Assembly (NCBI GenBank): GCA_938017985.1
Contig: CALIKS010000053.1
Location: forward strand, 1-38,676
Direction: 5' to 3'
DNA: 38,676 bases
Source: an uncultured archaeon
Lineage (GTDB): Archaea; Thermoproteota; Nitrososphaeria_A; Caldarchaeales; Calditenuaceae
Below, in pieces: positions 1 to 38,676 of this stretch. The first letter of the stretch is position 1, and every line of letters begins with the position of its first letter. Both the position numbers and the translations under genes were made by a program. The notes beneath the pieces were generated by a model, which saw nothing but the letters and a program-made list of their open reading frames with translations, had not been told where the DNA came from and ran no database searches.

Positions 1-99
1 TGAGGATACATCAATTCAGAACACATAATAAAAAAATTTAAAGATTACTAAGATAACAAAGAATTAAAACGCTACAAAAAATTGAGTAGGAGATGAATT

Positions 100-936
100 T
101 TATCCTTTCACCGCTCCAAACGTAAGTCCCCTGACGATGTATCTTCTAAGCAGCAAGAAGATGATTAGCGGAGGCAAGATATTAATGAATGAGCAAGTCG
201 CAATGTAATTCCAAGTCGCGCCTGTAACAGTAAAGTATTCAAAAGTCGCTAGGCTAAGCGTCCTAGTCGGGCCCTCGGCCAAGATGATTGGGAAGATCAG
301 GTTGTTCCAACAGAACACGAATGTAAACGCCATGCTAACAGCTGCTCCAGGCGCACAAATGGGCAAAATAATCTTTAGCAATATCGTTCTCGAGTCTGCT
401 CCGTCGATTAATGCAGCTTCTTCCACTTCTATTGGGATGGCATCGATGAAGCTCTTGAGGAGCCAGATTGTGAGGGGTATTGCGAAGGTCTGATAAACAA
501 TGATGAGTCCTATATACGTGCCCCTGAGTCCTAGATTCGACATCAGAATATAGTAAGGAATAGTGAAAACTATTGGTGGCGTTAATAGTAGGCTGAGGTA
601 CCAGAAGAGTAGTGAATTACGATACTTAAAGTTAAACCTTGAAAAGGCATATGATGCTGGAAAAGAGAAGATGAAAGCTACTATAGTTGCGGCGGTTGAT
701 ACAATTATGCTTGATGACAGATTTATGAGGTTTTTTCCAGGACTAATAAAGGTGTAGATGTAATGATCTAGTGTCGGTGTAAATATGAAGGCCGGCGGCT
801 CTATTAAGTTTAATTGCGGTGGTTTGATTGATAGCTGAAACACCCAGTAAACTGGGAATATGAATATTATTGTTATAAATAATAAAATAATAATTGACCC
901 GAATCTCGTCAATTTGTCGATTATTTTTCCGCTCAT
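100..936 (-). CDS. Carbohydrate ABC transporter permease, MalG/UgpE type
   Basis: Inner permease subunit of a binding-protein-dependent sugar importer in the cytoplasmic membrane. The 278-residue protein has about six hydrophobic segments, the first at residues 13-35. A cytoplasmic EAA loop (EAALIDGADSRTILLKIILP, about residues 173-192) is the docking site for the ATPase in this family, and the C-terminus ends in the GLTFGAVKG tail typical of MalG-like proteins. The ATG overlaps the stop of the upstream permease gene by 4 bp (ATGA), so the two are translationally coupled. It is the last gene of the operon that begins with the binding protein. No ATPase gene lies downstream inside the window, so the importer either borrows a shared MsmX-like ATPase or has one outside the window. 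The exact sugar is not readable. Confidence 0.93.
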   Translation of the reverse strand: MSGKIIDKLTRFGSIIILLFITIIFIFPVYWVFQLSIKPPQLNLIEPPAFIFTPTLDHYIYTFISPGKNLINLSSSIIVSTAATIVAFIFSFPASYAFSRFNFKYRNSLLFWYLSLLLTPPIVFTIPYYILMSNLGLRGTYIGLIIVYQTFAIPLTIWLLKSFIDAIPIEVEEAALIDGADSRTILLKIILPICAPGAAVSMAFTFVFCWNNLIFPIILAEGPTRTLSLATFEYFTVTGATWNYIATCSFINILPPLIIFLLLRRYIVRGLTFGAVKG

Positions 937-1808
937 ATCTTTTCACCTTTGAATGCAAACTTAAAATAGATATTCACTATGATGATTAATAATATTGCTA
1001 TTAGCCATGTCATAGCGGCCGATAGACCAATGTTATAGTAGACGAGTCCTTCCCAGTATAACAGATATGATAGAGTAGTGGTTGCTTCACCTGGTCCACC
1101 CCTTGTCTCAGCAAATACTTCATCATACGCATTAAAATGCATCATAAAGCAAATTATGAAGACAATAGCAATTAATTTTCTTAGATGCGGCAGTTTAACA
1201 TGTCTAAATATTTGGTATCTTGATGCGCCATCTACTTTTGCTGCATCGAGTAATTCATTAGGAACAGATTGAAGTCCAGCCAGTAATGTTATAGCAAAGA
1301 AAGGTGTCCATCTCCATATCATTGTTACAGCGATTCCTATAAGTGCTGTCTGTTGATCGCCGAGGATTCCTCTTTCAGGTGTTCCAATACCAATTATGTG
1401 AAGTATGTAGGGAATGATTCCTGTTCCTAATCCCTGATAAAACATGAATCTAAATATTAGTCCAGCGATTACAGGTGCTACTGCTGTTGGAATGATGAAA
1501 ATTGCTCTGAATATTCCTATTCCTTTAAAATCTCTGTCCAAGAGTACTGCTATACCTAAGCCTAACAATAACTCTATCATAGTTGTAGGTACAGCGAGCA
1601 TAATTGTTACAATAATTGCATTTAGTACACGGGGATCATTGAGCAATGTCAGATAGTTAGTTAAGCCTATGAATCCTTGCGGCTCATGAGAAGTAGCCAG
1701 ATTCCAAAACTGAAAACTATAGTATAATGAGAATATTAATGGATAAGCAATAAGTATGAATAAAAAAATAAATGAGGGAAAAATAAAAAATAGGTATGGT
1801 CTTTTCAA
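933..1808 (-). CDS. Carbohydrate ABC transporter permease, MalF/UgpA type
   Basis: Second permease subunit of the sugar importer. The 291-residue protein begins with a hydrophobic segment (residues 5-28) and has about six predicted helices. The EAA loop is a variant, LLDAAKVDGASRYQIFRHVKLP, at about residues 187-208, and partners the loop of the neighbouring permease. The start is a TTG with GGGGAT about 6 bases upstream, 13 bp after the stop of the binding-protein gene. That is consistent with one transcript for all three genes. Lack of the long N-terminal extension of enterobacterial MalF is normal for archaeal and Gram-positive members. Family assignment is firm; substrate is unknown. Confidence 0.92.
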   Translation of the reverse strand: MKRPYLFFIFPSFIFLFILIAYPLIFSLYYSFQFWNLATSHEPQGFIGLTNYLTLLNDPRVLNAIIVTIMLAVPTTMIELLLGLGIAVLLDRDFKGIGIFRAIFIIPTAVAPVIAGLIFRFMFYQGLGTGIIPYILHIIGIGTPERGILGDQQTALIGIAVTMIWRWTPFFAITLLAGLQSVPNELLDAAKVDGASRYQIFRHVKLPHLRKLIAIVFIICFMMHFNAYDEVFAETRGGPGEATTTLSYLLYWEGLVYYNIGLSAAMTWLIAILLIIIVNIYFKFAFKGEKI

Positions 1809-1821
1809 TATAATCCCCAGT

Positions 1822-3360
1822 TTAGGAAAGCTTTTTCATTATTTCTATACAGTTCTCGAGAGTGTCATTGTAGCTTTCAGCTTTATAAGGAATGTAGAAG
1901 TTCCTTTCTAGAATAGATTTTGCGAAACTATTAGCAGTGTCAAGGGCTTCCTTAGGACTCATTTCACCAGCTACGGCCTTGTTTAGATATAATCCATAAA
2001 TTCCTTCTAGAGTGACGTATATGGGAACGGTAGGCCTTACGATTTTTCCACTCGGTATAGCCTTGTATGGAGTTTCCCAGCCTTCAAATAGTTTTAATTG
2101 TAATGGAAGCCATGGATAAATCTGTTGAAGCTGAGTGTCTGCATAAAGCGATTTCCTTGGAAAATCTGCAAACTGGTATGGACTTGGCTCTAGACATAGA
2201 CCCATTTCTTTTTGAGTTTTTGCAGAGGTTACCCACTTGATGAATTCCCATGCCTCTTCTTTATTGGCTGAATAAGTTGGTATGCCGAATGACCAACCAC
2301 CCACACTTATGACTTGGGTCTTTGCTGGATTTCTTGGAAGTAAAGCGCACCTATATTTATCATAATTTGGTTTGCCGTTTATACCAAGCACAGAGTCTTC
2401 TTTTACCATGTAGCCAGCCTTAGTAACAAGATAGAAGTATGGAGTCCACCAGTACATTAATCCGATATTTCCCTTCATTCCGAACTGCATTCCAGCGTCA
2501 AACCACAGATAATTAATACTTTCAGGTGGTGATTCATTGTAGAACTTTTTATAAAGTTCTAATGCAGCTAAGTTATCGGATGAATTTAGTAATGGTTCAA
2601 AGTCCCATGGTGCTTCTGGGAAACTCTTAAACCACCTCGCGCCATTACTCGCACCTAATTGAGTATACATGTGTACTATTGGTGCAGGTTGGGCTCCACA
2701 TATCACAGTTCCATAGAATTTAGTACCTCCCACTGTTTTTCCATTTATCTGTTTGACTAAGTTGTAGTATTTATCCCAAGTCCAATCTGCACTTTTATTA
2801 ACATCCGTAGGCGGATACTCAAGTCCGAGCTCATCAAATACATCAACTCTATATAAGACACCTTGTGCATATGGAGCTACTGGAAGAGACCAAATCTTTC
2901 CACGCCACTCGCAGAGAGAATGAATGACAGAAGGTATAAAATCCATCATATTTACCTCCTTTTTGTCCCTTTCAATATATTCGTCAAGTGGAACTATCCA
3001 TCCGCTATCAGCATACTGCGCAACCCACATCTGGTCAATACATGCAACATCTATGCCTGGACTTTTAGCCAAGAAGGAGTTTACGAGCTTTGCATGAAGC
3101 TCATCATATGCAACTGCTTGAAGATTAACCTTAATGCCTGTCTCTTTTTCAAAGTTTTCAACTAAAGTCTCCATTGGGAAGTAAAATGGATCTTGGATCG
3201 AGAGAACGGTAATTGTAGTCCCAGGGCGTGGACCAGTAGTAGTTCTTGGCGCTGTAGGAGGAGTGAGTGTATAATATGCAAGAGAACCTGCAGCTACGGC
3301 AGCGGCAGCACCAATTCCTGCATATATTAACTTTCTCCTACTAATTTTTTTCATAGACAT
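1822..3360 (-). CDS. Extracellular sugar-binding protein (SBP family 1)
   Basis: Solute receptor of the importer, held outside the cell membrane. The 512-residue protein opens with a twin-arginine-like leader: SRRKLIYAG (residues 7-15), then an alanine-rich hydrophobic stretch (about 16-31) and a Thr/Pro linker. This suggests Tat export or an uncleaved anchor. The mature part has the SBP_bac_1 pattern: VENFEKETGIKV near the N-terminus, then SPGIDV, and later GGWSFGIPTYSANKEEAWEFIKWV. The start may be ATG 3360 or ATG 3354. A TATA-like element on this strand near 3394-3399 places transcription about 10 bp before the start. First gene of the three-gene operon and divergent from the dehydrogenase. 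The ligand (mono- or oligosaccharide) is not readable. Confidence 0.92.
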   Translation of the reverse strand: MSMKKISRRKLIYAGIGAAAAVAAGSLAYYTLTPPTAPRTTTGPRPGTTITVLSIQDPFYFPMETLVENFEKETGIKVNLQAVAYDELHAKLVNSFLAKSPGIDVACIDQMWVAQYADSGWIVPLDEYIERDKKEVNMMDFIPSVIHSLCEWRGKIWSLPVAPYAQGVLYRVDVFDELGLEYPPTDVNKSADWTWDKYYNLVKQINGKTVGGTKFYGTVICGAQPAPIVHMYTQLGASNGARWFKSFPEAPWDFEPLLNSSDNLAALELYKKFYNESPPESINYLWFDAGMQFGMKGNIGLMYWWTPYFYLVTKAGYMVKEDSVLGINGKPNYDKYRCALLPRNPAKTQVISVGGWSFGIPTYSANKEEAWEFIKWVTSAKTQKEMGLCLEPSPYQFADFPRKSLYADTQLQQIYPWLPLQLKLFEGWETPYKAIPSGKIVRPTVPIYVTLEGIYGLYLNKAVAGEMSPKEALDTANSFAKSILERNFYIPYKAESYNDTLENCIEIMKKLS

Positions 3361-3454
3361 TTTTCATCAAATATTTAATTATTGTCCCGTGCTATAAATA
3401 TTTTTTGCTGAAAAGTAAAAAATATATAAGTCTCAAAAGAGAATTGTATGCGAA
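3361..3454. promoter_or_regulatory. Divergent promoter region, sugar importer / dehydrogenase
   Basis: This 94-bp AT-rich spacer carries a TATA-like element for each direction. On the plus strand TATATAAG lies at about 3423-3430, roughly 26 bp before the ATG at 3455, which predicts a leaderless or near-leaderless mRNA. On the minus strand TTTATA lies at about 3394-3399, roughly 35 bp before the binding-protein start. The two units could be co-regulated, but I see no obvious operator repeat. Confidence 0.5.
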
Positions 3455-4495
3455 ATGTTAGCAGCTTTCTATAAAGAGAAAGGGAAACCATTCGTTGTCG
3501 AGGAAACTGATATTCCAAGAATTGGTCCTGATGAGGTTTTGGTCGAAATTAAGGCTGCGGGAATATGTGGTACTGATGTACATTATTGGAAGGGTGAATT
3601 CGAGCCTGCACATATACCACTAATCATCGGTCATGAGGGAGCAGGCGTTGTGAAAGAAGTAGGAGAAAATGTAAAGAATATATCAGTAAATGACCACGCA
3701 ATCATACATTATGTAGTCTCTTGCGGAATTTGTAAAAATTGTCTAGAAGGAAATGACAACCGATGTCGGAATAGAAAATCAATAGGACACGACGTCAACG
3801 GTACATTCGCTCAGTTCATAAAGGTTCCAGCAAGGAATGCTGTAAAAATATCGCGAGCAGTACCAATCGAGTGGGGAGCTATAATCGGCTGTGCAGTCTC
3901 GACTGCCTACCATGCAGTACGGGTTTCTGGATTAGAACCAGGAGATACTGCTGTTGTTTTTGGTGCAGGAGGTGTTGGTCTACATGCAGTAATGTGGGCC
4001 AAATTCTTCGCAGCAGGCAAAGTCATAGCCATAGACTTAATAGATTCAAAACTAGAAAAAGCCAAAAGATATGGTGCTGATATAATTCTTAATCCGATGA
4101 GGGACGATATTTTAGAAATAATCAATAAAGAGACGGAAGGCTTCGGCGCTGACGTAGTGATAGAATGCTCAGGCTCGACTCAGGCGATGATTCAAGCCAT
4201 TAAGGCAATCAAAGGTAAAAATCTATTCGAATCTGGAACATTAGTGAGCGTGGGGCTCCAGACCAAACCCTTTCAATTTGAGTATTGGGGACTGAGAGAG
4301 GGATGGGCAACAGTATCAGGTGACCATACATTGTCAGAGCTACATCAAATCGTAAAATTAGTCGAGAACGGCAGAGTAAATCTATCAGAATCAATCACGC
4401 ATAGAATTCAGTTAACAGAGATAGCTAGAGGAATAAAGCTTGTTGAAAGTAAAGAAGAACACGTTGAGAGAGTCGTCGTAAATAAATTTACATAA
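3455..4495 (+). CDS. Zinc-dependent medium-chain alcohol/sugar dehydrogenase
   Basis: NAD(P)-dependent oxidoreductase of the MDR family (sorbitol, threonine and alcohol dehydrogenase group), cytoplasmic, 346 residues. Visible sites: catalytic zinc ligand C38 (GICGTD), H60-E61 in the GHEGAGVV motif, and four structural-zinc cysteines C90, C93, C96 and C104. The Rossmann loop GAGGVG is at residues 170-175, followed by an acidic residue in IAID, which favours NAD over NADP. It is divergent from a sugar ABC operon, so a sugar or polyol substrate is plausible but not shown. Glucose dehydrogenase of an Entner-Doudoroff route is one option, since KDG kinase and KDPG aldolase lie 27 kb away. Confidence 0.9.
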   Translation: MLAAFYKEKGKPFVVEETDIPRIGPDEVLVEIKAAGICGTDVHYWKGEFEPAHIPLIIGHEGAGVVKEVGENVKNISVNDHAIIHYVVSCGICKNCLEGNDNRCRNRKSIGHDVNGTFAQFIKVPARNAVKISRAVPIEWGAIIGCAVSTAYHAVRVSGLEPGDTAVVFGAGGVGLHAVMWAKFFAAGKVIAIDLIDSKLEKAKRYGADIILNPMRDDILEIINKETEGFGADVVIECSGSTQAMIQAIKAIKGKNLFESGTLVSVGLQTKPFQFEYWGLREGWATVSGDHTLSELHQIVKLVENGRVNLSESITHRIQLTEIARGIKLVESKEEHVERVVVNKFT

Positions 4496-4617
4496 GGCAT
4501 CAATAATTATTTATTTATGTCAGATTATTTATTATCTTGTCAATCTATATACTATAATTGAGGATTGATAAGAATGGAAAAGACAAATAAAAAACCACCA
4601 AATATGCATTGACAGTG

Positions 4618-4648
4618 TGTTAAGCAATTTTCAACCACATGCTTAACA
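4618..4648 (-). terminator. 9-bp inverted repeat, possible 3' hairpin of the dehydratase gene
   Basis: TGTTAAGCA (4618-4626) and TGCTTAACA (4640-4648) are perfect inverted copies with a 13-nt loop. The structure starts 3 bp beyond the dehydratase stop codon. Reading on along the minus strand, a T-rich run follows within about 30 bp (the run of A on the plus strand near 4588-4594). It could end or stabilise that transcript. A binding site or a boundary of transferred DNA are alternatives. Confidence 0.4.
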
Positions 4649-4651
4649 AGA

Positions 4652-5662
4652 CTAGCCCCTAAGAATCGAGACAAAAGCATCAGCCTCAACATTCCCACCC
4701 GTAACCATCAAGACAACCCGCCTCCCCCTCAAAGACTCACTAATCCTAAACGCAGCCGCAGTCGAAGCAGCACCACTAAGCTCAGCAACCTGACGAACAG
4801 CATCAAAAATAATCCTCACAGCCCTCTCCATCTCCGAATCACTAACAAGCAAAACATCATCAAGCCTACCCCTAAGAATCATAAAGGGCAACTCATAAGC
4901 CCTGCCAGCAGCAAGCCCCTCGGCCCTAGTCGAAACACCACCAAGATCAACCAAGACACCACGCCTCCAAGACTCATAAAACGCAGGCGCCCCTTCAGCC
5001 TGAACAGCGAAAACCCTGATCGAGGGGTCAGCCGTCTTGTAGACAATGCACCCACTCGAAACACCTGAACCACCGCCCAAAGGATTAATCACCACATCGA
5101 CGTCGGGAAGCTCCTCCAAGACCTCAAGATGCATCGAGCCCACCCCCTCATAGAGGAGCGGCTCATTAATCGAATGAACAAACAAGTACCCCTTCTCCTC
5201 CGCCAGCTTCTCAGCATACATCCGCGACTCCTCAAAATAGGAGCCATGAAAGATCACCTCCGCTCCCAACTCCCTTACAGCATCCGCCTTCACCTGCGGC
5301 ACACCATGAGGCATAACTATCTTCACATCGACGCCGAAGATTGAGCCAGCATATGCAATTGACTGGGCGTGATTACCAGTCGAGGCCGTCACTACGCCTC
5401 TCCTACATGCCTCATCCCTCATGCGGTACATGTAGTATATTCCGCCCCTTACCTTGAAGGCCCGTGTAGGCTGGAGATTCTCGAGCTTAAAGTAAACATC
5501 ACATCCAAGCATCCTCGAAACCTTCCTAGAATACATGAGAGGCGTAGGCTTGAGATACTTGGAGACTACCCTCCTAGCACTGCAAATATCCCTAAAAGTC
5601 GGAATACGGAACCCACTCACGAGAAAAGAAGACAAAAACATCCTAAAAAACCAATCCCCCAT
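4652..5662 (-). CDS. PLP-dependent serine/threonine dehydratase (or racemase) family protein
   Basis: Fold-type II PLP enzyme that would deaminate threonine or serine to the 2-oxo acid, or racemise serine. The 336-residue protein carries the Schiff-base lysine motif as AFKVRGG (about residues 68-74; most relatives have SFKxRGA), the asparagine motif STGNHAQSIAYA, and a phosphate loop GGGSG (about 197-201). There is no C-terminal ACT domain, so it matches the short catabolic or racemase type rather than the allosteric IlvA. Codon use is strongly biased to T- and G-ending codons, especially in the 3' half, unlike the neighbours. The start is uncertain: an internal start nearer residue 16 would remove a hydrophobic N-terminus atypical of the family. 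Confidence 0.87.
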   Translation of the reverse strand: MGDWFFRMFLSSFLVSGFRIPTFRDICSARRVVSKYLKPTPLMYSRKVSRMLGCDVYFKLENLQPTRAFKVRGGIYYMYRMRDEACRRGVVTASTGNHAQSIAYAGSIFGVDVKIVMPHGVPQVKADAVRELGAEVIFHGSYFEESRMYAEKLAEEKGYLFVHSINEPLLYEGVGSMHLEVLEELPDVDVVINPLGGGSGVSSGCIVYKTADPSIRVFAVQAEGAPAFYESWRRGVLVDLGGVSTRAEGLAAGRAYELPFMILRGRLDDVLLVSDSEMERAVRIIFDAVRQVAELSGAASTAAAFRISESLRGRRVVLMVTGGNVEADAFVSILRG

Positions 5663-5703
5663 CCTAGAAGCAGGAGGCTAGAATTCTTAACCAGTAGCTC
5701 GGG

Positions 5704-5775
5704 TTTTTATCCTAGTACATAACTTCCGAAAACAGATGCATCTAGGAACGAAAAGTAAACGGTGGGGACAACAAG
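5704..5775 (+). promoter_or_regulatory. Probable argX operon promoter with palindromes
   Basis: A TATA-like TTTTTATCC lies at about 5704-5712. The perfect 10-bp palindrome AGATGCATCT (5734-5743) falls where transcription should start, about 26 bp on. TCCTAG (5710-5715) and CTAGGA (5742-5747) also form an inverted pair around this region. GGTGGGG upstream of the TTG start at 5776 would serve as ribosome binding site. This suits control by a lysine or arginine regulator such as an Lrp-type protein, which is inference. Confidence 0.4.
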
Positions 5776-6618
5776 TTGATAATTGAGATGCTCTACGACT
5801 ATCCCAGGCTCGAAGAGAAACTAATAATCGACAAACTAAAAACAAACAACCACGAAGTAATCCTCACAAACGTCAATAATAAGCCACTAACAATTGGCGA
5901 AAAAATCACCGATATCTCACTTATAAGATCAGTCTCCATGTATAAGGCGCTTTACGCAGCGGCTCTAAGAGAATCTGGCGGTTGCAGATCAATAAACTCC
6001 TCATACACTATCGCGATCTGCGGCGATAAGATACTTACTCTTAGCAGGTTGAAGAATGCTGGGCTAAATATTCCGAGAAGCACTGTGGCGATGGATGCTG
6101 AGTCTGCGCAGGTTGCTTTTCGAGGATTAAAAAAGCCCTTTGTAGATAAGCCGCCGATTGGAAGCTGGGGGCGTCTCGTATCTTTAGTAACCGACAACGT
6201 AAGTTGGAGGAGTTTGCTGGAGCATAGACAGATGCTTCCCACGCAGCAGCTCAAGGTACACATTATGCAGGACTACATCGAGGTAAATAATCGAGACATA
6301 AGGGCAATTGTTGTGGGTGGAGAAGTGCTAGGGGCAATTTACAGGATAAGCGTGGGCGATGAATGGAGGTCAAACATTGCTCTGGGAGGTAAGCCTGTCC
6401 AGAGAAGGTTAGACCCAATCCTCGAAGAAGCCGCCATTAAGGCAGCCGAATCAGTGAAAGGAGACTTTATCTCGGTTGATATTTTAGAAGATAGCTCTGG
6501 AACGCTCTATGTAAATGAGGTCAATGGTGTTCCAGAGTTTAAGGGATTTATGGAGGCTACAGGTATAGATGTGGCGGGAGCATTGATGAGATTCTTGGAG
6601 GAGGTCTCGAAGAGATGA
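5776..6618 (+). CDS. argX: Glutamate--LysW ligase ArgX (ATP-grasp)
   Basis: ATP-grasp ligase that joins the amino group of glutamate to the C-terminal glutamate of carrier protein LysW, the first step of carrier-bound arginine (ornithine) synthesis. The 280-residue protein has the RimK/LysX plan: N-terminal MLYDYPRLEEKL, central VDKPPIGSWGRLV, and metal-site VNEVNGVPEFKGF near the C-terminus. I call ArgX rather than LysX because the substrate loop reads SNIALGG and the C-terminal motif GVPEFKGF, whereas the paralogue at 8770 has NTALGG and AVIEFRN, as known LysX proteins do. Start is a TTG preceded by GGTGGGG. It overlaps argC by 4 bp. The ArgX/LysX split is inference from remembered motifs. 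Confidence 0.85.
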   Translation: MIIEMLYDYPRLEEKLIIDKLKTNNHEVILTNVNNKPLTIGEKITDISLIRSVSMYKALYAAALRESGGCRSINSSYTIAICGDKILTLSRLKNAGLNIPRSTVAMDAESAQVAFRGLKKPFVDKPPIGSWGRLVSLVTDNVSWRSLLEHRQMLPTQQLKVHIMQDYIEVNNRDIRAIVVGGEVLGAIYRISVGDEWRSNIALGGKPVQRRLDPILEEAAIKAAESVKGDFISVDILEDSSGTLYVNEVNGVPEFKGFMEATGIDVAGALMRFLEEVSKR

Positions 6619-7670
6619 CTTTGAAGGTAGCTGTGATTGGTGCGAGTGGATATACTGGTGGTGAGCTTCTCAGAATCTTGGCGACTCATAGGGAGGTTGA
6701 AGTCGTTGCAGCGACTTCGCGTGAATATTCAGGTAAACCTTTATCATCAGTCCACCTCAATCTTAGAGGTTATTATACCAACCTGAAGTTCAGTGAATTA
6801 AATATTGAAAAGATTACGAGCAGTGCTGAACTTGTTTTTCTTAGTGTTCCTGCAAGCGTATCCGTCGGAATTATTGGAAGAATTTTGGAGGGTGGTCTCA
6901 GGGTGATTGATCTTAGTCCTGATTTTAGGCTAAAGAATCCTTCGCTCTATGAGGAGTGGTATGGTTTTAAGCACCCACTCGTGGATTTACTCTCCAAGAG
7001 TGTCTATGGTCTGCCAGAGCTTCATAGAGATGAGATAAGAAATGCGGACATCGTGGCTTGCCCTGGATGTAACTCCACAGCAGCAATTCTTGCATTGGCG
7101 CCTGTTGTGAAGAATAAGTTAATCGACCTTGAGCATATAGCTATAGATGTGAAGGTTGGTAGCAGCGAGGCGGGCAGAGAGCCAAGTCATGGGACTCATC
7201 ATCCAGAAAGGGCTAACGTGATGCGTCCCTATGAGGCTGAGGGACATAGGCATGTTGCAGAAGTTGAGCAGGAGCTTAGTCTGCTCGTAGGAAGAGATAT
7301 CAGAGTGGCCATGGTTCCCCATGCTGTTGGCAGTATTAGGGGCGCATTGGCTACATGTCATGTCTGGCTAATTGATAATATTGGGGGTAATGAGATATGG
7401 AAAGCATATGCACAGATGTATGGTAAAGAGCCCTTTATCAGGATTGTCAGAACTGGTCCAGTTAAGTATCCAGACCCGAAATATACAATTGGCAGTAACT
7501 ACTGTGATGTTGGTTTTGCGGTCGAGGAGAGCAGGAGGAGAGCTGCGCTATTCGGCGCGATTGACAACTTAATTAAGGGTGCGGCTGGACAGGCTGTTCA
7601 ATGCATGAACATAATGTATGGTTTTGATGAGAGGACTGGACTGGAGGCGCCACCGCTCAGCCCAGCATAG
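6615..7670 (+). CDS. argC: LysW-linked glutamyl/aminoadipyl phosphate reductase
   Basis: ArgC/LysY: NADPH-dependent reduction of the acyl phosphate on the LysW-bound substrate to the semialdehyde. At 351 residues it has the usual length. The N-terminal Rossmann motif is VIGASGYTGGELLR (about residues 7-20), the catalytic cysteine is in VACPGCNSTAA, and GSSEAGREPS and HAVGSIRG follow as in the family. ATG overlaps the argX stop by 4 bp and the gene abuts lysZ. A single reductase sits with two different ligases (argX here, lysX at 8770), so it probably serves both arginine and lysine branches. Confidence 0.93.
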   Translation: MTLKVAVIGASGYTGGELLRILATHREVEVVAATSREYSGKPLSSVHLNLRGYYTNLKFSELNIEKITSSAELVFLSVPASVSVGIIGRILEGGLRVIDLSPDFRLKNPSLYEEWYGFKHPLVDLLSKSVYGLPELHRDEIRNADIVACPGCNSTAAILALAPVVKNKLIDLEHIAIDVKVGSSEAGREPSHGTHHPERANVMRPYEAEGHRHVAEVEQELSLLVGRDIRVAMVPHAVGSIRGALATCHVWLIDNIGGNEIWKAYAQMYGKEPFIRIVRTGPVKYPDPKYTIGSNYCDVGFAVEESRRRAALFGAIDNLIKGAAGQAVQCMNIMYGFDERTGLEAPPLSPA

Positions 7671-7679
7671 GTGATAGGT

Positions 7680-8483
7680 ATGCTTGTAGTTAAGGCAGGT
7701 GGAAGAGTACTTACATCTAACATGGAGAATATTGCTAGAAGCATAGTCAAGTGGTGGCAGTCAAATCATAAGATAGTCTTCGTGCATGGTGGCGGCGACG
7801 TCGTGTCAGATATGTGCAGACGCCTAGGAATAGAGCCAAAATTCGTTGTCTCTCCATCCGGCATTAGGAGCCGCTATACAGACGAGGCAGAACTTGAAGT
7901 CTATGTCCAAGTAATGGCTGGCAAGATCAACAAGGCTATGGTATCTACTCTTCAGAGGCTTGGTGGGAGGGCTGTAGGTCTAAGCGGTGTAGACGGCGGG
8001 TTACTTGTTGCGGAGCGTAAGAAAAAAATAATCATAGTCGATGAGCATGGGCGTAAACGTGTCATAGATGGCGGCTATACAGGGCAGGTGAAGCTTGTTA
8101 ATCAATCGATAATACAAATACTTGCCGATAATGGATACATCGTCGTTGTCTCTCCAATCGCTTTAGGGACTGAGGGAGAGATACTAAACATTGATGGTGA
8201 CCAAGCAGCAGCAGCGATAGCTAAGGCTCTGAACGCAGATACCTTAGTATTGATGAGTGATGTTGATGGTGTATTCTATAATGATAGGCTTGTGGAGAGG
8301 CTTACGCCGCTAGAGGCTGTAGAATTATCTGCAAAAATAGGCGTGGGGATGAATAGAAAGTTAATGCTGGCCGCTGATGCTGTGCAGAATGGTGTTAGAC
8401 AGGCACTTATATGTAGTGGGCTCGGAGATGATCCATTGGGAAGTATTAATACGCTGAAGGGAACGTTGGTAAAGAGTCAGTAA
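7680..8483 (+). CDS. lysZ: LysW-linked glutamate/aminoadipate kinase
   Basis: LysZ/ArgB, amino-acid kinase family: phosphorylates the side-chain carboxylate of the LysW-bound substrate using ATP. Motifs: VVKAGGRVL at the N-terminus, VHGGGDVVSDM (glycine loop), GLSGVDGGLL, NIDGDQAAAAIAKAL, and VLMSDVDGVF. I place the start at ATG 7680 (267 residues) because family members begin with M-x-V-V-K-x-G-G; a GTG at 7671 would add three residues. GGTGAT just upstream is a plausible but closely spaced ribosome site. It is the last gene of the first half of the cluster, followed by a 100-bp gap with a new promoter. Confidence 0.92.
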   Translation: MLVVKAGGRVLTSNMENIARSIVKWWQSNHKIVFVHGGGDVVSDMCRRLGIEPKFVVSPSGIRSRYTDEAELEVYVQVMAGKINKAMVSTLQRLGGRAVGLSGVDGGLLVAERKKKIIIVDEHGRKRVIDGGYTGQVKLVNQSIIQILADNGYIVVVSPIALGTEGEILNIDGDQAAAAIAKALNADTLVLMSDVDGVFYNDRLVERLTPLEAVELSAKIGVGMNRKLMLAADAVQNGVRQALICSGLGDDPLGSINTLKGTLVKSQ

Positions 8484-8527
8484 GACTAGGTCATCGAAAT
8501 TTTGAGACGAGATTCGTACACGCGATA

Positions 8528-8583
8528 CGTTTATAAATGGCGAGTGAGGGATGCAAATCGAAAACCGAAGTGGTGAACCCGTA
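8528..8583 (+). promoter_or_regulatory. Internal promoter and ribosome site for lysW
   Basis: TTATAAA at 8531-8537 is a good archaeal TATA box. About 26 bp downstream of it (near 8559) transcription would start, leaving a leader of about 25 nt with GGTGA (8572-8576) placed 7 bases before GTG 8584. The arrangement lets lysW be made in excess over the upstream enzymes, reasonable for a carrier protein needed in stoichiometric amounts. Confidence 0.5.
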
Positions 8584-8757
8584 GTGCCCAAGCTAAAATG
8601 TCCAGTATGTGAGGGCTCAGTCGATATTCCTGACGACGCATTAGAGGGTGAACTATTTGAGCATCAGGAATGCGGCGCCCAGCTCGAGCTAGTTATCGAG
8701 AATGGTCAGCTCGTGTTAAAGTTAGCAGAAGAAGTTGCTGAGGATTGGGGAGAATAG
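8584..8757 (+). CDS. lysW: Amino-group carrier protein LysW
   Basis: Small acidic zinc-binding carrier on whose C-terminal glutamate the lysine and arginine intermediates are built. With the GTG start it is 57 residues, the normal size. Zinc ligands are C6, C9, H27 and C30, and the protein ends in EDWGE, the invariant LysW tail that carries the substrate. An ATG at 8551 would give 68 residues but lies upstream of the predicted transcription start and adds residues not expected in the family, so I prefer GTG 8584. It sits directly before lysX, whose product acts on this tail. Confidence 0.95.
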   Translation: MPKLKCPVCEGSVDIPDDALEGELFEHQECGAQLELVIENGQLVLKLAEEVAEDWGE

Positions 8758-8769
8758 GGGAGCCTTAAT

Positions 8770-9624
8770 GTGATAATCGGTCTCGCATACGATATTCTAA
8801 GGACCGAAGAAAAACTTCTAATCGATGCTGCTAAACGTCTGGGCCACTCCGTAAAGCCAATTTTTGTACCTAAAAGAATAGAATGGCTTAACAATACGTA
8901 TAATGAGGAGTTTAGGGAGCTCGGTTTCGTGCTGGAGAGATGCGTAAGTCACTATAGGGCGCTTTCCTCCGCAGTTATACTTGAAGGAAGAGGCGTTCCA
9001 GTAGTAAATCCATACCGAGTCATTAGGGATTGTGGTGATAAATTAGTTACAACGACGATACTTGCAAGTAAAGGAATACCCGTACCAAAGACTGTAGTGG
9101 TTTACAATAGAGATAAGGCAATCGAGGCGGCCCGCGAACTTGGCTATCCAGTAGTGGTAAAGCCGATACTGGGAAGTTGGGGCCGATTTATTGCAAGGGC
9201 TACAAATGAGGATGACTTACTCGATATTCTTGATTTTAGAGAGTCGATGAATTCTCCTCACTTCAAGATACATTATATTCAGCAGTATATTGAAAAGCCT
9301 GACCGAGACATCAGGGCCTTCTATGTGTGGGGAAGAGTTCCAGTTGCAATTTATAGATACAGTAAGAGATGGAAGACAAATACGGCTCTCGGCGGCAAAG
9401 CAGTCAAGGCCGACCTGTCTGAAGAGCAGATCGAGCTTGTCATTAAGTCTGCTGAAGCAGTCGGTGGAGGAGTCTTGGGAGTTGACCTAATGGAGACAAA
9501 GAATGGTGAAAACTTAGTCGGAGAACTAAACGCAGTTATTGAGTTTAGAAATACTGTACAAGTCACCGGATATGACTTGGCGGGAGATGTCGTAAAATCA
9601 ACTGTTGAAGTGTTTAAGAAATGA
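8770..9624 (+). CDS. lysX: Alpha-aminoadipate--LysW ligase LysX (ATP-grasp)
   Basis: Attaches alpha-aminoadipate to the LysW C-terminus, opening the lysine branch. The 284-residue ATP-grasp protein has LAYDILRTEEKLL at the N-terminus, VVKPILGSWGRF centrally, DRDIRAF, substrate loop NTALGGKA and metal motif GELNAVIEFRNTVQVTGYD. NTAxGG is the pattern I remember for LysX. It is a clear paralogue of argX (5776-6618). GTG start with GGGGAG 7-8 bases upstream; the ATG two bases earlier is out of frame. Stop overlaps the next gene by 4 bp. Confidence 0.9.
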   Translation: MIIGLAYDILRTEEKLLIDAAKRLGHSVKPIFVPKRIEWLNNTYNEEFRELGFVLERCVSHYRALSSAVILEGRGVPVVNPYRVIRDCGDKLVTTTILASKGIPVPKTVVVYNRDKAIEAARELGYPVVVKPILGSWGRFIARATNEDDLLDILDFRESMNSPHFKIHYIQQYIEKPDRDIRAFYVWGRVPVAIYRYSKRWKTNTALGGKAVKADLSEEQIELVIKSAEAVGGGVLGVDLMETKNGENLVGELNAVIEFRNTVQVTGYDLAGDVVKSTVEVFKK

Positions 9625-10835
9625 ATAGTGATATTAATGCTGCGAGACTAATCAGATTTTTTCCAAGCAGGGGCATAAGACTAGTAAGAGCGCAGGGACA
9701 ATATGTCTGGGATAGTGAGGGTAAGAAATATCTTGACTGTCATGCAGGCAACGGCGCAGCATTCCTAGGACACAATAATCCAGTAATAGTTCGCAGAATC
9801 GTCGAGCAAGCATCAAGAATGATGACATGCCCTCCAATATTCGACTCAGACATCTTGGAAGAGTGTCTGACAATGCTTGGAAAGATACTGCCAAGACGTC
9901 TGATGAATGTATACTTCATGAATAGCGGTAGCGAAGCAGTAGAGCTTGCACTTAAACTAGCCAGAAAAAGAACTGGGAGAAGAAAATTCGCCTCCTTCAC
10001 AGGAAGCTTCCATGGAAGAACAATGGGAGCACTAGGAATGACACATAACATGAAGTACAGGTCAGGATATGACCCATTTCCATGGGAACACGTCTTTCTA
10101 ACCTTTAATGACCAATCAAGTCTCGAGAAGATAGATGAGTCATTTGCAGCAGTGATAGTCGAACCTGTTCAAGGCGAGGGTGGCCTAAACATTGCCAATA
10201 AAGAATTCATGAAGATATTGGCTGAAAAATGTAGCACTACTGGAGCAATACTCATACTGGACGAGGTCCAAGCAGGGTTTGGAAGGACAGGAAGGCTCTG
10301 GGCCTACATGGACTACGAAATAAGTCCAGACATACTTGTCGCGGGCAAATCGATAGGCGGAGGATTCCCAGTAAGCTTCGTCGCCGTCAAGGACGAAATT
10401 GCATCTAAGGTTGAGGAGGGGGAGCATGGTTCAACGCATGGAGGGAATCCACTCGCATTGGCGGCCATGATAGGCGGAGTCGAGGTCTTAATAAGTGATG
10501 ACGTGCCGAGTAGGGCGAGAGAAAAGGGCAGGTCCCTAGCTGAGGGATTAGCCGAGATAGCAAATACTTATCCAGAAGTGGTCAGAGGGGTAAAGGGCAG
10601 GGGACTAATGACGGGGCTCGACCTCAGATATAGTCCATCAGAAATGATAAGGCAGCTCCAGTCAATGGGTCTCCTTGCGCTTAAGGCCGGCACAACCGTC
10701 CTGAGACTTCTCCCACCATACTTAATAACTGATGAAGACATTGACTGGAGTATCAGAATAATAGATGAGGTAATAAAAATGTATCAAGAAAAAATTAGGA
10801 AAGCAAGAGGAGGGGAAGAAATTGGACGCAGCTGA
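9621..10835 (+). CDS. lysJ: LysW-linked semialdehyde aminotransferase
   Basis: LysJ/ArgD, class III PLP aminotransferase: converts the LysW-bound semialdehyde to the amine with glutamate as donor. At 404 residues it has family length. Motifs: GNGAAFLGHNNP, MNSGSEAVELALKLAR, GSFHGRTMGALGMT, the aspartate motif ILDEVQAGFGRTGRLW, and Schiff-base lysine in ILVAGKSIGGGFP. It overlaps lysX (ATGA) and overlaps lysK by 14 bp. One aminotransferase serves a cluster with two ligases, so dual lysine/ornithine use is likely. Confidence 0.94.
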   Translation: MNSDINAARLIRFFPSRGIRLVRAQGQYVWDSEGKKYLDCHAGNGAAFLGHNNPVIVRRIVEQASRMMTCPPIFDSDILEECLTMLGKILPRRLMNVYFMNSGSEAVELALKLARKRTGRRKFASFTGSFHGRTMGALGMTHNMKYRSGYDPFPWEHVFLTFNDQSSLEKIDESFAAVIVEPVQGEGGLNIANKEFMKILAEKCSTTGAILILDEVQAGFGRTGRLWAYMDYEISPDILVAGKSIGGGFPVSFVAVKDEIASKVEEGEHGSTHGGNPLALAAMIGGVEVLISDDVPSRAREKGRSLAEGLAEIANTYPEVVRGVKGRGLMTGLDLRYSPSEMIRQLQSMGLLALKAGTTVLRLLPPYLITDEDIDWSIRIIDEVIKMYQEKIRKARGGEEIGRS

Positions 10836-11874
10836 GATTCTCCTCTCTCTCTTAAGAGTCTATACGCCGAGCGGAGAAGAGAAGCGAATCGAGCCTGAGA
10901 TGAAAAGATTTCAAAGAGAGCTCGGCTACAATGAACTCATAATCGACAAGACAGGCAACTATTTACTGATTAGGGGGAGTGGAGAAAAAACAATACTTCT
11001 CGCAAGCCACGTCGACACAGTCCCAGGAGAATTACTCGTAACACAAAGAGGAGGAGCAATTATAGGGCGAGGAGCGGTTGACGCTAAGGGGCCGCTTGCG
11101 GCGATGATATCTGCAGGCGCAAAGGCGAATATTGGGCCTAATTATCGATTAGTGGTGGCTGGACTTGTTGATGAGGAAGGAGCGGGGTCCGGCGCGCTTG
11201 GACTGCTTGAAAGTGGCTTCAGGGCTGAGCACATAATAATTGGTGAGCCAACAGGGGTCGTCGGTATAGCGATAAGCTATCGCGGCAGCTTAACATTCAC
11301 GTTGACAGCCTCAGGCAGGGGAGGACATAGCTCAGCACCCTACCTAGGCGACTCCGCATTAGACAAACTATTAGACGCAATCAACGAGGTTAAAGCAGTC
11401 TTTTCTGGAAGCAGTTACGAGGAAATCACATCAGCCGTGACGATGATTAGGGCTGGCGACTGGCCGACAAAGCTTCCAGAAAAAGCCGAGGCAACAATCA
11501 ATATACGCTTTCCACCCGGGATTGAGTTTAACTCTATAATGGAGAAGGTCGAGGTCATAGCGTCGCTGCACGGTTGTAAACTTTCAGTCATAGACTCAAC
11601 AGAGCCGCTTAGCGTTAGCCTATCATCACCGGTCCCAAGGGCATTGATTAGATCAATAATTAGGAATGGACTTAAGCCAAAGATATTAAAAAAGACCGGA
11701 ACGAGCGATATGAATATCCTATTTAAGATAAGCAGTGATATCGCGGCTTGTGGTCCTGGAAATTCATTACTAGCTCATACACCTAATGAAAAGATTAGTA
11801 TTGAGGAGCTGAACCAGTCAGTATCGATATATGTCAAAGCAATAGAGGAGCTTTCTAAAGGTTTAGTGTCTTAA
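10822..11874 (+). CDS. lysK: LysW-linked lysine/ornithine hydrolase
   Basis: LysK/ArgE-type M20 metallopeptidase that releases lysine or ornithine from LysW. The 350-residue protein has the first metal motif ASHVDTVPG, the second GRGAVDAKGPLAAM, catalytic VDEEGAGSGALG, and later GRGGHSSAPYLG in the lid domain. The start is a TTG inside the end of lysJ with AGGAGGGG upstream. Its TAA shares the four bases TTAA (11871-11874) with the stop of the convergent argH. Last gene of the lysine/arginine cluster. Confidence 0.92.
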   Translation: MDAAEILLSLLRVYTPSGEEKRIEPEMKRFQRELGYNELIIDKTGNYLLIRGSGEKTILLASHVDTVPGELLVTQRGGAIIGRGAVDAKGPLAAMISAGAKANIGPNYRLVVAGLVDEEGAGSGALGLLESGFRAEHIIIGEPTGVVGIAISYRGSLTFTLTASGRGGHSSAPYLGDSALDKLLDAINEVKAVFSGSSYEEITSAVTMIRAGDWPTKLPEKAEATINIRFPPGIEFNSIMEKVEVIASLHGCKLSVIDSTEPLSVSLSSPVPRALIRSIIRNGLKPKILKKTGTSDMNILFKISSDIAACGPGNSLLAHTPNEKISIEELNQSVSIYVKAIEELSKGLVS

Positions 11875-13310
11875 TAGTTTTCGAAGATCTCATTCTCAAT
11901 GTTAGTGAGGCTTTCTCTTCTTGCATCTACCCAACTCTTTAGCTCTTCTATCTGTTCTTGAATTTGTGACACCATTCTTGACACTTCGTACGGATTTGCC
12001 GAGCCGAGCGTTTTATAGGAATTCACGACCAATCTAGGTTCTAGGATTGATAAGACCTCTTTTGTAGTCAAGTTTATGTTTATACCTGTTTTCTTAAGAA
12101 TTTGCTCTAACTCGTTATCGCTTAGTTTATTGTTAATTATTAGAAGTGATATTTCGCCACAAATCTTATGAGCAGTTCTGTATGGTATTCCATATTTAGT
12201 GGTAAGAATGTTGGCTAGTTCTGTTATGCCAGCCGGTGGTCCGCATAACTCATAGGCCCTCTCGTGATTAACCTTTATTCGAGGAATCAGCTCGATAAAT
12301 ATTCTTAGAGTATTTAATGCATGATTAATAGCTCTCCATACTGATGGTGTAACCTGCTGTAGGTCTAAGACATATCCACTCATCTTTCTCTGAAGAATCA
12401 TAATTATGCGAAGAAACTCAGAAGAAATTTCTGCGAGCTTTGTTCTTCCAATCTCTGCGACGACTGGATTCTTCTTATGCGGCATAATGCTACTCGTAGA
12501 GGAAAACTCTTCTGGAAAATCAACCAGCCCATACTCTTTGCTTGAATATATGACTAGCTCTTCAGATAGGTCTGATATTGGTAGAGTCAATTTAATGAGT
12601 GATGAAAGAACATCGATCAAGAAGTCCCGTGTAGAGGACGCTTCAAGTGAATTCTCCAACACGTATGAAAAGCCTAACTGTGACGCCATCCACTCCCTAT
12701 CTAGTTTAATAGACGAGCCACATGCAGCTACAGCACCTAATGGACAATGGTCAGCAGAAATATATGCCTGAGTTAAAGACTCTAGAGCACTTAGCAATCT
12801 TGAAGCGTATGATGTCATTATGAATCCAAAAGTGGCTGGAGCAGCGACTTGCATGTGGGTATAGACAGGAAAGACCGTGAATACTTCCTCACTACCCTTT
12901 CTGAGAAGGGCTTCAGCAAGTTTAGTCCCCTCATCGACTAACTCAACTATCTTATTCTTTACATGCATTCTTATCGCGGTTGAGACCGCGTCATTTCGGC
13001 TTTTTCCAAGTGCAAGATTCAGGCCAGCGGCTGGTACTTTTCTCGATAGGTACTCCTCAATAACTATGTGAATATCTTCAAGAAATGGATCGTCGAGACT
13101 TATGGGGTTGGTGAGCAGTTCTTTCAATATTTCAAGTGATTTTTTTAGGTCTTCCTTGCTGAGATATCCAAGTTTAGAGAGCATCTTTAGGTGCACCGCA
13201 TTGATTAGTATTGTTTCCCTATAGATCTCATTATCAAAATGAATCGAGGAAGTATACTCGGCGGCCTCTTTTATCATTTTGCGTCCAAGCCTTCCCTCCC
13301 TAAAGCTCAC
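11871..13310 (-). CDS. argH: Argininosuccinate lyase
   Basis: Last step of arginine synthesis: argininosuccinate to arginine plus fumarate. The fumarase-superfamily signature SSIMPHKKNPVVAE and the YTHMQVAAPATFG motif are both present. I choose GTG 13310 (479 residues) because GGTGGT lies about 6 bases upstream; an ATG at 13361 would add 17 residues, has no visible ribosome site and starts only 8 bp after rpiA. The N-terminus then begins SFREGRLG, near the place where relatives begin. It lies downstream of rpiA on the same strand and converges with lysK. No argG is visible. Confidence 0.9.
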   Translation of the reverse strand: MSFREGRLGRKMIKEAAEYTSSIHFDNEIYRETILINAVHLKMLSKLGYLSKEDLKKSLEILKELLTNPISLDDPFLEDIHIVIEEYLSRKVPAAGLNLALGKSRNDAVSTAIRMHVKNKIVELVDEGTKLAEALLRKGSEEVFTVFPVYTHMQVAAPATFGFIMTSYASRLLSALESLTQAYISADHCPLGAVAACGSSIKLDREWMASQLGFSYVLENSLEASSTRDFLIDVLSSLIKLTLPISDLSEELVIYSSKEYGLVDFPEEFSSTSSIMPHKKNPVVAEIGRTKLAEISSEFLRIIMILQRKMSGYVLDLQQVTPSVWRAINHALNTLRIFIELIPRIKVNHERAYELCGPPAGITELANILTTKYGIPYRTAHKICGEISLLIINNKLSDNELEQILKKTGININLTTKEVLSILEPRLVVNSYKTLGSANPYEVSRMVSQIQEQIEELKSWVDARRESLTNIENEIFENY

Positions 13311-13369
13311 TCTTTTACCACCTTGAGTTGCATGAGATATAAAGCATAACTGCCGGCTCATTACTGTTA

Positions 13370-14065
13370 TTATATTGATTTGACCGAGCCATCACTTGTC
13401 CCTATTATTACTTGGTAGCCTTTGCGGGGACATATTCCAGCTTCCACAACCCCTGGAATAAGTTTTAGTCTTTGCTCAACTTCGGAGGGAGCATCAATTA
13501 ATCCCACGTCCACGTCGAGCATGAAATTGCCATTATCCGTTATGACTGGTCCTGCCTTTCCCGAGGCTTGTCTAATCATGGGCCGCCAGCCAATACTTGA
13601 GATGATTGCTAAGACTCCATGAACAGTGGACGGTACTACTTCGACTGGCACTGGTATGTTAAGTTTCTCCACGAGTTTTTGTTCCTCCCCAATGAGTATC
13701 ACTCTGCGTGAGAGTCGCATTAGTAATTTCTCTCTAGTAACTGCTCCTCCGCCTCCCTTAATGACGTTTCCCTGAGCATCGCATTGATCAAAGCTATCCA
13801 CATAGACATCTGGACTTGTCGCTTCCCTTAGGCTAATAATTTTGAAGCCCGCTTTGACAGCTTCTTCTTCGGATTGATAAGATGTCGGTATGATTGCTCT
13901 TATAATGCCAGTTCCAGCTGTCTTTGAAAGCATATTAATAAACATTGCAGAGGTCGAGCCGGTCCCAAGGCCAAGTATAATATCTTTACCAGCGTTTGCA
14001 ACTATGTTAATAGCGGTATTAATTGCTGCCATTCTAGCTTTTTCCTTAGCCGTCATTTTCTCCAT
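13370..14065 (-). CDS. rpiA: Ribose-5-phosphate isomerase A
   Basis: Interconverts ribose 5-phosphate and ribulose 5-phosphate. Motifs: phosphate loop GLGTGSTSAMF, and IKGGGGAVTREKLL carrying the catalytic lysine. The usual DGADE motif reads DSFDQ here: both aspartates are kept while G, A and E are replaced. ATG 14065 is preferred because GAGGGTT sits about 8 bases upstream; TTG 14080 overlaps that site. The start lies inside the 3' end of the 67-residue gene (about 20 bp overlap). It leads into argH. Confidence 0.88.
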   Translation of the reverse strand: MEKMTAKEKARMAAINTAINIVANAGKDIILGLGTGSTSAMFINMLSKTAGTGIIRAIIPTSYQSEEEAVKAGFKIISLREATSPDVYVDSFDQCDAQGNVIKGGGGAVTREKLLMRLSRRVILIGEEQKLVEKLNIPVPVEVVPSTVHGVLAIISSIGWRPMIRQASGKAGPVITDNGNFMLDVDVGLIDAPSEVEQRLKLIPGVVEAGICPRKGYQVIIGTSDGSVKSI

Positions 14066-14249
14066 CGATATAACCCTCAATTAGAGACTTAAGCTTGGCG
14101 GCCCTATCAATAAAGTCAATATCCTTACTCTGAGTAAGCTTAATCATGATTTTCTTCGCCTCATCTATTTCCTCGTCAGAGGGACATACTACTCTGTCTC
14201 TGCGATGGAGTAATGCGTATAGACGTGCCAAGGCATTCTTAAGCATCAT
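14046..14249 (-). CDS. Small conserved-looking hypothetical protein upstream of rpiA
   Basis: The 67-residue product is not recognised. It is charged and helical (LARLYALLHRRDRVVC, then DEEIDEAKKIMIKLTQ and IDRAAKLKSLIEGYID), with a single cysteine. It begins at ATG 14249 (MMLKN) and runs into the start of rpiA, overlapping by about 20 bp, which implies coupled translation. Regular amphipathic helices and codon use like its neighbours support a real gene. No function is proposed. Confidence 0.6.
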   Translation of the reverse strand: MMLKNALARLYALLHRRDRVVCPSDEEIDEAKKIMIKLTQSKDIDFIDRAAKLKSLIEGYIDGENDG

Positions 14250-14434
14250 GTAACAATATAAGCACTACTTATAGTAAAAGATAAACACTATCATTATTGA
14301 GAAGACAAGAATTATAAAAAAAGACGACCCCATCCTCTTACACCTAACAGTAAACTTAGGACGGATGTTAACAATAGTTTTAAATTTATTTATGATTAAT
14401 GATGTTTTTTAACAAAAACGTGATACTAGCAACG

Positions 14435-14473
14435 CTATATTTAAATGGATGTTGGATGGATAATCCATCCATG
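14435..14473 (+). promoter_or_regulatory. TATA box and palindromic operator at start of importer operon
   Basis: A TATA box (TATTTAAA, about 14438-14445) is followed by the perfect 19-bp palindrome TGGATGGATAATCCATCCA (14453-14471), whose last base is the A of the ATG at 14471. Transcription should start about 26 bp after the TATA centre, inside the right arm, giving a leaderless mRNA. A repressor bound here would block initiation directly. A metal- or cofactor-responsive regulator is likely given the operon's cargo. Confidence 0.6.
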
Positions 14474-15673
14474 AATAAAGGCTCTTCAACAGTAGTCATC
14501 GGGATAATTCTCTCATTAGTTTTAGGCCTTTTAATAGGTGTGGTTTCATCACCTTTTTTTGTTAAGCCGGCCACAGTTACTGAGAAGATTACATTCGTAT
14601 CTACGAGCCACGTCACACGCTTAACGACTCAAACCCACACAGAGACAGTCACGGTAACAAAAAATATACCTGAGATTAAGTATGCAAATCTGTTTGACAT
14701 CTCATTCTACAAAGGGTGCAAGATAGTTAAAGACGCATTAAACAGGACATTTATTCTTGTGCCTAAAAATGAGCAATCACAATGTGATATTGAAGGCATC
14801 GTCATTCGTGTCCCGATAGAACGCGTCGTCTTGATGTCTGCTACTCAAGTCGCACTCCTAGAGCGCCTAAAGGAGCTCAGGCCAAACATCTTGGACACGG
14901 TAGTAGGGATAATGTGGGGAAGACAATATGATTGGTATTTTGAAGATATTAAAGATGCACTGCTAAGCGGAAGGATTAAGGATGTAGGAGGCCCAGAGGC
15001 TCCTAACTACGAAGAAATACTAATGCTTAATCCAGACATAGTTTTCATCTATGCATTTCCAGGAATGGAAGCCATGTCAAAGTTCGACGAACTAGGAATC
15101 AAGTATGCCGTCATTAATGAATACTTAGAAAATGACCCATTAGGGAGGTTTGAATGGATAAAATTCATAGCTACTTTTTACGATTTAGACACTGAGGCAA
15201 TCAAGATCTTCAACAAGGCTGAACAAACGATAAACTCTATAGCCATAAAGGTAGCTGATAACAAGCCGCCCAGCATTGCTTGGTTCAGCGTCTATAAGGG
15301 CATCGTCTACGCAGCGGGTGGCGAGTCATACGTAGCGAAGGCGCTGAGACAGCTAAACGCAGAGTACATCTTCAGTAATGTTAAGGAGACAAGTAGCTTC
15401 GTCACAACTATTGAAGAATTGCTTGGACACGCTAATGAGATAGAGATTATAATTTATCCGGGAATCGCGAGCAGTGTATCTGATATTCTTTTAGAAGCCT
15501 CTGGATTGTCAGAGACAAGTGCTGTAAAGCTGGGAAGGGTCTATGCATATACACCAATGATATATCAGTTAGGGTTTTACGACATTGAGGGATGGTATCA
15601 AGACCTAGCCTCGATACTTCATCCCGAAGATTTTCCAGACCATCAGCTAAAATACTTCATAAGACTATCATAG
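14471..15673 (+). CDS. Metal-chelate/corrinoid ABC transporter, substrate-binding protein
   Basis: Surface receptor of a BtuF/FhuD-type importer (Peripla_BP_2). From ATG 14471 it is 400 residues: a short N-terminus, one hydrophobic anchor (about residues 8-30), a Thr-rich stalk (THVTRLTTQTHTETVTVT-like), then the binding domain starting at VPIERVVLMSATQVALLERL. NYEEILMLNPDIVFIY is the typical helical-backbone segment. The upstream in-frame ATG at 14399 would add 24 residues across the TATA box and palindrome and is rejected. Ligand could be a siderophore, haem or cobalamin. It is followed closely by permease and ATPase genes. Confidence 0.88.
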   Translation: MNKGSSTVVIGIILSLVLGLLIGVVSSPFFVKPATVTEKITFVSTSHVTRLTTQTHTETVTVTKNIPEIKYANLFDISFYKGCKIVKDALNRTFILVPKNEQSQCDIEGIVIRVPIERVVLMSATQVALLERLKELRPNILDTVVGIMWGRQYDWYFEDIKDALLSGRIKDVGGPEAPNYEEILMLNPDIVFIYAFPGMEAMSKFDELGIKYAVINEYLENDPLGRFEWIKFIATFYDLDTEAIKIFNKAEQTINSIAIKVADNKPPSIAWFSVYKGIVYAAGGESYVAKALRQLNAEYIFSNVKETSSFVTTIEELLGHANEIEIIIYPGIASSVSDILLEASGLSETSAVKLGRVYAYTPMIYQLGFYDIEGWYQDLASILHPEDFPDHQLKYFIRLS

Positions 15674-15681
15674 TGGTAAAT

Positions 15682-16704
15682 ATGAGTAGAATTGTTTTCA
15701 GACAAAGCAAATTTTTCTGGATAGGAGCATTACTACTACTAATACCCCTAATCATCTTGATGTCCATAACGATTGGCAGCGTAGATATTCCGCCAGAAAA
15801 GGCGATCTCCAAACTTGTTAATCTCGGAGAACCTGACACAACATCAATAATTATAAATTCAATAAGACTGCCGAGAGTGATTGCTGCGCTGGCTGGAGGC
15901 GCAGCCCTAGGAATATCAGGAGCCATACTCCAAGTATTCTTCCGAAACCCAATTGCTGACCCCTACGTGATCGGAGTATCTTCGGGCTCCGCTCTTTTCA
16001 TCGCGCTAGCTATCTTCATGGGTACGAGCCTTGGCATTGGAAATCCATTTAGTCCATATACGCTCTACATTGCTGGATTTATCGGAGCATTATTAGTCTC
16101 AATATTCATGATCTTTGCATCAGGCATCGTTAGAAGCATTACTACGCTACTAATCATAGGCATAGCCATCAGCTACTTAGCCTCAGCAATAACGAGCATA
16201 TTACAGGTCATCTCAGACATAGAAAGACTACACGTCTTTATTTTCTGGATAATGGGAAGCTTCTCAGGAGTCAAATGGCTCTTCGTCAATTTTCTACTAA
16301 TTTCAATAATCATAGGAATAGTCTCTTCAATGTTTCTTGCGAAACCACTCAATGCGTTTATGCTTAGCGAGAATTACGCTCAAAGCATGGGAATAAACAT
16401 TAGGATCATTAAGATTGGAGCGATTGCTCTTACCTCATTTTTAACGTCAATAGTAACCGTAGTCGCCGGCCCTGTAGGCTTTATAGGCCTCGTCTCTCCA
16501 CACATATCTAGACATATCTCTGACACATCGGACAATCGCTTCATACTTCCCACCTCAGCAATCGTTGGAGCCATTATAACTGCCAGCGCCGATTTAGCAG
16601 CACGCACATTATTAATGCCGAGAGACCTTCCAATAACCGCAATCACCGCATTGTTTGGTGCTCCCTTGGTAATCGCTCTCCTCTTAAGAGGAGGTGGCTC
16701 ATAA
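15682..16704 (+). CDS. btuC: ABC transporter permease, BtuC/FecCD family
   Basis: Membrane subunit of the chelate/corrinoid importer. From ATG 15682 it has 340 residues and about ten helices. Family landmarks: RLPRVIAALAGGAALGISGAILQ near the N-terminus, NPIADPYVIGVSSGSALF, and GPVGFIGLVSPHISRH, the loop region that meets the ATPase. A longer reading from 15592 overlaps the binding-protein gene and adds a non-membrane tail, so I reject it. Start follows 8 bp after the receptor stop. The symbol reflects family, not proven substrate. Confidence 0.9.
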   Translation: MSRIVFRQSKFFWIGALLLLIPLIILMSITIGSVDIPPEKAISKLVNLGEPDTTSIIINSIRLPRVIAALAGGAALGISGAILQVFFRNPIADPYVIGVSSGSALFIALAIFMGTSLGIGNPFSPYTLYIAGFIGALLVSIFMIFASGIVRSITTLLIIGIAISYLASAITSILQVISDIERLHVFIFWIMGSFSGVKWLFVNFLLISIIIGIVSSMFLAKPLNAFMLSENYAQSMGINIRIIKIGAIALTSFLTSIVTVVAGPVGFIGLVSPHISRHISDTSDNRFILPTSAIVGAIITASADLAARTLLMPRDLPITAITALFGAPLVIALLLRGGGS

Positions 16705-17944
16705 ATTGCTTAATACATCCCACCTCGGCGTCGGATATAGAAATAGAATTGTAATAAATGATGCTTGTTTGGAAGTCAAGCCTGGAGAACTAGTAGGCGT
16801 AGTCGGTCCTAACGCTTCTGGAAAATCGACATTACTGAAGACTTTGGCGAAACTGCTAAAACCATTATCCGGCACCGTATACATTGATGGAAAAAGTTTA
16901 GCGGAGCTGTCTGCACGAGATGTCGCTAAAAAAATTGGCATCGTATTAACTGAGAGGGTTCAGTCTGGATTATTGACAAGCTTCGAGATAGTCGCTATGG
17001 GTAGATATCAATACACCGACATGCTCGCTAGGTTGACTCCTCATGACAGACAGGTCATCATGGATGCACTTAGGTCTACGGGTGCCTCATCACTTGCTGA
17101 AAGAAGATTCAGCGAGCTAAGTGACGGAGAGAAGCAAAGAATAATGATTGCTAGAGCTCTGGCTCAGGAGCCATCGATACTTATACTTGATGAGCCTACA
17201 ACACATCTAGATGCTAAGGGTCGTATTGAGATAATGATGCTTCTAAGAAAATTAAGCAGAATGAAAAAAATAGCGATTATCGCATCTACGCATGACGTTG
17301 AGCTCGCGATTAGGTTATGCGACAAATTAGTTGTTTGCAGTTCAGGAAAGATAAAAGTCTACGACGTGCCTGAACAATTAGTTGAAGAAGGCGGTGTCGA
17401 AGAGCTATATGGATTCAATAACGGATTAAGTTTTTGTAAGGACACTTTGGCTGCGGAGCCTGTTATAAATGATGATGAAGACTTCAGGATTTTCGTAATT
17501 GCGGGCGGAGGGAGCGGAGTGATTATTTATAGACTACTTAATAGGCTTGGTTACGCCTTCACTACTGGAGTCCTACATGAGGGCGATATCGATTTTATCG
17601 TTGCAAAAAGTATTGGCGGCAGAGTTATCTCAGAAAGACCATTCAAAGAGATCTCAGATGACTCATACACTGAGGCATTAAGAGAACTTCAAAAATCAGA
17701 TCTATTAATATACGCTTCTCCACCAATTGCTAAGATAAATCAGAGAAATTTCGAACTTCTCACTGCTGCAAAAGAATTAGGATTGCCAATAATTCAATAT
17801 ATACGAGAGAGCAATATTGGTAATTATGCGATGGGTATCCATTTTGTGGATTCTATTTCTCTACTCGCCAATATGCTAGTTGAATACTGTAAAGGTCTCA
17901 GTAAGGACAAAGATAAGGACATATTAGTAGCAAAGACTGAATAA
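16694..17944 (+). CDS. btuD: ABC transporter ATPase, BtuD/FecE type, with extra C-terminal domain
   Basis: Energises the chelate/corrinoid importer. Walker A GPNASGKST (residues 38-46), signature LSDGEKQR (142-149), Walker B ILILDEPT (162-169) and the switch histidine in ASTHD are all present. After a normal ATPase of about 245 residues there is an extension of about 165 residues with a glycine-rich Rossmann-like start (FVIAGGGSGVIIYRLL, about 268-283), then GVLHEGDIDFIVAKSIG. I recall a similar tail in haloarchaeal BtuD, which would favour cobalamin, but cannot verify it. Start is GTG 16694 or TTG 16706, the latter better spaced from AAGAGGAGG. Confidence 0.9.
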   Translation: MAHKLLNTSHLGVGYRNRIVINDACLEVKPGELVGVVGPNASGKSTLLKTLAKLLKPLSGTVYIDGKSLAELSARDVAKKIGIVLTERVQSGLLTSFEIVAMGRYQYTDMLARLTPHDRQVIMDALRSTGASSLAERRFSELSDGEKQRIMIARALAQEPSILILDEPTTHLDAKGRIEIMMLLRKLSRMKKIAIIASTHDVELAIRLCDKLVVCSSGKIKVYDVPEQLVEEGGVEELYGFNNGLSFCKDTLAAEPVINDDEDFRIFVIAGGGSGVIIYRLLNRLGYAFTTGVLHEGDIDFIVAKSIGGRVISERPFKEISDDSYTEALRELQKSDLLIYASPPIAKINQRNFELLTAAKELGLPIIQYIRESNIGNYAMGIHFVDSISLLANMLVEYCKGLSKDKDKDILVAKTE

Positions 17945-17953
17945 TATCAATAG

Positions 17954-18592
17954 ATGATCAGCGAAGGAGCGTCTCTTCTCTTTGAAAAGATACAGGAAAA
18001 ATTATCGTCGCTCGTCAAGATAAGTGAATTTGACTTAAAGGAAGGAATGCTTGTATGTGGACTTGATGCTGCTTACAAGGAAAATATAGGCATATCCTCG
18101 GCCATTGTTCTAAAATTGAATGAAGAATCACCCATCGCAGAATCGATATTTCGCGAAAAAATAACCTATGATTATATTCCTGGACTACTCTACATCAGAG
18201 AGGCGCCGCTCCTCCTCGGAGCCCTCAATAAATTATCAGTCAAGCCAGATTTATTATTAATAGATGGTCATGGATTAGCCCATCCAAGACGGGCGGGCCT
18301 CGCATCTATAATTGGATTATTGACAGATATACCTTCAATAGGAATTGCAAAAAGGTTGCTAACGGGTAACGTCATCTGGGACAACGAGAAGATAGGAAGA
18401 ATTGAAGTTGCGGGAGAGTATGTAGGCATCGCTTACAGAACACATAAGGGTAAAACAATGTATGCGAGCATTGGACATATGGTTACAATACAGACAATCA
18501 ACAAAATTATTTTATTATATAATTATGATGAGCCACTACCAATAATGTTGGCTCATAGGGCCGTTAGGAAAGCAATCAAAATACGGAGTTAA
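17954..18592 (+). CDS. nfi: Endonuclease V
   Basis: Repair nuclease that nicks DNA near deaminated bases such as hypoxanthine, useful in hot habitats. The 212-residue length is typical. Catalytic signature: GLDAAYK (first Asp), YIREAP (Glu), and LLIDGHGLAHPRRAGLAS (second Asp and the HPRRAG motif), then GIAKRLL. It starts 9 bp after the transporter ATPase gene and may share its transcript, although no functional link is evident. Confidence 0.94.
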   Translation: MISEGASLLFEKIQEKLSSLVKISEFDLKEGMLVCGLDAAYKENIGISSAIVLKLNEESPIAESIFREKITYDYIPGLLYIREAPLLLGALNKLSVKPDLLLIDGHGLAHPRRAGLASIIGLLTDIPSIGIAKRLLTGNVIWDNEKIGRIEVAGEYVGIAYRTHKGKTMYASIGHMVTIQTINKIILLYNYDEPLPIMLAHRAVRKAIKIRS

Positions 18593-18594
18593 AA

Positions 18595-19533
18595 TTATTT
18601 AATTTTCATTTTTATTTCTTCCAAATATCTTATTGCTTCAAGTGCAGCCATACATCCTAGCCCAGCAGCTGTTATTGCCTGTCTATATTTTTTGTCATGT
18701 ACGTCTCCCGCCGCGAACACTCCTGGAACACTTGTCTTAACAAATTCCCTCGTAATTATGTGTCCATCATCATCCATCTCTAATTTATTTTTGAAGATGC
18801 TTGTAGATGGTTGATGCCCTATTGCAACAAACACTGCGTTGCATTGAATTATGAATTCTTCATTAGACTGTAAATTTTTCACCTTGACGCCTTCTACCCT
18901 GTCTTGTCCAATTATGTCAGTGACTATACTGTTCCAGACGAATTTTATTTTCGGATTTGAAAATGCTCTTTCTTGCATTATTTTAGATGCTCTTAACTTG
19001 TCTCTTCTATGAATCACGGTTACCTTCTTAGCGATATTAGCTGTAAAGAGAGCATACTCCATCGCTGAATCTCCTCCACCAACTATGACGATGTTTTCAG
19101 CATTTTTGAATAACGGTGCATCACATGTTGCACAGCTCGAGACGCCTCTTCCGATCAAACGCTTCTCAGAATCAAGTCCAAGCCAACGAGGCGCGGCTCC
19201 AGTGGCAATTATTACTGAGTATCCAAGATACTCTTCACCCAGAGTCTTGACTTTATATGGATGACTGGAAAAATCTACATCAATTGCCTCGTCATAAATT
19301 ATTTCTGCACCAAACTTCATAGCCTGTTCCCTCATCCGCTCCATTAATTCAGGCCCAAGAATACCATCTGGAAATCCAGGGAAATTCTCGACCTGTCCAG
19401 TAAGCATTAGCTGTCCTCCGGGAGTAGAGCCTGCAATAATAATTACTTTCAGGTTCGCTCTAGCCGCGTAGAGTGCCGCAGTGTATCCAGCCGGACCAGA
19501 ACCAATAATAATAACATCATAAATATTATTCAT
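18595..19533 (-). CDS. trxB: Thioredoxin reductase
   Basis: FAD enzyme passing electrons from NAD(P)H to thioredoxin or glutaredoxin-like partners. The 312-residue protein has the FAD motif IIGSGPAGYTAALYAARA near the N-terminus, GGQL, the redox pair SCATCDAPLF (CxxC, last residue A where bacteria have G), the nucleotide motif VIVGGGDSAMEYA, and the C-terminal FAAGDVHD. In the nucleotide-binding region HRRDKLRASK follows, a basic pattern often seen with NADPH. It is a single gene that converges with the endonuclease V gene, with only 2 bp between stops. Confidence 0.94.
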   Translation of the reverse strand: MNNIYDVIIIGSGPAGYTAALYAARANLKVIIIAGSTPGGQLMLTGQVENFPGFPDGILGPELMERMREQAMKFGAEIIYDEAIDVDFSSHPYKVKTLGEEYLGYSVIIATGAAPRWLGLDSEKRLIGRGVSSCATCDAPLFKNAENIVIVGGGDSAMEYALFTANIAKKVTVIHRRDKLRASKIMQERAFSNPKIKFVWNSIVTDIIGQDRVEGVKVKNLQSNEEFIIQCNAVFVAIGHQPSTSIFKNKLEMDDDGHIITREFVKTSVPGVFAAGDVHDKKYRQAITAAGLGCMAALEAIRYLEEIKMKIK

Positions 19534-19620
19534 CTTCTATCACATCTATTTCGTCATGTGTTATCAATCATTAATAAATAATTCCTAATATCAGTGAGTT
19601 TTATCATTAGGATTCATGCG

Positions 19621-19657
19621 TAGTTATATATAACACCTTTCCGTCAAATGGTAGTGA
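19621..19657 (+). promoter_or_regulatory. leuS promoter
   Basis: A symmetric TATA element, GTTATATATAAC (19623-19634), lies about 26 bp before the first start codons of leuS at 19648 and 19657. This predicts a leaderless mRNA and slightly favours the second ATG as the true start. No tRNA-dependent leader is visible. Confidence 0.5.
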
Positions 19658-22539
19658 TGGTCAGCACGGCCGTCAAGTATGAGGAGAAATGGCTGAAGAT
19701 TTGGGAAGAGAAAAGATTATTCGAGGCTGATCCAGAGCCGTCTAGACCCAAATACTTCATAACTTTTCCATACTCATATCAAAACGGGCCTCTACATGTC
19801 GGGCACGGGTTTACCGCCTCTAGAGTAGACGTCATCGCTAGGTATAAACGAATGAAGGGCTACAATGTTTTATTTCCATGGGCGTGGCACTGGACTGGTG
19901 AGGCAGTAGCAGGAACCAGCGAGAGATTAAAGAAAGGCGATCAATCAATCATAAGAATGCTAAAAGAAATAGATGGAGTCCCAGAGGATATTCTTGAAAA
20001 ATTCACCGACCCCGCATTCATATGTCAATACTACACTCGTGAAAATCGAGAAGTAGTTAGAGCGATGGGGTTTTCCGTAGATTGGAGGCGTGAATTTTAC
20101 ACTACTGACCTTCATCCTTATTATAGCAAATTTATCGAGTGGCAGTACAGGGTTTTAGAGAAGAGAGGAAGGGTTAGAAAAGGTTCTCATCCAGTGGTTT
20201 GGTGCCCAGTCTGCCAGAGCCCGACAGGCGACCATGACAGGCTGATAGGCGAAGGAGTATCACCCGAAGAATTCGTACTAGTATATTTTAGACTTGATGA
20301 TGAGAGTTATCTAGCGGCAGCTACTTTTAGGCCTGAGACTATTTTCGGCGCGACGAATATCTGGATTAGTCCTGAATCCACCTACGTATACATCCGGACA
20401 GGAAATAAAAAATTAATTGTTAGTAAAGAAGCAGCCATCAAGCTAAAAGAACAGTTGATTGATATCGAGATATTGTGGGATTTTCCCGGCAAGCAGCTTT
20501 TAGGAAAATTTGCATATACTCCTTTAACAAATAAACCATTACCGATACTTCCAGCGAGATTCGTCAATCCTTCACTCGGCTCAGGGGTAGTCTACAGCGT
20601 TCCCAGCCATGCACCCTATGACTATGCTGGACTCAAGGAGCTTAAGCTAAACCCAGAGATGCTAGACCGCTATGGACTTGACCCCTCAATTCTTAAGGAT
20701 ATCGAGCCCATATCCATCATAAATACGGAGGGCCTTTCTCCGCACCCAGCAGTCGAGTTGGTCGATGAGCTAGGCATTACTGACTCAACAGATAATAGAC
20801 TTGAGGAATTAACGAAAGAAGTCTATGGTAAAGAATTCTATACAGGCGTAATGAATGAGAAGTGTGGCGATTATAGCGGGCTTGTCGTGGCAAAAGCTAG
20901 GGACGCAGTTAAGGAGAGACTGATCATGGAGGGACTGGGCGGAGTAATGTATGATTTGCCTGAAAAAGTAGTATGTAGGTCTGGTGATGAATGCATAGTA
21001 AAAATCGTCCATGATCAATGGTTCCTGACATATTCTGATCGTGACTGGAAAGACATCGTTAAGAAACACATCGATGAGATGAGAATTTATCCTGAGGCTG
21101 CTAGACAGTGGTTCCTAAACGTTGTCGACTGGCTGAAGGACTGGCCCTGCGCTAGAAAAACTGGGCTCGGTACAAAGTTGCCATTTGACAAGTCATGGAT
21201 AGTTGAGACTCTCAGCGACTCAACAATATATCAAGCACTATATACCATTAGCAAGTACTTAAATCAAGGCGCAGTATTTGGAGACCAGTTAAGCATAGAT
21301 GTTTTAGACTATATCTTCCTCGGAGTTGGAAATGCTGAAACGTTATCAAAATCTACTAACATTCCATACGAGATACTAGAACAAATGAGGAGAGAGTTTG
21401 AATATTGGTATCCAGTCGATCTAAGGATCTCGGCAAAGGAGCTTTTACCCAATCATCTTACCTTCTTTATATTTCATCACGTCGCGGTCTTTAGTCCTGA
21501 TAAATGGCCCAGAGCTATAGGCATAAACGGAATGATGCAGGTCGAGGGAGAAAAGATGAGTAAGAGTAAGGGCAACTTTGTTCCTCTTAAATCAGCTATC
21601 TCTAAGTATGGAGCAGACGCGACTAGGCTGGCACTATTATTATCTGCAGAGGAGATGAATGATCCTGACTGGAGGTCAAAGAATGCAGAAGAGGTCAGAA
21701 AAACACTCGACGCCTTTATCAAAATAGTTATGGACTACACAAGCGCTCAAAAAGACGAGGCTTATGTTGATATCGATGCATGGCTAATCGCGAGGCTAAA
21801 AAAATGGCTATCAGAGATAGAGGATTATCTCGAGGTTTTAAAGACAAGGAGCGCTGCTGCAGTCGTGCTTTACATGATGGCGAATGACTGGAGAAGATAT
21901 CTTAGACGGAGGGGCGGAGTAGCTGGTCCTGCGTCAAGGATATTCATTGAGTCTTGGATCAAAACGCTCGCCCCCTTCGCTCCATTCACTGCTGAGGAAG
22001 CGTGGAGCATTATTGGAGGCGAGGGATTAGTATCTATTAGTAAATGGCCAGAGATTAAAGAGCAAGTTTCAAATGATGTTCTTCTTAAGGAGGAGATTAT
22101 CGAGAGAATCGTAGAAGACATTAGGGAAATAATCGAGGCAACTGGTAGACGTCCAGCTAAGCTAAAAATATTCGTGGCTCCTGAAAGGATGAAGAGGATA
22201 GCTGAAGAAATCGTGACCTCAGAAGTCCAAAACATTCTTATGAGCCCTCCCCAACTAATAAAGAAGTTAGCTAGGGAGTTTCCGTCAGATGCTAAAAGAT
22301 TACCAAGACTGATAGAGAAAATTGCTATGACCCTTAGAGAATTGTCTGCTAGATATGAACCAGACGTGATTCTAAAAGTGATAAAAGATGAACTCGATAT
22401 ATATGCTAAAGCTAGTGGTTACATAGAGTCTGAGCTTGGATGCTCAGTAGAGGTTCTAAGAGCAGATGAAGTGGTCAATGACCCGTTAGGAAAAGCAAGC
22501 CAAGCAACTCCTCTCAGACCTGGATTATACATAGAATAA
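19648..22539 (+). CDS. leuS: Leucyl-tRNA synthetase
   Basis: Class I aminoacyl-tRNA synthetase charging tRNA-Leu. At 963 residues it is the archaeal/eukaryotic type. The HIGH motif reads PLHVGHGFT (about residues 50-58) and KMSKS reads GEKMSKSKGN (about 633-642). WCPVCQSPTGDHD is a zinc-binding cysteine pair in the first insertion, and TFRPETIFGATNIW marks the CP1 editing domain with its conserved Thr/Arg region. The C-terminal anticodon and extension domains are complete. ATG 19648 is given; ATG 19657 fits the TATA position better. Confidence 0.97.
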   Translation: MVVMVSTAVKYEEKWLKIWEEKRLFEADPEPSRPKYFITFPYSYQNGPLHVGHGFTASRVDVIARYKRMKGYNVLFPWAWHWTGEAVAGTSERLKKGDQSIIRMLKEIDGVPEDILEKFTDPAFICQYYTRENREVVRAMGFSVDWRREFYTTDLHPYYSKFIEWQYRVLEKRGRVRKGSHPVVWCPVCQSPTGDHDRLIGEGVSPEEFVLVYFRLDDESYLAAATFRPETIFGATNIWISPESTYVYIRTGNKKLIVSKEAAIKLKEQLIDIEILWDFPGKQLLGKFAYTPLTNKPLPILPARFVNPSLGSGVVYSVPSHAPYDYAGLKELKLNPEMLDRYGLDPSILKDIEPISIINTEGLSPHPAVELVDELGITDSTDNRLEELTKEVYGKEFYTGVMNEKCGDYSGLVVAKARDAVKERLIMEGLGGVMYDLPEKVVCRSGDECIVKIVHDQWFLTYSDRDWKDIVKKHIDEMRIYPEAARQWFLNVVDWLKDWPCARKTGLGTKLPFDKSWIVETLSDSTIYQALYTISKYLNQGAVFGDQLSIDVLDYIFLGVGNAETLSKSTNIPYEILEQMRREFEYWYPVDLRISAKELLPNHLTFFIFHHVAVFSPDKWPRAIGINGMMQVEGEKMSKSKGNFVPLKSAISKYGADATRLALLLSAEEMNDPDWRSKNAEEVRKTLDAFIKIVMDYTSAQKDEAYVDIDAWLIARLKKWLSEIEDYLEVLKTRSAAAVVLYMMANDWRRYLRRRGGVAGPASRIFIESWIKTLAPFAPFTAEEAWSIIGGEGLVSISKWPEIKEQVSNDVLLKEEIIERIVEDIREIIEATGRRPAKLKIFVAPERMKRIAEEIVTSEVQNILMSPPQLIKKLAREFPSDAKRLPRLIEKIAMTLRELSARYEPDVILKVIKDELDIYAKASGYIESELGCSVEVLRADEVVNDPLGKASQATPLRPGLYIE

Positions 22540-22626
22540 TCCCGAATAAAATTATTCATTTAAACAACTTGGAAGATAGCAATATTCATAGGATACTTTT
22601 TACGTAAGATTTGCAGGGATTAGCTT

Positions 22627-23343
22627 TTGCCGAGTAAGCATACCTATGAAAGTCTTGATCGTATATCTGAATTAGCAAATCTTAGAGAAGCGATACTTGA
22701 TGCTCTTTTTCTTCTTGAGAGAGGCTATAACAGGGAAAAGGTACGCGACTTCGTTGGGGATAAGTATAGGCTTGACAAGGCTTTGAGGAGTGTTATTTAT
22801 CGATGCATCCACACATCGAACTGGATTTCCAGCATCAAGGCTAAAATAGTTCATCCATGGCAAATCAGAAATAAATATATAGTAATTGATTTTTTAAACG
22901 TTCTCGGAACCACGATCTCAGCTATTTCTGGTGGATTAATCGTCAAATCGCTGGACGGTTTCTTCAGGGATGTTTCAGAACTTCACGCATCGATTCTTAC
23001 ACACCCTAAAGTGTATGAGGCTACTGAAATAATTATTAATACGGTTTCCACGTTAACCTTATCGAGCGTTATCTTTCTGCTTGAGGAAAAGGTTAGCCAT
23101 AGTGGTGATTTTGCTGCTTTTATTAGGAGGAGGATGAGTGAGGCTGGCATAAATGGAACTGCAAAGACTTGTCGTACAGTCAACTCGGATATTATGAAGA
23201 GTAGCTACATAGTTGCGACGAGTGACGCTGTAATAATGAGTCATGTCGAGTATCTTATAGACTTGGCTGGATTAGTACTCAGCAAAGTTTTAGAACCAAA
23301 CTATTGTTTGATTGATTTGCAGGATTTAGTGTGGTCCTATTGA
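22627..23343 (+). CDS. DUF434/DUF5616-like hypothetical protein
   Basis: A 238-residue cytoplasmic protein of unknown function resembling an archaeal family I remember as DUF434 plus DUF5616. The N-terminal third is helical and basic (LREAILDALFLLERGYNREKVRDFVGDKY). The second part starts YIVIDFLNVLGTTISAISGG, which looks like a nuclease- or kinase-like beta strand carrying Asp and Asn. It then has DGFFRDVSELHASILTHPK and ends with VATSDAVIMSH, a PIN-like spacing of acidic residues. The start is a TTG with only a weak upstream purine run. It follows leuS after 87 bp. Function is not assigned. Confidence 0.75.
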   Translation: MPSKHTYESLDRISELANLREAILDALFLLERGYNREKVRDFVGDKYRLDKALRSVIYRCIHTSNWISSIKAKIVHPWQIRNKYIVIDFLNVLGTTISAISGGLIVKSLDGFFRDVSELHASILTHPKVYEATEIIINTVSTLTLSSVIFLLEEKVSHSGDFAAFIRRRMSEAGINGTAKTCRTVNSDIMKSSYIVATSDAVIMSHVEYLIDLAGLVLSKVLEPNYCLIDLQDLVWSY

Positions 23344-23457
23344 TAATGCGTCAATATGTTTTGTTTAGAGTTAAACTATATTTAAGATAAATCATCATAG
23401 ATAAAGTTAAAAAATGACGTATGCTTATGGATATGTATCATTGACGTGGTGATTTAT

Positions 23458-24870
23458 TTGAATGCGAACTGGAAGAAATTTAAGCCCCTTATATTTGCTC
23501 TATTAGCCATCGCTATCTTTACGGTCTCAAAGATCATTGGGTTGCCCATGAACCAATCATTGTCGATTCTTGTTTTCTTATCAATAATTACGGGCGCTCT
23601 TTTTTATTGGAGGATTAGGCTTGCATTTACATTGATAGGCATAGGAATACTTCTTGGCTCTGGGCTCATAGATATCCCGCATCTAATTGAGTTTGCTGGC
23701 CTAGACATAATTGTATTTCTGATAGGAATGATGATTGTGATAGGATTCCTGGAGGAGAGACACTTCTTCGAGGTCGTTCTAGACAAAGTAATGAAGTATG
23801 GAAGAGATAGCGCTAAGAGAACAATATTTCTCATATTGTTGATGTCTGCTTTATCGGCTGCGCTTGTCGATGAAGTTACTTCAATACTTTTTATGACAGC
23901 GCTGGTCATCCACTTATCGGCAAGACTAAAAATCTCTCCCATACCACTAATTATAATGACTGTATTTGCTACAAACATAGGTAGCAGTGCAACAGTTGTT
24001 GGTAATCCAGTAGGAGTAATTGTTGCTTTAAGGTCTGGGTATGGATTCTCCGACTTTCTCAGATGGGCGGCACCAATTTCAATTATTGTCTTAATGCTAT
24101 GTTGCTATTTGGTTTTTTATTATTTTAAAGATTATATTACAAACATTGATGAAGTAATGAAAGCAAAACGAGAGGAGATAATAGTTGAGCCATTAGTTGC
24201 TGACCCCACAATGAGAGATAGAAAAAAGATGCTTATTCCATCGATAATATTTTTCTGTACCATAGGTGGCTTAGTATTTCATACTCCGATAGAAAGTGTC
24301 CTTGGACTTGATAAAAACACTATGCTGATTGGAATTCCATTAATATCCGCAGGAATAGTCTTAATGCTTGAGAAAGCTAGGGCTAGGGAATTAGTTGAGA
24401 GGAGAGTGGATTGGTGGACACTTTCCTTTTTTCTAATGTTTTTCTCCACTGTTGGGACTCTTAATTATACCGGCGTAACTACTCTATTAGCAAATACAAT
24501 TATATCCATTGTTGGTTCTGAATTAACTATATTGCTTGTCAGTATTGGGTGGATAGCGGGTATAATGAGTGCTTTTATGGATAATGTCTTAGCCGTAACT
24601 CTATGGGCCTCTGTAATTCCTCAATTATCTCAAATCGGAGTTAATGTAGCCCCGCTTTGGTGGGTAATTTTATTCGCGGGGACATTGATGGGCAACCTGA
24701 CCATTATTGGTAGTACGGCAAACATTGTGGCTGTTGGACTATCCGAGAGGCAGAAGCTCGGACACATAACTTTAAGAGAGTGGATAGTTCCAGGAGCATT
24801 GGTAAGCTTTACAACATTCTCAGTGGCGCTATTACTTATTTATCTGCAAATACCTTTAATGATGAGCTAA
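23458..24870 (+). CDS. ArsB/NhaD/SLC13-type ion transporter
   Basis: Polytopic carrier of the ion-transporter superfamily (arsenite efflux, Na+/H+ antiport or anion uptake). From TTG 23458 it has 470 residues and about 11-12 helices. Two family landmarks are visible: DEVTSILFMTALVIHL with FATNIGSSATVVGNPVGVIVA in the first half, and FMDNVLAVTLW with GTLMGNLTIIGSTANIVAVG in the second half. These are the paired re-entrant loops of the inverted repeat. GGTGAT lies about 8 bases before TTG 23458; GTG 23446 is an alternative. No arsR or arsenic gene is nearby, so the substrate is open. Its stop overlaps that of the gene on the other strand. Confidence 0.87.
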   Translation: MNANWKKFKPLIFALLAIAIFTVSKIIGLPMNQSLSILVFLSIITGALFYWRIRLAFTLIGIGILLGSGLIDIPHLIEFAGLDIIVFLIGMMIVIGFLEERHFFEVVLDKVMKYGRDSAKRTIFLILLMSALSAALVDEVTSILFMTALVIHLSARLKISPIPLIIMTVFATNIGSSATVVGNPVGVIVALRSGYGFSDFLRWAAPISIIVLMLCCYLVFYYFKDYITNIDEVMKAKREEIIVEPLVADPTMRDRKKMLIPSIIFFCTIGGLVFHTPIESVLGLDKNTMLIGIPLISAGIVLMLEKARARELVERRVDWWTLSFFLMFFSTVGTLNYTGVTTLLANTIISIVGSELTILLVSIGWIAGIMSAFMDNVLAVTLWASVIPQLSQIGVNVAPLWWVILFAGTLMGNLTIIGSTANIVAVGLSERQKLGHITLREWIVPGALVSFTTFSVALLLIYLQIPLMMS

Positions 24871-25142
24871 TCGGCCCATGGGCAACTAACGATGTACAAT
24901 TCTTCGTCCCTTATTTCAACCCAAACCTCATGATTGAGACTAAGCAAATATCGAAACACATTAGCCCATGGAAAATTATTTTGGTTTATCACCTTGATCA
25001 GGAAGCCTCCCAGCTCCTCGCTTACCTCTCCAGTATCCCTGACCATATCCTTAACAATCATTAATGGGTCATGAATAACCGTATTATCTATTCTCTTCTT
25101 CATCCTTGTGGAATATCTTGATGGTAAAGAGGCTATAAACAT
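24867..25142 (-). CDS. Small hypothetical protein
   Basis: A 91-residue protein not recognised by family. It has a basic start (SRYSTRMKKRIDN), then an amphipathic stretch (DPLMIVKDMVRDTGEVSEELGGFLIKVI), and aromatic-rich NFPWANVFRYLL and HEVWVEIRDEELYIVSCPW. Sensible composition, codon use like neighbours, and a TATA-like TTATATAAT on this strand at about 25184-25192 that would start a short leader all support a real gene. ATG 25103 is a possible later start. An ORF on the opposite strand (24780-25064) is judged a shadow. Confidence 0.55.
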   Translation of the reverse strand: MFIASLPSRYSTRMKKRIDNTVIHDPLMIVKDMVRDTGEVSEELGGFLIKVINQNNFPWANVFRYLLSLNHEVWVEIRDEELYIVSCPWAD

Positions 25143-25200
25143 TTACCATGGAAAAGAATATATCCCAGAAATTATAGCTCCGATTATATAAATAATGGTT

Positions 25201-25623
25201 CTAAGCAGGCAATAATTCAACTTCCCAATCAATCTGTATTCCGGCTCTATCAAATATGACTCCGACTGGACAACTCTCCAGCGTAAGACGAAGTGCATTC
25301 TCAACTTCTTTCTTACTGTTCTGAGAACTTACAGTTAGTTTTGCCTTCCCAGACTCGATAGTCTTCTCGCCCTTCATCGCGTCTAGCTCGATCATCATTT
25401 TGGTAAACTTTATTCCACGCTTTTCAGAAACATTAGCAAATATGGCTGCCACGCACCCCAAATAGCTCATGGTTAAAAGCTCCAAAGGTGTTGGACCGGT
25501 ATTATAACCATTATACTGCTGTGGCAAATCCAAGACAACGCTATGCTCTCTTCCATTATCAACGACGCTCCTATAACCAGAAATCCAAACAAGCCTTGCC
25601 TTCATAATCCCTATGCATTTCAT
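25201..25623 (-). CDS. OsmC/Ohr-family protein
   Basis: A 140-residue protein of the OsmC fold, generally thiol-dependent peroxide or sulfur-transfer proteins. The first family cysteine region reads GPTPLELLTMSYLGCVAAIF (about residues 63-82) and the second CPVGVIF (about 123-129). The two cysteines match the redox pair of OsmC-like proteins. ATG 25605 (MKARLVW) with GGG close upstream is an alternative start that fits the usual N-terminus. It lies 46 bp after tRNA-His on the same strand, with a TATA-like ATAAAAT between them. Confidence 0.88.
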   Translation of the reverse strand: MKCIGIMKARLVWISGYRSVVDNGREHSVVLDLPQQYNGYNTGPTPLELLTMSYLGCVAAIFANVSEKRGIKFTKMMIELDAMKGEKTIESGKAKLTVSSQNSKKEVENALRLTLESCPVGVIFDRAGIQIDWEVELLPA

Positions 25624-25669
25624 CGAGAATTTTTACTTTTGCGGCATTTTATCGAATAATTATTTTTAG

Positions 25670-25773
25670 GGCCGCGGCGGGGACTCGAACCCCGACCTCC
25701 GGGGAAAATTCCTTTCCGGCTGACTGCGTAGTCCTCCACAGGCCGGGAGGCTACCAATTACCTCACCGCGGCC
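25670..25773 (-). tRNA. tRNA-His (GTG) with apparent two introns
   Basis: Read on the minus strand, the acceptor arms GCCGCGG (25772-25766) and CCGCGGC (25677-25671) pair fully. A G is encoded at position -1 (25773) and C at position 73 (25670), the hallmark of tRNA-His. The anticodon stem is CCGGC/GCCGG around CTGTGG...A, giving anticodon GTG. The T arm is CGGGG-TTCGAGT-CCCCG. The span is 104 nt, about 31 too long. The excess falls in two places: 14 nt between positions 37 and 38 (the canonical archaeal site) and about 16-17 nt in the variable region, flanked by CCGG repeats. Removing both gives a normal 73-nt tRNA. Exact splice sites are uncertain. No CCA is encoded. Confidence 0.88.
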
Positions 25774-25874
25774 ATCATTATCAAGTACTATAAAACTCAT
25801 ATTTAGGTATCAAGCTAATAATATTTCAGAATAGTTGTTCAAGAATTAGACCTGATCGAGTGATGAAACAGACC

Positions 25875-26741
25875 TTAGGTTTTAATACTTGTAATCACGA
25901 ATTCACAAGTATCGGAGCCATTCGCGATGCATTTATCTTCGATGCATGACGTCTTATCCAACTCGTATGCTTCTTTGAATATTCCTTCGAGATAACCCCT
26001 GAAGAAGTGGCTCTTACACTCTTTCGAGCCATTCCTAAATGTTACGCACTCAAATAGGTCTCTCACACTTACGCGCCACTCTTTTTCTTCCTCATTAATC
26101 ATTGTAAGTTCAGCGATTCCCCACCCAGTAGTTTGCATCTCTGATAACGCAATCATCGCGAGTTGCCATCCGTGAAGGTCATATACTTCTTTTAGATGTC
26201 TAGCTCTTTTCTCACCTGCATACTTCCCCATCTCGTAAAATAGGACTAATCCAGATGTCCCCAATAGACTTTGCATCCGTTTAATCATCATGTTAAAGCA
26301 ATCAAGAGACACTAGGATATGTCGTCTACCAGCTAAAAGCAATGGGAAACCGAACTGCTCAATCATTAATCCTTCATAGATCGGCGTGTTTATGTTCACA
26401 TCTTCAACAACCTTTAGTGAGAAAAGTGTTTTAAGGATTAAGTCTATCGTCATGCCAGTCCCAGTATAATCGATGAAAAGTGTTATTACTGTTTTGCCCG
26501 GCTGACCAGCAGGCGTTATGAATCCACTTATGATGTTTATGTTCTTACTGGCCATTAGTGAGGAAACAAGTGCCATAACTCCTGGGACATCCTTCGTCAC
26601 TATCGAGACCTCAGCAATCGACCTATCTTCATAAGACATCATTAATGGTAAATTCAACGGAAAGAACCATCTATGAATTCTCATCGTAGTACTCTCATCG
26701 ACATCTTGAGATTCTTTCCGTTCTACCCACAATTTTTCCAT
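25875..26741 (-). CDS. ACT-V4R two-domain sensor protein
   Basis: A 288-residue cytoplasmic protein combining an N-terminal ACT ligand-binding domain (about residues 42-118, with VTKDVPGVMALVSSLMASKN) and a C-terminal V4R domain (about 145-286). V4R domains bind small hydrophobic or vinyl-type molecules. The C-terminal metal cluster is visible: C266, C271 and C279 in CIEDKCIANGSDTCEF, with C232 and C242 earlier. There is no catalytic domain or HTH. It is divergent from a double-HTH regulator across a mirrored promoter, so it probably acts as that regulator's sensor or co-regulator. This is inference; the ligand is unknown. Confidence 0.82.
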   Translation of the reverse strand: MEKLWVERKESQDVDESTTMRIHRWFFPLNLPLMMSYEDRSIAEVSIVTKDVPGVMALVSSLMASKNINIISGFITPAGQPGKTVITLFIDYTGTGMTIDLILKTLFSLKVVEDVNINTPIYEGLMIEQFGFPLLLAGRRHILVSLDCFNMMIKRMQSLLGTSGLVLFYEMGKYAGEKRARHLKEVYDLHGWQLAMIALSEMQTTGWGIAELTMINEEEKEWRVSVRDLFECVTFRNGSKECKSHFFRGYLEGIFKEAYELDKTSCIEDKCIANGSDTCEFVITSIKT

Positions 26742-26857
26742 ATGATTAACAATAAATGAGTAACTTATTAATTTTTCCTAACATGATTTACATTTGGGCT
26801 GAAAATCACAGAAAAATTTATATATAAGTTATCAATTGTTAATAGGTAGAGCAAGTG
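26742..26857. promoter_or_regulatory. Divergent promoters with mirrored 9+8-bp elements
   Basis: ATTAACAAT (26745-26753) and TAACTTAT (26761-26768) at the left are repeated as perfect inverse copies ATAAGTTA (26824-26831) and ATTGTTAAT (26835-26843) at the right. Each gene therefore has the same two-part element over its own transcription start. TTATATATAA (about 26818-26827) is the TATA box of the rightward gene, whose ATG at 26858 would be almost leaderless. The arrangement suits a single factor controlling both genes, perhaps the regulator itself. Confidence 0.65.
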
Positions 26858-28027
26858 ATGATTAACGAGATTAACAAAAAGCTTAACACAATAAACAATG
26901 ACCACGTTGAAACAAATGAATCACTACGTAATGACTCTGAATTTGTTAAAATTCTAGATTCGCTGAAAAAGTACGGCCCAAGAAATCTATCATTGATAGC
27001 GATGATGACGGGAATACCAAAAGAGACTGTAAGATACAAAGTAAAGAAACAACTAAAGTCAATGGGGTTCATAATCAAAACTATACCTCATTACTACAGA
27101 ATGGGGCTAACAAGATTTTTCGGAACGGTCTCTTTTACAAAGAACGGTTCAAGGTTCGCTCAAGAAATTCTTAGTTGGTTAGGATTAAATTCTTATTTAT
27201 CATACTATGGAAAAATAGCGTTTAGCAACAAATACGTAGTGATATTGAGCCCTCCAGCAAGATGGGTTACGGAGTTCTTCGAGATGTTTGAAGAACTAGC
27301 ATTAAAAGACATTATTGCAGATTATGATTTCAAAGAAGTAATAGAAGTAGGCTATCCACATGTGTCTTATCAATTCTTCGACTTTAAGAAAGGTAGATGG
27401 ATGCTTGACGGTAACTTTGAAAGTAATCCAGACATAATTACATTGCAGAGAATTTCACAACAGGAAGCAGCCAACTATGTAGTCGACATGCTAGACCTAG
27501 CCATAATCTCGGAACTTCGCATTGACGCCTTTAAACCCTTGACTGAAGTCGCAGCACAGTATGGCAAGGACCCAAGACTACTAAGATATCACTTCCAAGA
27601 ACACATTGTAAGAAAGGGCCTAATCGCTGGCTATTTACTTACCTGGTATCCTGAAGGAGAAAGAAGTCCCGATATTGCTCGTTGGTGGGTTGGATTCGGA
27701 CCTAGAAGTGAGCGAGAATTAAATAAACTCACGAGAATGGTCTCTTCATCACCTTTCTGCAAACACTATATGATTAGTGACGACGGCTCCTTTATTGCGT
27801 ATATGATAGCTGATAAGCATCTCATGGATGCAATCAATATTTTGTCTAAAAAGCTTGAGAATGAAGGGATATTCGGCGAACCAGTACTTGAACAAGATGG
27901 TGAGGCCTTCACAGTAACGAAAGAATTATTCACAAACGTAGGAGGATGGTTAAAACCACCATCAATTCCAATAATAACACTAACTCATAATTTAGAAAAA
28001 TTAGCAGAAAGATCGTATAATAAATGA
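26858..28027 (+). CDS. Predicted transcription regulator with two HTH domains
   Basis: From ATG 26858 the protein has 389 residues. A winged-HTH-like region sits at about residues 43-74 (RNLSLIAMMTGIPKETVRYKVKKQL), and a second one at about 211-261 (ISELRIDAFKPLTEVAAQYGKDPRLLRYHF). Each is followed by about 120 residues of alpha/beta sequence with no recognised ligand domain. The duplication suggests a tandem of two Lrp-like half-proteins. It is divergent from the ACT-V4R protein and precedes an MFS exporter. Function as a DNA-binding regulator is inferred from the HTH pattern; exact family unknown. Confidence 0.72.
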   Translation: MINEINKKLNTINNDHVETNESLRNDSEFVKILDSLKKYGPRNLSLIAMMTGIPKETVRYKVKKQLKSMGFIIKTIPHYYRMGLTRFFGTVSFTKNGSRFAQEILSWLGLNSYLSYYGKIAFSNKYVVILSPPARWVTEFFEMFEELALKDIIADYDFKEVIEVGYPHVSYQFFDFKKGRWMLDGNFESNPDIITLQRISQQEAANYVVDMLDLAIISELRIDAFKPLTEVAAQYGKDPRLLRYHFQEHIVRKGLIAGYLLTWYPEGERSPDIARWWVGFGPRSERELNKLTRMVSSSPFCKHYMISDDGSFIAYMIADKHLMDAINILSKKLENEGIFGEPVLEQDGEAFTVTKELFTNVGGWLKPPSIPIITLTHNLEKLAERSYNK

Positions 28028-28049
28028 AAAATTAATATATTCATTTTAA

Positions 28050-28090
28050 CCTGGATCTCTGCCTGCCCTGGGCCCCATACCTTTCACCGG
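28050..28090. other. GC-rich patch in the 272-bp intergenic gap
   Basis: Within the otherwise AT-rich gap 28028-28299, the 41 bases 28050-28090 contain 27 G or C (66%). No ORF with a start covers it. In AT-rich thermophile genomes such islands often mark structured RNA, but I could not draw a convincing fold or find C/D boxes. The rest of the gap holds only AT-rich sequence, one AAACGGAAAA copy (28161-28170) and the promoter of the MFS gene. Confidence 0.3.
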
Positions 28091-28267
28091 TAAATTTATG
28101 TATAAATATTGGCTAATAAGCGTTTTTCTTTTTGCAAATTTTCTCCTTAAAGTTTTGGGAAAACGGAAAAGTATTAATTCAATTCTAAGTTAATTAGTAA
28201 GGAGTTTGGCCATGTTATTATCAAAAATTCATTATTAAAGAGTTATCGAAAAAGAATAGTTAAAGCT

Positions 28268-28299
28268 TTTTATTAAGGACATCAAAAATTGAAGAGAAA
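28268..28299 (+). promoter_or_regulatory. Promoter of the MFS transporter gene
   Basis: TTTTATTAA (28268-28276) is a TATA-like element about 26-28 bp before ATG 28300, so the mRNA should start at or just before the start codon. Leaderless initiation is therefore expected, and no strong ribosome site is seen. Confidence 0.45.
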
Positions 28300-29499
28300 A
28301 TGTCTGATGATCAAGAGGGATTTGCTGGGCTTCCTAGTGATTTTTGGATTTTAATGATCTCGCTTATCATAAGCAATGTGTTCATACTTGGGTTTAGTCC
28401 TTTTATTCCTTATTTTTTAAGAGAAGTTGGCGCAGAGGCAAAAGAGATTGGACTTGTATTCACAGTCTCAAGAGTGTTCTACGTGGCACTAGTACCAATC
28501 GGCGGCTTTATGGCGGACATATTCGGTAGAAAGAAACTTCTCATCCTCGGACCGGCGGTAACTGGAGTGTCCTATCTTGTACTTTCGCAGGCCAATAGCT
28601 GGGAAGATGCTATCCTACCACTTGCGTTTTCTATGCTACCCACAGCCTTTACGGCTCCGCCAATTTTTGCATACATTGCTGATGTGGCGTCCAGATATAG
28701 ATACGGCAGGGCATATGGTATATACTCTGCATGCATGAATCTTAGTGCCGTCGTTGGATATATAATCATGGGCATAGTAATCGATAGATTTGGCTATGAA
28801 TTCAGCATATTTCTCGTCGGTTCATTGACATTAGTATCTGGGCTAACGAGAATATTCTTAAAAGAGACTGTAAAGAGAAGGAGTGATTTATCCGTAAGGC
28901 GGCAATTAGTTAAATCCTGCATAGAGCTGAGGCGTCCATACATATTGCTTCTAATTACCACGAGGTCGTTGTATCTTGCTGTTGCTGGAGTAGTCGTCTC
29001 CATTTTTATTCCTCTCTGGGCAAGGGACTTCGCATTGATGACAGAGGTGGATGTTTCATTAATATTTGCAATTGAAGGAACAGTATACACAGTATTGGCA
29101 CCTATCGGTGGGAGGCTAGTTGAAGGTAAGCAATGGTTTTGGTTATCATTAGTAGAATTACTCATTAGGTCAGGTGCGCTCATAGTTCTAGCTAATTCGT
29201 ATAACATTATTGGGGTGTTAGCAGCGCTTCTCATGGATTCTGGATTTGCAATCTTTGTCATACCTTCAATTGAGGCTAGAATTTCTGCTGAGCTGGAAAA
29301 GTTTCATAGGGGTGCTGGATGGGGAGTACAGCAAGCTTTTATGTCTATTATAACAATGGGTGCAATGTACATTGGAGGCCTATTATGGGATGAATTCGGG
29401 CCAGCAAATACTTTATACATTCATATAGTATACATGGTTTTACTGACAGGTATGCTTTATCTAATCGCCAATAATGAAAAGCAGAAAGGCAACGTCTGA
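28300..29499 (+). CDS. MFS transporter, probable efflux type
   Basis: A 399-residue major facilitator with about twelve predicted helices and a central cytoplasmic loop (about residues 188-205, rich in Arg/Lys). The family loop 2-3 motif appears as GGFMADIFGRKKLL (about residues 68-81), and a weaker copy GGRLVEGKQWFWL starts the second half. Twelve-helix members with this motif are often drug exporters, but substrate cannot be read. It lies between two predicted regulators (26858 and 29653), all on the plus strand. Confidence 0.88.
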   Translation: MSDDQEGFAGLPSDFWILMISLIISNVFILGFSPFIPYFLREVGAEAKEIGLVFTVSRVFYVALVPIGGFMADIFGRKKLLILGPAVTGVSYLVLSQANSWEDAILPLAFSMLPTAFTAPPIFAYIADVASRYRYGRAYGIYSACMNLSAVVGYIIMGIVIDRFGYEFSIFLVGSLTLVSGLTRIFLKETVKRRSDLSVRRQLVKSCIELRRPYILLLITTRSLYLAVAGVVVSIFIPLWARDFALMTEVDVSLIFAIEGTVYTVLAPIGGRLVEGKQWFWLSLVELLIRSGALIVLANSYNIIGVLAALLMDSGFAIFVIPSIEARISAELEKFHRGAGWGVQQAFMSIITMGAMYIGGLLWDEFGPANTLYIHIVYMVLLTGMLYLIANNEKQKGNV

Positions 29500-29532
29500 A
29501 ATAATTTTATGAATATTCCCAATCTTCTCATG

Positions 29533-29556
29533 ATTTTTCCTTTTAAACGGAAAAAT
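29533..29556 (+). terminator. Short hairpin after the MFS gene
   Basis: ATTTTTCC (29533-29540) and GGAAAAAT (29549-29556) form a perfect 8-bp stem with an 8-nt loop, 33 bp after the MFS stop. It overlaps one AAACGGAAAA copy (29545-29554), so it may be a protein site for the next gene instead of a terminator. Confidence 0.35.
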
Positions 29557-29652
29557 TTCTCTATATTCACTAAACAAGGCATATATCCCTAACTAGTAAC
29601 TGTTAATCACGTAGAACATTGGATTACACAATTTTACAAGGTGGGATACAAA

Positions 29653-30531
29653 TTGATTGAAAATGAAAATAAAAGTGATATAGTTGGACAACTAGCACAA
29701 TCAGCAATTTTAAAATCATCTATTATTAAACGTATCCTCAAATCTGCCGGACTCACATACATCAGACCAACCATTGATCCACACGTTCCTGAGTCAATAA
29801 TTTACCCAAATGCAGACGATTTCTTTGGTACTAAGGGCCTAGAAACGGAGAAAATGCTTGAAAGCCTTGCTTCAATAGGCATATTTAATAAACTTTTACT
29901 CGACGTTATAAAAACCTGTCCGTTCTGCGGTTCTTTTTTGATAGAAACTAAAGAGGTCTGTCCAAGATGCGGCTCGACTGGAATAACTAAAATAAACGAC
30001 ATGTTTAGGTGCAACACATGTTCAGAATCATTTATTACCCCAATGATCTCATTAGTATGTAGCACATGTAAGAAATCTTTCGATATTAATCAAGCAAGGG
30101 CGAGACCCTTATTCTCATATTTACTCATAGAAGAGGCAAGAGAATCAGAGGAGCAAATCCCAGAGATAGAACTTACTGGAAGGCTACGGTTTACCACTCC
30201 TTTAATAAAAGATCTGAAGTCAGTTTTTGACAACTTTATTGGAAAAATGGAGAGATTTATAAATTCATATGTTTCATCAGGACAACCAGAATATCCTAGG
30301 CCATATATGGTGAAGGAGGTTGAAAAAGAAAAAACTCTTCTCCTCCCTTCACATTTAGAAAAGACTTATCACGCACTTAAGAATCTTGGAAAAGCTACTG
30401 CGACCGAAGTAGCAGCACAGACTGGAAGGACACGAGCGATGGAAAGTGTTTACCTGAACCAGCTTGTAACTTTAGGATTAGTCTCAAAAGAAAGGATTAG
30501 TAAGAAATGTTACTATTTTACTAAACAATAA
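29653..30531 (+). CDS. Zinc-ribbon and winged-HTH protein, predicted regulator
   Basis: Unrecognised family. Counting from TTG 29653 (292 residues), the first part is alpha-helical (GQLAQSAILKSSIIKRILKSAG). Four CxxC knuckles follow: CPFC, CPRC, CNTC and CSTC, with cysteines at about 89/92, 103/106, 120/123 and 136/139, enough for two zinc ribbons. A C-terminal winged HTH (about residues 233-289: EKTYHALKNLGKATATEVAAQTGRT) resembles archaeal regulators. TTG 29653 has AAGGTGGG 8 bases upstream; GTG 29641 lies inside that site. The position after the MFS gene suggests a role in its control, which is inference. Confidence 0.75.
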   Translation: MIENENKSDIVGQLAQSAILKSSIIKRILKSAGLTYIRPTIDPHVPESIIYPNADDFFGTKGLETEKMLESLASIGIFNKLLLDVIKTCPFCGSFLIETKEVCPRCGSTGITKINDMFRCNTCSESFITPMISLVCSTCKKSFDINQARARPLFSYLLIEEARESEEQIPEIELTGRLRFTTPLIKDLKSVFDNFIGKMERFINSYVSSGQPEYPRPYMVKEVEKEKTLLLPSHLEKTYHALKNLGKATATEVAAQTGRTRAMESVYLNQLVTLGLVSKERISKKCYYFTKQ

Positions 30532-30554
30532 AATTAAAAAAATAATTTATTTAG

Positions 30555-31574
30555 TTAAGCCCTGTAGAGAAGATGTACTCTGTTCCCTGCGGGGTCGGTC
30601 TCTTTTAGGTAGACAGCAGCTACTCCTGGCTTTATTGATGGTTCTTCAAGCTCTACTCCTTTTTTCCTTAAATATTCAATGGCCGCCTCAAAGTTAGAGA
30701 CAAGTATAGCGACATGGCATCTTACATTCTTTTCTTCTGTCTTCATTATCTCGATTCTGCCATATGAAGGGCCAGAGACGAATATCGAGCTTGCCCCCTC
30801 CTTCTTTGCGAAACCAAAAATACTCGCATACCAGTCGGCAATATCGGTTGCAGAAGCATTTGATGTTGGATATAAGCCGATGTGTTCGACGCCTAGGAAT
30901 ATTGGGACTCCCCTAGCCTCTTTTACCCAAGTAATGCTATTCTCTACTTTTTTCCTGATTCCCTCGAAATCTCCAGCCTTTACTAAGTCCTTAACTATAA
31001 GGTTAGACCCCATGTTTAGTGCTGCTGCTCCAGCTTTAATCCATTCGAAGATGTTTTCACGGGTGGGCTCGACTCCTCCTGAAGGCATTAGTCTCGACCA
31101 TGGACACGGTCCCATCATGTCCTTAATGAATCTCGGGCCGAGAACATCAGCGGGAAAAACTTTAATGATGTCTGCTCCCATCTCTTCGGCTGCGGAGATT
31201 TCGGATGGTGAGCTGCAACCGGGAATATATGCTACCTTTCTCCTATTACAGATTCTAGCTACTTCAGGATTAAACACTGGTCCTACAACAAAGTCAGCTC
31301 CACTATTTATGAAAAGTGAGGCAGTAGCTGGGTCCAGTACTGTACCAACTCCAAGCATAAGGTCTGGTCGTTCTTTGTCACGCCACTTAATCAGCTCAGA
31401 GAAGACCTGATATGCGAGTGCACCCCTATTTGTGAATTCGACAACCTTTGCTCCACCCTCGACACACGTTACGAGAATCTTCTTTGCAGTTTCTAGGTCG
31501 CCCTCATAAAAAGTAGGTAATACACCGACGTCAAGAAGTTTTGCAACGACTTCATGTTTTAAAAATTTTGGCAA
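30555..31574 (-). CDS. eda: KDPG/KHG aldolase fused to a VOC (glyoxalase-fold) domain
   Basis: Class I aldolase cleaving 2-keto-3-deoxy-6-phosphogluconate to pyruvate and glyceraldehyde 3-phosphate. Residues 1-215 match Eda: E46 in VVEFTNRG and the Schiff-base lysine K138 in IIKVFPADVLGP, with MPSGGVEPT. From about residue 227 a complete vicinal-oxygen-chelate domain follows (339 residues in all). Its putative metal ligands are H231, E275, H287 and H334, the last in place of the usual Glu. Start is TTG 31574 with GGTGA 6 bases upstream, 13 bp after the KDG kinase gene. The fusion may channel or repair a 2-oxo sugar product; role unknown. Confidence 0.9.
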   Translation of the reverse strand: MPKFLKHEVVAKLLDVGVLPTFYEGDLETAKKILVTCVEGGAKVVEFTNRGALAYQVFSELIKWRDKERPDLMLGVGTVLDPATASLFINSGADFVVGPVFNPEVARICNRRKVAYIPGCSSPSEISAAEEMGADIIKVFPADVLGPRFIKDMMGPCPWSRLMPSGGVEPTRENIFEWIKAGAAALNMGSNLIVKDLVKAGDFEGIRKKVENSITWVKEARGVPIFLGVEHIGLYPTSNASATDIADWYASIFGFAKKEGASSIFVSGPSYGRIEIMKTEEKNVRCHVAILVSNFEAAIEYLRKKGVELEEPSIKPGVAAVYLKETDPAGNRVHLLYRA

Positions 31575-31587
31575 ATTATTTCACCAC

Positions 31588-32622
31588 CTATCTCACAATT
31601 CTCCCAGTAGTTATTCCTTTCATTAGGGTTTCTACCTCATCTAGCCTAACCAAGCAGGAGTCACCGTAAATCGAGTGTTTTAAGCATGATAAGGCGACAG
31701 CAAAGTCTAGTGCTTTTTGCTTATCATCTTTGAATTTTAGTAAGCCATATATTAGTCCGGCATTGAAAGCGTCGCCTCCACCTACGCGGTCTACAATTGG
31801 GATAATGTCATATGTCGGCCCGACGTATAACTTTGAGCCATCAAACAATGCCCCTGACCATGTGTTATGACTAGCACTAATGCTTCCTCTTAGTGACACT
31901 CCGAATAGTTTAACATTAGGGAATTTTTTCATTATTTCTTTACCTACAAACTCGTATGGCTCTGCTTTTACTTCGCCTTTTACCACATCTACTCCGGGAG
32001 CCTTTATACCAAACACTTGTTCTACATCTTCTTCATTACCGATTAAAATGTCTACATACTTTACTAGTTCAGACATGACCTCGCCTGCTGTTTTTCCCCA
32101 TTTCCAGAGCTTTGCACGATAGTTCAAGTCGCATGAAACAGTAATGCCTTTCTTCTTAGCGGCCTTAACTGCTTCTAGGCATGTCTCGGCGGCGCCCTGA
32201 CTAAGCGCGGGCGTTATTCCTGTCCAATGAAACCATACGGCGTCTGAAAATATTTTATCCCAATCAAACATCCCTGGAGTTACAGTCGCTATTGAAGAAT
32301 TAGCTCTATCATAAATGACTTTGTTTGGTCGCTGGGCCGCACCAATTTCCACAAAATATATTCCTAACCTATCTCCTCCTCTTAATATCTTGTCAGTGCC
32401 TACGCCAAACTGTCGTAAGTAATTAATGCAGGCGTCTCCCAAGTCATTTGCTGGAAGCCTCGTGACGAAGTCCGCTGGAATGCCAAGGTTAGCCAGAGCT
32501 ATTGCCACGTTAGCCTCGGCTCCTGCGTATATTGCATCGAAGGACCTTGCTTGCGTTATCCGTAAGAAGTTCGGCGGCGCTAGTCGAAGCATTATTTCAC
32601 CGAAAGTTACTACTTTCTCCAT
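31588..32622 (-). CDS. kdgK: 2-keto-3-deoxygluconate kinase
   Basis: PfkB-family sugar kinase making KDPG from KDG with ATP, in the semi-phosphorylative Entner-Doudoroff or uronate route. The 344-residue protein has the N-terminal GAEANVAIALANLG segment and the C-terminal catalytic motif DRVGGGDAFNAGLIYG with the base aspartate. The product is the substrate of the adjacent aldolase, so the two form a two-step operon. Promoter: TTTAAATA near 32659-32670 on this strand, then a short leader with a strong GGAGG about 8 bases before ATG 32622. Confidence 0.93.
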   Translation of the reverse strand: MEKVVTFGEIMLRLAPPNFLRITQARSFDAIYAGAEANVAIALANLGIPADFVTRLPANDLGDACINYLRQFGVGTDKILRGGDRLGIYFVEIGAAQRPNKVIYDRANSSIATVTPGMFDWDKIFSDAVWFHWTGITPALSQGAAETCLEAVKAAKKKGITVSCDLNYRAKLWKWGKTAGEVMSELVKYVDILIGNEEDVEQVFGIKAPGVDVVKGEVKAEPYEFVGKEIMKKFPNVKLFGVSLRGSISASHNTWSGALFDGSKLYVGPTYDIIPIVDRVGGGDAFNAGLIYGLLKFKDDKQKALDFAVALSCLKHSIYGDSCLVRLDEVETLMKGITTGRIVR

Positions 32623-32707
32623 AAGTTTTCCTCCACAAAGAGTAGTTTTGCTATGGCTTTATTTAAATGTAAACCTGACATCTATCAAGATAAGATTATT
32701 ATCAGCA

Positions 32708-33157
32708 TCACATTTTTCTATACCTGATTAGTATTTCGTCCAGTATTCCTAGAAATATTGTTATTACTCCAATCATTATAAGTAAAAATTGATATGTTGT
32801 TGATGGCTGAGACATGTGAGTATACGTTATCAATACGCCCATGATTATTGAAAGAATGTTTGATGGTAGACTGCCACTTAATGCAAATATTGCGGCTCCA
32901 ATTATGAAGGCTTGATATAAGTAAAGATAAATTACTGGTAATGTCGTAATTAAGCTTATATTAAAGAATGAATAACCGGCATATATCAATAAAAGAATAG
33001 TTACAATGTATCGAGGCCTAATTATAGGACTGCTAGGTTTTTCAGCAATCTTAACGAGTGAATAATTTTTCTCACAGTTTGGGCAAATAGCCTTCCATGC
33101 CTGAAGCTTGAATTCATGTCCACACTCCTTACATTTGAAAAGATATTTTCTCGACAT
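32708..33157 (-). CDS. Zinc-ribbon membrane protein
   Basis: From ATG 33157 the protein has 149 residues. A zinc ribbon at the N-terminus (CKECGHEF... CPNCEKNY; cysteines at about 9/12 and 25/28) is followed by about four hydrophobic helices (from about residue 50 to the end) and a short basic tail. An upstream start at 33232 would add 25 residues without zinc or membrane sequence. It lies 97 bp after thiL on the same strand. Function unknown; a membrane-tethered nucleic-acid or protein binder is only a guess. Confidence 0.72.
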   Translation of the reverse strand: MSRKYLFKCKECGHEFKLQAWKAICPNCEKNYSLVKIAEKPSSPIIRPRYIVTILLLIYAGYSFFNISLITTLPVIYLYLYQAFIIGAAIFALSGSLPSNILSIIMGVLITYTHMSQPSTTYQFLLIMIGVITIFLGILDEILIRYRKM

Positions 33158-33254
33158 TCGGCGCCCTTTAATTGGTCTTAAAACTGCAATAAAGATTTTT
33201 CTTATGATAATATTATGTAAGCTCTCTGTCATTATAGCTATGATTTAGGCTTAC

Positions 33255-34262
33255 TTAGTCATCAAGCACTCGTCTTCTGTCGAGGCCTCTTGAGACGAAA
33301 TGTTCCCATCCCCCACCAATTATTTTCTTTTCCTCTCCTTTCCAACAAACTTTTATCTCTGTTTTTTCTGTCACTCTTCCTATAGGAATTAGTTGAGACC
33401 CAAGCTTTAATATTCTATGACTCAATTCTTCAATTGCTGATTCAGGTAGTGTAATTATGAGTTCATATTCTTCGCCTCCAAACATGACGACATCAAAAAC
33501 ATCTAGGCCGAATTCTTTTGCATATTCCGCTGCAAGTGGATCAATAGGTAAGTTCTCAATCATAAATCCAACATTACTAGCCTGTGATAATTGTTGTAGC
33601 GAGGCGGCTAGACCATCGCTTGAGTCTATTGAGGACGTTACGACTCCCGACTTTGAAAATTCTATTCCTTCATATAGTTTGGCTCTAGGTCTGAGGACAC
33701 TTTCTCTTAATTTCTCCCATCTCTTATCAGCAACTTGGTTAAACAAAGCATGTAGTCCAGTGTATGTTGCTCCGAATAGTCCAGTTACAGCGACTATATC
33801 TCCCGGCTTAGCGCCTGTCCTAGGTATTGGGTTATCAGAAAAACCTATGCCAAATACGCTTATAACTAATTCATTAGCCTCGTTTGTATCCCCGCCAACT
33901 ATTTTAACTCCATATTCATGACATGCATCCTCAAGACCAGCCCAGAGCTCTTCAAATTCCCTTATGTACATTTCTCGTCTAAGCCCTAGTTCAGTTACTA
34001 TGTATCGTGGAGTAGCGCCCTTTGATGCTAAATCACTTATTACTGCTACAATTGCTTTTCGACCAGCCAGCCTAAACGTCATTCCTGGGGGGATATCAGT
34101 ATGCTCGACTAATGTATCACCTGAACAAACAATTCTTTTATCCGCAATAAAGTCAAATGCATCATCACCTGGGTTAAGTTTGGAATTCTCTATTTTTGAA
34201 ATCCTACCAATTATAAATTTTAGGAGCTCCGTCTCTCCTATTTCTGAAATCTTAGTTGACAT
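33255..34262 (-). CDS. thiL: Thiamine-monophosphate kinase
   Basis: Phosphorylates thiamine monophosphate to thiamine pyrophosphate, PurM-like fold. The 335-residue protein carries GDDAFDF (N-terminal metal motif), DLASKGATPRYIV, GGDTNEANELVISV and SSIDSSDGLAASLQQL, all family landmarks. ATG 34262 directly follows the panE stop, with no gap, suggesting coupled translation. The link to the pantothenate genes may simply be shared cofactor supply. Confidence 0.93.
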   Translation of the reverse strand: MSTKISEIGETELLKFIIGRISKIENSKLNPGDDAFDFIADKRIVCSGDTLVEHTDIPPGMTFRLAGRKAIVAVISDLASKGATPRYIVTELGLRREMYIREFEELWAGLEDACHEYGVKIVGGDTNEANELVISVFGIGFSDNPIPRTGAKPGDIVAVTGLFGATYTGLHALFNQVADKRWEKLRESVLRPRAKLYEGIEFSKSGVVTSSIDSSDGLAASLQQLSQASNVGFMIENLPIDPLAAEYAKEFGLDVFDVVMFGGEEYELIITLPESAIEELSHRILKLGSQLIPIGRVTEKTEIKVCWKGEEKKIIGGGWEHFVSRGLDRRRVLDD

Positions 34263-35219
34263 TCATAATTGAATCGAATTTCTCCACTTATTAATCTTTG
34301 AGTCATTATTCATTTTTTCGATTCCTTTGACGAGTATTGTTAAGGCTCTGTTTATCGGCATTTCTAATCCATGTTTAGCGGCTAATTGGACTATCTTTCC
34401 ATTGAGATAATCTATTTCTGTCTTTCTGCCCCCTTCAATGTCTTGCAACATAGATGACTTATTATTTCCTGTCTCGCGGATTATTCGAATAATTTTATCA
34501 AAGCAATCATCTAGTTCAAATTCATGTCCATGAAGTCTAGCAATGGAAATTGCCTCCTCTAATATATTTTTAATTAACGTATCTATGAATGGAATTTCTA
34601 ATAGTAATCCATTTTTTACTCTCAGAATAGCAGTCAAGGGATTAATTACAGAGTTAACCATTAATTTGAACCATATATTTCTCCAAATATTTTCTGAGAT
34701 ATTGCATGGAACTCCATACATAGATAAGCTATGAGCAATTTTTCTAACGTCTTCAGTAGGTGGACCAGCGTAATTTCCTATTATGGTGAGACCATTAAAT
34801 ACATGCAATACCTCATTCGTGCCTAAAAGTGTAGATGACTGCATTGTGATTCCAGGGAATACTCTTTCATGGCCTAGAAAATTTGCTAAGGTCTCGGCGT
34901 TGTTTAAGCCGTTTTGAAGAGTTAATACATATGTTTGACGACTTAATTTTTCACTAAGAAGTTTAGCTATATTTGCTGTATCATATGATTTAACTGTTAC
35001 AATTGCTAAGTCATACTTTGCATCAGGCTCGATGCTTGATACACATTCTGCTCTTGATACGTACTCGTTTTTTTCACTTATTATTTTTATTCCATTCTTT
35101 GATATGTATTTAGCTACTTCTGATCGTCTACTAAATAGAACAACTTCACCCCCGTTATGTGAAATTATTCCTGTAAGTAAGAGTCCAATGGCTCCCGCTC
35201 CAACGATAAGTATTTTCAA
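34263..35219 (-). CDS. panE: Ketopantoate reductase
   Basis: NAD(P)H-dependent reduction of 2-ketopantoate to pantoate. The 318-residue protein starts with the Rossmann loop IVGAGAIGLLLTG, has TLQNGLNNAETLANFLG, and the family segment WFKLMVNSVINPLTAIL with the catalytic lysine and asparagine. Near the end DIEGGRKTEIDYLNGKIV is the typical C-terminal motif. It is 6 bp downstream of panB and abuts thiL in the same operon. Confidence 0.94.
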   Translation of the reverse strand: MKILIVGAGAIGLLLTGIISHNGGEVVLFSRRSEVAKYISKNGIKIISEKNEYVSRAECVSSIEPDAKYDLAIVTVKSYDTANIAKLLSEKLSRQTYVLTLQNGLNNAETLANFLGHERVFPGITMQSSTLLGTNEVLHVFNGLTIIGNYAGPPTEDVRKIAHSLSMYGVPCNISENIWRNIWFKLMVNSVINPLTAILRVKNGLLLEIPFIDTLIKNILEEAISIARLHGHEFELDDCFDKIIRIIRETGNNKSSMLQDIEGGRKTEIDYLNGKIVQLAAKHGLEMPINRALTILVKGIEKMNNDSKINKWRNSIQL

Positions 35220-35225
35220 AGATTT

Positions 35226-36077
35226 CTACCCCTTTCTTTCAAGCATTCTCAATAGGCGTCCATATTCTTCTGGCTCCATCTTCCAATAGTAGTTGTCTGA
35301 TGGGAATAAATTATTTATAACTTCTTCCTTATAGCGTGAAAGTGCCTCTTTTATCATTGCTGCTGCGTCTATATACTTTTTCGAGAATGGCGGAGAGTCT
35401 TCATACAGCCCCACGAGGTCATGGAATACTAGTACCTGACCATCACAGAATGGTCCCGAGCCTATTCCTATGACTGGTATAGAGAGCATCTCTGATAAAA
35501 TTTTACCCACCTCACATGTGGTGAATTCGAGTACTATTGAGAACGCTCCGGCATTCTGAAGTTCTATGGCATCCTGGATTATTAAATTAGCATCTTCTGC
35601 TTTTTTCCCCCTTAATCTATAGCCACTCTCCATCGAAGCCTTCTGTGGCGTAAGGCCTATGTGTCCCATTACTGGGATTCCTGCACGAACAATTGCCCTC
35701 ACAGTATCTGCGTACTCTTTGCCCCCCTCGATCTTTACGGCATCAACTGTGCCTTCCTTAACAAGTCTTCCTGCATTTCTTACCGCTTCTTCGATGGATA
35801 CTTGATAGCTCATGAATGGCATGTCGCCTACGAGCATTGCATGCTTTACACCGCTTGAGGCAGATTTGCAGAATACAATCATCTCATCGATAGTAAGGAG
35901 TCGTGTATCCTTCTTACCCATCATGACCATAGAGGCTGAGTCTCCTACAAGTATTATATCGACTCCGACACTGTCTGCTAACCGAGCAGATGTATAGTCA
36001 TATGCAGTAACCATGACTATCTTTCTGCCTGAGCGCTTAATCTTTTGAATATCAAATGCTGTTAATCTTCTCTCCAT
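35226..36077 (-). CDS. panB: Ketopantoate hydroxymethyltransferase
   Basis: Adds a hydroxymethyl group from methylenetetrahydrofolate (or an archaeal pterin) to 2-ketoisovalerate, giving ketopantoate. The 283-residue TIM barrel has TAYDYTSARLADSVGVD, LVGDSASMVMMG, GDMPFMSYQ, VKIEGG, MGHIGLTPQ and VIGIGSG, a full family set. Its ATG is 2 bp after the stop of the phosphopantothenate synthetase gene. First committed step of the pathway encoded by this operon. Confidence 0.95.
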   Translation of the reverse strand: MERRLTAFDIQKIKRSGRKIVMVTAYDYTSARLADSVGVDIILVGDSASMVMMGKKDTRLLTIDEMIVFCKSASSGVKHAMLVGDMPFMSYQVSIEEAVRNAGRLVKEGTVDAVKIEGGKEYADTVRAIVRAGIPVMGHIGLTPQKASMESGYRLRGKKAEDANLIIQDAIELQNAGAFSIVLEFTTCEVGKILSEMLSIPVIGIGSGPFCDGQVLVFHDLVGLYEDSPPFSKKYIDAAAMIKEALSRYKEEVINNLFPSDNYYWKMEPEEYGRLLRMLERKG

Positions 36078-36079
36078 TA

Positions 36080-36850
36080 TTATATTACCTCCAAAGAAGT
36101 CAACATTGATAGTCTATCCTTGATAGCGTTAATCATTGCCTTTAGATTTTCTTCATTATCAAAGTTATATGCAATTTTCTCTAGCTCGTCTCTCGGACTA
36201 TTCGAAAGTTTTTTACACTCTTCAATTAAGAGTGGAATCGCTCTTATAACATTATCAACTATTGTAATGTTGGCTGTCCTGGCAGTTCTAGAAAGTGGGT
36301 TAAGGTCTATTGCTATTACTTTTTTCCCCATCTTTACTAATTGTTCTGTTCTATCACCATCTTCAAGAGCCAGAAGGACGGTGTCAGCTAAGTAAATCCC
36401 GCGTGGACTAACAAATCTCCTCTTGCTTTCAAGTCTTGGTATCGTTTCTGACGCATCGTCACCAATACCTAAAACCTCATCTGCTCCCAGCGACTTCAAG
36501 AGTTTATTGATCTTAACTTCTCTCTCGATTGTTCTATGAAATAGATTTACCTCCAACTTTGCATTGATAATTTTTGATAGTTCTATGATTTCTTTAGGTA
36601 CTAAAGCAGCTGTATTTCCATTTACTGATATTACTGGTTTTTTTGAGATTAATAGAAGCGCTGAAGCTGCTTTTATTGCTCTATAAGCCGGCTCAAGTGT
36701 TTTCTCTCCCAGTATGTAGTCTAGTGCCTCACCTCTGCCATGTGCTATTAGTCCCTCAGGTACTACTATGCCTTGTCTAAATGCATCTACTAGTTTTTTC
36801 CTTATGATTAGTGAATGATACCTGGGATGACTTTTAGGGATTTCCTCCAA
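36080..36850 (-). CDS. 4-phosphopantoate--beta-alanine ligase (phosphopantothenate synthetase)
   Basis: Archaeal-specific CoA enzyme joining 4-phosphopantoate and beta-alanine with ATP. The 256-residue protein begins with the family motif [11 protein letters not shown] and contains [33 protein letters not shown] and [13 protein letters not shown]. The start is TTG 36850, the first possible one because the preceding codon is TAG. It lies 43 bp inside the pantoate kinase gene with GGTGAT upstream, so the two are tightly coupled. The conserved N-terminus confirms that the overlap is real. Confidence 0.93.
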
Positions 36851-37686
36851 CTATTATCACCCATTTTGAATATTCGAGCCTTTCCGAATTCTGTTTCCAA
36901 ATATTCCATTACTTCTTCTATGAATTGTGTTTCAGGAACTATTACTAAGACCTTCTTCTTTACATAAAATCCAATAATCATATTCTTAATTGTTCTTAGT
37001 TTTTCATTTATGTCAGGGGTGAGGAAGCCTACTTTCTCTGAGAACCATCTAGAGGTTTCTAAGAATCCTTCTAGTGATGGCTGATTCTCAAAGATACGTA
37101 ATGCTTTTTGTCCGTATGTTTCGAGATGAGAACTCAGCGTACTTAGCATCGTCTCAGTACTCATTGTGCCTATATCAACAGTTATTACAGATGTGTTTAT
37201 TGGTAGGTTATAGCTCCTAGTTTTTCCTATCCCTGGGCCGCCTGCCTTCTCCCTGATGACAAGTCCGCTTCCTTCAAAGATGGAAATAACGTCTCCAAGG
37301 CCAGTTCTATGCTCAACTTCAGATATATGTGCCATTAATGCCATTCGTTTTTCTGGGATATTGAATAACCAAGCATATGAGAGTGCGACGGCGAGAGTTG
37401 TCGCTGCGCTTATTGCATAGCCGACGCCTGGTTTTAATGATGTGAATACTTCTACAAATGTTTTTTTAAGCTTCGTTGATAAGTGATTTGCTGGCTTAAC
37501 TTCACACTTACCACCATTTAATTTTAGTCCTCCATTTCCTAGGCTGAACCGAAAGGTTATTCCCGGGCTTAAGAGAAGTCCTGCTCCAATTGACCCGGTG
37601 TAGGCTGGATTATCTGAATAATGTGGCTTAAAGAAACCCGTAATGTGCACCGGCATAGCTATTAATTCATCGTGTAACTCATTCAA
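36808..37686 (-). CDS. Pantoate kinase (GHMP family)
   Basis: Archaeal route to CoA: phosphorylates pantoate before beta-alanine is added. Up to 292 residues. [14 protein letters not shown] at the N-terminus, [12 protein letters not shown] and the GHMP-type [26 protein letters not shown] are the family marks. The start is uncertain: TTG 37686 or ATG 37656, the latter placing PVHITGFF right after the methionine as in relatives I remember. First gene of the CoA operon and overlapping its partner by 43 bp. Confidence 0.92.
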
Positions 37687-37715
37687 TGGCTATCCATAAG
37701 TCTAATGTATGTCCA

Positions 37716-37758
37716 GCCAAAAATACTTATTTTTCCTAAAATTTACGTAACTTACGTA
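37716..37758 (-). promoter_or_regulatory. Upstream region of the CoA operon with TTACGTA direct repeats
   Basis: TTACGTA occurs at 37743-37749 and again at 37752-37758, 9 bp apart, each holding the palindrome TACGTA. On the minus strand an AT-rich, TATA-like AATAAGTATTTT (about 37721-37732) follows, about 35-45 bp before the first start codon. Direct repeats just upstream of a TATA box fit an activator or repressor site; the TATA match itself is weak. Confidence 0.35.
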
Positions 37759-37835
37759 GCATTTTTATTGAGTGGCTCAAATATAATGACGGTTAATGAC
37801 GGCGCAGATTAGGTATGCAGGATTTTCTAGAAGCA

Positions 37836-38099
37836 TCACTTTATGGCTCCTATAACGACGCCAATTATTAGTCCTAGTGATAATGCGGGGTAGCGTGCTA
37901 GAAGGCTAGCAATAAACGTAAAGGCGTTTTTAAGGGGGCCGAACCACTCCCAGATCTCCGCCGGGTTAAGTATGCCGGCTACAGTAAATCCGGCTATTAT
38001 CAATATTGCTAAACCTGCAATAACCAGTAATAAACCCTTGAGAAGCTTGCTTACTCCTAATCCTACCAAGAATCCCGCTACGAACAAAATAAAATTCAT
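37836..38099 (-). CDS. Small membrane protein
   Basis: From ATG 38099 it has 87 residues with three hydrophobic segments (about 2-16, 20-44 and 64-86) and a short amphipathic part EIWEWFGPLKNAFTF between the last two. GGTGAGG lies about 8 bases upstream, which supports this start over TTG 38135. Glycine-rich helices (GFLVGLGVSKLL and LSLGLIIGVVIGAIK) suggest helix packing or oligomer formation. No family recognised. It lies alone between the CoA operon and tRNA-Ala. Confidence 0.65.
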   Translation of the reverse strand: MNFILFVAGFLVGLGVSKLLKGLLLVIAGLAILIIAGFTVAGILNPAEIWEWFGPLKNAFTFIASLLARYPALSLGLIIGVVIGAIK

Positions 38100-38228
38100 T
38101 AGTAATTCCTCACCAGTAAGAACAGCGACTGTCAATTCATATCCATAAATTAAAGGGACTAATACATAGATAAGCGTTTACAATAACAAAGCAATAAATA
38201 ATAGGAAATAAATGTTAACCAATGAACA

Positions 38229-38300
38229 GGGCCGGTAGATCAGTGGTAGATCGCCCGTTTGGCGTGCGGGAGGCCGCGGGTTCGAATCCCGCCCGGTCCA
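38229..38300 (+). tRNA. tRNA-Ala (GGC)
   Basis: The 72-nt cloverleaf closes without intron: acceptor GGGCCGG/CCGGTCC with the G3-U70 pair that identifies alanine tRNA, D stem GATC/GATC, anticodon arm CCCGT-TTGGCGT-GCGGG (anticodon GGC), variable loop AGGCC, T arm GCGGG-TTCGAAT-CCCGC, discriminator A at 38300. CCA is not encoded. AAATAAAT about 20 bp upstream could be its TATA element. Confidence 0.97.
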
Positions 38301-38310
38301 CTATTTTTTA
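38301..38310 (+). terminator. Oligo-T stop after tRNA-Ala
   Basis: A run of six T (within CTATTTTTTA) directly follows the tRNA 3' end, the usual archaeal termination signal. The remaining 190 bases up to the next gene show no further ORF or structure I can support. Confidence 0.5.
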
Positions 38311-38500
38311 TGTAATCCTTAGTTTAGAGATCCCTTGATGATTGAATAGAGGGTCCACTATTAGGATTGGATGACGTATGTTCTGCTTCTCACAGGTTTA
38401 TGCCGCACCTCTGAACTATGTAAAGAGCTTTTCTAACACTTGGAGAGTTTCAGGAAAAATTATTAAAGAACATTGAATAAACCTAACAGAGGGTGAATGC

Positions 38501-38665
38501 ATGTCGAAGTGTGAGATCTGCGGAAAGGAAAACGTAAGCCTTTTATATGCTAGACACAAAGACTACGATTCTCTTATAGGGATATGTCAGGAATGCTGGA
38601 TAAAAGCTTGGGCTGAAAATAAGCTTGTGTCTGGTTCCGGAAGTTCGGGCGGCTGCTGCGGTTAA
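38501..38665 (+). CDS. Small cysteine-rich (zinc-ribbon-like) protein
   Basis: A 54-residue protein starting at ATG 38501 with GAGGGTG about 7 bases upstream, a well-placed ribosome site. It has CEICG near the N-terminus, CQECW near residue 33, and ends GSGSSGGCCG. The two CxxC pairs suggest one zinc site; the terminal Gly/Ser tail with a vicinal cysteine pair and final Gly is unusual. The end recalls small sulfur-carrier or modifier tails, but no such role can be claimed. Confidence 0.72.
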   Translation: MSKCEICGKENVSLLYARHKDYDSLIGICQECWIKAWAENKLVSGSGSSGGCCG

Positions 38666-38676
38666 GCAGGAAATGT

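Follow-up and report, generated by a model that had tools for sequence, protein, structure and literature searches.

The divergent gene pair at positions 25875-28027 of the window, by which we mean the whole 38,676-nucleotide stretch analyzed, appears from its sequence to be part of a real, conserved and specific regulatory unit of hot-spring archaea. The gene for a protein with an ACT and a V4R domain (ACT-V4R; 25875-26741, minus strand, 288 aa) lies head to head with that for a double Lrp-like regulator (26858-28027, plus strand, 389 aa), and mirrored ATTGTTAAT elements lie inside the 116-bp spacer that separates them (26742-26857). The surprising part is an apparent exchange of sensors: the regulator faces ACT-V4R in two genera and an unrelated CBS-domain protein in a third, and the promoter box is kept.

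The first-pass annotation had described the divergent pair and its mirrored spacer elements. Checking the sequence confirmed this observation as a whole, with both open reading frames, the spacer and all four words found at the coordinates claimed. The left side of the spacer carries the 9-mer ATTAACAAT (26745-26753) and the 8-mer TAACTTAT (26761-26768); the right side carries the 8-mer ATAAGTTA (26824-26831) and the 9-mer ATTGTTAAT (box B; 26835-26843, plus strand), which is the mirror image of 26745-26753 and lies 10 bp 3′ of the regulator TATA box. Just 3′ of the ACT-V4R gene, there is also an intron-containing tRNA gene (25670-25772, minus strand; Rfam tRNA, 43.8 bits) that was missed by ARAGORN.

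Among the mirrored words, the 9-mer is probably the element that matters. A search by sequence and pattern predicted a TATA box for each gene, TTAATAAG for ACT-V4R (26764-26771, minus strand) and TTTATATA for the regulator (26817-26824, plus strand), and the two promoters accordingly read TTAATAAG-N10-ATTGTTAAT (minus strand, 26771-26745) and TTTATATA-N10-ATTGTTAAT (26817-26843). The pairing of 9-bp and 8-bp elements proposed earlier therefore held for the 9-mer, which has this fixed TATA spacing and recurs in a second genus, but not for the 8-mer, which we rejected because it mostly overlaps the TATA box, lies at unequal distances from the 9-mer (7 vs 3 bp) and is not kept in relatives. The consensus of the box seems better written as TGTTAATCA than as the original 9-mer, and in this form box A (26743-26751, minus strand) is located 12 bp 3′ of the TATA box, at the predicted transcription start of ACT-V4R. 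Archaeal TATA boxes are usually centered near –26/–27; on this basis, the boxes would span roughly –12 to –4 and the ACT-V4R transcript would be leaderless. The words are thus near each gene start, as had been noted, but the boxes sit between the TATA box and the predicted transcription start rather than over the gene start itself. A weak extra box, TGATTTACA (one mismatch; 26784-26792, plus strand), was found upstream of the ACT-V4R TATA box, and two one-mismatch boxes, TGATTAACG and AGATTAACA (26859-26876, plus strand), which are weak because they are coding sequence, lie over the regulator start codon, where relatives carry TGACTAACA. Scans for sigma-70 promoters and terminators were set aside because the host is archaeal.

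The mirrored words might be ordinary core-promoter sequence or a chance product of an AT-rich spacer (76% AT), given the overlap of the 8-mers with the TATA boxes and the appearance of an exact 9-bp inverted repeat in 9% of dinucleotide shuffles of the spacer, which makes the repeat weak evidence alone. This explanation was already disfavored, and we consider it very improbable. When extended, the imperfect inverted repeat (arms of 33 nt, 76%) outscored 99.9% of shuffles, and identity at 9/9 bases at these two fixed spacer positions appeared in 1 of 20,000 shuffles. Across the 1.63-Mb genome from which the window comes, TTWAWAWR-N10-ATTGTTAAT matched two perfect sites, both in the spacer, and no site with one mismatch. 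Although this pattern was fitted to its two sites, the absence of anything resembling them elsewhere in the genome is informative and argues against a general promoter element, as does the retention of the box across genera at fixed spacing.

We surveyed 44 genomes of the order and detected a relative of the regulator in 29 and a relative of ACT-V4R in 33. The window's genome contains the divergent pair, and so do five of the six second-genus genomes (G013, G014, G016, G017 and G018), in which the proteins are about 33-36% identical; the contig of the sixth, G015, stops immediately upstream of ACT-V4R. The cluster order ACT-V4R, regulator, MFS transporter, TackOD1 is the same in both genera. 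At the ACT-V4R promoter, TATA-N12-TGTTAATCA is exact in the window, G013, G014 and G018 and has one mismatch in G017, and it occurs hardly anywhere else in these genomes. All six second-genus genomes have another box, TGATTGACAA or a variant of it, directly against the upstream side of the ACT-V4R TATA box; in two of them (G015 and G016) an upstream variant stands alone, without the downstream box. Where both boxes are present, their centers are about 32 bp apart, that is, three helical turns, a spacing that has been reported for Lrp proteins (PMC2995911). Archaeal Lrp sites upstream of the BRE are associated with activation and those downstream of the TATA box with repression (PMC2995911), and the second-genus boxes flanking the TATA box recall both positions. 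Because the second-genus genomes are close relatives, the whole comparison amounts to about three lineages at the genus level. Conservation of the pair and its elements in relatives, which the first-pass annotation had proposed as a check, was thus observed in the second genus and, with a CBS-domain protein replacing ACT-V4R, in a third.

Three genomes, G009, G010 and G012, represent this third genus. Their regulator orthologue, at 38-40% identity and in a clade with support of 1.0, faces a protein whose CBS domain scores at or near the Pfam cut-off. A box is present at the CBS gene, at about the corresponding place after the TATA box, and reads TGTTAATCA in G010, TGTTAATCT in G012 and TGTCAATCA in G009. 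With the start of the CBS gene also boxed, the factor shared by every box is the regulator. G009 retains the order regulator–MFS–TackOD1, and its locus adjoins genes that, by our own reading, we take to be of type IV pilus type (an ATPase and pilin-like ORFs). Across five third-genus loci, the regulator/CBS pair and the MFS and TackOD1 genes are found among type IV pilus-like genes, including a secretion ATPase and pilin-like ORFs. These neighbors hint at a possible control of surface structures. TackOD1 (arCOG06883) is placed in thaumarchaeal type IV pilus loci in two studies (PMC4858521, PMC5847659), with which the G009 locus agrees.

The switch had been described as the pair alone; however, the unit reaches beyond position 28027, because the same box is found again at 29601, in front of the TackOD1 gene at 29641. 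This gene (29641-30531, plus strand, 296 aa) encodes a TackOD1 zinc-ribbon protein with a C-terminal TrmB-type winged HTH (wHTH) (Pfam TackOD1, 4.8e-19; TrmB, 5.7e-6), and its box C, TGTTAATCACGTAG (29601-29614, plus strand), is located upstream of the gene, about 12 bp 3′ of the TATA-like sequence ATATATCC. The window has three exact TGATTRACA copies, among them box C, which lies outside the region that yielded the motif and has a similar TATA spacing. The extended box TGTYAATCAYRTRG, which we composed knowing both sites, is exact at two places only in the window's own genome, namely the ACT-V4R promoter and 29601. G018 (exact) and G015 (one mismatch) also have the box at TackOD1, and neither was used to define the motif there. 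Between the regulator and TackOD1 genes, the MFS transporter gene (28300-29499, plus strand; Pfam MFS_1, 1.3e-37) is a conserved neighbor in three genera; no box was found at its start in the window, and we gave less weight to boxes at the MFS start in the second genus because these lie inside a conserved coding start. The sequences thus point to a local regulon consisting of ACT-V4R, the regulator, TackOD1 and perhaps the MFS transporter. Overall, 12 of 13 exact TGATTRACA copies (six loci) lie within –60 to +20 of the starts of these genes, with a nominal P of 4e-20 that is inflated by relatedness and by post-hoc motif choice, the box having been defined from these loci. Two exact copies elsewhere were discarded as lying within coding sequence: a core copy at window position 8096, inside a gene that we read as acetylglutamate-kinase-like, and an extended box on contig C26 of G010.

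The TackOD1 protein has a TrmB-type wHTH, its own gene is boxed and this gene is conserved in the cluster, so that the TackOD1-TrmB protein, with the double-HTH protein as a co-regulator, could be what binds the boxes. We regard this as improbable. In G010 and G012, the TackOD1 gene is on another contig without boxes and the box remains at the regulator/CBS pair, indicating that the box follows the regulator. Moreover, tandems of TackOD1 and ACT-V4R in other families start without a box, and in families with both genes but without a close regulator we found no boxes except one single-mismatch copy at –81. The nearest homologues of the window's ACT-V4R, in four genomes from two other families, lie directly 3′ of TackOD1 and have unboxed starts. 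This adjacency without the regulator suggests a probable functional link between ACT-V4R and TackOD1 that does not depend on the presence of the regulator. In another family, genes next to the tandems at two loci were assigned by eye to a membrane glycosyltransferase, to signal peptidases and to another V4R protein, 168 aa long.

The assignment of an ACT domain (about residues 42-118) and a V4R domain (about 132-286) stands, with a qualification for the latter. The ACT domain scores above the Pfam cut-off (ACT_AHAS_ss, PF22629; 28.5 vs 27 bits), whereas the V4R domain of the window protein scores below it (25.5 vs 31 bits); V4R is above the cut-off, at 37-42 bits, in homologues from other families and in a paralogue. 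The predicted structure (mean pLDDT 57.8) consists of a babbab unit and a V4R fold, and its top Foldseek matches were PoxR/MopR sensory domains, archaeal TRAPPC3 and ACT domains. A PDB search with the sequence or a five-row profile yielded no V4R structure; such structures were matched in the fold search only. Residues C232, E268, C271 and C279 are conserved in all 15 aligned family members, as a Cys (in FEC, VEC or DC) followed by E-x2-C-x7-C, and have the makeup of a putative metal-type site. No DNA-binding domain was recognized in the protein, and we found no literature description of a V4R and an ACT domain together in archaea. The window protein groups with homologues from two other families and not with its own paralogue on contig C15. 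Another ACT-V4R subfamily, in family f2, follows, by eye, an AbrB/PhoU-like gene (L087:5629-7506 and L088:2786-4612).

The regulator contains an HTH at about residues 27-68 and another at about 211-253, each followed by a RAM/ACT-like unit. An alignment of its two halves with hhalign showed them to be homologous (probability 95%, E 2.9e-8, 151 columns), and a profile of residues 201-331 matches P. furiosus LrpA (1i1g, E 0.001). The AlphaFold model has a mean pLDDT of 38.5 and was used for secondary structure alone, which reads HTH-babbab-HTH-babba. The regulator thus has the HTH followed by babbab and the likeness to a solved Lrp protein that are expected of this class, but it is a 389-aa chain with two homologous halves rather than a single HTH-RAM unit of about 150 aa. 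Pfam gave no match above cut-off for this protein: the AsnC-type HTH (PF13404) scored 17.7 bits against a cut-off of 27, and the RAM ligand-binding domain (PF01037) was not matched. The two HTH units recognized in the first-pass annotation are therefore supported by the homology of the halves, although their Pfam HTH matches are weak and below cut-off. Taken together, the regulator appears to be a tandem duplication of an HTH plus ACT/RAM-like unit resembling LrpA. Relatives of it are present in 38 of 300 genomes of the phylum, mostly without such a partner. Members of this double-HTH family occur widely across the phylum in differing gene neighborhoods, and several adjoin small wHTH-like or short helical ORFs.

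We propose, with about even confidence, that the locus is a ligand-responsive regulon in which the double Lrp-like regulator represses the box promoters and ACT-V4R (or the CBS protein) is its ligand-sensing partner. The regulator would bind TGTTAATCA-type boxes between the TATA box and the transcription start of its own gene, ACT-V4R and TackOD1. Once bound, it would keep RNA polymerase off the TBP/TFB complex, causing repression and autorepression as in Pyrococcus LrpA. ACT-V4R would bind a small molecule, possibly amino acid-like in the ACT domain and a hydrophobic or redox/metal signal in the V4R domain, and would modulate the regulator (or the TackOD1 protein). The feedback loop would close when the box promoters open and the sensor is made; in the sister genus, the CBS-domain protein would be the sensor. 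We infer the box-binding role of the regulator, the repression and the partnership with ACT-V4R, as well as any identity of the ligand and of the MFS substrate.

Archaeal Lrp-type regulators usually sense via their own RAM domain. The regulator might likewise sense an effector with its own RAM/ACT-like domains, in which case ACT-V4R (or the CBS protein) would be a target gene product acting elsewhere, for example on the TackOD1 protein or a metabolic enzyme. The presence of such units in the regulator is consistent with this, as is the position of ACT-V4R directly after TackOD1 genes, with no close regulator, at four loci of two other families. However, the same divergent boxed position is filled by either of two ligand-binding proteins of unrelated kinds, which is more easily explained by feedback on the regulator, and we judge sensing by the regulator itself possible but rather doubtful. 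Within the proposed sensor-partner regulon, a similarly tentative suggestion is that the signal enters through a distinct, interchangeable sensor protein whose divergent gene shares the operator, so that one sensed signal gives way entirely to another with the regulator and operator retained. The persistence of an orthologous regulator and its operator beside a swapped ligand-binding protein would make the acquisition of new signals by regulators testable in a compact unit. The locus also provides genomic context for two poorly understood architectures, ACT-V4R and TackOD1, and the box is a concrete, nearly genome-unique element.

Compared with the Lrp/AsnC regulators P. furiosus LrpA and Ss-LrpB (PMC2995911), the present regulator shares an HTH and a RAM-like fold and a gene divergent from a putative target. 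LrpA represses from a site bordering the TATA box downstream (PMC2995911), and the candidate site here similarly lies between the TATA box and the start, with the Lrp-like spacing of three helical turns in relatives. Unlike these proteins, two HTH-RAM-like units are fused in one chain, the AsnC HTH is below cut-off, the AsnC ligand domain is unmatched and the divergent partner is itself a predicted small-molecule-binding protein. MsvR, a V4R regulator of methanogens (PMC3729527), resembles our system in its V4R domain with conserved Cys residues, its divergent intergenic region and its boxes over the transcription start and TATA box. In MsvR, however, V4R and HTH share one chain, whereas in our system V4R is joined to ACT and a different protein carries the HTHs; ACT-V4R scored 30.6 bits against the NCBIfam MsvR equivalog cut-off of 220, with the match confined to V4R. 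The phenol sensors PoxR, MopR and DmpR share the V4R fold (Foldseek), and the C...E-C-x7-C pattern of ACT-V4R resembles the zinc site of DmpR, formed by C151, E172, C177 and C185 (PMC7264223), but ACT-V4R is archaeal, lacks an AAA+ or DNA-binding domain and has an ACT domain in front. With the TackOD1 family (arCOG06883), the regulon shares a TackOD1 gene and, in the third genus, a locus adjoining type IV pilus-like genes; the fusion to a TrmB-type wHTH and the link to ACT-V4R are not reported in the sections of PMC5847659 and PMC4858521 on which this comparison is based. The switch had been called undescribed, and this applies to the combination but not to the operator layout, which follows the archaeal precedents of LrpA and MsvR. 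The parts, namely an Lrp-like regulator and V4R/ACT and CBS sensors, are of known kinds, and it is only their combination that is new.
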